Under the pieces are notes generated by a model. The model saw only the letters and a program-made list of their open reading frames with translations. It ran no database searches and had not been told where the DNA came from. Of a DNA stretch of 64,000 bases, positions 1 through 64,000 are shown in pieces. Numbering within the stretch: position 1 is the stretch's first letter; every line of letters begins with the position of its first letter. The translations under genes and the position numbers were made by a program. This DNA is from Globodera rostochiensis (Eukaryota > Nematoda > Chromadorea > Rhabditida > Heteroderidae): the NCBI GenBank assembly GCA_018350325.1, contig JAEVLN010000032.1, forward strand, positions 248,001-312,000. Reading direction: 5' to 3'.

Positions 1-2506
1 AATTCAAAATTTACATATTTATCATAATAATGAAACAAAAATGTATCTTCAAGATGGATATGATAAACAACAATTAGGTAATACGCGTGTGCCTAATTGT
101 TAACACAATCAGAGGAACGGTGCATATCAAACACCGCAAAGCCTTCTCGCAAAAGAGTAATTCAACAAAAAAAATCAAATTTATTCAAAAAAATATATAA
201 TAAATAATCAACGAACAAAATGTTTATACCTGATTTATAAAACGAAAAAAGTCTAGACCAAGTTAATTGTAATACAATTCTTTTAGTTAATAAACATTGC
301 GATCTAACCAATAAATACATCGATAAACAGTTAAATAAATTTATACGTAAACTACTTTTATATCGAGAAGCTAAATCAATTTTTTATGTAAAAAAATATA
401 ACACAAAAATTACTATTCAGCAAGACAAATTTCCATGCAATTCTATAAAAAACCCAAAAAAAAACGCGTGCGAGTATTGTGTGAAATTAAGGATTATCAA
501 AACCAATAAATACATCGATTAAACAGTTAAATAAATTTTATATGTAAAGTAATTTTATATCGAGAAGCTAAATCAATTTTGTAACAAAAAATTATTACAC
601 GATACTCAGTAAGACAGATTCCATTCAATTCGATAAAAATTATAAAACGGATGAAAGGTTTTGCATTCGAAATGAAAAAATTTTTATAAAGTTATATACA
701 ATAAATATAAACTATAGCTGCCATCCCAAGATAAAGGGCAACTTATTAACAAACTAAAGAAATGCGGGAAAAACTATTAAAAATGTTTTACATTTCATAT
801 AACGTGGAGAAGGCATAAAAGTTAGATTTAGTGGAACTACCATAAATGATATTAATAAAGAATATCAAATTGAAAAGAGAAAATATTAAAGAATGATACT
901 ATTTATAATACAATGTGCCTTTCAAAAAATTAGAAAATAGAAAATAAAGCTCTCATCAGGACGCACACAAACCAGTACTAATAAACGACTTGCTAGAACA
1001 ATTAGCGTAAAAAATAAAATTCCGTCCACCGTGTGTGGACAGCATGCGCCATTGCAGAATGGCCTATGGGATCGAATTGTTTGCTTGCTTGCTACTTGCT
1101 GCATTGAAGGAACATTCCCCACCGAACAAAATCAAAACAAACATTTTTGCATAATAAACAATTAATTTTAAAGGTTAAAGGAATTTTGCTCAAAAATTAA
1201 ATATTGATAAATGCTATAAACAGTCGCAAATCTTAAAAATTTTACAATTCATAAAATCAAATTAAACGAATAAACAAGACGTATTAAAATTTACATATTT
1301 ATCATTATAATTAAACTTAAATTATCTTCAAGATGGATATGATTAACATATAATTAATAAGATTTTTTAATTCGATAATATTTAAAAACTTTAATGGCAT
1401 TAAAATTTCTAATAAAACGCAAAAAAAATAAAAAAACAATTCAAAAAATGACTTTAATAATTCTAATTGGTTCAAAAAACATTAGAATTCGCGATAAAAA
1501 CTTAGTGAACGGATTCGTTTCCCAAGTATTTCTTGGCTAATTAAATTTGAAATTTATAGTTACGTGAATGCTGCTAAATAAGGTCGGTAGCGACAAATAC
1601 TAAACACATACTATTTATTCAAAATCGACAAGTATAAAACTATGTTTAACAAAATTAAAGATAAAATTAATATTTAAATTTTAAATGTTTATATAATAAT
1701 TTTCATCGAAGAACTTGGTAAGCGACTCTATTTTGGCTTCGTGAGGTGTTCTCCCTTCTCACAATCGACCTGCGGTACAATTAAAAACTTTTGTGAAGAT
1801 ATTAACTATTCGTAGACGTTATTAAATTTTAAGTACATTAATAAATTAACAATAATACACAAAGAAAAATCGCATCATAATTTTGTATCCCTTTGCTAAT
1901 ATAAAAATAATAAATGTTTCAAATTGATTCCGTATCTTAAGAAACATTTAAGGATTATTTTAAAACAATTTTTACAAAGTTAATAAAAAATCGGTAGACG
2001 CAGCACTTGCAACGACTGTCTCATGGGAGTTGACCAACCAACTTAAAAGAAAATAAAAATGAATAAAATTATACTATAAAACAATTTACCACAATAAAAA
2101 AATTTAATCGCGTTTAACTGTGCTTTGACGACAATCATATTTAACAGGATTCTGAAAAAAATATTGGTACAATACTTTACTTAAACAATAACTTTTACTA
2201 AGAAAAAAGTAAAACAAATTGTGATTATGTAATTATGAACCTAAATAAAGAATAATTAAGCATTAAAATCAATAATAACACAAAATTAATTATAAATTCC
2301 AAAATAAGTAACAAATAAATACAATAAATTTAAACACAAAAAATATGATAAAAATTTAATCAAATGAATCTTATGTTAATATGGTGGTGCGATTGACGGT
2401 CAAAAATCAGCATACATCAAGGTTTTAAAAATCCATAGGTTTCTCTAAACATATATATAATACTTTTGAATTTTTTTATATATATTGTTATCATTAATTA
2501 ATAATG
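1..2506. other. AT-rich host flank left of the Polinton, with short coding-like islands
   Basis: No long ORF is present. GC-richer islands that are open in a plus-strand frame occur near 100-165, 1015-1140, 1700-1815, 1990-2050 and 2385-2440. The one at 124-165 is preceded by a possible acceptor (ACAATCAG) and followed by a possible donor (GTAATT). Any of these could be small exons of a host gene or degenerate gene pieces. None can be assigned a function. Confidence 0.5.
1684..1815 (+). CDS. Candidate coding island, product unrecognised
   Basis: An open frame runs from upstream of position 1699 to a TAG at 1813-1815 and includes the stretch GKRLYFGFVRCSPF. Composition is clearly less AT-rich than the surroundings. 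There is no ATG at the start, and an internal GGTAAGC could itself be a splice donor, so the exon limits are uncertain. No family is recognised. Confidence 0.25.
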   Translation, partial: NVYIIIFIEELGKRLYFGFVRCSPFSQSTCGTIKNFCEDINYS

Positions 2507-2512
2507 AATACA
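2507..2512. repeat. Target site duplication, left copy (AATACA)
   Basis: AATACA lies immediately outside the left terminal repeat and is matched exactly by 17424-17429 outside the right one. Six-base duplications are the known signature of Polinton integrase. Confidence 0.95.
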
Positions 2513-3261
2513 AGCAGCATATGGCGTCAAAACCGAGCGGGTACCGAGCGGCCTTTGATCATGCCGCCACCAAACCTAAGCCTATTGGAGGGGGTCTGCC
2601 CTTTGATCATGCCGCCACCAAACCTAAACCTATGGGAGGGGTCCAACCCGTTGACCTTACCACCACCAAACCCAAACCTATTGGAGGGGTCCAACCCTTT
2701 GATCATGCCGCCACTCAACTTAAACCCATTGGGGCTTTGATCATGCCGCCTTCTACCTGATCCCAAAAGCGAGACTATTCAGTCCCAACAAAACCGAGCG
2801 GGTACTAAAACCGAGCGGCCTTTGATCATGCCGCCCGCAAGGCCTAAACCTATTGGAGGGGTCAGATCCTTTGATCTTGCCGCCCCAAGACAAAGGGGTC
2901 CAACTCTTTGAACTTACCGCCACCAGACCAAAAGTTGGTATCGTCCGGGTCAAAACCGAGCGGGTACCGAGCGGCCTCTTTTGACATTGCCGCCCGCAAA
3001 GCCCAAACCTATTGGAGGGGTCGGGTCCTTTGATCATGCCGCCCAAGCCAAAACCCATTGGAGTCCTTTGATCATGCCGCCCCAAAGAAAAGTTTTGAAA
3101 AAGGCGCGGCTGGATTTCTGATCAAACACTCAAACCCCATTGGGCCCATTGCCAAATCCAAAATTCAATTTTCCCTCCACATCCTCAAGGTCATTAGGGC
3201 ACCTGTCAATCAAACTTTCGCCGCGCACCAAAAATTTTTCCTCTCACCTGTCAATCAAACT
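2513..3261 (+). repeat. Left terminal inverted repeat (749 bp) with internal repeat array
   Basis: It matches the reverse complement of 16674-17423 almost base for base. The one visible difference is a short block near 3174-3188 (ACATC in the left arm against a C-rich version in the right) that accounts for the 1-bp length difference. The arm is built from about ten copies of a degenerate unit centred on TTTGATCATGCCGCC, alternating with CCTATTGGAGGGGTC and GAGCGGGTACCGAGCGG. It ends inward with two copies of CACCTGTCAATCAAA (3200-3214 and 3245-3259). ORFs read through this array are artefacts. Confidence 0.95.
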
Positions 3262-3293
3262 CCGCACAAATTTTGAATGTGAGGGACCATCTC

Positions 3294-3301
3294 TATAAAT
3301 A
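3294..3301 (+). promoter_or_regulatory. TATA box (TATAAATA) of the ATPase gene
   Basis: TATAAATA lies just inside the left terminal repeat, 25 bp before the first in-frame codon of the ATPase frame. The same octamer precedes the major capsid gene, so it may be a late-type promoter of the element. That timing is inferred. Confidence 0.55.
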
Positions 3302-3318
3302 ATAATAATAATAAATAA

Positions 3319-3921
3319 ATTGAAAGAATAATTCTTTCAGGGGCTACCGGAAGCGGTAAAACCCAATGGCTTTTGAAATTTTTGAAATATTATAGGGAAT
3401 TAATTGATCCAGTGCCAAATAAAGTTTTATATTGTTATGGTGAAATGAATGACAGTATTTTGGGGTTAATCGGGCAGGGTATAGAGACGCACAACGGAAT
3501 TCCAGATTTGAAATTGATAAAAGAACAAGCGAAACCGTTGTTACTTATTCTCGACGATTTAATGCTTAACGTAAAAAATAATTTTCTTGATTTGTTATTC
3601 ACGAGGGGATCTCATAATTGGAACGTTAGTATAATTTTTGTTACCCAAAGCCTATATGGTAGGGATATAAAAACTGCACGAGCAAATGCTCATTATCTTG
3701 TCTTGATGCGAAACCCATCAGGACAGCTTCAGGTAAGAACCGTAGGCTCACAGCTATTCCCCAAAAGACTGAATTACTTTATGGAAACATATAACAACGC
3801 AACCAGTAACCAATTTAGCTATCTGGTAATTAATATGCATCCAAACGCGGATGAAGAATTTAGATTATCGAGCAAAATATTTCCAGGTGAAATTTTAGAA
3901 GTATATTTGCCAAATGAATAA
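3319..3921 (+). CDS. FtsK/HerA-type genome packaging ATPase (A32-like)
   Basis: This is the P-loop ATPase that pumps DNA into capsids in Polintons and related viruses. The frame opens after a TAA at 3316-3318. Walker A (GATGSGKT) is at residues 8-15 and Walker B (LLLILDD) ends near residue 80, followed by the VTQSLYGRD and MRNPSG regions typical of the family. At about 200 residues it is close to the usual length. There is no in-frame ATG before Walker A: the first codon after the stop is ATT, and all remaining upstream sequence is terminal repeat. The start may be non-AUG, supplied by splicing, or lost. A CTTTCAG just before GGG at 3340 resembles a 3' splice site, but the codons it covers fit the conserved strand before the P-loop, so I favour coding. 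Confidence 0.9.
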   Translation: MERIILSGATGSGKTQWLLKFLKYYRELIDPVPNKVLYCYGEMNDSILGLIGQGIETHNGIPDLKLIKEQAKPLLLILDDLMLNVKNNFLDLLFTRGSHNWNVSIIFVTQSLYGRDIKTARANAHYLVLMRNPSGQLQVRTVGSQLFPKRLNYFMETYNNATSNQFSYLVINMHPNADEEFRLSSKIFPGEILEVYLPNE

Positions 3922-3926
3922 AAATC

Positions 3927-3934
3927 TATAAAAG
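3927..3934 (+). promoter_or_regulatory. TATA box (TATAAAAG) before the 118-aa gene
   Basis: TATAAAAG occurs 28 bp upstream of the ATG at 3955, in the short gap after the ATPase stop. The spacing resembles that of the other TATA boxes in the element. Confidence 0.5.
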
Positions 3935-3954
3935 GAAATTAAATATCAAAAAAT

Positions 3955-4311
3955 ATGAAAATGTACCATTTTAGCTCTCAAGTAAAGGAGAATACAGCAT
4001 TTTTAAAAAAACTTGCCTCCACCAGATCCGATCAAAAGAAGAATAATTTAATCGAAACGGCAACTACTGATCAAATTTTGGCAATTGTTGAAATTTGTGC
4101 AAACATTTTGAGCTTTACATTTAAACTTAATAAAAGACAAAAACAAAGGCTTGTTCAGTACGCAGATTTTTATCGAGCCATTGCTAAATCAAAATCTGAA
4201 AAGGCAGCAAGAAAAAAGCTACAAAAGGGCAGCGGAATAGCACTAGGAGCAGTTTTAATTCCAGTTTTAAGTGTTCTGGCGCAACATTTACTAGAAAAAA
4301 TTACGTCATGA
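3955..4311 (+). CDS. Small basic conserved Polinton protein with hydrophobic C-terminus
   Basis: The 118-residue product is rich in Lys, Arg and Gln in its middle (KLNKRQKQRLVQY, near residues 57-69) and ends in a hydrophobic stretch around residues 95-113 (ALGAVLIPVLSVLAQ). Small proteins of this layout, with a helical basic domain and an apolar tail, are common beside the packaging and capsid genes of Polintons and adintoviruses and are thought to be virion components. The precise role is unknown. Its stop overlaps the next start (ATGA at 4308-4311), suggesting coupled expression with the following gene. Confidence 0.7.
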   Translation: MKMYHFSSQVKENTAFLKKLASTRSDQKKNNLIETATTDQILAIVEICANILSFTFKLNKRQKQRLVQYADFYRAIAKSKSEKAARKKLQKGSGIALGAVLIPVLSVLAQHLLEKITS

Positions 4312-5129
4312 AATTTGCAAAGAAAATGTTAATGGTTCCCGAAACGGAATATTACGCACTGTTAAGTGCCATCCAGGGCGGAGATTATCTGCAAAATGAA
4401 AAATCAATGCTAGATGCAAAAATAAGGCAGAATTTAGACGATCCGACAATAAATGAAGATGTTAAAGCTAGCAAGCATAACTGGCTTTATAAGGAAAGAC
4501 GGATGCTAAAAGAAATGACAGAAAATCGACCGCAAAAGGTGATTATTGAAAATCAGGCTCCAACACCAAATATTGCACCGTATTTGGGGGTTAGCCATGC
4601 GAAAACGCAGATGACTGAAGAGCCAAGAAAGGTCATTATTCCCAGAATAAGACTCAAAAGCATACCGGAACCTTCTGAGCCGCAGCCCCAAAAGCGTGAT
4701 GACGAACCCCAACTACCGCTTTCTACTTTATCTTCTCCAATTTTTAAAACGCCTGAAAAATTGCAAGCAACAGCATTAATTCATCCAGATTTTTGGAACG
4801 AACTTGTGAATTATGTTTCTAAAAACAAGGATACATTTAAAATAACAGCAATGGGAAAAGTTCAGTCTAATAAAAATCTACCAATTGACGAGAGTAATTA
4901 TAAGGATGTTTTGATGTATCTTGTCGGTGGGAAAAAAGAAACGCCAAAGGGAGTAAAATTTCTAAAGGATCGACTCTTAAAAGACCAGACAATACGAGAA
5001 ATGGTTGGCAAGTCAAGCGACATGTGGGGGGAGGGTAAAAAAGTTGTTGTCAAGATGAAACCTATAAAAACAATCGGTATCATTCGAGAAAAGAAGCTTT
5101 TTAAACCAACAATATGGGCAAGGCTATAG
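4308..5129 (+). CDS. Conserved Polinton protein of unknown function (273 aa)
   Basis: The N-terminal part (KMLMVPETEYYALLS, residues 6-20) resembles the start of uncharacterised Polinton proteins. A charged, Pro-rich linker follows, and then a C-terminal domain (residues about 150-240) with the IHPDFWNELV and LPIDESNYKDVLMYLV regions. Two adenain-type sites of the form [I/L]xGG-X are visible: IQGG near residue 25 and LVGG near 207. It may therefore be a precursor cut during virion maturation, which is inference. It overlaps the integrase start by 16 nt. Confidence 0.65.
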   Translation: MKFAKKMLMVPETEYYALLSAIQGGDYLQNEKSMLDAKIRQNLDDPTINEDVKASKHNWLYKERRMLKEMTENRPQKVIIENQAPTPNIAPYLGVSHAKTQMTEEPRKVIIPRIRLKSIPEPSEPQPQKRDDEPQLPLSTLSSPIFKTPEKLQATALIHPDFWNELVNYVSKNKDTFKITAMGKVQSNKNLPIDESNYKDVLMYLVGGKKETPKGVKFLKDRLLKDQTIREMVGKSSDMWGEGKKVVVKMKPIKTIGIIREKKLFKPTIWARL

Positions 5130-6190
5130 ATAAAATTTTATCAAAAGTTTATTACGATCTCAAATCTTCGGCAAGTTTTGCAGGAATAAATAAAATTTTA
5201 GAAGAAGCAAGGAAGGTAAATCCAAAAATTAAAATGGAGCACGTTACCAATTTTCTCGAAAAACAGAAAACTTACACTCTCCATAAACCCATTAGAAAAA
5301 GATTTTCAAAACTAAAAACAACACCTACTGGGTTTCATACCGATTGGCAATGCGATCTTTGTATTTTTGACCAATTAAAACAATATAACAACGGATATAA
5401 ATATCTATTAGTCTGCATAGAGGTTCTGAGCCGAATGCTTTTTGTTGCCCCGGTGAAGTCAAAAAGAAGTGAGGATGTGATAGAGGCTTTTGAAAAAGTC
5501 TTCAAAAAATCAAATATTCTCCCAAATAAGCTGTATAGCGACAGTGGGCTTGAATTTCAGGCAAATAAAATGAAAAGATATTTTGAGGATAAAGATGTAA
5601 TAAAACGGGTAATGCATAGCCCACACCTCCACGCAGGTGTTGTGGAAAGGGCTAATCGAACAATAAAGGAGCGTCTCTATAGATACTTTAGTAAAAATAA
5701 TACCCTTAGGTGGGTGGATGTTATAGATGAAATTGTTAAAAACCTAAATAATAGTGTTCATCGAACCACGGGGATGAAACCAACTTCCGTAAAATTTGAA
5801 AATGCCAGAGCACTATGGGAGAAGTTATATAAGGAAAATGTGGTACCAGTGTCTACGAAGAAATTTAAAAGAGGTGATATCGTTCGCATCACGAAAGAAA
5901 AAGGAACATTTACAAAAGGATATTATCCGAATTTTACTGAGGAATTGTTCATAATTTCAGTAGTTAATCCAACAAATCCAGCCTCCTATCGCATTGTAGA
6001 TTTTGACGACAATCTAATCAAGGGTATTTTTTATAATCAAGAACTTGTAAAATCAAACGAAGATATTTTTAAAATTGCAGAGGTCATAAAAACGCGTGTT
6101 AGAAAAGGAATTAAAGAGCATTTTGTAAGGTGGGAAGGATATTCTGAAAAATTCAATAGTTGGATAAAAGATTCTGATCTAGTAAAATAA
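5114..6190 (+). CDS. Polinton integrase (retroviral-type DDE, with chromodomain)
   Basis: This integrase inserts the element and produces the 6-bp duplications seen at its ends. The 358-residue protein has an rve catalytic core with Asp81 (DWQCDL), Asp143 (YSDSG) and Glu178 (VVERANR), 34 residues separating the last two. The Gly-Val-Val-Glu-Arg-Ala-Asn context is characteristic. Residues about 316-356 form a chromodomain (VRWEGYSEKFNSW), known in Polinton and Ty3/gypsy integrases as a targeting module that binds modified histones. The start ATG lies within the previous gene. The stop overlaps the next ATG (TAATG). The catalytic triad is complete, so the enzyme is predicted to be functional. 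Confidence 0.96.
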   Translation: MGKAIDKILSKVYYDLKSSASFAGINKILEEARKVNPKIKMEHVTNFLEKQKTYTLHKPIRKRFSKLKTTPTGFHTDWQCDLCIFDQLKQYNNGYKYLLVCIEVLSRMLFVAPVKSKRSEDVIEAFEKVFKKSNILPNKLYSDSGLEFQANKMKRYFEDKDVIKRVMHSPHLHAGVVERANRTIKERLYRYFSKNNTLRWVDVIDEIVKNLNNSVHRTTGMKPTSVKFENARALWEKLYKENVVPVSTKKFKRGDIVRITKEKGTFTKGYYPNFTEELFIISVVNPTNPASYRIVDFDDNLIKGIFYNQELVKSNEDIFKIAEVIKTRVRKGIKEHFVRWEGYSEKFNSWIKDSDLVK

Positions 6191-7647
6191 TGGATGATTT
6201 TTATATTGTATTACCATCAAATACACCCGTTTCAGGAAACAAAACCTCAAAGTTTACTGTAAGACTACCAGAAACTCTAGAATTAGACACAAGCTGGTCA
6301 GTTGCCCTTTCTTCAATAATTTATCCCTATTCGTTCACAGCTCTCGGAATAGAGGGGCGAGAATTTATTAACGTTTTTGAAAAAGAAAAGACTGAAGGTT
6401 TAAAAATATACCTCCCTGATATGAATTTTAAAACTGCAAGAGGGCTGGAAAAGAAAATTAATGAAGCATTTTCTCATTATTATAATTTAGGAAAGCGACA
6501 AGCGAGAAGAAAAAGAGAGGCCAAATCTAAAGAAGAGAGCACAGATAAGCAAATAGATTCTGCTAAAAGAGCATCCGGTCGAGCCTGGAAAGAGACTCAA
6601 GGATATGTTCAAAAAGCTAGCAATATAATAACGCAAACAAGACGTCTAATGGCACAATCAAAAGAATTGAGCTCAAACTCACTCGAAGCTCCGGGTGTGA
6701 AGGAGTTGTTTGAAAAACTAGCACAAAAGAGTACCAACTTTGAATCATTGTTTGAAGAAATCAACAAACTTTCAAAAGAAGTCGAAGGTGCTCAGAATAG
6801 TACTCTAGAATGTGTAGCTAAGCAAGATCTTAAGGGGGCGAAAAAATTTGCAGACAAAGCAAAAGCTGCTGCAAGACATGTTAAGACCAAACAAATCGAA
6901 ATAGCTAGAGAGCATGAAAATACTACTGAGGAGGGATTTGCCGGACTTGTAACAAGAATAAATAAGACCATTGGCGGTTTCTTACAGCCACAATCAGAAG
7001 ATCAGAATAAAGAGGCACCGCAACACGCCGAAATTGAGCATATCGTGCCGCAAAGAGAAGAATCGGAACAAATAGCAAGTGCACAGGAAGAAGAAGAGGA
7101 TCCTAAGGAGAAAATGTCAGAAGAAACGCAAAAAGGGGAAAAATTATCTGCAGAACCCCAACCAAAAATTGCCGTCGCACAAGATTTTGGCAAGGATATA
7201 TCAACACCTAGGCCTTTAGAATTTAAATATGACTCTGTTGATCAAAAATTTATTCTTCATCTAGATACCGCCATCCCAAATATTGAGTTGTCCGAACATT
7301 TAGCATATGTATTAGGGTTTAAAAATCGGGTATTGCATCGTGGAGATGAGGCTTCTTATATGCCAGATTTGACAGGTGGAGTAAGACAGATATATGTTTA
7401 TGCACCGAATCTGGTGGAAAACACTATAATAGGCAACCGATTGGCACCACTTCTACGAATCGTTAATGTAGTTGGAGATCCGGGATCAATAAACGAGGTT
7501 ATATATAGCACCGAATATTTTCATCGTTTACAATCAAAACGAATCGCCGAAATTTCTGTAGAAATTTATACGCCTTTTGGAGAATTAGTGAAATTTCATT
7601 GGGGAACTTGTATTCTCACCTTACATTTTAAGAAAACTATATTTTAA
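6190..7647 (+). CDS. Minor capsid (penton-type single jelly-roll) protein with a large inserted helical region
   Basis: The first 100 residues carry the opening jelly-roll strands (FTVRLPETLELDTSWSVAL at 22-40, then IIYPYS). The last 146 (from about 340) carry the rest (LAYVLGF, RQIYVYAPNLV, LAPLLRIV, KFHWGTCILTLHF), as in Polinton penton homologues. Between them, residues about 100-335 are a Lys/Glu/Gln-rich, probably coiled-coil insertion with no jelly-roll features. It gives 485 residues in all and could form a surface projection at the vertex. The LTGG near residue 394 matches the adenain motif but lies in the fold. It follows the integrase with a TAATG overlap and is separated from the next gene by one base. 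Confidence 0.88.
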   Translation: MDDFYIVLPSNTPVSGNKTSKFTVRLPETLELDTSWSVALSSIIYPYSFTALGIEGREFINVFEKEKTEGLKIYLPDMNFKTARGLEKKINEAFSHYYNLGKRQARRKREAKSKEESTDKQIDSAKRASGRAWKETQGYVQKASNIITQTRRLMAQSKELSSNSLEAPGVKELFEKLAQKSTNFESLFEEINKLSKEVEGAQNSTLECVAKQDLKGAKKFADKAKAAARHVKTKQIEIAREHENTTEEGFAGLVTRINKTIGGFLQPQSEDQNKEAPQHAEIEHIVPQREESEQIASAQEEEEDPKEKMSEETQKGEKLSAEPQPKIAVAQDFGKDISTPRPLEFKYDSVDQKFILHLDTAIPNIELSEHLAYVLGFKNRVLHRGDEASYMPDLTGGVRQIYVYAPNLVENTIIGNRLAPLLRIVNVVGDPGSINEVIYSTEYFHRLQSKRIAEISVEIYTPFGELVKFHWGTCILTLHFKKTIF

Positions 7648-7648
7648 A

Positions 7649-8008
7649 ATGACACATGTGTTCTTTGATCCACAGTCGGTGGATTGGTCCTCATTTTTGG
7701 AAGCTCAAGTAGGAAGAGGCCAAAAACAATATTTTGTTGGAAGCAAATATCAGCGAGGATTTGGATTTCTCGACAATGTTGTTCGGTTCTTAACACCAAT
7801 AGCTAAAAATATTGCAACAGCTGCAGGTAACGAAGGAATTGCTGCAGGTCAACGGGTTCTAGGTGATATGGCCCAAGGTAAAGATTTAAAGGATGCCCTT
7901 AGGGAGCATTCGAAACAGGGGCTTGAAAATCTCGCGAATAAATTCCAGCAATGTGGAAAAGGAAAGCGAAATAGGAGGCAGGTTATTGATCAATTAAGTT
8001 TCGTTTAA
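7649..8008 (+). CDS. Small virion protein of the Polinton pVI-like/membrane-active type
   Basis: The 119-residue protein has a motif series known from short proteins next to the capsid genes of Polintons and adintoviruses: YFVGSKYQRG (about residues 31-40), an amphipathic helix (FLDNVVRFLTPIAKNIATAAG), then GKDLKDALREH and a basic tail. Such proteins have been likened to adenovirus core or membrane-lytic proteins that aid endosome escape. That role is known only by analogy. Position directly before the major capsid gene supports a structural function. Confidence 0.72.
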   Translation: MTHVFFDPQSVDWSSFLEAQVGRGQKQYFVGSKYQRGFGFLDNVVRFLTPIAKNIATAAGNEGIAAGQRVLGDMAQGKDLKDALREHSKQGLENLANKFQQCGKGKRNRRQVIDQLSFV

Positions 8009-8014
8009 AAAAGG

Positions 8015-8022
8015 TATAAATA
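8015..8022 (+). promoter_or_regulatory. TATA box (TATAAATA) of the major capsid gene
   Basis: TATAAATA is 36 bp upstream of the capsid ATG, in the 42-bp gap after the previous stop. It is identical to the box before the ATPase. Confidence 0.6.
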
Positions 8023-8050
8023 GAATTGCGAACCTAATAATTAAAAGCCA

Positions 8051-9403
8051 ATGGCGACTTTAAAGAAAATTGATAAAACAAGTGAGGATGGTCTCGAAGG
8101 AGGCCTGGCACTATTCGATATTCCTCCTACCAATGTTGCGATAAACAAATCCAGCGTTAGGGAATTACTACCACTATCGGCTATAAATCAATCGGGCCCA
8201 TATATTTTTAGATTATTTTCGGACAGCCAGTTTTGCGATCTTAATAAAACCTTTTTATTCCTATCAACATCAATAGAACGGAAGCAAAATAATAATTGGA
8301 TACCAATTACAAGCGCTAGCGACGCTGACAAGCATGCCGGAGTTATTCAAAACTTTGGCCAAAGCTTTATAAAAACTTTAAAAATCAGTGTTTCCGGTGT
8401 GGAAATATATGATTCTGGCGTATATTATGCATACCGGTCATATATGATGAATGAACTGGGATTTTCAGATGTTGTAAAGAGGGGGTTATATGAAGCAAAT
8501 TGTTACTATGTTGATGACACCGATCAGAATAATTATGAAAATGAAGGATTTAAAAACAGGGCATCTCGATTTGCGAACGGCACTAATTGTGAAACTATGG
8601 TGAAACTCAATTTCGATTTGGGGCGTCAGCCCAATTTACTATTAAATAATTCCGATGTAATATTTAGTATATATCGTAATAGTGATGAATTTTTAATTTT
8701 GGCTCCGCCTTACAAACTAGAAAAAGAGATGCTGCCAAATCCTCATGAATTTCGGATTAGAGTAAATGACATTCGAATTTATGTGAAGACCGTTGATGTT
8801 GCTCAATCATTAAATAATGCTATCAGTAACCATTTGGAGATTACCCCAGCCAAATACCCAATGAGAAAAATAGAGATTAGAAGTCTTTTCCTGCCCGAAG
8901 GTACCTCCGATCTATCCCACAATGTTTTTACAAGCGTCGTCCCGAGGAGGTTGATTATTGGGTTTGTTTCCACCGATGCCTATACAGGTAATAAGGCTCT
9001 TTCGCCCTTTAAATTTGAACATGCAAATATTCGCTCGATTACTATTGAGGCAAATGGGTATACATTTCCCGGAGCACCATATTCATTTGATTTCAAAAAT
9101 AAAAAATATGTGAGGGCTTTTGTTGATATGTACACCGGTCTAGGCATGGATGATGGCGACAGAACAATGTCAATAAATATGTCAAAATTCTTGGGTGGCT
9201 GGTGCTTCTTTGTAATACCAATGACTTCTACCCTTGATGACACCCCCGGATTTGAGCTCATACGAAATGGAACCACTAGTGTCAAGGTTCAATTTACTGA
9301 ACCTATAAAAGCGGGTGGCTATGAGATGATTGTTTTGGGAGAATTTGATTCAATATTATCGATCAATGCAAATCGCGTTATTAGTAGTGACGGAAGCATT
9401 TAA
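8051..9403 (+). CDS. Major capsid protein (double jelly-roll, hexon-like)
   Basis: The 450-residue protein fits the Polinton major capsid family: an early SGPYIFRLF strand, LKISVSGVEIYDSG near residue 115, ELGFS, the central transition LNNAISNHLEITPAKYPMRK, and the second jelly-roll starting RRLIIGFVSTDAYTG, with YTGLG further on. Trimers of such proteins build the icosahedral shell. An LEGG at residues 15-18 matches the adenain consensus, so the N-terminus may be trimmed by the neighbouring protease (inferred). Its stop overlaps the protease start (TAATG). The frame is intact. Confidence 0.93.
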   Translation: MATLKKIDKTSEDGLEGGLALFDIPPTNVAINKSSVRELLPLSAINQSGPYIFRLFSDSQFCDLNKTFLFLSTSIERKQNNNWIPITSASDADKHAGVIQNFGQSFIKTLKISVSGVEIYDSGVYYAYRSYMMNELGFSDVVKRGLYEANCYYVDDTDQNNYENEGFKNRASRFANGTNCETMVKLNFDLGRQPNLLLNNSDVIFSIYRNSDEFLILAPPYKLEKEMLPNPHEFRIRVNDIRIYVKTVDVAQSLNNAISNHLEITPAKYPMRKIEIRSLFLPEGTSDLSHNVFTSVVPRRLIIGFVSTDAYTGNKALSPFKFEHANIRSITIEANGYTFPGAPYSFDFKNKKYVRAFVDMYTGLGMDDGDRTMSINMSKFLGGWCFFVIPMTSTLDDTPGFELIRNGTTSVKVQFTEPIKAGGYEMIVLGEFDSILSINANRVISSDGSI

Positions 9404-9858
9404 TGAATTCTAACCAGTTAGACAGTATCTTGTCAAACATTAAAGCAACTGAAAAACATTTTATTGGTGTTTTTGCTTCCAATAATATTCCAAAAGTCCA
9501 TAGAGGGAGAAAATATCCATATTGTTTTGTGGCAAATACAGGCAAAGCTGGCACAATTGGCGAGCATTGGGTGGCCTGTTTTGTTAGCTCGTATACTCAA
9601 ATAGAATATTTTGATTCGCTGGGTGAGCACCCAAATGAAGATTTGGGTGCCTACCTTAACCAATTTGACAAAATTTTGTTTAACGAACGTATTATACAAC
9701 ATCCGTTTTCAGATTCATGCGGTCATTTTTGTATTTATTTTTTGGCTGTTCGCTGTTCAGGGGTTGCATACTGCAAAGCCATGGATAACTTATATAAGGC
9801 TCGTTCAATAGCTGATTTATTAGTTAAAAAATTTGTTAGATCATTATGTTATCGTTAG
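9403..9858 (+). CDS. Adenain-like cysteine protease (C5/Ulp1 fold)
   Basis: This is the virion maturation protease. All active-site residues are visible in the 151-residue chain: His55 in GEHWVACFV, Asp71 in IEYFDSLG, oxyanion Gln99, and nucleophile Cys106 in DSCGHFCIYFL. The seven-residue Gln-Cys spacing equals that of adenovirus protease. The enzyme would cut precursors at [M/I/L]xGG-X sites, several of which occur in neighbouring products. Its end overlaps the next gene by 13 nt. Confidence 0.94.
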   Translation: MNSNQLDSILSNIKATEKHFIGVFASNNIPKVHRGRKYPYCFVANTGKAGTIGEHWVACFVSSYTQIEYFDSLGEHPNEDLGAYLNQFDKILFNERIIQHPFSDSCGHFCIYFLAVRCSGVAYCKAMDNLYKARSIADLLVKKFVRSLCYR

Positions 9859-10781
9859 TAATTTTAATTACAATATTTGTTCCAAGCGTGGGTGAAGAAA
9901 TTAATGTGGAAATTTCCACGGATAGACCAAACTTTTTTGACAAAAAATATATTACAATTTCAAAACCCTCAACACTTGATAGATTGTTTGGCTTTGACCC
10001 AAATAGACTATGTATGTTAAGCAGAGACATTAGATTGGGGTGGACTATTTCAATTCAAAAGATAAATTCTATTGAAAGAATTGGACCAACAAAGATTGAA
10101 TTATACCAGCATTTTAGATTTATGAAACCCATGGCGTGTTTTTACTTTAATGAACACACTTACCTTATTTTTAAAAATATTAACACAAATGAAACATCAA
10201 TTATTCGCGGTCATTATGAAAAAGTCTTGAAAAATTTTCCAACCGGTGACTTACGGTTTGATCATGTCGGAAAAAGGCTCTTCATAATTAGAGATGACAA
10301 AATCGATGAAATCAACATGAGCTCGTTTGAGAACTGGTGGCTTCACGATAACCAAGAAGACTTTGAAAAATTACATTTGGAACCGATTGGCGCAATGCCT
10401 TCCGAGTACACCGATTTCCTAATAGTCGACAATCAGATTTATTTGATCAACAATAGAAAAGTTTATCGATACGCTCTAGGATCTAACGATATACTTCCAA
10501 AATTAATTTCAGCTTTAAATTCTGACAAGTTCAACGTTATGATATTTAACGAGCTCAAACCGATAAACCAATCTAGTTCAAATGCCTGGGTATATTTTTT
10601 ATATGCTTTTGACGTGCTAATGTTTTTGATTTGTATTTTTATTATTAAAAAATTGAAGCTAGGGAAAAAGAAGAATGATTCTTTAAACACCTCCGTGTTT
10701 TATTCATCAGATGATGAAAGAGTATATAAGGAAGTGATTGAGACAATACGACCGCCTCAAAATGTGCACCAGTCTCATTGA
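9846..10781 (+). CDS. Type I membrane glycoprotein, unrecognised (cargo gene)
   Basis: The 311-residue protein starts with a signal peptide (MLSLVILITIFVPSVG). An ectodomain of about 230 residues follows, with three N-glycosylation sequons (NET, NMS, NQS), then a transmembrane helix near residues 247-267 (WVYFLYAFDVLMFLICIFII) and a 44-residue charged cytoplasmic tail. Two ectodomain segments (KRLFIIRDDKIDEIN and NQIYLINNRKVYRY) resemble blades of a beta-propeller or hemopexin repeat, a weak impression only. I do not recognise a family. Given its place among virion genes it may be a surface, receptor-binding or envelope protein. Some nematode Mavericks are reported to carry a viral-type fusogen, but this protein is shorter and shows no heptad-repeat or fusion-peptide pattern that I can see. 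Confidence 0.7.
   Translation: MLSLVILITIFVPSVGEEINVEISTDRPNFFDKKYITISKPSTLDRLFGFDPNRLCMLSRDIRLGWTISIQKINSIERIGPTKIELYQHFRFMKPMACFYFNEHTYLIFKNINTNETSIIRGHYEKVLKNFPTGDLRFDHVGKRLFIIRDDKIDEINMSSFENWWLHDNQEDFEKLHLEPIGAMPSEYTDFLIVDNQIYLINNRKVYRYALGSNDILPKLISALNSDKFNVMIFNELKPINQSSSNAWVYFLYAFDVLMFLICIFIIKKLKLGKKKNDSLNTSVFYSSDDERVYKEVIETIRPPQNVHQSH
10723..10730 (+). promoter_or_regulatory. TATA box (TATATAAG) of the PAZ gene
   Basis: TATATAAG lies inside the 3' end of the membrane-protein gene, 39 bp before the ATG of the PAZ gene, the same spacing as at the TBP gene. Read on the minus strand, the polB promoter has the identical octamer. Confidence 0.55.
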
Positions 10782-11115
10782 AATTTTATGCGAATTTAAT
10801 AAGTGTGAGCCCCATGAGCTTGCACAATTTTTAAAGAGAAGAAGAGTTGAAAACTTCAATTTTCTGAGAAATAACCCGCTGGTCACCATACATCTTAGAC
10901 ATAATCAATTTGTTTCACCGGACAACATCACTTTTATTGGTGCAAATAGATTATTTGCATACCGGGGGTTCCTTGGCGTAACAGTTGAACAGCATTTGTA
11001 TTCCAAACATCGAGTCAAATTACACTACCCGCAATTCCCTTGCATAGTGATGTACCAAAATAGTGGTCATCGAAATTATTTTCCCCTGGAACTTTTACAA
11101 AAATATTGCGGCTAA
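10762..11115 (+). CDS. Stand-alone PAZ-domain protein (Argonaute PAZ-like)
   Basis: From the first ATG this encodes 117 residues that are essentially one PAZ domain and nothing else. Visible features, in order, are SLIEILCEF (4-12), matching the segment that leads into Argonaute PAZ; VTIHLRH (41-47); GVTVEQHLYSKHRVKLHYPQ (72-91), containing the LxYPxxPC core completed by FPC; and YFPLELL (106-112), matching the PAZ YLPLEVC segment. In Argonautes, PAZ holds the 3' end of small RNAs. Here no PIWI, MID or RNase III domain follows. His78 stands where Argonautes usually have the first Tyr of the 3'-end pocket, so binding may differ. A captured host PAZ acting as an RNAi suppressor or decoy is a plausible but unproven role. 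It has its own TATA box and overlaps the upstream gene by 20 nt. Confidence 0.85.
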   Translation: MCTSLIEILCEFNKCEPHELAQFLKRRRVENFNFLRNNPLVTIHLRHNQFVSPDNITFIGANRLFAYRGFLGVTVEQHLYSKHRVKLHYPQFPCIVMYQNSGHRNYFPLELLQKYCG

Positions 11116-11207
11116 CAGGTGCGGGCTTTCACTTTAGGCCGTTCCACCCCTGCTAGTCCCAATATCATTTAATTTTTTATATTTATCTTTATTCAGCAAA
11201 AAAAAAA
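11116..11207. terminator. Convergent 3' ends of the PAZ and polB genes
   Basis: About 90 bp separates the two convergent stop codons. On the minus strand an AATAAA (plus-strand TTTATT at 11188-11193) lies 15 bp after the polB stop and is a likely polyadenylation signal. I see no clear signal for the plus-strand transcript. A GC-rich stretch at 11115-11157 could form an imperfect hairpin. Confidence 0.45.
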
Positions 11208-14200
11208 TCAATCAAATCCAAATGGCAAAACATTAAAATCCTCGTCGATAATCCCCTTCTGGCAGATCGGCATGTACATCTTGTGTTTCTCCCTCGTCAC
11301 GACCTTTGACTCACGCGTTGGCCTAAAAAATTTTTTTTTAAAACAAATATTTAAAAATTCAAAAAAACTTACCCAAAATCGTTCTTGTATACAAAGAAAG
11401 CCGGGTCCATCTCCTCTCCGTAGCTCAGCACCATCTTCTTGAACGCCTCATAATGCAGTGTCTTGTGATTATCCACATCAAATGTTATCCCTCGAATTTT
11501 CATAACGTAGTCCACATCCCCCGTCTTTTTGCTTCTCATCTTCAGACCATACTGCTTCGCCCCACCACAACAAAATTCTTCAATTTCATAGCCGCCATAT
11601 TCCTCGCTCATCTGTCCGAGATATTTTCCCGTCGTTATCGGCTCCACATCCCTATCGTGCATAACAAAAATACTGTCCGTATCCGTGTACAATATTTCTC
11701 CCCCATTCCTTTCCGCCTCCTGCATATAGTCCAACAATTTCAATCGCGCCATACTCGTCGTCCACAAACTTAAGATGATGTTGCTCGAACTATGTTCCGT
11801 GACGAAATCCTCCTTGTCCTTGTAAACAACGCGAATCGCCCCATCCGAATACTCAACAATGTCGTGAATCTCAATCTTGTGGTCGCACACCAATCCATAA
11901 AACTCCGACGCCTGATCGATGACCTTATTCTTGCACAACGAATTCCTCATTGAAAATTTCCCCTAAAAAATTTTATGTAAATTCAGTAATTTTGCTAATT
12001 TTTTTCTTACCCATAAACTATTCAACATCAGCTTACTGATGTACCGCAGGCCCGCATTCTTCTTCACTCTCTCCAAATCAATATCAATACCGTACTTTTC
12101 CTTATATTCTTCTGCCCACTTCTTCTTCTGCTCCTCTGTCTCAACTCCTTTCGGAAAACCGCTCGCCTCCTCTTTCAATTTTAAAAATAATCTCACATAT
12201 CCCTTGAACAAATCGTCGTTATCCTCCCCATAGTGCCACGCTCTATAAAATCTGTCCACTGTGTATCCGCTTTCCAACGCCTTTGCCTAAAAACATTTTT
12301 ATTAACCAAATTATTTTATAAATTTTTTTTCTTACCAATTCAACACTTGTATACGTGGCAACATATCTCCTCTGAGATTCATCATGGGGGCACTTGTATT
12401 CACATCTCGTATTCTCCTTCTTAAAGCTCGATGCGCACCTCCAACACAGCGGAAACAATAATCTCTCATCGCACTTCAACTGCAGCACCGGTATTCTGAG
12501 TCCCTTCGGCGGGTTGACCCTCACTTTGTACAGCCCCTTGTACTTCAAATCCTCCGGCTTTGTCCAGCTCACTTCAATTTCATCTCGCGTCGGTATAATA
12601 ATGTCGGGCAGTCGTGTCGGGTATGCTGTTTCGTAGTTCACTGCCGGGTACAAGCTCACAATATCGTAAACTGAAATCTTCTTCTTCTCATCGGCCTTTG
12701 CAAATAGCTTCATCGGTCCCGTCCGCCCTCCCGCATATGCCATCCTCGGATCAATTGGCCCCTTTTCATTTCCTCTGTCCTCGAAAAATTCTTTCATCTC
12801 GGCGTCTCTTTTCAGCTCTTGCTCAATTTCACAAGTCCAGACTTCCTCAACATCCAACGTTTCCCGTAGCTCAGCCAACCGCTCCTGTGTGTCATCATAC
12901 AAATCTTGCGCCGCTCGTCCTCCAATCAATTGCGCCGTCGGGTCATAACATTTCAAACATCCGTGGATGAAACAGCCCATAACTTCAATACATTTGCTTC
13001 TGCCGCCCCCATTCTCAATATATCCGTCCAGTTTGTATTTTCCAACTTGCTCCTCTCGACCATTGCCCGCATGCTTAATGTCCACATTGTCTCTTTTGCT
13101 CCTCCACTCCAAATATTTGATGGCGATCACGCTGGCCCTGTCACAGCGCTCATATCCCCTCTCCGGCACAATCGATAACTCCTCCTCTTGTAAAAACATG
13201 GCCTTAAAAATACTCATTGCAACTCCCGCATTCGTGCAACTCCTAGGCAGCGGGTCAAACCCTCCCGTAATGTCCTTGACCAAGATCCTCCGGAACTCAA
13301 CTATCGACTTCAGCAAAATCTCCGTGTCGTTTCGGCAATAATTCTTCAGCTCCTCGGGCAAATAAAACGGCGTCTCCTTATTCTCGTTGTACCATTTCTC
13401 AAATTTGTCGAACTTTTCCTTCTTCATCGATCCTGGCGAATAGTCTTCCATGGGCGGTAAATGGGGCAGATGTCTGTTGTAATTCTCCTTCTTGTTGTAG
13501 TAGTACGGAAAGAAAGGCTTCTCCTCGCAGTCCAAATTAAATGTAGCCTTCATCGCTTCAAGTTTCACCGGCATCAGCAAGCATGAGTCCCTCCATATCA
13601 GTATTGAATGTTTCTTCGAGTTTTGCACCGTAAATTCGTAAATCTTCAGCCCATTAATCAGCGGCATCGGGCTCTTCCCGGCTCGGCAAAGGTAGTTAAA
13701 CACGAAATGTCCATCAAATCTCCCGGCGTTGTGTGCGAATAGGTAGGTCTTGTACTTCTTATCAAATGCCGACAAAATCCACTCCAAAAATTCCTTGATG
13801 GGCTCACGTCCTTCCGCCTCGCTCCAGTCCTTTTCTCTTTCAGTCCCACAAATCCGACACTCCTTCCTGCTTCCATCATCGCAGCACTCGGTACACGTCA
13901 CTCTCGCCGAGATGTAATTAATCACATGTTCCTTTTGCTCTCCCTTAAAAATTTTGTCCTGTGACGTCTCCGAATCCTAAAAATTTACATATTTTTCTGC
14001 TATCGGGCTTAATATTGACTTACCCAAACAACGATCCTGTAGATATCCTTCTCCTCTTTGACCCCGATCGGCTTAATATAACATCCTCGCTTCGGGTCAT
14101 GGCAAATCCCACATGATCGGCAAAAAGTCTCCCCACATTCGTGTTTACTCTTCGGATTGAACAAAAAAGTTTTGTTGCAATCTACGCACCGCTTCCATAT

Positions 14201-15490
14201 GTTGCACGTTTGATGTCCTTGATGGTAATTGTAGCATAGCTGGTTGTAAAAGAATCGTCGACATTTAGGGCATTCAATTTTCACTCCTCTTTCCTTGGTG
14301 CATGGCATTCCTCCGACTCGGTTGCAATAGTAACATCTGGCCTTGCACTCATAAGTATGTCTGACGTCTTGGTCGTAAAAACATTCACAGTCGATGCAGA
14401 ACTTCTTTCCCTTGTTGAAGAAGCACACGTAATTCTTCAGACCATCCCAATGATTGTCCTCCAAAAATATCGGCACAACCGCTTCACGCCCCATCGGCCC
14501 CTTCCAAAGCACGCGAATTGATTTCCTCGGGTCCACACATTTTTCAAAAGCCGCAATTCGGTATTTTCCCGGAAAAGTTTGATCCTAAATAAAAATATAT
14601 ATTCTGAAACATTTTTTATTTTTTTTACCCAATATTTCTGAATCGCTGACAAATGCTCAACTCCATAGCTATTTTCCATATTGTTAACTCCGGATTTGTG
14701 CAAAATTTCAAATGCCGCCTCCCTTTGTCGCACAATGTTTTTTATAAAACGATTAAACGCAAATCTGTCAACCTCCAAATATTTCTTTGATGCCGTCAGC
14801 GCGTAAAATAAACAAAATTTGTCGTTGTTGTTGACCCTAAAATAATATTTGTTCAATGGTCACTTTAGTGGAAATTTTTTTTTTATTTTTTATTTTTAAT
14901 TAAACTCACTGTATCCGTTGATGTTCCTTAAATCCATAGTCGAATTTGTGAACATTTCTTGGGCCCTCTCCAGCTGGCAGCGCGACACACGTAACATTCA
15001 TTTGCATCGGACGAGAAAGTAAAACCGTCCTCATGTCGTCTCCATTTTCTCCTCCGCTTTGCCCCAACTTGTTGATTTCCTCCATGACGACGTCCGCGTT
15101 GTTTTGTGGGTATGGGCGATACGGCAAATATACAGGGTATCCCAGTCCCGTCCCCGTCAATGATACTCCAAACATTTTCACCTTTCGCCCCATTGTTTCT
15201 TCAGTCCGGTTGAAGGCCTTGTTTATCATTTCCTCAATTGCATCTCTCATTCGTTCATCCGGGTGCGGCGTATCCGGGTTGATGGTAAATTCGGTAATGT
15301 TTTTCATAAATCCAAACTTTTTGCAAATCTCCGTGCGATGATCGTTTAACTTGTACATTTCTTCCGAGAAATTGTTTCTAAATAATTGTCTTATTTATAG
15401 AATTTTTATTTTAAATTCTTACCCAATTGTTCGGAAGTCCCACTTTTTAGCCGCCGGTCCACCGGATTGGTTCACACGTTTTGAAGTCAT
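11208..15490 (-). CDS. polB: Protein-primed family B DNA polymerase, eight exons
   Basis: This is the replicative polymerase of the element. The exons I infer are 15490-15423, 15377-14910, 14836-14629, 14584-14024, 13976-12336, 12286-12011, 11962-11373 and 11322-11208. The lengths sum to 3927 nt (1308 codons plus stop) with frame kept at each junction. All introns are 44-73 nt, with GTAAG, GTGAG or GTAAA donors and T-rich TTTAG acceptors. Exon 4 encodes a Cys-rich zinc-binding region. The 3'-5' exonuclease motifs follow: ExoI DSET (around residue 436, opening exon 5), ExoII HNAGRFD (Asp about 523), ExoIII YCRND (Asp about 652). A GCFIHGCLKC motif typical of Polinton polymerases comes next, then motif A DIVSLYP (about 873), motif B KLMLNSLWGKF (spanning intron 6) and motif C YTDTDS. 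All catalytic residues are present. The start is the only ATG upstream of exon 2 that preserves the frame. Confidence 0.93.
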
Positions 15491-15584
15491 TTTAATAAAT
15501 AATAAAGTTTTTAATAAAAATGCGCAAATGAAAATTTTTAAAATTTTGCTCAGTTAAGAGTGAATGCGGAGGCAGGATCCGCGC

Positions 15585-15592
15585 CTTATATA
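15585..15592 (-). promoter_or_regulatory. TATA box (TATATAAG) of polB
   Basis: Read on the minus strand this is CCTATATAAGGC, 102 bp upstream of the polB ATG. The octamer is identical to that before the PAZ gene. Confidence 0.55.
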
Positions 15593-16057
15593 GGGTGAAA
15601 AATGGGCGTAACCAATTGCGAAATACCTGTCACGTGACCAATTTGTCTGGCTCAGATTACGAAATATTGTCTGCAAATTGCAATATATTGAAGGTTATCA
15701 ATCATTTTTGATTGACAGGTGACAGATTTCAAAATAATTTGTGAGTCATGTGACGATTTTGATTGACAGGTGACAAATTTTAAAATAATTTGTGAGTCAT
15801 GTGATCGATTTTAATTCTTTGCAAGTCATCAATTATTTTGATTGACAGGTGAATTGCGAAATAATTTGTGAGTCATCAATCTTAAAGATTTCGAAATAAA
15901 TTGTGAGTCATCAATCTTAAAGATTTCAAAATATTCAAGGTCATCAATCAATGCTGATTTCAAAATAATTTGTGAGTCATCAGTCTGTCATGTGATCATA
16001 GTGTGACCTTGACCTTATTTTATGTCCAAATCATAATGCGTCCTTGAAATATTTGCC

Positions 16058-16066
16058 TATATAAAG
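16058..16066 (+). promoter_or_regulatory. TATA box (TATATAAAG) of the TBP-like gene
   Basis: CCTATATAAAGGCC lies 39 bp upstream of the TBP-like ATG. If initiation follows the usual 25-30 bp rule, the untranslated leader would be only about ten bases. Confidence 0.6.
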
Positions 16067-16096
16067 GCCTAAAATCGATTGATTACTTGGTTCAAA

Positions 16097-16636
16097 ATGC
16101 AAAAACCTATCATTGTCAATATCGTTGCTGTCGCCAATTTGGGGGTTAAGATTGATTTCTCTTCATTATCGATTAATGATTGCAAATTTAAGTATAACCC
16201 ACGAAAATTTAAAGCTGCAATTTTGAAATGTGAAAATCCTATAAAATCCACTGCTTTATTATGGGAGTCTGGAAAAATAATTTGTTTGGGCACCAAAAAT
16301 TTGGAAGATTGCGAAAAAGCGATAAGAAAATTTGTTGAAATTATTAAATTCTCGGGATGTCCCAGTGTTTTTTACACAGGACATTTAATTGAAAATGTTG
16401 TTACTTCTTTTAATTTTGGGCGGGAAGTTGATCTAAATGAATTCCGAAAAATTCGTCCCAAAAATAGTTTTTATGAGCCTGAAATTTTTTGTGGTCTAAA
16501 CTACAAAAGAGGAAAAAGATTGACTGCCTTAATTTTTTGGACAGGCAAAGTGGTAATAACGGGTGGAAAAAATATTGAAGAAATTAACGAAATGTACTAT
16601 CACATTATGCCTTATTTAAAAATGTCGCAAAAGTGA
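16097..16636 (+). CDS. TATA-binding protein homologue encoded by the Polinton
   Basis: The 179-residue protein is a complete TBP core with both direct repeats and almost no extra N-terminus. Repeat 1 shows IVNIVAVANLGVKID (6-20), KYNPRKFKAAIL (32-43) and ALLWESGKIICLGTK (53-67). Repeat 2 shows IENVVTSFN (98-106), SFYEPEIFCGLNYKRGK (124-140), ALIFWTGKVVITGGK (144-158) and a final helix ending PYLKM. These are the signature segments of eukaryotic TBP. Of the four DNA-kinking Phe positions I align W56, C88, F147 and Y167, so only one is Phe. DNA recognition may therefore be altered. TBP-like factors (TLF/TRF) are an alternative, but YNPRKF and YEPEIF favour TBP. It would nucleate transcription on TATA promoters, and the element has several. 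It lies 37 bp from the right terminal repeat. Confidence 0.92.
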   Translation: MQKPIIVNIVAVANLGVKIDFSSLSINDCKFKYNPRKFKAAILKCENPIKSTALLWESGKIICLGTKNLEDCEKAIRKFVEIIKFSGCPSVFYTGHLIENVVTSFNFGREVDLNEFRKIRPKNSFYEPEIFCGLNYKRGKRLTALIFWTGKVVITGGKNIEEINEMYYHIMPYLKMSQK

Positions 16637-16673
16637 AAATCGATTTTCCATGTTGCAACTTTTGAGCGGCGGA

Positions 16674-17423
16674 AGTTTGATTGACAGGTGAGAGGAAAAA
16701 TTTTTGGTGCGCGGCGAAAGTTTGATTGACAGGTGCCCTAATGACCTTGAGAGCGGGGGAGGGAAAATTGAATTTTGGATTTGGCAATGGGCCCAATGGG
16801 GTTTGAGTGTTTGATCAGAAATCCAGCCGCGCCTTTTTCAAAACTTTTCTTTGGGGCGGCATGATCAAAGGACTCCAATGGGTTTTGGCTTGGGCGGCAT
16901 GATCAAAGGACCCGACCCCTCCAATAGGTTTGGGCTTTGCGGGCGGCAATGTCAAAAGAGGCCGCTCGGTACCCGCTCGGTTTTGACCCGGACGATACCA
17001 ACTTTTGGTCTGGTGGCGGTAAGTTCAAAGAGTTGGACCCCTTTGTCTTGGGGCGGCAAGATCAAAGGATCTGACCCCTCCAATAGGTTTAGGCCTTGCG
17101 GGCGGCATGATCAAAGGCCGCTCGGTTTTAGTACCCGCTCGGTTTTGTTGGGACTGAATAGTCTCGCTTTTGGGATCAGGTAGAAGGCGGCATGATCAAA
17201 GCCCCAATGGGTTTAAGTTGAGTGGCGGCATGATCAAAGGGTTGGACCCCTCCAATAGGTTTGGGTTTGGTGGTGGTAAGGTCAACGGGTTGGACCCCTC
17301 CCATAGGTTTAGGTTTGGTGGCGGCATGATCAAAGGGCAGACCCCCTCCAATAGGCTTAGGTTTGGTGGCGGCATGATCAAAGGCCGCTCGGTACCCGCT
17401 CGGTTTTGACGCCATATGCTGCT
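16674..17423 (-). repeat. Right terminal inverted repeat (750 bp)
   Basis: It is the reverse complement of 2513-3261 apart from one short C-rich block near 16750-16760. TTTGATTGACAGGTG copies lie at its inner end (16676-16690 and 16721-16735), and the GGCGGCATGATCAAAG array fills the remainder. The outermost bases are ATGCTGCT, the complement of AGCAGCAT. Confidence 0.95.
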
Positions 17424-17429
17424 AATACA
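17424..17429. repeat. Target site duplication, right copy (AATACA)
   Basis: Exact copy of 2507-2512, directly adjoining the right terminal repeat. Confidence 0.95.
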
Positions 17430-18734
17430 TTTAAAAAGTTAATGTATGATTTTAAATAAATATATTCAAAAATTATTGGAATTAATAAATGTTATATAAG
17501 TAAAATAGCTTCAAAATTTTTTATTGTAATATCTTCGCTTAAGAACCATTATTAATTATAAATAGACTTGATCTATTAATGTTCTAATGAATAAATCCCA
17601 AAAATGCCCTTCCCGTTTATTAAACATATACATTTTAATTAATATTTTTATTGTTTTAATTTAGTTAATTGATATTAATATTTTGTTTGAATAATGTACG
17701 ATGCACTTTATTATAAGTTGTGATTGTGCTCACCTTAGTTAACTTTTAAACATATTTATCACTTCTTAATTTTTACAAATATATCATGAAATTTTTTCAA
17801 ATTAACACAAAAACTGAATGACGGACAGCGGTCCAGCAAAATTATCACGGCTATGCGGAAAATCCCTTGTGGGCTGGGGTAAGTCATCGATTTTTATTTT
17901 TATCCTTATAATTGTTAACAAAATTAGAAATTGCATTTAAAACGCACTTGATAAATTTTATTTAGAGAAAATTAAGAGAAATTAAGATATCGTTAAATTA
18001 TGAAACATATTAAACTTGAATTAATTTATTTAATTAATTTTTAGTTTGAATAATTTAAATATTGCGTGATAATTTGCTTTAGATCATTATTCCGTACCTT
18101 TTGAACTTGTTTTTCCTATATGTTTTTTTATAAATATTTTATTTTTAATAAAAAACAAATGTTTTTCATTTGGGCCAACTTTTCAGTGCAATTAATTGTG
18201 CGTTTGTTGCTGTTTTTATTTCTAAATTTTATATTTTGGTTATCCGATAGCGATCGACGAGAAGCAAACGCTCAATCAGCGGGATCTCACCACAATTAAT
18301 TATATGATTTTCGCAGCTCTCTTTTATATTTCATTTCTCGAATATAAATGAATTATCGTAAATTTTTGGCAAGTTTATGCCAATTTGATTGCCCGGACTG
18401 AATTTTTCTTGTCTGCAAATGTCTCACATGCATGAATTAATAAATCGCTAATCCTCTTTCATTTTAGCCAAAAAAGAAGCAATAAATGGTTTTGATTGAG
18501 GTTTTGATCTATTTTAATTTCTTTATTCAATTTACAATTGAACATCCTGTAGTTTATGTGTTAAGCATAGCTAACCCATTTTCCAAATTTAATATTCATA
18601 TATTAAAACTAGTTACTTATAATCGATAATGTTCTTTATGAATAAGCCGCAATACTTAAATTCTTGCACTGTGTATGGGAATTCTTAATTGTCCCAATAA
18701 GCTTATCCATCAAAATGCATTTGTTAAAAACTTC

Positions 18735-18836
18735 ATAAATTTTATTCCCAGAATCGGTGTCGCAAGAGAAGAGAACTTAAACCGATCCAATCTCGATCCC
18801 ATGATATCTGCAGTTAGTCGCACGATTTACACATAA
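18735..18836 (+). CDS. Candidate exon, product unrecognised
   Basis: Frame open to a TAA at 18834-18836 with protein-like content (RIGVAREENLNRSNLDPMIS). No ATG precedes it. The island is GC-richer than its surroundings. Function unknown. Confidence 0.3.
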   Translation: MNFIPRIGVAREENLNRSNLDPMISAVSRTIYT

Positions 18837-18946
18837 ATAAAATAATTAAAATAACTTTATCATAAAAGTCTACTAATTTAAATATTATCTTTTATTATTT
18901 AAAAAACATCCACAACCAGTTAAATTTAAAAACAAGTTTATTACAG

Positions 18947-19045
18947 AAACCAGCATTGACTGTCGTACCAAGTATTTTTGAATCCAAACACCATGCTAGA
19001 AGAAAAGAATGGCGTTTTGTCTATGGTTTCCATACGCAAGAATAA
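18947..19045 (+). CDS. Candidate exon after a TTACAG acceptor
   Basis: A TTTATTACAG acceptor-like site is followed by an open frame of 32 codons with content such as FESKHHARRKEWRFVYGF, ending in TAA at 19043-19045. If a donor exists just before the stop it is not canonical. No family recognised. Confidence 0.35.
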   Translation, partial: KPALTVVPSIFESKHHARRKEWRFVYGFHTQE

Positions 19046-20084
19046 TATTGACTAAATATTTAAAATAAGATAATAAGTGAACTATAAAAATTAGATTTAT
19101 ACGTGAACAAAACAAAAGGCCAAACAAAACATAAATATGAAAACGAAAACGAAAACGATTTTCCAATAATCACGGTTTTTTTTAATAAAAAAATTAATTT
19201 ACATACACCAATTTTATCTAAATATCTATTTAATAAAATTTTTAAATAGCACATGCATTTTCAAATAATGCCATTAAAAATATAAAAGACTTTTATAATA
19301 AATCAAAATTATTTATCAACAAACTTTGATGTCAGCACCTTGCCCGATAATTGTAATTATTTATTTTTATGAAAATGCAAATATTCACAAGGACAATAGA
19401 CAGCAGCATTTAGTTAAATAAAACCTTCATACTTTTAAAATATTTAAAATATTTAATCTTTTACAAGTTATATTTATCTTCAATTTAGCCAATGCGAATT
19501 AATATCTTTTGGTTAATGTAAAAATTTTTACTCATAAAAACAAATAAAATTTGGGATTAATTTATAATGATGCTGATCTACTTATAAATCAAGAGAAATC
19601 ATATCAAAACAACATATAATTATTTTGTTTTGGAGCTGAAACGGCACTTTGGATAATTTCTTTAGATTATACTTTGAAAATTCTATTTAAATATAAGTTC
19701 TGTTCTGTACTTTATTATTTCCATATTATTTTATCATTTTACTGACATTATTGATTATCAATTTGATTATAATTTCTGCACCCATGATGTACATAGTTCT
19801 CCATACTTTCAATACCAAAATATTTGTTTATATTCTTTTAATAAATAGCTCAGCGTCATTTATTTGACAATTCGTTGATTTTATTATTAAATGGTATTTG
19901 ATTTATTACTTTTATATTTGATTTCCGTCCATAAATATTTAATTTACTCATTTTATTCGTTAATTAGAATGTGAAAAATATCGTGTAGCGCAATCCTTCG
20001 GACGCCCTTGTTTCTCTGTCTTTCAATCGATTTTAATAAATAAAGTTAAGTTTTATGATGATCTAATTATAATTGTAACAATAA

Positions 20085-20222
20085 TTAATTAAATTGTTCA
20101 ACCTTTACTTTTTTGGCCAGGGCTTTTTCCTCGTTGTCTAGTGGAGCCTCCGCCCTGAGTTCATCTTCCAATTCTAATGTGCCAACGTAAAATTTTGCAT
20201 CTCCACACAGAATGCGGTGTTT
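20085..20222 (-). CDS. Candidate 3' exon on the minus strand
   Basis: The minus-strand frame is open for 45 codons to a TAA (plus 20085-20087) and has strongly protein-like, acidic content (GTLELEDELRAEAPLDNEEK). Plus-strand frames here are poor. It lies in a stretch that is T-rich on the plus strand, as does the other minus-strand island near 50.9 kb. No acceptor is obvious. Confidence 0.35.
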   Translation of the reverse strand, partial: KHRILCGDAKFYVGTLELEDELRAEAPLDNEEKALAKKVKVEQFN

Positions 20223-20315
20223 TTAATTTAAATGTTAATTTCATGGCACGAAACTAGTATAATATTATTAAATATATTAAAATTAAAAAGAATTAATTAA
20301 TTTTTTGCGCATATA

Positions 20316-20495
20316 ATGCAAGCATCTTCTAACCTCAAAGCAAAATTCCGTGAATTAAGTTCAAATCTCGATGGGATGTCGAATCGAAAGAAGGATTTTG
20401 GGGCTGCCAAAATAGTGAAATTTTTTTCTTTTGATGGTTTTTTGTTATTAATAATTTTTAATATTTTTTTAAAATTAATTAATCGTCCACTTTAA
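20316..20495 (+). CDS. Small ORF of 59 codons with ATG, unrecognised
   Basis: ATG-to-stop ORF with a hydrophilic first half (KAKFRELSSNLDGMSNRKKD) and a hydrophobic tail that runs into AT-rich DNA. The first 35 codons look coding. The tail is probably read-through into an intron. No family recognised. Confidence 0.3.
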   Translation: MQASSNLKAKFRELSSNLDGMSNRKKDFGAAKIVKFFSFDGFLLLIIFNIFLKLINRPL

Positions 20496-21946
20496 TAATG
20501 AATGTCTGATTTAGCTCTTTCCGATAAACTTTGTTAAATATTTTTTATTATACGCATTGGCTTATTAAACCGTCTTACTGAAAAAAAGATACCTTCATTT
20601 ACAGTTTCTTATTCTACATTTCTTTATTTGCTGAAACAGTTTTTTTTCTTATTATTTTGCTTTTCTCCTGTGAAACTTTAAAAAAAATAAATTTTTTTAT
20701 TAAGTTTATTCTTTGATCTACAAATAAATAGGTATTTATATATTGTAAAATTTTTTAAATTTGATAATATACTTCATTAATTTATTTGAAGACATAAAAT
20801 TCTTTTTATTTTGATACAAAATTTGAAAGTAAGGAGAAGTTTTTAATACACAAATTTATTTTGTTCAAGTTCAGGAAATTTCTCTTTATTAATTGTTTAT
20901 ATTTATTAATTCTTAAGTATTTGTTATAATGTTTTCTGATTGTTTTTTAAATTTTTAATTTGTTTGTACCTTTTCACCGCCACCATTTAATAATATAGTT
21001 TATATATTTTTATTTATGTTAGTTTATAATGCCAAGAATTTTACGGATTCTATATCGAACTTTTGAAAAACATCAAATAACTTTGTAACCTTAATTTAAA
21101 GTGAAATTTCTGTTTTATATAATAAATTAGTTTTCTCTGCCCTTTATTATACAAAAAAGCACGGTTTTATTACTTTTTCAACAAAATGGTAAATAATTGC
21201 AAAAAAAAAGCCTAAAAATCTATTAAAATGCCGCAAAAATCGATGAATTACGCCTTTTATTATTTGTTGCGAGATTTTTAAAATTTTTATATTAGTTAAG
21301 TCATATACTTTCATTTTTATTATAAAGATTTTTTGAATTTAAATTATGATAGATTTAATATTTTATTGCTGTAAGATTATAATTTAAGCCTTTTTCTAAT
21401 ATGTCCAACAATTATTATTTATTTAAGTTCTAATTTTAACATTCATTCATTTTTAGGATATCATTTAACTGATTTTTAGTTTTTTGTAAAAATATTTTTT
21501 GAATTAATTATAAAACTTTAAGGAGCAATGAGATTTTTCTTTCGGCTAATTCTTTGTAACTTTTATTGTGAAATATTTTTAAAGGACAAGAGAATTCTAC
21601 TTCAATCCTCCGAATGAGAAAGATGAAGAAAGTAAAATATTGAGTTATTAAATTTAAAAGTTTTTAAATTCATACGGATCTAAATAAAGTAAATATATTA
21701 ATGCAGATTTAACTTAATTTCAATAAATATTTAAGTTAACGATGCCTATGAATAATTGAATAGCACCAAAATAAAAATGAAAATAACCTTAAACATATGA
21801 TCACGAACAATGTAATTTAAATCACCCATAAAAAATTCTAATTTTCGATATTTTCATTTATTTAAAATTGAGTCAGATGATGGATGACACATTATTATAA
21901 TTTATCTAGAAACAAATATTATATGAAATAAAAATAACTAAAAAAT

Positions 21947-22072
21947 ATGGGTGTTTTGTATTACCAACGCTACCCCAAAAAATCAATTGATAAATTTGAC
22001 AACGAAAATCAGTTAAGCGAATGTTGGATTGGTCTGTCATCAACACATTTTCTTTTTATTAAAAAGATGTAA
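21947..22072 (+). CDS. Small ORF of 41 codons, unrecognised
   Basis: Starts with ATG at 21947 and ends with TAA at 22070-22072, with protein-like content (YYQRYPKKSIDKFDNENQLS then ECWIGLSS). It is an isolated island in AT-rich DNA and could be an exon. Confidence 0.3.
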   Translation: MGVLYYQRYPKKSIDKFDNENQLSECWIGLSSTHFLFIKKM

Positions 22073-22889
22073 GACGCACTGAAAAGCAAAAAAAACAAAA
22101 ATCGAAAAAAGGTGCGAAAATTACAAAATAAAATTTACTAATAATATTTTGCTATGAAATTTGGCTACTGTGGATGCAAAAATACTATTTAAATTTGCAT
22201 TAATTTCATTAAAAAACAAATTATTAATTACCATTTGTTTTAAATAGGGGCACGTACTATCGTGAGCCGGCCGCTGCCACCTCGTGGCCAACTCAAAGCC
22301 AAGACACCAAATAATATTTTTAAATTATATTACTAATTACTAAACATGAACCCTAATGATCATCAAATCACACTTTGGTTTAGAAAATTGAATGTTTGTA
22401 TTGAATTGATTATTTCATAACATTATAAAGAAAGACTTTTATCAAACTTTCCTACTAATAAATTTATAAAATTATACAACAATTTTTAAAAAAATGGAAA
22501 CAGCCAAATTAAAAACACAAACTTAATTAGTAAAAAAAGCATAAACCGTTTAAATTTTTAACTTTTTGGCAACAAATGAACTTCTTTTAAGTTATAGTGT
22601 AGCATAAACAAATAAATTCGTACAAAAACTGCAATTTGAAATGTGTATAATAACAAATTATCGTTAAACATTAAACACATTAAGTAAATAAAATAAAACT
22701 CTAACAAATAAACAAGCATTAACTAATTAAAATATTGATGTCATATATTATTATTATGAGAAATTATAATAAGTTTTTTTTACAAACATAAAAAATCACT
22801 TGCTAATGATGAACAATGAGCCATAAAATAAAGCTATTTTTCAAAAAATGGAACACTAAAAAATCGACTTTTTCGCTACAAAAATTTTT

Positions 22890-23003
22890 TATATTTCGTC
22901 CAATGAGTGGGGCGGACTTCTCTGTGTAAATCCGGATATATGCCCGTCCTGTATGGCAGGCTATAACACCCAAATAAAGCAATCATTGATACAAAATATG
23001 TAA
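22890..23003 (+). CDS. Candidate exon with a CxxC motif
   Basis: Open frame containing NEWGGLLCVNPDICPSCMAG, with Cys spacing suggestive of a small metal-binding turn. A second island with similar composition follows at 23065-23150 (NFNCWKRHNAIIRFASQH). The pair could be consecutive exons separated by a short AT-rich intron. Family not recognised. Confidence 0.35.
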   Translation, partial: YISSNEWGGLLCVNPDICPSCMAGYNTQIKQSLIQNM

Positions 23004-24655
23004 TAGTTTATTTATTATTTAAAACTTTATTGCCTAAATAATTTGAAGATTTAAGGTTCAGCAATTTCAACTGCTGGAAACGCCACAACGCCATCATTAG
23101 ATTCGCCTCACAACATAATTATAAAACTAAAATTAAGCAAAAGAATTATAATAAATAAAAATTTGATTAAATAATTGGATAAGGAGCAAAGCTTAAATAA
23201 ATAATTGAATAAGGATCAAAGCTTAAATAAATATTTTTTGTATATTATACGATAAACCTAAAATATTTAATGAAACGTGATTAGTGTTTTCTTACATTAA
23301 AATCTTAGAAAACAAAATGATTTGACGTTACGAGGAAATAATTTATATATAAAGTAATAAAACACACAAGAATATTTATGCAATTAATTTTCAACGAATT
23401 TGTTAATTTTACGATTAATAAATAAACAAATCGGAGAATGCAATGAGATGAGGATAAGAAAATATATTTATTTAGTTAAACAATTGAATATTTGAGTTTT
23501 GTTGGATAATTAAAAATTTTAAAAGCTTTAAAATATTAATAATAATTTAAATAAAGAAAAAGCTTAAATTATTTTAGATTTAGTGCTCTAGGGCATCTTT
23601 GTTAATTCAATTATGGATATTATTTAAATTTTAAATTTATTAGATTTTTATACGATAGTACAAAAATAACACCTTAAAGATACACTTTATAAATATTAAA
23701 AATAATTTCTATCGAAAAATAGGAATAGCGATTGATGATTGTTCGATATTATTAGGAGCGGATGCCCAAGATTTAATCATCAAAACTAAAGCATTCTACA
23801 AGAATAAAGCTGCGTTCTTATATCAATAATAAATATTAATCATGCGTTTGTAAACAACTTCTACAATTATTTAATTTAAAAAAATCTTATTTTTGACTTA
23901 ATTAAAATTTAAATATTATACCAAACCGTCGTAAACCGTCAAATGTGCAAACCAAAATTAAAATGAAAATTGTAACAAATTTGTAAATATTAGAGATACT
24001 GCGGATGACGGAACGCTCCATCAACTCGCTGAGCCTTATCAGCAAAATCTGACCAAATCGGGTAAATAGCAAAATTTTATACCAAACCGCCGCAAAGTGT
24101 CAGATGTGTAAACCCAAAATTAAAATGAAAAATTCTTTTGCGAACTACTAAAAATGGTCACCGAAATTTTAATTATAAAGCTATTAAGCATACATAGATA
24201 CATACAATTAAGCAAATATTAAAATGACATAAACAATACTTAATATAGATTCAAAAAATCTTTTTGTTGAGCATCTATAATTTATAAGCTAAACTGAAAA
24301 ATTTACATTAATTTGCAATTTTAAACAATAATTTTCTAAAATAAAATAATAATTAATAAAGAAAGTTTTAATTTAATGTTGTTGTAAGATTTAAATATAA
24401 ATTTTTTTAATATTCTAAACACAAACCTTCACCCTTCAGTTTTAAACCTAGGTTTAAATAATAATAAAATATAATTAAACTCAAAAATAAAGCAAAACAA
24501 ACTAAATAAATTGGATACTATAAACATTTTATTAAAATTTCCGACAGGAGAAGACCACCCTTAGATGAAGCCGTCCCGCGAATCATTGCCTTGAGCATGT
24601 TGAAGGGTCAAGTGAAAATAAAGTTGAATCAAATATCAAATGTATAAATTCAAAA

Positions 24656-24995
24656 ACTCTAACCATCTGACTCTCTCTTTTAGCACACTATTTCTTCAAA
24701 AAATAAAATGTTCAAAAAAGTAACTAAAAAATTATTAGATGGGGTGCGTTGATGTGCAAATTACTCTAACCGTCTGGCTCTCTCTTTTTGCACACTATTT
24801 CTTCAAATAATAAAATGTTCAAAAAAGTAACTAAAAAATGATTAGATGGGGTGCGTTGATGAGCAAATTACTCTAACTGTCTGACTCTCTCTTTTTAGCA
24901 CACTATTTCTTCAAAAAATAAAATGTTCAAAAAAGTAACTAAAAAATTATTAGATGGGGTGCGTTGATGATCAAATTACTCTAACCGTCACTGTA
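24656..24995. repeat. Minisatellite, about 3.2 copies of a 107-108 bp unit
   Basis: The unit runs CTCTAACCGTCTGACTCTCT, then CACACTATTTCTTC, AAAATGTTCAAAAAAGTAAC and TTAGATGGGGTGCGTTGATG. Unit starts fall near 24664, 24771 and 24879, with a partial fourth. Copies differ at only a few bases, so the array is young. Confidence 0.9.
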
Positions 24996-24999
24996 TTAA

Positions 25000-27900
25000 T
25001 TTTATAATAGTCAAACCCTCTAATTACAAATTAGAAATTCCAATAAATTAATTGTCAATTTCGTCCTCTTTCTTATTGGAACTTTTCGGGAGCATTTGAA
25101 GAAATATTTATTCAATTAATTCATAAACATGTCAGAAAGCGTGCAATTTACAATTTTGTTAACAGAATAAACAAAAAATAAAATTTTAGTTTATTCAGGT
25201 CAGAATCATATTTTATTTGAACAAATTGAAAGACTGCCACAATTAGCTTTGAACTATGTATAAATATGAATTGATAATCTTTATTTTTAAATAAAATTTT
25301 AATGGCGTGATTAAGTTATTTAATTTTTTAAGATAACAGGTTTAAATAATTAATTTTCCGGCGTTTTTATTGCATGCACTTGGTAAATTCATTACGTATT
25401 CAATTAGTAAATTGCTTTAACTTATTTATGATTTTTATTCATATTATCTTTTTTATGACATTAATATTAAATGGCAAGGGTGGCTGATTTATATTAAAAT
25501 AAAGTTTTTGGAACATTTCTGTATCAATGACACATGATTGATTGCTTTAAAAAAATAAAATTGTACCAATCAATCAAAACTTCAAATTTTGTTTACATCG
25601 ATTTATTAAATTAAATAAACAATTTAAGTATGTGGCCGGAATTATTCGCATTTCCTGTGCAGATGATACAACAGCGATTCAAGATGTGAGTTGCGAATAA
25701 ATAAAATTAAAAAACATTTTTAAGCTTGCGCGTGTCCTCACTTAAAATAATAGGTTTAAATTTATTTGTATAAACCAAACAAACAAAAAAATGTTTAATT
25801 AAGCAATATAAATAATAAAAAAAGCAAACCAACTGAATGCTCAACTCCACTGACATCCGTTTACTATGATGTTTTAGTATTAAAAGCATGACCGTAATTT
25901 TTAATACAAGTAATAACAATATTTAAAAAACACTAAACACGAAATGATAGTAAAAATAACTTATCTGAAATAAAATAATAACTCTAAATTTCATACCTTT
26001 TAAAAGCATACACTATTATTCAGCTAAATTAAAACACCCAACCACGCATCAAAAGCAGCACAACAGACCATTCCATGTATCTGGTAAAAGAATAAATTTA
26101 AAAAAATTTGACTAACGCTTCTGACTGTTGATGTTTTTTTTTGCACGTTTTTTATATTATATTTTCTTCTTTAAACAATTTAATTTAAATAATAATAATC
26201 ATTAAGTATTTAATTTTTTAATTTCACCAAAACAAAGCATAAAAACGCTGGTTTTATTAATTTTTTATTTTTTAAACCAAAAAAGCCAACACCCAAAGAT
26301 GTTTAGTGAAAGTACAAATTGTTGTTACTTAAGAGCTAATCTCATAAAATTATATAAATGGATTATTAATACAAAAAATAATGAAGACAAAAAAAATTGA
26401 AATTAAACTAAAAGCTCATTAATTAAAAAATATCTTAATTTATTAATTAACAAAATTCAATTAGGCATAAGGATCGATACGAGAAATTATCACTAATGAA
26501 AGAATTTTCATATCAATTTTTTTATTCATAAAAGATTGGTAATATAATATCAATTAATAAGTAATGGTTACAATTTTCTAAAATATTGACAAATACTTAA
26601 AACCTAAAAATAAAAATAAGCTATATAATTGGTGCTAATTGGAATCAACGAGAAATGGCCGGCCACGAAGACCATGACAACTTTTAAACTAAAATAAAAT
26701 ATCTTTTACGCAAAAATGTTTTGTAATAAAGCTGATCAATTCAATTATCTGTATATTAAAAATAATTAAGAATCACCTTTAATTGCTCAATTACAGCACT
26801 TGTTTTTAAAAATTTAAAAAATTTTTTATGAATATTCCGGTTTCCGACGTGCTTTTCGTATCCGGTTACATCAATGCTGCGTACACTTTTCTTCTATAAG
26901 AATAAATTCTTAAAAAATCTAATGTTGATTTTTTCAGTCAAATATTAAATTTTAAAGTTATTTGACCATAAAATTTAGGAGAACATTTTATAAAAAACCC
27001 AGATTTGCATTTAATCAAAATCTCGAGGAAAGCGTCTTTATTATTGCCAAATTGGCTGCTTTCAGACGACTGTACTCTATTTAAAGTTTTAAATTACTAG
27101 CAAAATTAAAAATTCTGATGAATTTTCTTTACAAATCGTAAGAGGATTTATCGTTAAGCTGCAACAAAATCATTGTAGAAAAGAGGTCGAATGTATATTG
27201 TTTCGAAAAAAATTAAAAATAATATAAATTTTATAAAAAACCTTTAAAAAATATTTTTTTTTAGGTTTATATTAATTTAGTAATGAAAATTAAATTTAAC
27301 GTTTGTGTTAAAAATTCAGCAACACGAAAATGTTTATTAAAGTTTATATAATGAATCTTTAAAATATTATAAAAAACAAAATCCAGTTAATGAAAAGCAT
27401 AGTAAACTAATCAAATTATTTTACATTAAATTTTTTTTAAAAATAAATAAATTGTAAGGTTTCCCTTGTCATATTCGGTTTGAGCAAACAGTTTGAAGTA
27501 CGTAAGAGGAAAAAAGGCTCTCGACACCGCTTAAACACATAAAAGCAAAACCAAAATTACTTCAAATACCACATTTATCTATTAATATTATCAACATCGT
27601 TTTTACCACAAAGCAATAAAATTTAATTTTTTTATTTTATTATAACCATATTAAAATTTATTCAAAACATTTGATTTAAACACAACAGTGTTTGTGATAC
27701 TTAAATAATTTAATTAAATGGTGAGGCATTGCACTGCCGGTTAATAATTAGATTTAACACTTTGACGTGAGCGAAAGCAAAATTATTTCAATTGTTTGAA
27801 AATGTTAAAAATGCATCACGGCGATGTATAATTAAATAAATAACGTATAATCCAATTTGAAGAATTCAATTAAATAATGAATGCATTTGAGCCTAATACA

Positions 27901-30900
27901 TGAGATGGTTGCAAAAGCTTGGAAATAAAATAGAAAAAATGTCTGGCTAAGATTAAACAAATATAGAAAAATTATGTAAATAAAAACAAAAATAAATTAT
28001 TGTAGCTTTATGTAGTGAAATTGAAGTATTGATGCTATTCGCTAATAATGAATTAAACAATTTTAAAGTCAATTGCGTATAAATGAAGTCAGAGAAGTCG
28101 CGACTCCGCGTAAACTGATTCAAAAAACATATTCAAAACGCCACTAAGTATAAAAACTTTTGATTTTATTATTTAAAAAATTGTTAGTTTAAATTTGAAA
28201 AAAATTGTTGCTAAATTTGTTACTATTTTTAATACATGAGAAGCTAAATAACATTCACGTTGCAGTTGGGCAGTGCGAATTACGCCTCGGACAGATCCTA
28301 ACTGTATTTTCAGCGTCGCGACTACATGAATGGCAAGGGATTTAAAGTATAATATTTAAGAAAAAGGAATAAACGCAACAAAAAAAAATATTTGAAAAAG
28401 CTCAAATAATAGTTATAATATAAATTTCTAATAGATATATATGTCATAATAAACCAAAGCGCAAGAGTGCGGTCAGCTTCGTGATTACGGGTTATAAATA
28501 AATTTTTAAATGTTTTAAAATATAATTATTTAAAAAACTGATCATTTTTATTCAATGCTAAACACATTTAAAATAATAATAAAAAACTACAAGCCATGAA
28601 GGTGGTATAATATTGAAAAAGTACTTTTTATATACACTTTTTCAACAGACCAAAAGCAATAAATTTTTTTATGTTTAAATTAAATTACGCAAAAATTTAG
28701 AAAAAGAATGCAGAAATGATGTGGTAAAAATAATGAACTGCATAAAGTAATAAAAAATATATAAATTGATAAAATGATTAATAATTGCATTTCTTTTGAT
28801 ATCACCTATAAATCTTTTGCAATATGTACAAAGCACTTCACGGCCTCATATTTATAAGCAATATGAATTATTAGTAATAACAATTTATATTATGAAGTTG
28901 AAAATTGAATTTAAAATAAAGTAATATAAATTAAAGGCGCCCAGAAAACAGATTAATTTCCAAGTCTTTAAGCAAAAAAAGCTAAACAACCTTTGTTCAT
29001 TTAGATAATAATTAAAAATACAAATATTTAGACAAACAAGCATTACAGTAAATAAAAGTCCCAAATTTAAATAAAAACAAAATTTATAAATAAACCCATT
29101 TTTTTATTTAAAATTGAATTAGAATGAATTAACTGAATATTAAACAATGTTAATTGATAATATGATCAAAGTAATTAATGCAACATTAAGAAGTTGAATG
29201 ACAATTTGCTAAGAACAACACATACATATAAAATTGTTTTATAACATTTATGCTAATTATGCTAACAAAGCTTTAAATCATTTTTGGTTATGCAAGTATA
29301 ATTAAGTTACATAACTTACAATAAAATATAAAATATCATGGATCATCATCCGCATCTGCAAATTAAAGAGGTTGATTTACAAAACGTAACAAATTCTTTA
29401 AAGTAAACCCTCATTTAATTTAATTATGGCTTAAACGACGATCGTGCCTAGGCCTGGGGACAATGAGGGCGTAACAGATTTTGGGAACGGCGCGTTGTTT
29501 ACACGCACGCCCAGCTGAAGGCGAAACTACTCATTAAAACTTTGCTTTTTAAATGTGAAGCCGAGAGAAAAAATTGAATCGATTTATGACAAAGTAATTA
29601 TTATTGTTCGAATGAATAAACTTTGTTTAGTAAATAATTATATTTTAATGAATAAACATAATTAATTGTTCTGAAAAAATTATAATTTGCATTCAAGTGA
29701 ATGAAATATACACGATTCCAAATTCTGCTGTGCATAATGTATGTACTTATATTTTTCTAGAACTCATGACAATTTTGAATTTGCTTGCACGAAATTAATT
29801 TTTTGCCGCAATCACGTGAATATCTGGGCCAACCAACATGTTTGTGAAATGAACACCTGATCGAAATGACTAGCATTAAAACAGCATCTGACCACATTGT
29901 TTCGCCAGTAAACATGTTGAAGATGAATAGTAATTGATAAATATATAAGTAAATATTTCTAAAATCTTAATAAACTTCTAAAAATAGTTAAAAATAGTTT
30001 ATAATTGTAATTCAAATAATGTTAAATAATTGATTAAATCAAATTATCAAAAAATTCATCGTTCTAATGTTTAAATACAGTTTTAAAATTTGCACCGCAA
30101 AAAATATAGGTAAAATATTTAATTACAATCTTTTTTAGAATTTAAATAAAAACACTAAAACAATAAGTTTTTATTCGAGTAAATTAATTAGGATATTAAA
30201 ATGTGTAACAAATTAAGTTTATGCTTTTCTAAAACTATTTCATGCAGATTATTGGCTTAAAAATAATTAATAGTAATCAGAAGGTATGAATTAATTATTC
30301 AATGAATAAACAATACCCTGAAATAAAGGGTACAATAAATGAAAAAAAATCATAATAATTAAAGATATATTTAAATTATCGTATACTAAAAATTCGAATA
30401 AATTAAATAGAAAGACAAAACGTAAATTTAAAACAACTCTCTGAACTAAATTTTTTATTCAAGAGACAAAATTTTACTGAACGTGAAAATGAAATAATCA
30501 GTCTTATATTAATCGTGCTAGCATTAGAAATGATTAAAACTAAAGATAATGCTGGATCTATAATTTCTACTACCAATTATAAGACAGATGAGATATATTC
30601 GTACACTTTTGCTTGCTGAAAAAGAAATGATTATATTAAATATGTATAAAAAATGAGGAATAAAATCAGATATATTTAATCATTTTTACTCATCCTCAAG
30701 CCAATACAAAATAAAATATGTTTGAATCGTGATTTGTTAATGCTAAACATAAAATAAAAAAACAACCCCAAATTTTTGCAAAGAAATTTTAATTAACATA
30801 TTCTATACTTAATTTTTCAGATTCTTACACATCTGACACCGAACAAAACAGTAATAACTTTTGAAAAAACAATATGATACGGTAAACGTAGAAACATTAA

Positions 30901-31140
30901 AAAAGATTTTTAAATGAACATGAAATCAAATAATATAATTTTTAACAAATTCGAAAATCAATTGTATAATTAAAAAATTATAAATTAAATGTGAACGAAC
31001 AAATGAAAAAACAATGTCGGAATTTAATTATTATGACAGGAAAATGTAAACAACAAAAACATTACAAACATCTAATAACAACAAAAATAATCCTTCGACA
31101 ATAACTACAAAATCTACTACAGCTGTTCAAAACTTTATAA
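25000..31140. other. AT-rich host DNA with scattered plus-strand coding-like islands
   Basis: Open, GC-richer islands lie near 24545-24640, 25631-25685 (AG acceptor, then a GTGAGT donor), 26035-26095 (donor GTAAAAG), 26640-26690, 26829-26897, 27010-27085, 27140-27215, 27465-27540, 28255-28345, 28455-28500, 29435-29520, 29805-29860 and 30550-30620. Another at 30821-30865 follows a TTTTTCAG. All read best on the plus strand. I recognise no protein. The stretch 25707-25919 is also open on the minus strand but has AT-rich, low-complexity content. Confidence 0.4.
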
Positions 31141-31160
31141 AAAATGTATTAATCTAAATT

Positions 31161-31252
31161 TTCCAATGGCCAAGAGATATTTTATATCTCTAATTTATTA
31201 TTTAATGCTTCCTATGAATGCGTGTATCTAAAACAAATATAGAAGTAAAAAG
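31161..31252 (+). repeat. Direct repeat, copy 1 (about 92 bp)
   Basis: A segment from TTCCAATGGCCAAGAGAT to AGAAGTAAAAAG recurs at 31460-31549 with a handful of differences, suggesting a recent local duplication. Confidence 0.85.
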
Positions 31253-31459
31253 CTAAATGTAAAAAGTAAAAAATTAAGATTTTAATTATATCATTTACAT
31301 TTAAATTTATAACATATTTAAAAAATAATATTACGTCAGAAAAGATTTTTTGAAAATTTATAAAGTTTAATATTAAAAAGCATATTTTTGGTTACCTGTA
31401 AAAATGGATAAAAGTTATAAAAATATGTAATTTGAAATTATAAAATTTTCTAAAAAATG

Positions 31460-31549
31460 TTCCAAAGGCCAAGAGATGTTTTATATCTAATTTATTATTT
31501 AATGCTTTCTATGAATGCGTGTCTCTAAAACAAATATAGAAGTAAAAAG
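31460..31549 (+). repeat. Direct repeat, copy 2 (about 90 bp)
   Basis: Second copy of 31161-31252, in the same orientation about 300 bp downstream. It has a small deletion inside the TATATCT stretch. Confidence 0.85.
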
Positions 31550-31658
31550 TTGCAACGATAACATAACGCCGAGTTTAAATGGCATTTAAATAAATAAGAC
31601 TCAAAACAATTTTGAAAAACAAGTAACACTTTTTATTTTTAAATTTTTTTTTAATTGA

Positions 31659-31823
31659 AATATTAATGGGACTGAAATGTATATGGACGGTAACACAAAT
31701 TTCATTCTCTCCCCGCGACGAGTTCAGAAAGTGAACGACTTTTCTCCACAGCTGGCCCTCCAAACGACTTGCAAAAAAAATTTTTCTCAGAAAACTTGCG
31801 AAGTTTTTGATCCTTCACCATAA
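31659..31823 (+). CDS. Candidate exon or small ORF, 54 codons, unrecognised
   Basis: The plus-strand frame is open from after a TGA to a TAA at 31821-31823, with an ATG at 31677. Content is strongly protein-like (MDGNTNFILSPRRVQKVNDF, then SQKTCEVFDPSP). The antisense frame at 31575-31763 is open but less convincing. No family recognised. Confidence 0.4.
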   Translation, partial: NINGTEMYMDGNTNFILSPRRVQKVNDFSPQLALQTTCKKNFSQKTCEVFDPSP

Positions 31824-31849
31824 TTTACAATATAACTGGAGTTTCTATA

Positions 31850-33040
31850 GCGTAAAAAAAATTTGGCTTTAGAGTTTTATTAAATAATTTTTGAAATTTA
31901 AAATATGCCGGAATTATTAAGTTAGATACTAAAAACAAAATAAATAAATTGGAAAAAATTAATGAAGCATCTTGATCAAGTAAAGCACGAAAGACCGAAT
32001 TAGGAAAAGTCGTTGAAGTTATATTATGAGCTTTAATAAAATTTATAACCTAAAAAAATGTATAGAATGATGATATATTTAAAATGTCGCAAAGCACAAT
32101 TTTAATAATAATTACTAATTTTCTGTTTATAATTTATTTACATTACCTTGCGAGAAATAATACGAAAAACCAAACCGATAAAGCTAAGTGGACCAATTTA
32201 AAGCTTTAAATAAATAAGCAAATACCCCAATCAAATCAATCGTTTAAAATCACAAAATTCTCCTTGATATAAGCAATAATATACAAATGTTATATCAAAG
32301 AAATTTTGAGTGTTTGATAAATAAATGGACGTTAAAGCAAGCAATTATTTTAATGCTAACCAGAATTCGAAAACAAATTTAAAAAGCGATATAATCAATT
32401 AAAACTGTTAAAGTGCATTGGTAGATTAATAACATGATTTAAAATATTACTTGATAAATTGATAGGGCAAATATAAAAAACAATATTTAAATGTATGGTA
32501 AAATTGTTTATTAATAACAATAATATGATTTGTCTATTTTAATTTTATCAGAGTATTTCGTTTAATAACCAAAAATATCTCATTTTTCTAACCATAAATC
32601 GAAAATCGTTTTGCCAAAACGATAAAAAATTTTTTGAAGATTTTGATGGAATTGTTAAAAAAATGGTCTTGATTTTTAAAAACAAAGGGTACCCCTATGA
32701 TTTTTTTCTCAAGTTTAATGAAACAAATAAAAAATTTTTATGTCTTCAAAAAATATTAAATCTAAAATAATTTTAATTACCATCAAAGTTCGTAAAGAGA
32801 AAAAAAAATCATTTACAAAGTAGGGGGTTCGAACCCACAGCCCCAGGCATCACATATCACTCACCATTACATCACACCAGGGAGTAAAATATAAAGAATA
32901 AAAAAGAATTTCATTAGGAAAAGTTGAACCTTAGACAAAATTGAATTAAGGCACACAGTTTAACAACTGCGCCACGTGAGATCATAATGAATCTTTGGAA
33001 AATTTCAAATATATTACTCAATCAAGTTCAATTCTTCAAT
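31850..33040. other. AT-rich DNA with islands and tRNA-like repeats
   Basis: A coding-like island at 32150-32205 (NNTKNQTDKAKWTN) is followed by AT-rich DNA and then by the tRNA-like repeat pair at 32818-32985. Nothing else identifiable. Confidence 0.4.
32818..32985 (-). repeat. Two tandem tRNA-like units (probable tRNA-derived SINE)
   Basis: On the minus strand, 32985-32915 has an A-box-like GTGGCGCAGTTGTTAAA and a degenerate B box, GGTTCAAC. The next unit, 32888-32820, has GATGTAATGGTGAG and a perfect B box, GGTTCGAACCC. Neither unit has pairing acceptor ends, so these are not functional tRNAs. Confidence 0.6.
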
Positions 33041-33047
33041 TTTTACC

Positions 33048-33148
33048 CTGTTCTAGCTTGGCCTGTTCTGTTCCTGTTCTGTTCCTGTTCCTGTGCTGTT
33101 CTGAAATCTTAGAACAGAACAGGAACAGAACAGGCCAAGCTGGAACAG
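33048..33148. repeat. Near-perfect 38-bp inverted repeat (long hairpin)
   Basis: The arms 33048-33085 and 33111-33148 are reverse complements with two mismatches, separated by 25 bp. Each arm contains repeats of CTGTTCTGTTC. It may be a foldback element or a source of small RNA. Confidence 0.85.
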
Positions 33149-33159
33149 CAAAACGCTGG

Positions 33160-36100
33160 TAAACAATTCATGACAGGCAACTGAAGGCTGTTTTTTTAAA
33201 CAAAAAAAAATTTAAATCAATCTGAAAACACAAAATTAAATATAAAATTGAAGCTTTTATAAAACATTATAAGTTATAAATAATCAAATATTATTTATGT
33301 TAAAAATATTTAAAAAATTATTATTTTATATTTGCAGTTAAAAAAATAACTCGCTGTCTGATAATTATATTTATAATTAGATGACTATTCGATGAATTTT
33401 AAAACTTTTTCAATTATAAATAGTTTAAACGCTGTCTCATCGTCTATCTGCGTCACTTTCGCAATTACATTTATTAATAAATCTTTTGATGATTTATGAT
33501 AATATTTGGAAATAAATTATTTTATATATTTTTAAAACTCAAATGTCAAATCTTCAAGATATCCATTTTTTAAAAACAATTTAAAATAGTAATTTTTGAA
33601 TAATTTTAAATAATATCAATGCTATCGATAGTTTTATAACATATTTACCAACCTAACATATTGATTATGCCGATCTAACATTTACTGTCAGTTTGCACTT
33701 TGATTGGAATATATGTGTTTGTGTTTAAATTAAATAAGTTGAATTAAAGATAAAAAATAAAACAATGTTTCATTATATTATTGCTAAATATAAGAAATTT
33801 TGTACGAACTTCACATTTTTAAAATTTTATAACATGATTATTTTGTTTTGCCTTAATTTTGAAGATGTAATTGATAAATAAAATTTATTATACTTATAGA
33901 ATAAAATTATTATTTGGGTATTTGGACACAAAACAAGCTGAAGTGCATTTAAGGTTGTCATTTATTAATTTACCATTATTTCTTTTCTGATCCATTCGAT
34001 GTGAGTAGTCAGGCTTAGAATAAAAATCGATTATAACAGGTAGAAAATTTATTGTTATTAATGCCAAGTTAAAATGAATATATCTTTTTTTTACTAGGAT
34101 TGTGCTGCAGTTTTGTTTGTCGTTGGCCCAGTAAGCTAAACAAAATTACGAATTCACAAGTGAAGAACTTTAACAACCACACAAATGCACGTTTTATTGC
34201 TGCAGCTGGATGGAGCCCATTTACGTTGCCACACATCGCAACGTTTCTTAACTTATTGATAACGATAAAAGAGAACAAAAAAAAAATATAAAAAAACAGA
34301 TAAGAGTACACGAAGTGACTTTGAGGGAAATGAGCAGAAAATTCCGTTTAAAGAATTTTGCTGGCACTTTATAAATCAAATATTTTTAATTCTTTACTTT
34401 TAAAATTTAAATTTGAAGGCTTTCCCGCGCTACAATGTGCGGCTGCCAAAGGTCATTAAAAGTTAAAATGAAATACAAATTTAAGAAAAAGCAATAAATA
34501 TTCATTAAAAAATTGTTAAATAAGTAGATATTGAAGCTAACAATAACATTTAAATTAAATAAATTAAACATAAAGTATTAATATCTATTGATGACAAAAG
34601 AGAGGCCAAATGAAAACCAAAATAGACTTGAAGAAAAAAAATGAAAACATTTTATTTACTGGATAGTTTTTATGACAAATAAAATCAAATTAATTAAAAA
34701 GATTCTGAATAAAAATAAAGCTAATAATTTTAGAAAATAATTAAAGTGCTAAATAAATATAAACAAAAAAATTTGACGAAAAATCCATCGCTGATAACAA
34801 ATAAAGTAATAAAAACTGAATGATTGAAAAATGTTTTCAAATATTAGACTTCTTTATTTTAACACAAATTTGAGGTAGAGTAATCTATTTTAAAGGGCGC
34901 GAAAGCCGCTGACAAATGAGAAGCGAAACACGCGTTCCATGAAGGCTGAAGGCGGATACGCCGTTGTATTCTACTACCTGCCGTTAGCAGAGAAAAAAAC
35001 TCTGAGTAAGTATTAAAATACAAAAAAATTATGACAAATTATTTATTAGCATAAAATAAACGATAAGTTAATCAAAATTTTTTTATAAATTAAAATAATA
35101 TTTAAGTATGTTTATTATCTTTTTTCTTTAATCACAAATTACAGCTAAACAGACTACAAAGTTATGACATCGCACCGCCAATATATATAATAAATAATTT
35201 ATTTTTATAATGAATTTGTAAATGCGATAAGAGTTGAGCATTAAGACCAAAAAATTAAAAATTAGAATTAACTAGCTTACATTTAATAATCGTTATACGA
35301 AACCAATAATTGAAAAAAATCAATTACCGTATTAAAAAAGGATCATGTTTACTCGAAGAAAATTTTTTGAAATAAAAATCTTTTGATTAAATAAGTTTAA
35401 GTATCTTTCAACATAAATGGCAGACCAGACTATTATTGATAGAAAAGATAAAAAAAATTTTTTTTAGTCATTCATTGTTAGAAAAAAATAAATATAAAAA
35501 AAGTCCTCAAAATTATAATATATAATGCCGACAATAAAGTTGATGGACAATATGCAATGTGACCGCCAAAGTCAAAAATCATTTATTATATAACTAAAAA
35601 ATAAATTAAAATTCGCCGCGCCTGCACACTTACTGCAATCAAGAGGAAATACATAAGCTAAATAATTAACAATAAATAAAATTAAAATAATTGTACTCTA
35701 ATATATAAATCCAATTATTATAAAAGAAAAAATAAATATCATTTTAAAAAATATTTAATTCATAACAGTTATGAATTCAATGAAAATATGATATGAAGTT
35801 ATTTAATCTAATTATAAATTTTATTGAAATTAAACCCGAATATTATGCATCAAATATTGATATTAGAATAACACAAAATATTTTCATGAAATAAAAATAT
35901 TTCCAAAAAATCAAACTCAAAAAATATTTTCAAAAAATAAAAAGATTAGCTTTTAATTTATCTTCTACATACTTTGTATCAATTAAAATTTAATTTAGCT
36001 AAAGATTAAATATAATTATAGCAAAAATAAGTTTCATTCGTACCAAAATATGCAAAAAATAAAATATATTTAAAAAATCAACCCAATCCTTTTTCAAATC

Positions 36101-39100
36101 GTTAAAAATGGATAAAAATAACTATGCAACTTAATTTTTGAAAAATACAATTAAAAGTACAAGACAATTAAATTGCAAATTATTACTTAAAAATCAAAAT
36201 AATTTTTTCAATAAACGAAAAAGCTCAAATAATGTACTATTTATAAATTTCAAAATTCGGAGGAAAATCAAGAAATCAATAAAATCTCTAACATTATAAA
36301 TATACTTTTTGAAAATAGCAAAAAAGTATTTAGTCTACCATTTATTTCTGTTCAAAATATGTAGCTGTATGATTCGAATTTAAGTATTTTTTATTAAATT
36401 ATCTAATAAGACACTAAAAGACTTTAAAACGGAGTTTAAAATTGATATTTATCGATTATAAAACGATATTATTACCAGATAGCAAATATCATTTGAATTT
36501 AAACATTAAACACAACTAAAATAATACTATTAACACCTTAATACTAACAAGATAGTTAAAACTAACTAAAATGTTTGTTTCAATAAATAATGATACACTT
36601 ATTTAAACAAAAGTCAAACAAATTAAAATAAAAAATACTATATAATATTTTATAAGCCTGAAAACGGTGGTATAATAAATAATTTTCATTTAAACAATAA
36701 TTGATGACAATTTTAGTTTCTGGATAAATACAACGGATTTGGGACTTTGAACAACATTAGCGGTCTCTATTCGGAAAGCAAGCTACAAGCAACAATATTT
36801 GGAATTTATTTAAAATAAACACAACTTTTATAATGAAAAATTCCAACAACAACTTATTAAGACAATGACGACAGGAAGCCATTTTTAATAAATATTTTGA
36901 AGATTTTTTGCAAAGGCCTTTTTGATGAGATTCAAATGTCATAAAATTTATTTCCTATTTAGATAGCTTATTAATTATATTATTGTAACTATTTATAAGA
37001 GCTGTATAATTATGGACAAGCATTTAATTTTGATTATTGTATGTAAATTTGGTTAGTATCTGCGGCTTTGTTTCCTTTTATCATTCATTAATTAAAAATA
37101 TTTTAGTATATTAAATGGGCTCTAGTATTTTAATCAAATTTAATTCTGTGTAAATGAATTTACCTATTTGCGTGCTTTGAGGTGCTTTTATTTCATGTAG
37201 AGTGGATTGTCGAAGTTTTTGTAAAGGATTACTCTGTGGTACAGTCGCTTTTTTAATAAAAGAATTGTGTCCAATTATTAATAGTTTAAAAATCTAATTT
37301 TAATCTAATATATAGTTATTTATAATTTAGTTATTTCTATTTTTGTTATCTTTTATTTTAATATCAGCAATTACAATAAAGTTGATTTTATCTTTTCTAA
37401 CTTTTACGGCTGACTTTTGATTTTAATTTATCATTATATAAATTCTTCCAAAAAGAAATCGTTTTCGCTTTTTTTGATCATTTCATTTCATTTTAATTTA
37501 TTTGTTTTTTTAAATATACAATTAAAAGTTGAAAGATTTTTTTACTTACAATATTTTAAGTTTTATCCATGCTCGAAGCTTGTATAAAAATATTTCATTT
37601 AATTTAAGTCAATTCCTACGAGATTTCTACAATTCGTTAGTCCAAGCTCAAACTCGCCTTTTTGCTTTAGTTATTTTTTATTTTAAATTCAATTCGTTCT
37701 AATAAACAAAATCAAATTTCCTGTTCTTCTACACTTAATAAAATTATCATCAATATTTCACTGAGTAACATGAAACCATTTACTCGAACAAGCGCCATTA
37801 ACCACTAAAAAAAGCATTAAAAAGTGACATATTCACCTATATAAAATTGGCAATTTATGTCTTAAATTTTTAATTTATTAAGAAAAAACTAAAACAAATA
37901 AAAAAAAACCATACAAAACAAAAGATTAAACATATTTGTATTAAATTAATTTATTATAGTTTCATTGTGTAAATATAATGTTTAATAGCTGTAATCAAAC
38001 ACTTCTTTAAACAAAAGTTTTAAAATAAGGTATTAAATGGAAATATGTTAATTAAAATACAACTTATAAACAAATAAAGGCAATCAGAATAAGGGAAGTT
38101 GGAAAATAAATAATAAAGAAACAAACTTGCTTCTATTAAAACCAAAGCTCAATTACATTGTTTTATGAATAAAAAAGGTACACTTTATTTTTAAATTATT
38201 GCACATAAACAATCAATATAGTTTATTTTTAACATGTGAGATCAAAAACTTATTTGAATGATTGTATTGGTTTTTATTTTATTTACTAAAGGTTTTAAAT
38301 TGAGGGTATAAATAACCTTTTATTTTCGAGAAATACTCTACATTACGTAGTTAATTTTTAACGACTACAAAAAGCGATTCAATCCGTATCAAATTCCTCA
38401 AAATTTGCGATTAAAATATTTAATTCTATATTCACGCAATGCATGTTATTATTGCTTTAGAATTTAATCTATTATATATTATTAAATTGTTAAAAAAAGC
38501 TTTATCCAAACACCATAATAAAATTTAATAGCAATATTCATCATCTATCAATAAAATTTGCAGTTTATTCTTGAAAACCCTTAATTTATACAAAAATAAA
38601 AACAATTTTATGAAATAAACTATACATAATAAATGTATTAAATAGTAATATTAAATGCTTTGCCATTCAAATAAATATTTATTTAAAGAATGAACTTTAT
38701 AAAGAATAATTCACAACAGTTGAAGGTTTAGTGGTTAATCAAATTTAAAAAATTCATATTATATTGATTTTAACAACTGAAATGCATTAAACGTTCTCAT
38801 AAATCATTTGCCGAATAAACTCTATAAATATTAAATAAATTCATTCCTGTATAAATTACAATTAGTATAAAACATAAATACTTTAAAACAAAATTAACAA
38901 AAATGAAAACCCTTGTTCAGATTTATTGGTGAATTGTTATCTTATTTTTTTAATTTTGTTTGTAGCTACCAATTGTTCTTCTGTCAGCTAATTTGTATAT
39001 TATTATATTAAACAAAAATAATAAAAAAAAATGCAAATAGTAGTTGTTAGACTTGTGCATGTTGTTTGTTTGTTCTCGACAACGGCAAACTAAGACAACA

Positions 39101-40540
39101 AGCGGCTCAAATGAGCACCCACATTAAAATCATTTTCTAGGAATCATTTTTACAATTGTTATTTTTAAGCTATTCGGCTTTAATCATACATTTGATCAAA
39201 ATGCAATAAATCATTCTTTATAAAGATCACAAGCAAAATTTTTTATCATGATAAATTTAATTATAAGCATAAAATTTAAACTGAATTTTTATTAATCAAC
39301 AAAAAGCTTAACGTTTGCTCAATTTTGCAACAAACCAAATAAATTTTATAAAAAAATCAATAAATTTGAAGATATTAAAAACTCAAAAAAATTGGCGACG
39401 ATAAACAAATATTAATTGCAAAACAAACTTAACATCAAACATTAAGTCCATTAAAAAAAGAAAACATAAGTAAAAAATTACAATTTGATACTGAATAAAT
39501 TGTTCATTTTTAGCAAAATTCAAAAAATCATAAATTTTGCATAATAACAGAATAAAAAATTATTAAAAATATTTAAAAAAAAAAATTTTGGTTGTAAGTT
39601 CTACTTTACAATATAACTTATCATGGCAATTCGAGGGATTTAAAAACAAAATTTTAGTTGGCATAAGTCAAATTTTATAAAATATTAATCAATTTAGTAA
39701 CAAATTGCAATTAAAAAACAATTAGGAAAATACGCGCAACCATCTGGTTAAGAAAAAATTGTACTGAGAAGCAAGAATATAAAAAACTGAAAAATTACTG
39801 ATTTCCAATATATAATAAACACGTCTCATAAAATTTTATTTTATAAATAATTTAAACAATTATTTACCTTTATTTTTTTACATCAGTTAGCGTGGACGAT
39901 ACGATACGACTTAGACTTTTTCGACCTTTAAACATCAATAATTGTATTTTAGAATTAATTGAATTATGTAACAAATGCAGCGAGAATAGTTAAGATTTAA
40001 AAATAATAAATAAAAAGATAAAAACGTAAAATAAAAAATTGTAAAAAAAGAATGATAAATATTAAAAAAAATGGAGAGATATGTAAATGCTTTTAAACTA
40101 AAGTTTAATACAACTATTAATGAGTAGTCAAAAACTCGTGAAAGGTCGTGAAAAGAAAAAAACAGAGGAAGGGACAAAAAATTGCCCATGCCCTCCTAGG
40201 CGGCAGAAAATTTTAGTTTTCAGAATTAATTCGTAATAAAATATACTATTGTAATTCATCAACATTGATAAAAAATGTATAAATAAACCATAAACAGCAT
40301 GCCTTATTTTTATCAACCAAAAATTTGAAGGATTTATGTGGTTCGTATGGTGATGTTTATTTATGTATGGATGGATTATTTACTCAAATATCAATAATAA
40401 TATAATTTAATCATTCTATCATGATAATGATTAAACAAATATAACAATGACATTAAAGTGACCAACCAGTTAATGAATAAGTATTCTCATCGGGCTGTAT
40501 TTTTAAAGATACCCATTACCTAGTTTAAAATAAAAAATAC
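33160..40540. other. AT-rich host DNA with scattered coding-like islands
   Basis: No long ORF. Open islands not listed separately lie near 33430-33500, 33680-33730, 34100-34290 (63 codons from a plus-strand non-ATG start, also open antisense), 35525-35590, 35612-35660, 36730-36815, 39075-39140, 39885-39995 and 40140-40215. All are on the plus strand. Between 37.0 and 37.7 kb the plus strand turns T-rich and I see no island. Confidence 0.4.
34896..35005 (+). CDS. Candidate internal exon with canonical splice sites
   Basis: Preceded by TTTTAAAG and followed by GTAAGTATT, a strong donor. The 110-nt exon is open in one frame with protein-like content (KAEGGYAVVFYYLPLAEK) and is far less AT-rich than its flanks. 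Product unrecognised. Confidence 0.5.
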
Positions 40541-40552
40541 TGAGAATTTCAG

Positions 40553-40633
40553 ATTGATGGCGACGGCGGAAAAGATATAATAATTAATAATATAAAGGAC
40601 AATGTGAAAATTAGTAGATCCTTTAATTACGAG
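40553..40633 (+). CDS. Candidate internal exon, 81 nt, phase 0 at both ends
   Basis: An ATTTCAG acceptor and a GAG/GTAATA donor bound exactly 27 codons (IDGDGGKDIIINNIKDN and so on) with no stop. This is one of the best-defined host exons in the window. Product unrecognised. Confidence 0.5.
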
Positions 40634-40899
40634 GTAATAATAAAAATTAAGATATTATTTAATGTAGAAAGTGAGAAAGTTTTTAGAGCACGCAATTGTC
40701 ATATGTGGTTAATCATGCGCCTAAAATAAACATAATAATTTGTTTTAACGATTTATCATAACGAAATGATCTTTTTTTACAATGATAAACCTAATACAAT
40801 AATTTTCAACGAATAAATTAATTACTCTTAATAATCATCATAGCTTATTAAAAATAAAACATAAAATTTTAACTTAGCTTCATTATTTTATCTCAATTA

Positions 40900-40907
40900 C
40901 ATTAAAC
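40900..40907. repeat. 8-bp target duplication of the hAT element, left (CATTAAAC)
   Basis: Identical to 41919-41926 on the other side of the element. Eight-base duplications are the hAT signature. Confidence 0.9.
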
Positions 40908-41918
40908 CAGGCATGGACACGGTTACCCGTAACCGCGGTTATCCGCGGTTAACCGCGGTTACCCGCGGTTAACGGTTATGGAATTTAAAAGGTCGCGGTT
41001 ACGGGCGGTTAACGGTTATGAGATTTTGAGGGCGGGCGGTTACGGTCGGTTAACGGTTATGACCTCTAAAACCGCGGTTAGCCGTCGTATCCGTTATTTT
41101 TTGGCTGCTGAGGATTGAGATGATTTGCCTTATAATTTCTTTGACTTTTATTCACATTTCACCAAATCACTTTATCGATCCGATGGCTTAGTGGTGAAAC
41201 TCTCCGACTGGTTTTATTTATTCTAGGTTCTAGCCCCACCCGCTGTAATCGTTTATTTATATTTTAATATCCCTTCTTTTTAGTATTCTTACAATTTTTT
41301 ACAAAAATTTTAGCTATAAAAAGTAAAATTCTAAGTGTTTACATAAATAATTAGTGCATTTTAAAACGTTCAATCACCTAAATTTGACAATTTTTCTTAG
41401 CATAAGTCGGTAAATATTCAATTTTTTCTCTCGGCGGCGGCTATCGGCACCGCCGAACCCCCACACCGCCCAAAAAATATTTTATAAATCTAAAGCGCAA
41501 AAAACACAGAAAAAAATTTCGCTGATCGGTCGCGCTTTGTTAGATTTTTAATCATGAAAGTGTTAGAAAGAGATTTAAAAATTTTATTCATTGACAAAAT
41601 CTGATAAAAATCACTTGTTAAGTTCAATACACATCAATTTTGATTTAATTTTAGAAGGACGCCACATCACGATCGGAAAAAAATAGTTTTGAAAAATCGA
41701 TTGTTCAAAATCTGGAAAACTTTATTGATTTTTAAATAATGCGGTTAACCGCGGATAACCGCGGGCGGTTAACGGTTATGAGATTTTGAGGACTGGCGGT
41801 TACGGGCGGTTAACGGTTATGAGATTTTTAAGACGGGCGGTTACGGACGGTTAACGTTTCTAAGTGTTTGAGGACGGGCGGTTACGGTTAAGGAAATTCA
41901 TAACCGTGTCCATGCCTG
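40908..41918. mobile_element. Non-autonomous hAT-type element (1011 bp)
   Basis: Perfect 18-bp terminal inverted repeats, CAGGCATGGACACGGTTA, flanked by the 8-bp duplication CATTAAAC. Both subterminal regions carry several direct copies of GGCGGTTAACGGTTATGA, and the left end has a palindromic AACCGCGG cluster. Such repeats are known transposase-binding sites in hAT elements. There is no transposase ORF. The middle holds a tRNA-like sequence. Confidence 0.9.
41176..41255 (+). repeat. tRNA-like sequence inside the hAT element
   Basis: An A-box-like TGGCTTAGTGG and a B-box-like GGTTCTAGCCC about 43 bp apart have tRNA spacing. The acceptor stem does not pair, so this is a tRNA-derived SINE head or pseudogene that inserted into, or was captured by, the transposon. 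Confidence 0.55.
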
Positions 41919-41926
41919 CATTAAAC
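41919..41926. repeat. 8-bp target duplication of the hAT element, right (CATTAAAC)
   Basis: Exact match to 40900-40907. Confidence 0.9.
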
Positions 41927-41929
41927 AAC

Positions 41930-43235
41930 AATTCATGAATATAATAAATCGATATATTTTTGGAAAAAACTCAAAACGGTGATGAGTTATAGAGTATATG
42001 CATTTATTTAAGGAGGAGCAAGTATAATTTACATTGAAGTCACGGACAAATTAACAAAGGACATTGGAACAAGAGTGCATAAATGATTGAAAACATAAAA
42101 ACAATTTAAAAATAAATCTGTGTTCAAATTGAATGATTTTTATTGTGGGTTTCAATTAAAAAAAACCTCTAATTGGATAGTTGCATTTTAAAAATGTTAT
42201 AAATGTTAAAAAATTCAATTATAAATAAATAAGCCCCTTAAAAATTCGTGTTTATGTTGTTGACAAACCAACTTTATAGACGCCCCATTGATTTTTAAAC
42301 CCAAAAACAATTGAACAAATTTATACCTTTGTACACCTTCTGACAAAATATATACTAAAACATTGTTTTGATATCCAAATTAAATTAGACCCAATTGCAT
42401 TCATTTGATATTGAAAATTACAAAAATGAATTTAAAAAATACGCCGATTATTTATTTAAAATCAACATAACTAATTTCTTTTCTAAAATAATATCTAAAA
42501 CCACGCACATATTCGGCATGAACATTTTTTTCTGCATTAATTGTCTTCTGCTACAAGTAACAGCATAAAAATTACAAAACATAACATTTTTATATTAAAA
42601 AATATTCTGAGTAATCTATGTAATCGAAAAATAGTATGAAGTTTTCGTCAATAAAATAATAGTCAAATTATAATACTAAAATACATTGTCTCATAATGAA
42701 TTACAATAAGTCTTGAAAGTTCATATACACGAGCAATGCCCCAAATATTTTTTAAAAATAAATTCATTCAAATTTTCATTCAACCTAAGTTTGGGCATTG
42801 CCACCTATAATTAACAAATTACTAATTGAATCAATTAAACAAGTTCAATATACACCAAAAAATATTGTTATAAAGAAATTCTCCAATTAAAAAGTAAATA
42901 AAATGATAAACATATAAGAGAGCCTATGGTGAGTGAGATCATTTATATTAAACATTTTTAGCATGGCTAAAGTTGCATACTCAAGGCAAAGATGCAATAA
43001 ACAAATTCTCCTAGGTCGTCTTGGTGGGTTAATTTTATGTAATATATATACAATTCAAGTCATGGAAAAATATAAAATTTCGAGAATAGTTAAAAAGCTC
43101 TGATTTTTGCTATGATACGATTTCACAAACAAAATAACTCTTTATTCAAAAATTAATAAATAATATAAAGTAAATTGAAAACATAAATGGACACAAAAAT
43201 TGTATTTTGAAATAAAGTCAAAATAAAATCATTTA
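41930..43235. other. AT-rich DNA with one open island
   Basis: An ORF-like stretch at 42962-43105 (ATG, about 47 codons, with content such as KVAYSRQRCNKQILLGRLGG) is the only coding-like feature. An imperfect inverted repeat of GCAATGCCC lies at 42734-42800. Nothing else identified. Confidence 0.35.
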
Positions 43236-43237
43236 TA

Positions 43238-44176
43238 CTTAGGGTGTAACATAAGTTTCCGGAATTTTTCTTAGTAATAAAATTTTTTATTACAAAAAAT
43301 CATTGAAGCACAATCATGACTCAAAATATTCACCATTATGATCGATAACAAGTTGCCATTTTTCTGGATATATTTTTATCCCCAGTCATTGGAATGGAGC
43401 TGAGCTATGAGCTAAAACCCAATTTTTGCTTTTTTTGAACCTGGTCTGTTTGAGACTCTATTTTTCTTTTACAGTACAAGATTATCGTTATTTGAAGTTT
43501 TGAGTATGAAGAAACAGATTAAAGAAGCCACTTGCAAAATTTGAGGTTTATTGCTCCACCCATTAATTTTTTATGAAACTCCAAACTTTGCTACAGCAGA
43601 AATTTTGAGGCAAAAATGGTCCCTTTTTGGGACAATTTTTGGGCAATATGATTCAAAAAATCGTAGAAAATTTTTTGCTGAACGAAAAATCTTTAATTTT
43701 TGCTGACTTGATAAGCATGTTTACGCTCCCAAAAAGCATAAACTGGGCTTGGTCAGTCTCAAAGCCCCCGAGATAGGAGCCCTCAAAAGCGGGCAACGGA
43801 CTCCCGGGCCGCAGCTAATCTTCGAGGTTCTGCTCGCTCTCTCGAAATTTGGCGTACCAATCGTACACTGTTGTTTTGGAGACAGCTTCTGGATCCTTTG
43901 CATTGATGATGTTGCGCAACGCTCGGGCAGGTTTACGGCCAGAATCAAATTCGTATTTGATAAGGGTCCGAATTTCAGATTTTGACATAATTGGCTTAAA
44001 ATCAGTAAATAAGTCTTAGAGTTGCGATCAGATTAAATTTTGCTTAGTTTTTGTAGAGCACCGAATGCTCTATAAAATAAAAAATAGTTCAAACAAAAGC
44101 ATCGAAAAAGAGAGGAGTTATGACTTTTTCAATTTTGTATTTAAAAAAGTTCCGGAAACTTATGTTACACCCTAAG
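43238..44176 (-). mobile_element. Internally deleted mariner-type transposon
   Basis: The terminal inverted repeats CTTAGGGTGTAACATAAGTT (continuing into TCCGGAA) are flanked by TA on both sides, as in Tc1/mariner. On the minus strand the transposase N-terminus and a C-terminal fragment near 43310-43370 (EKWQLVIDHNGEYFES) are recognisable. The catalytic middle is missing. Confidence 0.9.
43815..43988 (-). pseudogene. mariner transposase N-terminal HTH remnant
   Basis: The ATG at 43988 opens 57 codons (MSKSEIRTLIKYEFDSGRKP, then KTTVYDWYAKFRE) that match the mariner paired-type helix-turn-helix. It stops at TAG 43817-43815, after which mariner-like reading continues briefly. It cannot encode an active transposase. 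Confidence 0.85.
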
Positions 44177-44269
44177 TAATATGTAAATTATGTAATTGAT
44201 GCTCAGTTCCACTTCGATGCCACCGGTACGAAAATACCAGATGATACTCCGAGCAACAATTTTTCTTAA

Positions 44270-44401
44270 TATAATTATTCTCAACATGACATAAATAAAA
44301 AGCCAAAAGGAGTGCGAACAGAAAACTGGCTTGATCCATCAAAGCTACCACTTGACACAACAATGCAATTTATTTATTGGTGGTCAGGAAACATTGCATA
44401 A
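44270..44401 (+). pseudogene. Fragment resembling an ISXO2/Merlin-type transposase
   Basis: An open frame of 43 codons contains VRTENWLDPSKLPLDTTMQF followed by IYWWS. It matches the N-terminal segment (a short hydrophilic run, then a hydrophobic helix with Tyr-Trp-Trp) of ISXO2-like Merlin transposases and host proteins derived from them. A further island at 44190-44262 may be a preceding exon. The remainder of the domain is not found. Confidence 0.45.
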
Positions 44402-44409
44402 GGAGGTCA

Positions 44410-47400
44410 CGGAAAGAATGTTTTTAATAAAATTGATATAATCAGAGATTTTAATTTTAAAACCAGTTGACTTATTTTTTGGTTGCTTTCATTATTAAGT
44501 ACAAAAAATCTAGCTTCATAATTGAAATTAATAATTTGAATTAATCCCATTTAACATCTATTAAATTATAAAGGCGTAGACAAATAAATCCTTAAAAATT
44601 AAAATTTAAAAAAAATAAAAAGATTGATATATAATTAAACTTATACACTCTTAAAAATCTAACATAAAGCAAAGAAAAAAAAAATTTAGGTAATAAAAGC
44701 AAAACTTACTGGACTCATAAATTTTGACCATCTTCGCAGAATGCCATATATTAACAAAATTCAAGGAATGGTGCTGAAATAAATTTAATTAATTTTGAAA
44801 TCCGCTTTCTAAAAGCATAACTAAAAATTAATATTAGAAAACCTCCGAAAGTATTAAATAAAATTATTAATGTGTAAAGTAAGACAAAATATAATTTACA
44901 AAACCCCTTACTTCAAGCTGAATGAATATTCTTTTAACAAAAGAGTGCGAACGATTAATAAAAAAATGTTCTTACAATAATTCATATTTTAATTAATGAA
45001 ATGTAACAAATTCTAGCTTCAAACATGTGGCTATTAAAGAAAGCAGCTGAATGCGAATGAGCTGGCGTCAGTTGCGGTGATCCACCCAATTTGTATTACA
45101 ACATTCTTTAAAAAAATTTAAACAGAAACAATAAATTTTACCGTTTAGTAGCCGTTCTTGTGAAGAGGCCATAATTAATCTCAACAATATATGCTAAATA
45201 AATGTAGCTGAACGAGCGGGTTTAAACGGCCAAAAAATATTTTAAAAAAGTTGAATAATAATAAATAAGAAAATAAATTAATAACGAAAAGCTTTATTTA
45301 TAAAAAAAATAAAAAATTAAATTTTATATTAAAGTTTATATGTTTATTAAACTTAACAAATGCCAAAAAAATGATGGTAATATTTTATGTATTTATAAAC
45401 TTGAAAAATTAATTAGAAAATTAACTAACAATATTTATAGAATTGTGACTAAAAACATCAATGGTCTGCGTGCGTTGTTAAAAAGTTTTCCAAATTGAAT
45501 CATATGTTTAAAAATAAAATAATCTATTTATTTAAAAAAGAATAATAGGATATTAATGAAATAACCAATCAAAAGTGGGTAGTTCGCGGGTCAAACAAGT
45601 TAGCCAACTAACGTTTGGTTAACCCAACAAGTCGTCTCAAATACTAGAAGGGTAATCAAATAAATTATTCAGAAATAAAATAAATAAATGATAATGATAA
45701 TTTAAATAAAATACTTGCCCGACTGTGTACGCAAAATAGTGAGATTTAAAATATAAGTAAATTGTTACTCAATTCTTATTTCTGTCTGAAAACGAAAAAA
45801 CGAAAAACCTTAACAATAAAACTAGCCGAATTATAATAAACAAATGAGGACCTCGAATATTAAAAATGTTATAATTTAAATGTAAAATGTTGTGACAATC
45901 AATAGCAAAACGCTGAGATCACCGGCTACTGATAAATAGGTGAAATATTAATTATAATCATAAAAATTAATTTAAAATCAAAATTTATTTTAAAAAAACA
46001 TTAAAACTGACACCCAATGAAGCGAGGTGTTACCCCCCCCCCCTTCAAAAGAACAAAGAACTTTCGCTTTTAGTAAAATATATTAAATATTGTAAAACTG
46101 GATATTAATGAGATTTGAATTTAACTTATAATTTCGCTTTATACATTATGTTACGACGCCTTACTAGTCAAATTTACTTTAAAAAATTTAAATGAATTAA
46201 CGTAAGCATAAGAAAACTAATGAATTAAAATAAATTCTTATAATTATATTCTTGATAAAAATAGACAAACTTGTTTAACAAAATCCCATTTATGCTTTTA
46301 TGAATGTAAAATAATGTCGTTCATAATTTTTGGAAATAAATTAATTTAAAATTCTATGAGTCGCAGATTCATTAATATCATTTAACTTGGCCTTTTTTAT
46401 TCGATTATAATTTTATAGTAAAATAATGTTTTTTTTACAATTACTAAACTATAAAACAAAATAAAGATATATACCTACTATGTTTATTTAAATTTTGTAA
46501 GTCCTCAAAATGAAAAAAAAATTTAAAAATTGGAAGATTAATATATTTATAAAGTTTTAAAAAATTGACAAATTATAAATACAAAATTTCATTAAAACCC
46601 TATTTAATATTCTTTTAAAAAAATCAAATGCATATCCAAAAAGAAAAAAAGCAATATTAAATTAAATAATATCAAAGTGCTGACTTTGTGGCAAGGCAAG
46701 AATCTTCAGTTATTGAACGAAATTACTCTAAAATCGTGTAGTGTCAAATAGGTCAAAATTTAGGTAAATTTCTAATTCTGGGCCCAACTACAAACTTTAT
46801 TTATTTAATGTTAAAAATAAGAAAATCATAATATTTATATGGTATGTTTGTTTTATTGTTTTTCCGCTTCCGAACATTTATTATGTCACTTTTGTCTTCA
46901 AATATGCCAGTTTACAATATTGACTACGAGCTTCTATGAAAATAGCCACACAATCCTGAGCAGAACAAAGAGCTCTTGATAAACATGAAAATATTAAATT
47001 AGTTTGCGGCAGTATTGGACAATCTGCTAAAAAATAAAAATAAAATATAAATGCTAAAAAAAATAATATTTTTTTTTACTAAATTCCATTGACAAAATGT
47101 TTTTTTCTAAAATAAAACTTGTTTTTTTTCTCAAAGAATTACTTTGATTTCTTGTTGAAATTTTGTGCTTTTTTATTATTTACGTACGATTGTCTAAAAT
47201 CGCATTAATTTTTGAGTAGAAAATTTTTTAATAGACTGCTAAGAAGAAGGTGGTTAATTCTTCACTAAAGGTTTTTAATAATAATGTATTTGTTTATTTT
47301 AGTATACAATCAAATTATAGAATAAAGCACCTTTAAATTTTCAAAATAATTCATTTTTGCGAATAATTTGTATCCTAGTTTTTTGACAAAGGGCGTTTTT

Positions 47401-47755
47401 TAAAATTGTTTGCAATATATTTCGTGCCGTTTCTGAACAATTAGAGTGCATTTTTCAAAAAAAAAAAATTTTGCTAAAATTTGGTTAAATTAATCTCCCA
47501 CAAATTGACATAAATTTTCAAAAATTCATAACTTTCTTCAACCTTAAACTGTTCTCTTGCATTAAAAATAAACAATAGAGAAAAATATGCTTAATTTTTT
47601 GAATACAATATACAGCAATCTATTTGAAAATTTTTCCAATGATTTAAGGTTTTTTAAAATTGCACTTAAAAAATCATAGCAATTTAATTGTTCATACTAC
47701 CCAACCGTAGCGTATTTAATGCTCTACAAACTTTTCTTAGTGAACTCTTTTCTCA
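44410..47755. other. AT-rich host DNA with coding-like islands and a poly-C run
   Basis: Open plus-strand islands lie at 44725-44782, 45038-45121 (KQLNANELASVAVIHPIC), 45200-45240, 45570-45630, 45905-45940, 46665-46751 (LWQGKNLQLLNEITLKSC), 46905-46975 and 47390-47470. A run of 12 C occurs at about 46032-46043. No recognisable gene. Confidence 0.4.
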
Positions 47756-47761
47756 GACTGA

Positions 47762-48442
47762 TCGGATTGGTGCTAGGTCGTTTCGTAAAAATTGCCACCA
47801 TGGGCGTTACGTAAATTTGCCATGTCGTTTCGTAGATCTGCCATTATGGGCGTTTCGTAAATCTGCCACTATTATATTAATATAAAATAGATGTATATAT
47901 TAAGTGCATACACATTTTTTAATTGGACAAAATAAAGGTATTGAACTTAGCCTAAGGACTTTGGATAGACATCTGGCTAAAATGAAACCTCAAAAGCCAG
48001 AAGGAAATCTAGAGAAGAGACGCATTGATTGCGATAATATTTTTTGCAGCTGACTTCATGAATTTAATCACTGTTTTATAATAAAAGTCTGTTAGTCAAT
48101 TAAATTAACATGAATTTATCGTTTAAGTTTTTTATGTTGGTCAGTTCGAATTTTTGGAGAGCAATTCAAAGGGAAGGCAAATTGAATAGAAAGTATAATG
48201 GAAAATTTACTACCTACATCATTTCAGAATTATATTTTTAGATATTTGTTAATAAAATTTTAATTCCTTTTGTTCGATAAAAATGTTTATATATTTATAT
48301 ATATAATATTGGCGAATTTACGAAACGCCAATAGTGGCAGTTTTTACGAAACGCCCTGGCGAATTTACGAAACGCCCCTTGATGGCGAATTTACGAAACG
48401 CCCATGGTGGCAGTTTTTACGAAACGATCCAGCACGGGTCGG
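47762..48442. mobile_element. Foldback-type MITE with multi-unit inverted arms
   Basis: The left arm (47762-47875) and right arm (48308-48442) are imperfect reverse complements made of repeats of GGGCGTTTCGTAAATTCGCCA, with CAGTTTTTACGAAACG variants. I could not identify a target duplication, so the ends are approximate. The core contains an ORF remnant. Confidence 0.75.
47904..48053 (+). pseudogene. HTH-like remnant inside the foldback element
   Basis: The frame is open for 49 codons to TGA at 48051-48053. It contains GIELSLRTLDRHLAKMKP, which resembles the SLRTLxRxL helix-turn-helix found at the start of some integrase-like transposase proteins. It may show that the MITE derives from a coding transposon. 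No catalytic domain is present. Confidence 0.4.
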
Positions 48443-48735
48443 ATTAAGTGGAAATTTTTTGATATCAGGGCAAGCATTTTTATTTAAATAACAGACTTAT
48501 AAAATATTATCTCAATAAAATCACAAATTAATGTTTTTAGTAATGAAAATTTTTACATTAATTGCAAACTCAAATAAATCGAGGCTAAAAACTTAAAACT
48601 ATATAATTTTTTAAATTATTGTTGATCGTCATTGATTTTAAAGAATTAATAAATGTGCTCTTATTTTAAAATTCTACAATAATTAAATTTAAAAGTGTAA
48701 GTTATACAATGATTAATTTAGAAAAATAGTTGTAA

Positions 48736-48924
48736 ATATTTATTTTTAATAATAAAGAATATTTAATCAGAAGTTACCAATCCTTCTCTCAACTTAAAAC
48801 CACACAATTATATTCGTTCCGTATTGAGATTGAGAAAGAGGGTCAGAAGGTCATCCTGATGAATTACGAGAAGATTTACGAGGCGTGGATAGATCGGATT
48901 CACGTATACTTGGACCACTATTAA
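48736..48924 (+). CDS. Candidate terminal exon, product unrecognised
   Basis: The frame is open for 62 codons and ends with TAA at 48922-48924. The second half (FRIEIEKEGQKVILMNYEKI then YEAWIDRIHVYLDHY) is convincingly coding and uses GC-ending codons, unlike its surroundings. No clear acceptor upstream. It could be the 3' end of a host gene or of a lost mobile element. Confidence 0.45.
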   Translation: MFIFNNKEYLIRSYQSFSQLKTTQLYSFRIEIEKEGQKVILMNYEKIYEAWIDRIHVYLDHY

Positions 48925-48929
48925 GGTTA

Positions 48930-50160
48930 AAAAAATTTTTAACATTAACTATATATTTCACAAAAAATAAACTATAAAGCTTGAAGAAATTAGTAATATG
49001 TTAATTTGAATAAAGAATCGAACGAAAAAAAATAAAAAACAGTGTTATGGACTGAAAAGTAAGCCAACAAATAGTACAGATTTCTGAATTAATAATGCTT
49101 GTAAAATATTTACCTGTCAAATAACTCAATATTAACACGGTCCAGCCTGAATTCTCAAAAAATAAATATTGTAAATAATATGGAAAGCAAAATTTATAAT
49201 AAAAATAAATAAAGAATGGAAATTGAATGCATAAAATGTATCAAAATGAATGTGAAAGGCAATAAGATGAGGAATAAATTAAGGTAATAAAATGAACAGA
49301 ATAAAAAAACGATAAACAAAGCTTTTTAATTTAAAATAAAGCAAAAAGCAAAAGATTTTATTCCTATAAAATATTAATTAGAAAGAATATACTTTTTGTG
49401 AAAAAAATCGAATTTTTTTTTTAAATTCAAAAAAAGTACCGTAATTTTAAAATTTTGTTCTGAAATTCAAAAATCGGCAAAATCCATCAAAATTTTACAC
49501 AATTTTCTTAGCAATAAAAAAGTTTTGGCATTGAATTTTTATATTTACACTCCTAAAAAAATTCCTGATTTTTCAGCTTTATTCCCGAATTTTGGGTTTA
49601 ACAGGTGGCTACCCTGATTTAATATTTTTCATAGATTTATGTTGACTGGTCAGAAAAATGCTTTCAAAAAACTTTTATTAAAAAATTTTAAGAAAATCGG
49701 AAATTTGGGCATTTTATTATGTTTTCTAAAATTTTAAGGTTTTGTACAAAATTTGGGTTTTGTCAACCCAAAAAATACCAAAACCAAAAGAACCTCAAAA
49801 ATATGGTTTTGTTCAAATTGACCAAAACCCAAAAGAAACCAAAACCAAAAGAATCCCAAAAAATTTGTACTGTTTGTGCTGAGTTTCCGGTCTCTATTAA
49901 TAACATTGTTCTCAAAATGAATAAATTAATAGAAAATTAATCAAAAAGAAACAAATCGAAAGCAAATTCCAATGAACATTAGTTCGAAAACAGAACAATT
50001 TTTTGGAAAAGAGTTGGGCTAACGTCAAAAAATCTGAAATATTCCGACAGGAAGCACTTTTGCCGACATTATCAACAAAAAAAAACTAGCAATCAAATTT
50101 TCTTCAATTTTAGTTCTCGGCATTTTCATCTTTTGGCATTTTCCACCCTTCGAACTTTGA
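48930..50160. other. AT-rich DNA, no gene seen
   Basis: Contains a short A-rich direct repeat around ACCAAAACCAAAAGAA at 49760-49860. The ORF over it (49719-49940) is low-complexity and not convincing. Confidence 0.4.
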
Positions 50161-50164
50161 AGAA

Positions 50165-50515
50165 AGAAAGCTATCACTATTTCCCTTCCTTTGTTTTCTT
50201 ACTGTCTCTATTTTCTCTGTTCAATTTCACTCCCTCCTTTCTTTTGCCACTTCTTCCCTCACTCTTTTCTTCTTTCATATTTCTCTCATTCCAACGCCAA
50301 TGGACATTACGCAGCAAATAGCCAGCGAGTGGCTGACGCTCAGCGACGCTTACGCCGCAGCCTTTGCGCTTTTTCTCTCTAACTGTCGCCTTTTCTCTCC
50401 CTCCGCATGCTCTTCTCTCTCTTTCTCGCTTCTCTCTCCGCCCACCTTCTCGTGCCTCTTTTCTTTGCTTCTTCTCTTGCCCATACAACTCTGCGTCTCT
50501 TCCTTCCCATTTCTC
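50165..50515. repeat. Long pyrimidine-rich (CT) tract interrupted by a GC-rich core
   Basis: The plus strand is dominated by C and T with CTCTTTCTC-type runs. A mixed segment at about 50296-50372 (CAGCGAGTGGCTGACGCTCAGCGA) interrupts it. Translations in all frames are low-complexity. It could form triplex DNA or act as a promoter-proximal element. Confidence 0.6.
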
Positions 50516-50885
50516 AAAACAGTTTACTAGTATTGTTTAATGAATTATAATTTTTAAATTGCATTATTGTTAGCTTTACCAAAATCAAAATACTCTAACC
50601 GTGTCAAGATGATTTAATTAATCAAGTTGTAATTATTTTATTTATTATTCGTAATACAGAATTGTATCTGAATAAAATGTTCCGCACGGGTTTATTTGAA
50701 GTTTAGTATGTCACAGTTCTTGTTATGTCAAAGAGCGTTAGTGTGCTTTTGTTAAAGCATTTTTTTAAAATTTATTTTATTTTTCTATATAATTATTTAC
50801 ACTTTATCTGTTATAGTAAAAACAAACTAGTATCAATAATATTCTTATGATTATTTTATATTTGATTTAAATTGAATTTTAGTAT

Positions 50886-50987
50886 TCAATCAACACTCAA
50901 AATATTTATTTCATCCATGGCACGTCCCATTTCCTTATCGAAATCTTCGAAGATTAAATTCTCGTTGCACATTTCGACTGGCAACCA
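50886..50987 (-). CDS. Candidate coding island, minus strand
   Basis: 33 open codons ending in TGA (plus 50886-50888), with content such as MCNENLIFEDFDKEMGRAMD. A second minus-strand island with similar composition (ITLGENHQTRACYG) lies upstream on that strand... at plus coordinates 51158-51241, so the two may be exons of one gene. Product unrecognised. Confidence 0.35.
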   Translation of the reverse strand, partial: WLPVEMCNENLIFEDFDKEMGRAMDEINILSVD

Positions 50988-52058
50988 TTAAATTAGATTA
51001 TGAATAAATTTGGTTACATTCACTTTTGAGTCATAATTTTATTTTTAAATTAGCTGATTTAATTTTTATTAATATTCCTCATTTTGTTAATGCTAATGTC
51101 AATAAGAAAGAAGTATATTTAAACATTTTCTTATTACTGAAAATTCGCGTGAAAGAATTAACTAATTAATGCCATTGTAAATCCATAACATGCTCTTGTC
51201 TGGTGATTTTCTCCCAGGGTGATGATTTCGAATTTAATTAAAATATTTTGGATTTAAAATAAGAAAATTTTATATCTTTATATTGGGTTTTGAATTTAAA
51301 ATAAATTTCAATCAAATATTTAAATCATAATGCAATATTTTAAATAATTGGTTTATAAATCAGCTTCAACTATTTTTTCTTTTTCATTACTGATTACTTA
51401 CCTTCATATTGTATGCTCATTATCAATTACTTAGCATTTACATAATTAGAAAATAAAAATAATTTTACAAAAGAACGCAATTCGATAATCATATATTTTT
51501 TTTATACAATTTATTTGAGTTTAATTATTCTCATTTGCAGAAATTTTTGTTATCATTTAACAATTAATTAAAAATGGAATGGAGAAAAAATTAACAATTA
51601 CTTTATAAAATGTAGAATTTTTAATTTTTGCACTGCTTTAATTTATTTTAAAATAAGAACTTTCATTTATTTGACCAATCAATTTTTTTGTACGCTCCAA
51701 AATTTTATTAAATTTTAAATTAATTATTTTTAGGAAATTTATGCCAAGTTCGCGCTGATAGTGAATTCAAGTTATCTATAACTATTATCGATTCTCAAAA
51801 AATAAAATTTTCCTTTTAACAATTTTTGTATTTTAGTTTGAAACAATTTAAAACATTTTGTATTATTTAGATTATTTTAAAATTTTTACAAAACTGTATT
51901 TCAGATCGTTTGATATCAATTTATTAATTATTTAAATATAAATTCCAATACATTAAAAAGTGTTATTTGGCTTTTAATGAAATTATTTATATTGCGCCCT
52001 GTTTAATAAATAAATATAATTTTGTCAAATTATTCGATGTTTATCACCAACTGCCGGC

Positions 52059-52235
52059 ATGAACATGATTCCTCCATTGAATTTATTGACGTTCTCTTTT
52101 GCTTACGGTTTTGAAAATTTTAGGGACTACGCCTTTGAATCAATGCATCATTTTGACTTCAAGCGCCACTTCGAACAGAATTTGGTTGCGCCAAAAGTAT
52201 ACGGCCTTCTGATTCTGCAGTTGTCTTTACTGTAA
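52059..52235 (+). CDS. Small ORF of 58 codons, unrecognised
   Basis: ATG at 52059, TAA at 52233-52235, protein-like throughout (FAYGFENFRDYAFESMHHFD, then RHFEQNLVAPKVYG). The frame extends open upstream, so it may be a terminal exon. No family recognised. Confidence 0.4.
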   Translation: MNMIPPLNLLTFSFAYGFENFRDYAFESMHHFDFKRHFEQNLVAPKVYGLLILQLSLL

Positions 52236-53352
52236 TATATAATATTATTTTATATTTGGTAATTTACTATGGTTTGTTTTGCTTTTTTGGATATTTTTTC
52301 TTCTATTTGTAGTTTAATTTTAATGCTAGATGACAATATACAGCAACTAATTAATATTTTAAGTTTTATGGCTAAGGTGTAGATGGGTAATAGCCGAATC
52401 CAGCATCCATGAAAGCACGTCATTTAATTGGTAGTTTTATACTTGGGATAAAATAAATTTTTCTATAATTCATTATCATGCAATTCAGTTTTTTTTAGTG
52501 ATGAGTTTTTATATTAGTTTGGTTTTATTTGTTAAGTTTTTTACTATTTCTTATAGAAGAAAAGTTTTTAGTTTTTTAAATTACTATTTGGACGAATTAG
52601 CTCACCAATTATTGTTTATTTGTTACTTAATTGCGATCTAATTCTTTTTAAATTGTATTATCTTTTTGCGTTATATTATAATTTATAAAATAAAATTGTT
52701 TATCCGACGTCTTCAAAAATGATAAGAACTTTGAAGTTTGAGCAAATAAATACACAAATACATTCAATTTAATTTAATAATTTTTTGCTGTTTTGAAACT
52801 TTTAATTTTGTTTGGGACCTTTGTAAAAATGCGCGAAATTTTCGCGCACTGAGCGTTACATGGCTTGAATCGTAGTTTTTTCATAATATAAAATGCCAAG
52901 TGCAGAATTTTTTTTTTTGCATTAATTATAAAAAGCAACCAACCTTCATTGACTGTACACCATAATAATCATTTTTAATTTATTATAAAAATAAACTTTT
53001 AATCATAAAGACTTTTATTCAAATTGCATCAATTGAACAATTTCACAATAAATAAAATTAGCTAAAATAAACAGTCAACGAACCATTTTTATTCATAATG
53101 GTAAATAAGTTAAAATATAAATGAAATAAAAATTACAAATTTTAATCAACAGCCGTGGTAAGTTTTTTTTAGTAGAAAGGAGATTATTGAATTCTAAATA
53201 TTCAAAATTTGAAACCAAAATGTAAATATGTACAAACAAACAAAAAACAAGTGACAATCAGCTGGATAAAGTCTATAATTAATTTTATAAAATAATCCGC
53301 GCCGATATATTTAAACTTTAATTTAAACAAATTTTACATATTCAATAAATAA

Positions 53353-53521
53353 GCAAGCGCAAATATTCCGATCCCGGGGCAATACCATAGCATTGTGTGG
53401 ATGGGACAAGAGCAGTGCCCTTCAGAAAGCAGTCCTCAACCGCTACCATTTCATGGCTTGTAAGAACATTTTTGTTGAAAATTAAACCATTTCAATTTCA
53501 GGCTGGCAATGGATGTGATGA
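53353..53521 (+). CDS. Two candidate exons joined by a 42-nt canonical intron
   Basis: Exon one (to 53459) is open with content such as IPGQYHSIVWMGQEQCPSES. A GTAAGA donor, a T-rich 42-nt intron and a TTTCAG acceptor follow, then a 20-nt exon (53502-53521) ahead of GTAAAG. The frame continues across the junction. Intron size matches that of the polymerase introns in the Polinton. Product unrecognised. Confidence 0.45.
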
Positions 53522-53587
53522 GTAAAGTAAATTTGTAATATTTAATTTTTTCAATTTTATTTATAAAATTTACATTACTTTAAGAAT

Positions 53588-53788
53588 ATGAGTCATTACT
53601 TACGCTTTGTTAGTTTGTTATATTTAAATTTAATTGTTATTGTATTTATGAAGCCGTTACAATTTTGGCTTTTTCTTTATAAGTTAACAGACGTAGCGCT
53701 TGCATATATATTCAACTTTTTTCAGCTAATTGCTGTGTTGGCAACCCGGTCTGCGACAGCTCGATTTAGAGAGCCCTTTTATATTTAA
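53588..53788 (+). CDS. ORF of 66 codons, hydrophobic, unrecognised
   Basis: ATG-to-stop ORF. The first two thirds are hydrophobic and AT-rich, and the last third (AVLATRSATARFREPF) is GC-richer and more protein-like. It may be an exon with read-through from the intron upstream. Confidence 0.3.
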   Translation: MSHYLRFVSLLYLNLIVIVFMKPLQFWLFLYKLTDVALAYIFNFFQLIAVLATRSATARFREPFYI

Positions 53789-53799
53789 CAAATTTTATT

Positions 53800-54435
53800 A
53801 ATAAAAATAATTGTTATTGATGAATTTTTAACTTTTGACTTATAAAACTTTCTTTAAAAAAACTTTAATAAATTATTAAACGGAGTAAATTTGCAATAAA
53901 ATTTCTATTTTAGGATTTACGTTCAAGCGGTTTATGTTTTTATAAAAGTAGTGATTTTTTTATTTGCATTTACAAAGAAAATAAATGTTGCAAATGATTT
54001 TAAAATATTTTTATAAAATAAATAAAATATTCGGTTAATAGAGAGATTTTATGTATTAGATTAATTTAGAATTATAAACTTATAATTTTCAAACTTGTTC
54101 GTCAAAATTCAAAGAGAGTCTCATTTTACAAGAAGCTTGTGAATCTAAATATATAAAACTTTAATAACACATCTTTATTTAATAATTTTAAGTAACAAAT
54201 TATTGTTGAGAATTCATTACAGAATTAAAACTCGCATCGAATATCAAAACATGAAAAACGGCTTCACTCACAAAAATAAATTTAAAATGAACAGTTGGCG
54301 TAAACTTTAAGCTGTTCTAAGAAATCAAACGGGTTAAAACCTCACTTAAAATAGGCAAATTTTTAAAAATAACGTAAAAAAGTTCAAACTCTCGAGCTTG
54401 GTAACAATGTTTAAACCATAAATATTTGCACACTT
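53800..54435. other. AT-rich DNA with one island
   Basis: An open plus-strand island at about 54222-54312 (IEYQNMKNGFTHKNKFKMNS) is the only coding-like segment. Confidence 0.35.
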
Positions 54436-54439
54436 TTGA

Positions 54440-54538
54440 CAAACAATTAGGCCAAAGAAAGCCGTCTCTACACATATACTAACCGCAAGAGTTAGCACAT
54501 ATGTAGAGTGCGATGTGCACTGGAAGTGCGGCGTTTAA
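54440..54538 (+). CDS. Candidate exon, unrecognised
   Basis: Open for 32 codons to TAA at 54536-54538, with protein-like content (VSTHILTARVSTYVECDVHW). Flanks are AT-rich. No ATG start. Confidence 0.35.
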   Translation, partial: QTIRPKKAVSTHILTARVSTYVECDVHWKCGV

Positions 54539-54594
54539 TGTGAATAATTATTTTCACAAAAAACGGCTGGCAGCAATTGCCAATCAATAAATAG

Positions 54595-54837
54595 CCTCCC
54601 CCAACCCTCCCCCCCCCCTTTCCGAACAACGTTCCCCAGCAGGTAGATGCAAATGGCGAGCTCTTATTTTTCGATTTTTGTAATGTATTATTTTATGCTT
54701 TAAAGAAAATCAAATGTTATTTAAACTTTTTTAAAGTGTTGATTTTTTCTTACAAAGAAATGAATTGCAGTCGAACTCTTACAGACCCGATAAATTATTC
54801 GACCAAAACTATGAAATACAATATCATCAATGAATAA
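54595..54837 (+). CDS. Open frame of 80 codons, unrecognised
   Basis: It begins after a TAG within a poly-C tract (54608-54618) and runs to TAA at 54835-54837. It includes FPNNVPQQVDANGELLFFDF and MNCSRTLTDPINYSTKT separated by a Lys/Phe-rich AT stretch that may be an unspliced intron. No ATG at the start. Confidence 0.35.
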   Translation, partial: PPPTLPPPFPNNVPQQVDANGELLFFDFCNVLFYALKKIKCYLNFFKVLIFSYKEMNCSRTLTDPINYSTKTMKYNIINE

Positions 54838-54839
54838 TT

Positions 54840-56822
54840 CGCTTCTGAAGATATCGCTAGACCATCTCAAAAAAATAATCAAGAGGCAATGCTCAGAAAG
54901 GCATTATAAATGAGTTATTCTATGTTATTTTTTACATATTATTCATACAAAAAAAAACAATTTAATATTGAAAATATTTCAAAAAATAAATTAAATTTTC
55001 ACTGTTTTTATTGATAAAAAATTTAACAATAAATATGCATTAATTGTTGTTTAAAAATTGTCTACTTTTAACTTTTTCACAAACTGAAAACGTAAAACTT
55101 GATTTATTTCAGCAGGCTAAGATTTACTTTGATTAACACTTTAATGATATAAATAACAACTTAGTTCAATCAATTTAATGATTATTTAAAAAAAACAAAT
55201 TTCCTAATTCAACATGTGCGCATTTCCTTTCCGCGCTTGCCACATGAAGCATTGAAAAAAATAAAAATAACTGGTTGAGGACTATTATGTAAAAAATTAA
55301 TGATGCCTTTCAAAAAAGAAGAAAGATGCGAAAAACCTCTACATAATAAAAGCTACTAGCCGTCTATTTAGGATAATATTCTTAAATACTTTTGATGTTT
55401 GACAAAAAATAAATAAAAATACTCGGGATCTGTTTTTTACATTGAAGTCACATCACAATAATTTGATATTATTTTTATATATTTATTATTAATTGGGTTA
55501 TCGAACTTCTGCAATCATTAAAAATGTTAAATGATTACAAAGACAACAAATGAATAAAATGCTTAATGATAAGTACAAAAATTGAAAATCAATAAAATTT
55601 AAACAATTAAAAAAAATAATGGCGCGTCCTGCTCCAGTCCTGAGGGGCTCCGGCACATATCTTGTGTCATCAGTCATGAAAAGCTGATATCTCATACAAT
55701 TGAATATGGCTTTAGTTATTAAATTATAAAAGAAAACTATAAAATAATATTTATAACAAAAATAAAAGCAATTCAACTGCAAAAAAAATTATAATTCTGG
55801 GCATTAAAATAACTTTATTTGCAATGATTTATAAATCTAAAAAGTGATTTTAAATAAGATTTGGTAAAAACAATCACAACACTACAAAGTAAAATTTTAT
55901 TTTTATTTTGTTATAAGTTCTAAGTAAATTTTAATATATAGGCGAATTACTCGGCAACCCTTAAATGGAAACACGCACCCAAGATCGATATAATCATAAT
56001 CATTCATTCATGAAAATTAAATTAATAAATCATAATTAATAAAAAATCAAGAGATAAATAATTTAGCAAATATTAAAATTAAAATATTTTTAAAATAAAG
56101 TTAATTAAATATCAATTCTTAAAATTCTAATCAACTACTAATAAATACACATTTAATAAATTAATTTGGTGTGCTGGCGGTGTGTGTTCCTTGCGTCAAA
56201 CTTCGTAAAATTTTTGGAGAACACAATATAAATGTGTGATTTAAATGAAAGAAATATTAATTAATACTTCAAATAATAAATTAACTATAAAAAAAACATA
56301 TCTATAAAATTATTAACTGCTGCAATAATTCTATCACATGTTGAAATGCTCTAATATTGCTTAAATAATTTTATTTGAAAATAATCCAAGAAAAGTGCAT
56401 TTGGAGACAGACGATGGGAAATAGAATGTTCACCTTCGTCGACAACACAACAATCGAGTGGGAGTTTGAAAGTCATTTCTAAATAAAATTACTTATCGCT
56501 TCTTTTTTTGAGAGAAATTATGGGTGTACCTTAATTTCTAAAAGGGAAAAATTAATTGATTAAAAAAAATAAAGAAAAGAAATTTATAATACATGATTTT
56601 GATTAATATTCACAAATTCGAATGTTTCAAAGAATGCAAATTTACATGATTAATTATGCAAAAGTTAGTATAAACAAAAAATAGACATCGAGTTGTGGGT
56701 GACTTGTATTCAATTAGCGTACCGTCAAAATCACAATCGCGACGCAAAAAAGCAGGAATCATTTTTGTCATACTAGAAGTGTTACACGACGAATCCCGCC
56801 CCAAATTCGCCCCGAATCCCTT
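54840..56822. other. AT-rich DNA with several coding-like islands before the gap
   Basis: Open plus-strand islands lie at about 55210-55260, 55621-55689 (also open antisense), 55942-56013 (after a TATATAG acceptor), 56165-56239, 56387-56482 (with an ATG at 56414, content MGNRMFTFVDNTTIEWEFES) and 56674-56822. The last runs into the assembly gap (SVPSKSQSRRKKAGIIFVIL). None recognised. Confidence 0.4.
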
Positions 56823-57570
56823 NNNNNNNNNNNNNNNNNNNNNNNNNNNNNNNNNNNNNNNNNNNNNNNNNNNNNNNNNNNNNNNNNNNNNNNNNNNNNN
56901 NNNNNNNNNNNNNNNNNNNNNNNNNNNNNNNNNNNNNNNNNNNNNNNNNNNNNNNNNNNNNNNNNNNNNNNNNNNNNNNNNNNNNNNNNNNNNNNNNNNN
57001 NNNNNNNNNNNNNNNNNNNNNNNNNNNNNNNNNNNNNNNNNNNNNNNNNNNNNNNNNNNNNNNNNNNNNNNNNNNNNNNNNNNNNNNNNNNNNNNNNNNN
57101 NNNNNNNNNNNNNNNNNNNNNNNNNNNNNNNNNNNNNNNNNNNNNNNNNNNNNNNNNNNNNNNNNNNNNNNNNNNNNNNNNNNNNNNNNNNNNNNNNNNN
57201 NNNNNNNNNNNNNNNNNNNNNNNNNNNNNNNNNNNNNNNNNNNNNNNNNNNNNNNNNNNNNNNNNNNNNNNNNNNNNNNNNNNNNNNNNNNNNNNNNNNN
57301 NNNNNNNNNNNNNNNNNNNNNNNNNNNNNNNNNNNNNNNNNNNNNNNNNNNNNNNNNNNNNNNNNNNNNNNNNNNNNNNNNNNNNNNNNNNNNNNNNNNN
57401 NNNNNNNNNNNNNNNNNNNNNNNNNNNNNNNNNNNNNNNNNNNNNNNNNNNNNNNNNNNNNNNNNNNNNNNNNNNNNNNNNNNNNNNNNNNNNNNNNNNN
57501 NNNNNNNNNNNNNNNNNNNNNNNNNNNNNNNNNNNNNNNNNNNNNNNNNNNNNNNNNNNNNNNNNNNNNN
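56823..57570. other. Assembly gap (748 N)
   Basis: Unresolved bases. Frames that appear open across it are meaningless. Confidence 1.
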
Positions 57571-59004
57571 AAATAACCACCGAGATATAGCATTTTTGTA
57601 CTCTAAAGCAGCGAGCCAAACTAAAGCCTAACAGCAATATTAACTAAATAAAATATTTAAATTCAAACAAAACCCGTGAAAAGAATTTTATTCTGAAAAA
57701 TTACAAGAAAAATTAAAATTATTTATTTCAATAAAGCATTTATTTCTTTCTATTTTTTTCACCTAAAAATAGTTTGAACGCATAGTATTATTAAAAATTA
57801 ATTAAAATTAAAAATATAAACCAAAAATTGGTTCAGCTCCAAAAGTGGACAAAATTGTTAAATAATGCAAACAAAAATTCAAACAGCGAAAGAGGTGGTA
57901 CAACTCAATATGCGATAGTTTAATGCATTGATTGATAGAAAATGTAATTTTTCGTTTCATTTAATCACTTTAATTATTAAAATCACTTTTAAAAAGGATA
58001 GGTTTAATTTTTTTTTGGGTTGAAACATTTTTTGATTCTAGCCACTATCAATTAAGTGTCTTTGTTTGTCAAATTATTTTTACAAAATTACAATATTTTT
58101 TAATTTGAATTAATTACACTTTTACTTAAACCAAATATTAATTGTTTACGCATTACCATAACTTAACAATTAACCCCAATTTGCTTTGCAGAAAAAAACA
58201 TCAAACCACGCCAAGAGAAGGCGCCTTCCAACCCAATGTTTATTTAAGTATTTTTCTTATCGATTTTTTTAAATCAAAAACTTGTGGCATTCTTGGTGTA
58301 TATTTTTTTGTTGGTTTTTGTTTTTATATATTACATAGGATTAAGTTTTATTATTTGAAATTTTAATCAATAAATCACTTTTTCGTTAACATTTAAAAAA
58401 ACAAATTGTTTGTTGGTCATTTCATTTTATTGTCAATTGGGTTGTTTAAAAATGTTACGAGATTTAGCTCGCTGTATTTTCAAAATTGACTTTATATATT
58501 ATAACAAATTTACGCAATGCTTGTTTTTTTCAATAATTATAAGGCCCGTATCCCTTTTCCCCCGATTTACTGCATGGCTTCTAAGCACGATTAGTTTTTA
58601 CGATTATGGTGCAAGGCTGTAATAAATGAATGTTTTATTCCAAATTCGTTGTGAGCATATTAAATATATTTTTACGATTTCAGACGATTTAATTTTTTTG
58701 TCATTATAACCTTTTAATTACAATTCAACAATATTTATATCATCATCTTTAGTTTAGTGGCTCAGCAACTATCCTTTACGTAGCGGTTGCATAGAACTGG
58801 AGAATAAACAATTTATTATAGTAGTTTATAAATAATTAATTTTGAAAAAAAAATTTTTAAAATACGTTTTTGTGTGAATCTTTTAGCGTATTGTAATTTC
58901 ATTCTATTTTTATTTCAATTTACTTTTGTTTTATTTATTAATTTTGGATAAAGTTTATTTTTTGTTTTATCATAGAGCAAAATTTCATGGCACATAAAAA
59001 ATAA

Positions 59005-59112
59005 TGTATACGTCGCATAATCGGCCCACTTTTCTCTGAAACCAGATGGTTAGGCAATGGCCAAGTTCGTGGTAACAAATTTAAAAAAAAAACGATATCC
59101 CAAAAGGCATAA
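59005..59112 (+). CDS. Candidate exon, unrecognised
   Basis: Open for 35 codons to TAA at 59110-59112, with content such as IIGPLFSETRWLGNGQVRGN. No ATG start. GC-richer than its flanks. Confidence 0.35.
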   Translation, partial: CIRRIIGPLFSETRWLGNGQVRGNKFKKKTISQKA

Positions 59113-61615
59113 AACAATCTTAACCTAAAAAAAGTTAATATTTAAATAATACTGGATAAATAATAGAGAAGATATAAAAAATAGAAAAGAAAAATAATTT
59201 GTAACCCTGGGAAAAAATAAAATTATTTATTAAATAATGATTTTATGAAAATTTTTAACATAACTAATATATAATCATTTCTTAAAAACAAATTAATATT
59301 ATTAGTAAAACATACGAGTAAAATAAATTTAAAATAAAAAAGAAAGAATTAATTGGCTGTGTCGATTACCAACCGGGTTCGCATTCTTCATAAAATGTCA
59401 CATTGCAAGAGAAAAAAATGCTAAGTAAAGATATGTAAAATTTCTAAATAAGTTACTGAGCATAAATTAATTAAATATATAAATACAAAATATACAATAA
59501 AAAAAGTATTAATCATGGAAAATCGTTTAAATATCAGCTCTGATATTAATATAAAAGTAATAAAAAACAATTTAATGCGTATAATAATAGCAATTCTGAC
59601 AAATATCCAAGCAAATGCGAAATGCAACATCAAGAAATTATATTATTCTATTAAAAATATTTAAAAAAGCTTGGTAATCCAGCTTAGAACAAAAATAAAA
59701 CGTAAATAATGATAATTTATAAAATTAGATTTAAAATTCATTTAAAGTTTAAACAGAATTAAAAAACAAAACAATTTAAATGGATAAAATGATAGAATTG
59801 AGGTTCAAAAAAAGACAACAAATGCCGGCCGCTGATTTAACCTGCGCCAAATGTAGTAACTGATTCCGAAATGATTATGATTTATTAAAGGTAATAAGTA
59901 AAACAATGATTATTTTACGCAAAGTACCAAATAAAGACTTTTAAAAATACTATTGTAATGTTAAAGCTATAATTCATTAAGTAAGTAGATTAACAAATAA
60001 TAACAACAAACAGAGTGTCCTTGTAAGTAAAACTATTGAACAAATTACAGGCGGCGAAATAATAAATAAGCCTCTTATTTAAGATTAAATTTTTGGAAAA
60101 GTACAAAACGAACGAATGAAATAACAAATATTGGTGCACAACGCCCAGAGAAGCAGTCGGCTAATAACAAGTCGATTGTTCAAGGTAAAAAATAAATCAT
60201 TAATTATTAAGATTAAAAACTAAATTAAGCGTCCATTTAACTTTGTTGACGCAAAGAATAACAATGTATGCATGTTTGACATGGTTATAAATTTAAAATA
60301 AACGACTTATGTTGCATAAAAGAAGATAAAATTAAAAATGCTATAAAACACATTTTAAACTAAATTCGCGCAACAGTCAATTGAAAATATCATCAATATT
60401 TTATTAACGTCTGTCTTTCAAAATAGGCTCATTTAAGGAAAAATTAATCGAAACAATCCTATAATTATTTTAATTTAAATCACGACAAAATTTAACAAAG
60501 AATAAAAATTTTTTGCAACAATTACAGGTCAAAATCAAATGACGACATCAAGCAAGGAGATTAATAATAAATACTTCATTTCAATATTCTTATGTAATAA
60601 AGAATAATTGTAAAAAAAAAAATTAATTTTAATTTCTTAATATCTTGATACAATTAAAAAAAACATCAGAGCTGGATAGCGCCCAGAATGTTGTCAGATA
60701 ATAATTAATTAACAAGGTACTCGATTTATTTTGTTTAATTAGTTGTGTTATAATCATACAAATTATACATGGTGATCGTGCTACTTTCTATTATCAACAA
60801 TTTTTTTTAATAAGTTATTCGTCTGTCACAATATTTGCAGAGTGGCTCTGTCTTGTCTTAAAAAATAACAATCTTGTATTTTTATTGCTAAACGATGATT
60901 AAGACATCTCTGTTTGCATTTTTAAATCTAAATTTTGGTTTATTCATTAAAAAATAAGAAAATATATGAATTTAAAACATATTAATAAATTAGTGCAAAT
61001 AATGTTTTGTCAAATATTGCAAAGAAATGAAACGATCAGATCGCCACAAGTGAAGATGAGAGAAACAATTGAATCAATTTGTGATGAATTAAATTAAATT
61101 TGAATTTTAATGAAAAGCAAACGGAGAACAATTGTAAAATAAATTGTTATTGCCTAAATATAAACAATAAATTAACAAATAAAATGTGATAAAATTTTCA
61201 CAACATACTCGGCCCGTGCACTTAAAATGAGGACGATTTTATTTTAGAATAGCAATCAAAAATATATTTAAAATCAATCAAATCGCGTTTTTGATGAAAT
61301 TCACTTATCTCACAGTCGCATTCCAATCTATAAAATATGTTTGTTTGGACGCATAAAACAGACTTACGCGATCACAATGAATATCGACGGTCACTTTGCA
61401 AGTTGACTCACTCTTAAATTTGAATTTGTCAAACTATTGTTGTAATAAATAAATGTAAAAAAAACCTTCAATATCAAGAAGGATAAAAAATCATTCTGAA
61501 TAGAAAAAACTGGTATTTTATATACAAAGAAAGTTATTTTGATTTTGAAACAAAACAAAGATAAATTTAAAAATCAATTAAAATAGTCAAATTAAAATCT
61601 ATGACAACTTGATAA

Positions 61616-61750
61616 TCTGATCTAAGGGCCTCGAATTATCAAACCGACTGCAAACGGTCCAAAACGGATTTGAAGCGCAACCGAAATTTGGAATGGAATG
61701 TCTGTTGTAGACGCTGCTATGATAAAATTTTGGTAAAACGAAAAATATAA
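61616..61750 (+). CDS. Candidate exon, Cys-rich, unrecognised
   Basis: Open for 44 codons to TAA at 61748-61750, with content such as NYQTDCKRSKTDLKRNRNLE and VCCRRCY. A second plus-strand frame over the same island is also open and protein-like (NRLQTVQNGFEAQPKFGMEC), so the true frame is undecided. Confidence 0.3.
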   Translation, partial: SDLRASNYQTDCKRSKTDLKRNRNLEWNVCCRRCYDKILVKRKI

Positions 61751-61917
61751 ACAAATAAGTTAAATAAAAAGACACAATCAAAATAAATAAATTATTTGAG
61801 TGTATTAAAGCAAAATAATGCGTTAAGCATTTTTTTACTTCAAAGCAACAATAAAAAACGCACTTCTTTGTTAGTTTAAAAATTTACCAGACAATTATTC
61901 CATTCAATTAAAATAAT

Positions 61918-62034
61918 TGTAAAACATTAATATTACACAAATACAAACTGTTGGTGCGCGCGTTTATAAACGATTGCCCGACACAATTTGGATGTCCTGG
62001 TGGTAGTTTATTAAATATGCCAAAAGAATTCTGA
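61918..62034 (+). CDS. Candidate exon, unrecognised
   Basis: Open to TGA at 62032-62034 with content such as VRAFINDCPTQFGCPGGSLL. A short ATG ORF (62034-62096) begins within the stop. Function unknown. Confidence 0.35.
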   Translation, partial: CKTLILHKYKLLVRAFINDCPTQFGCPGGSLLNMPKEF

Positions 62035-62141
62035 TGAGAAATTTTTTCCATAAAAATGACGCCGAAGGAGGAGTCCGGACATTCTCTCACGAATAAAAGC
62101 TGAAGAACGAAGTTTTTCTACCTAAACTGTGATTTTTTTTG

Positions 62142-62605
62142 GTTTGCGTCAAATACCTGAAAGGTTACGGTTTGATCACAAGATATCCGTTGCTAAAGTA
62201 AGTTTTGATTTCGAAAACCAGTAAATAAAAAACTTCTTTTTTTGAGAAGTGAGTTTAGATATTTTTACAATCAAATAGTTTATTTTTTATTTTATCATGT
62301 AATTTTTTTCTTAATAATTTTTTGATTACCTTATTGCTGCTTAATATTTACAATAGATTTCATTTACCTTTTTTTAATAAAAAACAATAAGCATAGAATT
62401 TTAATAGTTCTCAAAATACAGTTTATATTAGTTTTTATAAATTACTCTTTCGGCGATCATTTTTACTTTTAATATCTTTTATAATTAGGTATTATTTTTG
62501 TTTAATTTATAAATTTTTTGTTAGCCCCCGTGCTGCCGTTCCCATCAGGAAATGGATGAATCTTGGCCTAAAATTTTGTCAAAAAGTTACAATATTCTTT
62601 ATATA
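62142..62605 (+). CDS. Two candidate exons with a 327-nt intron
   Basis: Exon one (62142-62197, including KYLKGYGLITRYPLL) ends at a GTAAGT donor. Exon two begins after TTTGTTAG at 62525 (including RAAVPIRKWMNLGLKF). The frame continues across the junction. Product unrecognised. Confidence 0.45.
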
Positions 62606-64000
62606 ATTTATTTAACTCATAATGCGTGCGATAGCATTAAAAGTCTCAATAATTCGAATGCATCATAAAAGCAATTATTACAAGGATTAATTTGGTTTTA
62701 GTGGCTTAAAATTTATAGTTTTTTTTCTTCGAATGACGGCATTGATTAAATATCATTTGAAAAATTCTAAGGTTTTAAAATTGCTACTTACTTTTTCTTT
62801 TATTCGTTATTGTTATTTTAATGCATATGAATTTAGCTCTATTTTGTGATTTATAATAAAATAATTAAACCACAGAATAAATCAAACAAACACACACACA
62901 AAGACTGGAGTGTTAACATTTTGGGGACTTTAGGAGAACTAATTTTATAAATTATTTGTATTTTAGTATTTTAAAAGATTTAGTTAATCATATCATTCAA
63001 TCAGCGCCAAAATATATCACATTCAAAATGATTAGTCATTAACAGTGTTAAATGAATTTACTTTTTTATCCCCAGATTTTGTTTTGTGATTATCAAACAC
63101 TTCTCCTAATATAAAACGAACAAATAATTGGGCAGAAACAAAAATCAAAATCGGAGAATTTTTAAATGAAAATTTATTTGAACAAAAAATATTATAATAA
63201 GATCCTTAATTTTTATTTGTTGAATTAAAATGTATAAAAGATATATTTCTTGAACTAATAAAACCTAGCATTTAAAAAGTTTAAAAAATCACTCAAAACG
63301 CTTAGCCTTGCTGCTTTGGGTCAAAATAAAAGTCAACCCCTGTTCGCAAAAAAAAAAACATGTAAAATTGAAAATCCTGGCCCTATTAAAAAGTTTTCCT
63401 TTAAAAAAGCATAAACTAAAGAAATTTATATAAAACCATCATACTTTACAATTAAAAATTATAAAAAAACCATGCACGAACAAAACAAAGTTTTAAGAGA
63501 ATCTGCGGTACTCTATATATTTCAATAAATATTAAAATACTCAAAGACAACGAAATTAATCACAAAATTGTAATAAAAATAAAATATTGCATTCTAAATA
63601 AACATTTTAAGAAAACTTAAAAGCTAAAACCAAATTGACTACCTTTTTTAAAATTAATTTAATTTCAATTTTTAATTTTTAATTTAACAGGAACAAACAA
63701 AATGAAATTTAAAGATTAAAATAATTATATGACATGGCGCAGATGCAAGACGTAAATAGGCAACAGGTCAAGACAAAGCTGCGACTGTTATGTCTAATTT
63801 ATTGATTAATGGTCACGCCAATTTTTAAACTATTAAATATTTATATAATAAAATAAAAGGTTGTAATTTAGCAGAAAAAAATGTTCTTAATTAAAATTAT
63901 AAAAACCCATTTAGTTTAATTTTTTTTTAAATTTTGCTTAATGATTTTAAGTGTAATATCTAAAAGTAAAACAATAATAATAAATTATTTTATATTAAAA

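Follow-up and report, generated by a model that had tools for sequence, protein, structure and literature searches.

What use could a mobile element have for a protein that consists of a PAZ domain and nothing else? The question is raised by a 117-residue reading frame in a 64,000-nucleotide stretch of the Globodera rostochiensis genome (contig JAEVLN010000032.1, positions 248,001 to 312,000, forward strand; hereafter the window). An initial annotation, made from the letters alone, described a stand-alone PAZ gene with its own TATA box inside a Polinton and proposed that it might suppress RNA silencing by piRNA or siRNA.

The element is a Polinton/Maverick, as the initial annotation had it (Table 1). 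Two 687-nt inverted repeats, mismatched at 10 positions, enclose about 15 kb that includes an rve integrase, a family-B DNA polymerase (PolB) and a TBP-like gene. Within the left repeat, positions 2552-2732 consist of tandem 48-nt units (3.8 copies, 82% matches) that are mirrored in the right arm. The integrase C-terminus is chromodomain-like (Chromo E 8.3e-5, below the cut-off), and the 485-aa protein has no family match above the cut-off. The 450-aa protein has a mean column identity of 67% across 11 aligned copies. Searches of PDB, Pfam and PHROGs with its family profile gave no credible match, no relative was found among IMG/VR viral contigs, and a fold prediction from the single sequence (pLDDT 31.4) was unusable. 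We used this protein as a conserved hallmark, the capsid label being putative.

Table 1. Features of the Polinton and its PAZ gene, in window positions
Feature	Position	Strand	Basis or remark
Left terminal inverted repeat	2492..3178		outer end approximate
Packaging-ATPase-like fragment	3445..3921	+	Pox_A32 E 0.0046, below cut-off
Retrovirus-type integrase	5114..6190	+	rve PF00665 9e-10
485-aa protein, minor capsid candidate	6190..7647	+	position only
450-aa conserved protein, putative major capsid protein	8051..9403	+	size, position, conservation
Adenovirus-protease-like cysteine protease	9403..9858	+	Peptidase_C5 E 0.001, below cut-off
311-aa protein without family assignment	9846..10781	+	overlaps PAZ start by 20 nt
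TATA box TATATAAG	10723..10730	+	39 nt upstream of PAZ ATG
Stand-alone PAZ-domain gene	10762..11115	+	ORF (ATG to stop, 117 aa), profile match, fold
Part of family-B DNA polymerase	12243..13667	-	PF03175 1.5e-24
TATA-binding-protein homologue	16097..16636	+	PF00352 7.1e-41
Right terminal inverted repeat	16758..17444		outer end approximate

The reading frame is present with the letters originally quoted, and the antisense of the same stretch is interrupted by stop codons. Against PF02170 the window protein scores 23.2 bits (E 7.3e-5, residues 64-112), below the Pfam cut-off of 28.8 bits. A sister copy at C24 reaches 29.9 bits, but with a match that extends beyond the stop codon, and a lineage-B copy at C3 reaches 43.8 bits. 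A PDB search with the window protein placed Argonaute PAZ domains at the top (residues 73-112). A profile of 15 relatives, all 15 of which match PF02170 at E <= 0.01, matched, up to E 10, 27 different PDB sequences, Argonautes only, the best at E 2.7e-9. Because that match spans profile positions 4-122, the SLIEILCEF start also aligns with Argonaute PAZ, as had been claimed. No Dicer PAZ is among the structure matches listed for the protein, though this weighs against nothing. Fold prediction and structure comparison give a PAZ fold along the entire domain length, the feature on which the initial annotation had staked its assignment beforehand. The hairpin after residue 50 is shorter in the window copy than in lineage B. 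The frame contains no MID or PIWI domain and ends at its own stop, in line with the original description.

Selection was assessed by dN/dS on 17 intact PAZ ORFs. All 15 pairs among the six intact lineage-A copies give values of 0.04-0.20. Silent sites are at or close to saturation in 35 of the 45 lineage-B pairs, and nine of the ten remaining pairs lie at 0.13-0.18; one young lineage-B pair gives 0.52 on 11 changes, which weighs against the suppressor reading. Two lineage-A copies (L007 and L008) are broken, and the dN/dS values largely rule out a pseudogene or passenger. A 55-column tree, short and weak as data, separates the PAZ-only proteins with support 94 from six rows of Argonaute PAZ, of which one is human and five are exon fragments of the host. 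The split is unrooted and groups all six Argonaute rows, whose apparent non-monophyly is due to rooting. On these weak data, the split led us to reject a recent piece of host Argonaute. Fold, profile and selection together rule out a chance ORF, and the gene is almost certainly a selected PAZ protein that belongs to the element.

The search of related Polintons that had been suggested at the outset covered the genome (92.6 Mb, 80 contigs). Matches to three PAZ protein queries (all 48 rows of the window-query search and 10 more from the other two) clustered into 51 PAZ-only loci, 43 of which have a putative capsid, integrase or PolB gene no more than 13 kb away. For the putative capsid gene alone the count is 38 of 51; no more than 1.5% of the genome is that close to a capsid locus. 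PAZ accompanies 39 of 54 putative-capsid loci; the other 15 have none within 13 kb, and eight PAZ loci have no listed hallmark within the same distance, both of which weigh against the suppressor reading. These eight (genome G000, C5:2617654, C9:2005283, C17:991689, C26:664265, C45:372555, C45:3419529, C45:3572117 and C56:4418062) may be relics, a contig end (C26) or possibly host-adopted copies. The PAZ ORF at C45:372555 is open across 189 codons.

Clustering also yielded 45 integrase and 47 polymerase loci, both partial lists in which some loci are fragments. Where no capsid gene was detected, 23 of the 27 listed integrase loci and 20 of the 24 PolB loci had no PAZ nearby. None of the 51 PAZ-only loci has PIWI within 20 kb. 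By contrast, PIWI lies no more than about 3 kb away at all 10 Argonaute PAZ loci, and none of the 10 has a Polinton hallmark within 20 kb. The survey behind these Argonaute figures used 43 of the 48 window-query rows (the five dropped being second pieces of loci already included) and 10 of 24 rows from a second PAZ search (12 overlapping loci and two second pieces dropped); the 10 rows kept are PAZ loci missed by the window query.

Gene order was tabulated for 16 chosen elements. The window type runs INT-MCP-PAZ-PolB(reversed), most lineage-B elements run INT-MCP-PolB-PAZ(reversed), with one in the window order, and lineages C and D have two other orders. Retention of PAZ despite this rearrangement argues for a use. 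Short introns within the PAZ gene, at neighbouring positions, can be inferred for L033-L044, L050 and L051, GC-AG-like in lineage C and GT-AG-like in lineage D; the former would fit with the unusual share of GC-AG introns that the G. rostochiensis genome paper (excerpt of PMC4901422) reports for Heteroderidae. One locus (L055, G000:C29:8500-17500) carries PolB and an integrase 74% identical to that of the window. L055 and 22 other integrase loci, some of them fragments, lack both PAZ and any detectable 450-aa hallmark protein, and apparently form a capsid-less Polinton group. A stretch at G000:C16:161128-161643 is 89% identical to the window integrase and sits inside a 4021-codon open frame, which is odd because the integrase gene encodes 358 aa.

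The TATA box ascribed to the gene is borne out, since it recurs at -39 or -42 in all six intact lineage-A copies. Of 11 other ORFs examined, five carry a TATA-like motif between -47 and -52, and six have none in the 100 nt before the ATG. Elsewhere in the element, TATA motifs near ORF starts lie at 3927, 8015, 9791 and 16058 on the + strand, like that at 10723, and at 15399 on the - strand; these six, of 12 TATA-like matches in the element, are placed 28-55 nt ahead of the ATG of a listed ORF. Together with the TBP homologue, these motifs look as if the element brings its own promoter recognition.

Whether the protein could grip a 3' end was judged from the hAgo2 residues to which an excerpt of PMC5896489 ascribes binding of the 3' overhang. 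These were mapped by sequence alignment, rather than by superposed coordinates, onto 72 of 80 PAZ proteins (the window protein and 79 found). The equivalents of H316 (H in 71/72), R315 (R/K in 69/72), Y311 (H/Y in 71/72; H in the window copy), H271 (Y/H in 71/72) and Y338 (Y/F in 65/72) rank among the best-conserved positions. The K335 equivalent is not kept, being E in 56/72 and H in the window copy. We take F294 and Y279 to be hAgo2 pocket residues as well; the column taken for F294, where the mapping is uncertain, varies (F in 3/72), and the adjoining position 67 is Y/F in 72/72. The R277, P295 and Q297 equivalents were left out of the scoring. With five positions kept, K335 lost and the F294 column variable, the pocket is mostly, not fully, Argonaute-like. 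The protein probably binds nucleic-acid 3' ends, an estimate that the positions not kept lower a little.

Several uses for such a protein can be envisaged. Our favored one, for which we put the chances at about even given the fold, the pocket and the context, is that the Polinton uses a free Argonaute-type PAZ to suppress host RNA silencing. Its computed support comprises the predicted full-length PAZ fold, the mostly conserved pocket, the lack of MID and PIWI, purifying selection, the promoter motif and recurrence in diverged Polinton lineages. A PAZ with a pocket and without MID or PIWI would be unable to guide or cut, yet able to hold 3' ends. It might cap the 3' ends of Dicer siRNAs and/or of the RdRP-made secondary siRNAs that load WAGO Argonautes; capped small RNAs would then be kept from anchoring in Argonaute, and the genes of the element would escape silencing. 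Since PAZ reads the 3' end regardless of 5' chemistry, primary and secondary siRNAs alike could be taken by the same protein. Weaker binding is to be expected of a PAZ on its own than of a whole Argonaute. For an element that needs transcription in a WAGO-rich host, putting small RNAs out of reach would be the simplest use.

The host repertoire bears on the likely target. According to an excerpt of PMC5934874, plant-parasitic nematodes, G. rostochiensis among them, yielded no identifiable PRG-1/2, and that species has 0 RDE-1-type, 9 cytoplasmic WAGO, 5 nuclear WAGO and 9 CSR-1-type Argonautes. The piRNA pathway, one of the two originally suggested, is thus an unlikely target, and a piRNA-specific suppressor was rejected. 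With no RDE-1-type protein reported there, the siRNA branch may be incomplete, and these counts make the WAGO branch the likelier target. Elsewhere Polintons are targets of silencing; in oysters they are enriched in piRNA clusters (excerpt of PMC6128900).

The chief rival places the protein at the element's own nucleic-acid ends. As a replication or packaging helper, its pocket would grip 3' ends on single-stranded DNA or RNA belonging to the element, such as strands displaced by the protein-primed polymerase, whose ends would be protected or handed on. Linear ends and a family-B polymerase are features of Polintons, the PAZ gene tracks putative-capsid loci, a PAZ complex with a deoxynucleotide overhang has been solved (title of 1si2), and DNA bound to the AGO2 PAZ domain is cited in an excerpt of PMC6361761. 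However, the many integrase and PolB loci in the partial lists that have neither PAZ nor a detected capsid gene indicate that replication alone does not need it, and 15 of 54 putative-capsid loci also do without. The near-absence of PAZ from integrase elements in which no capsid gene is detected argues against an obligate replication role and fits either packaging or a need of the virus-like elements to counter silencing. A role at the element's own ends is unlikely overall.

A second strategy would dispense with RNA capture: the free PAZ could act as a decoy that competes with the PAZ of Argonaute itself for loading factors or Dicer. The predicted Argonaute-type fold and the loss of some pocket positions are compatible with this, as are the acidic C-termini of many tailed relatives, which could be contact sites, perhaps for Argonaute. 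Lineage-B C-termini are acidic (for example L047:387-929, - strand), and the 63 tailed relatives include 48 with an aromatic last residue, 28 with C[ST]Q near the end and 20 with a W-x-G-x-x-F-like motif. Lineage-A proteins, however, are without a tail, and a pure protein decoy would not need the five pocket positions that are among the best conserved, which makes this strategy rather improbable. Less probable still, and by some way, is self-regulation, in which PAZ and host small RNAs would damp the element's own genes or exclude sister elements; one genome does hold many copies of several lineages, but the protein lacks the MID and PIWI domains with which to find or cut targets. That the gene is a functionless passenger fragment of a host Argonaute is scarcely credible, since the two broken copies are outweighed by dN/dS values that largely refute it, by the tree split and by recurrence of the gene in several gene orders.

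The 15-row profile found 79 proteins in a search that admitted only near-query lengths, so that full Argonautes could not appear. Relatives with a named organism come from Globodera, Heterodera and Meloidogyne, and many others from metagenome sources. Six of seven G. rostochiensis PAZ-only proteins match ORFs of this genome at 100% identity from end to end; for the seventh (P0030), identity to the nearest of 17 ORFs compared is 87%. The nematode spliced leader matches the genome 69 + 64 times, a reversed control 0 times. PAZ relatives were not found in IMG/VR viral contigs, and none of 369 matches (E <= 10) between predicted viral structures and PAZ reached E 0.001. In a limited collection, titles and abstract starts held no report of a PAZ gene in a Polinton; excerpts of PMC6361761 and PMC6128900 mention both Polinton and PAZ domain and draw no link between them.

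Comparison with known systems sets the protein apart in several respects. In structural alignments it is about 19-24% identical to Argonaute PAZ domains (hAgo1/hAgo2, Drosophila Ago1/Ago2). Unlike Argonaute, it has no N, L1, MID or PIWI, has lost the K335 equivalent and is encoded by a mobile element. The automatically annotated "PAZ domain-containing protein" entries of Globodera, Heterodera and Meloidogyne belong to the same family, under names that give no Polinton link and no function. An excerpt of PMC4053983 sets a PAZ protein apart from full-length Argonautes; the likeness is one of description only, and the excerpt gives no mobile-element setting. Inverted repeats, integrase, PolB and a protease-like gene are shared with Polinton/Maverick elements, among whose known genes, to our knowledge, PAZ does not figure. 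Viral silencing suppressors such as p19 and B2 sequester small RNAs, and the same outcome is proposed here, although we know of no viral silencing suppressor that uses a PAZ fold. This is a known domain and a known strategy, silencing suppression, in a combination not found described in the literature searched. It is tempting, if a little short of an even bet, to suppose that tylenchid Polintons captured an Argonaute PAZ and kept it across gene orders as a dedicated anti-silencing weapon aimed at WAGOs, in hosts where no piRNA Argonautes were found. It would then be the first suppressor with a PAZ fold, and no PAZ would have been described before in a virus-like element. If so, a mobile element has turned the silencing machinery's reader of small-RNA ends into an anti-silencing defence, a new structural class of suppressor that could help explain the persistence of capsid-bearing Polintons in WAGO-rich nematodes and that, at 117 aa, is small enough to suit a direct test of the hypothesis.
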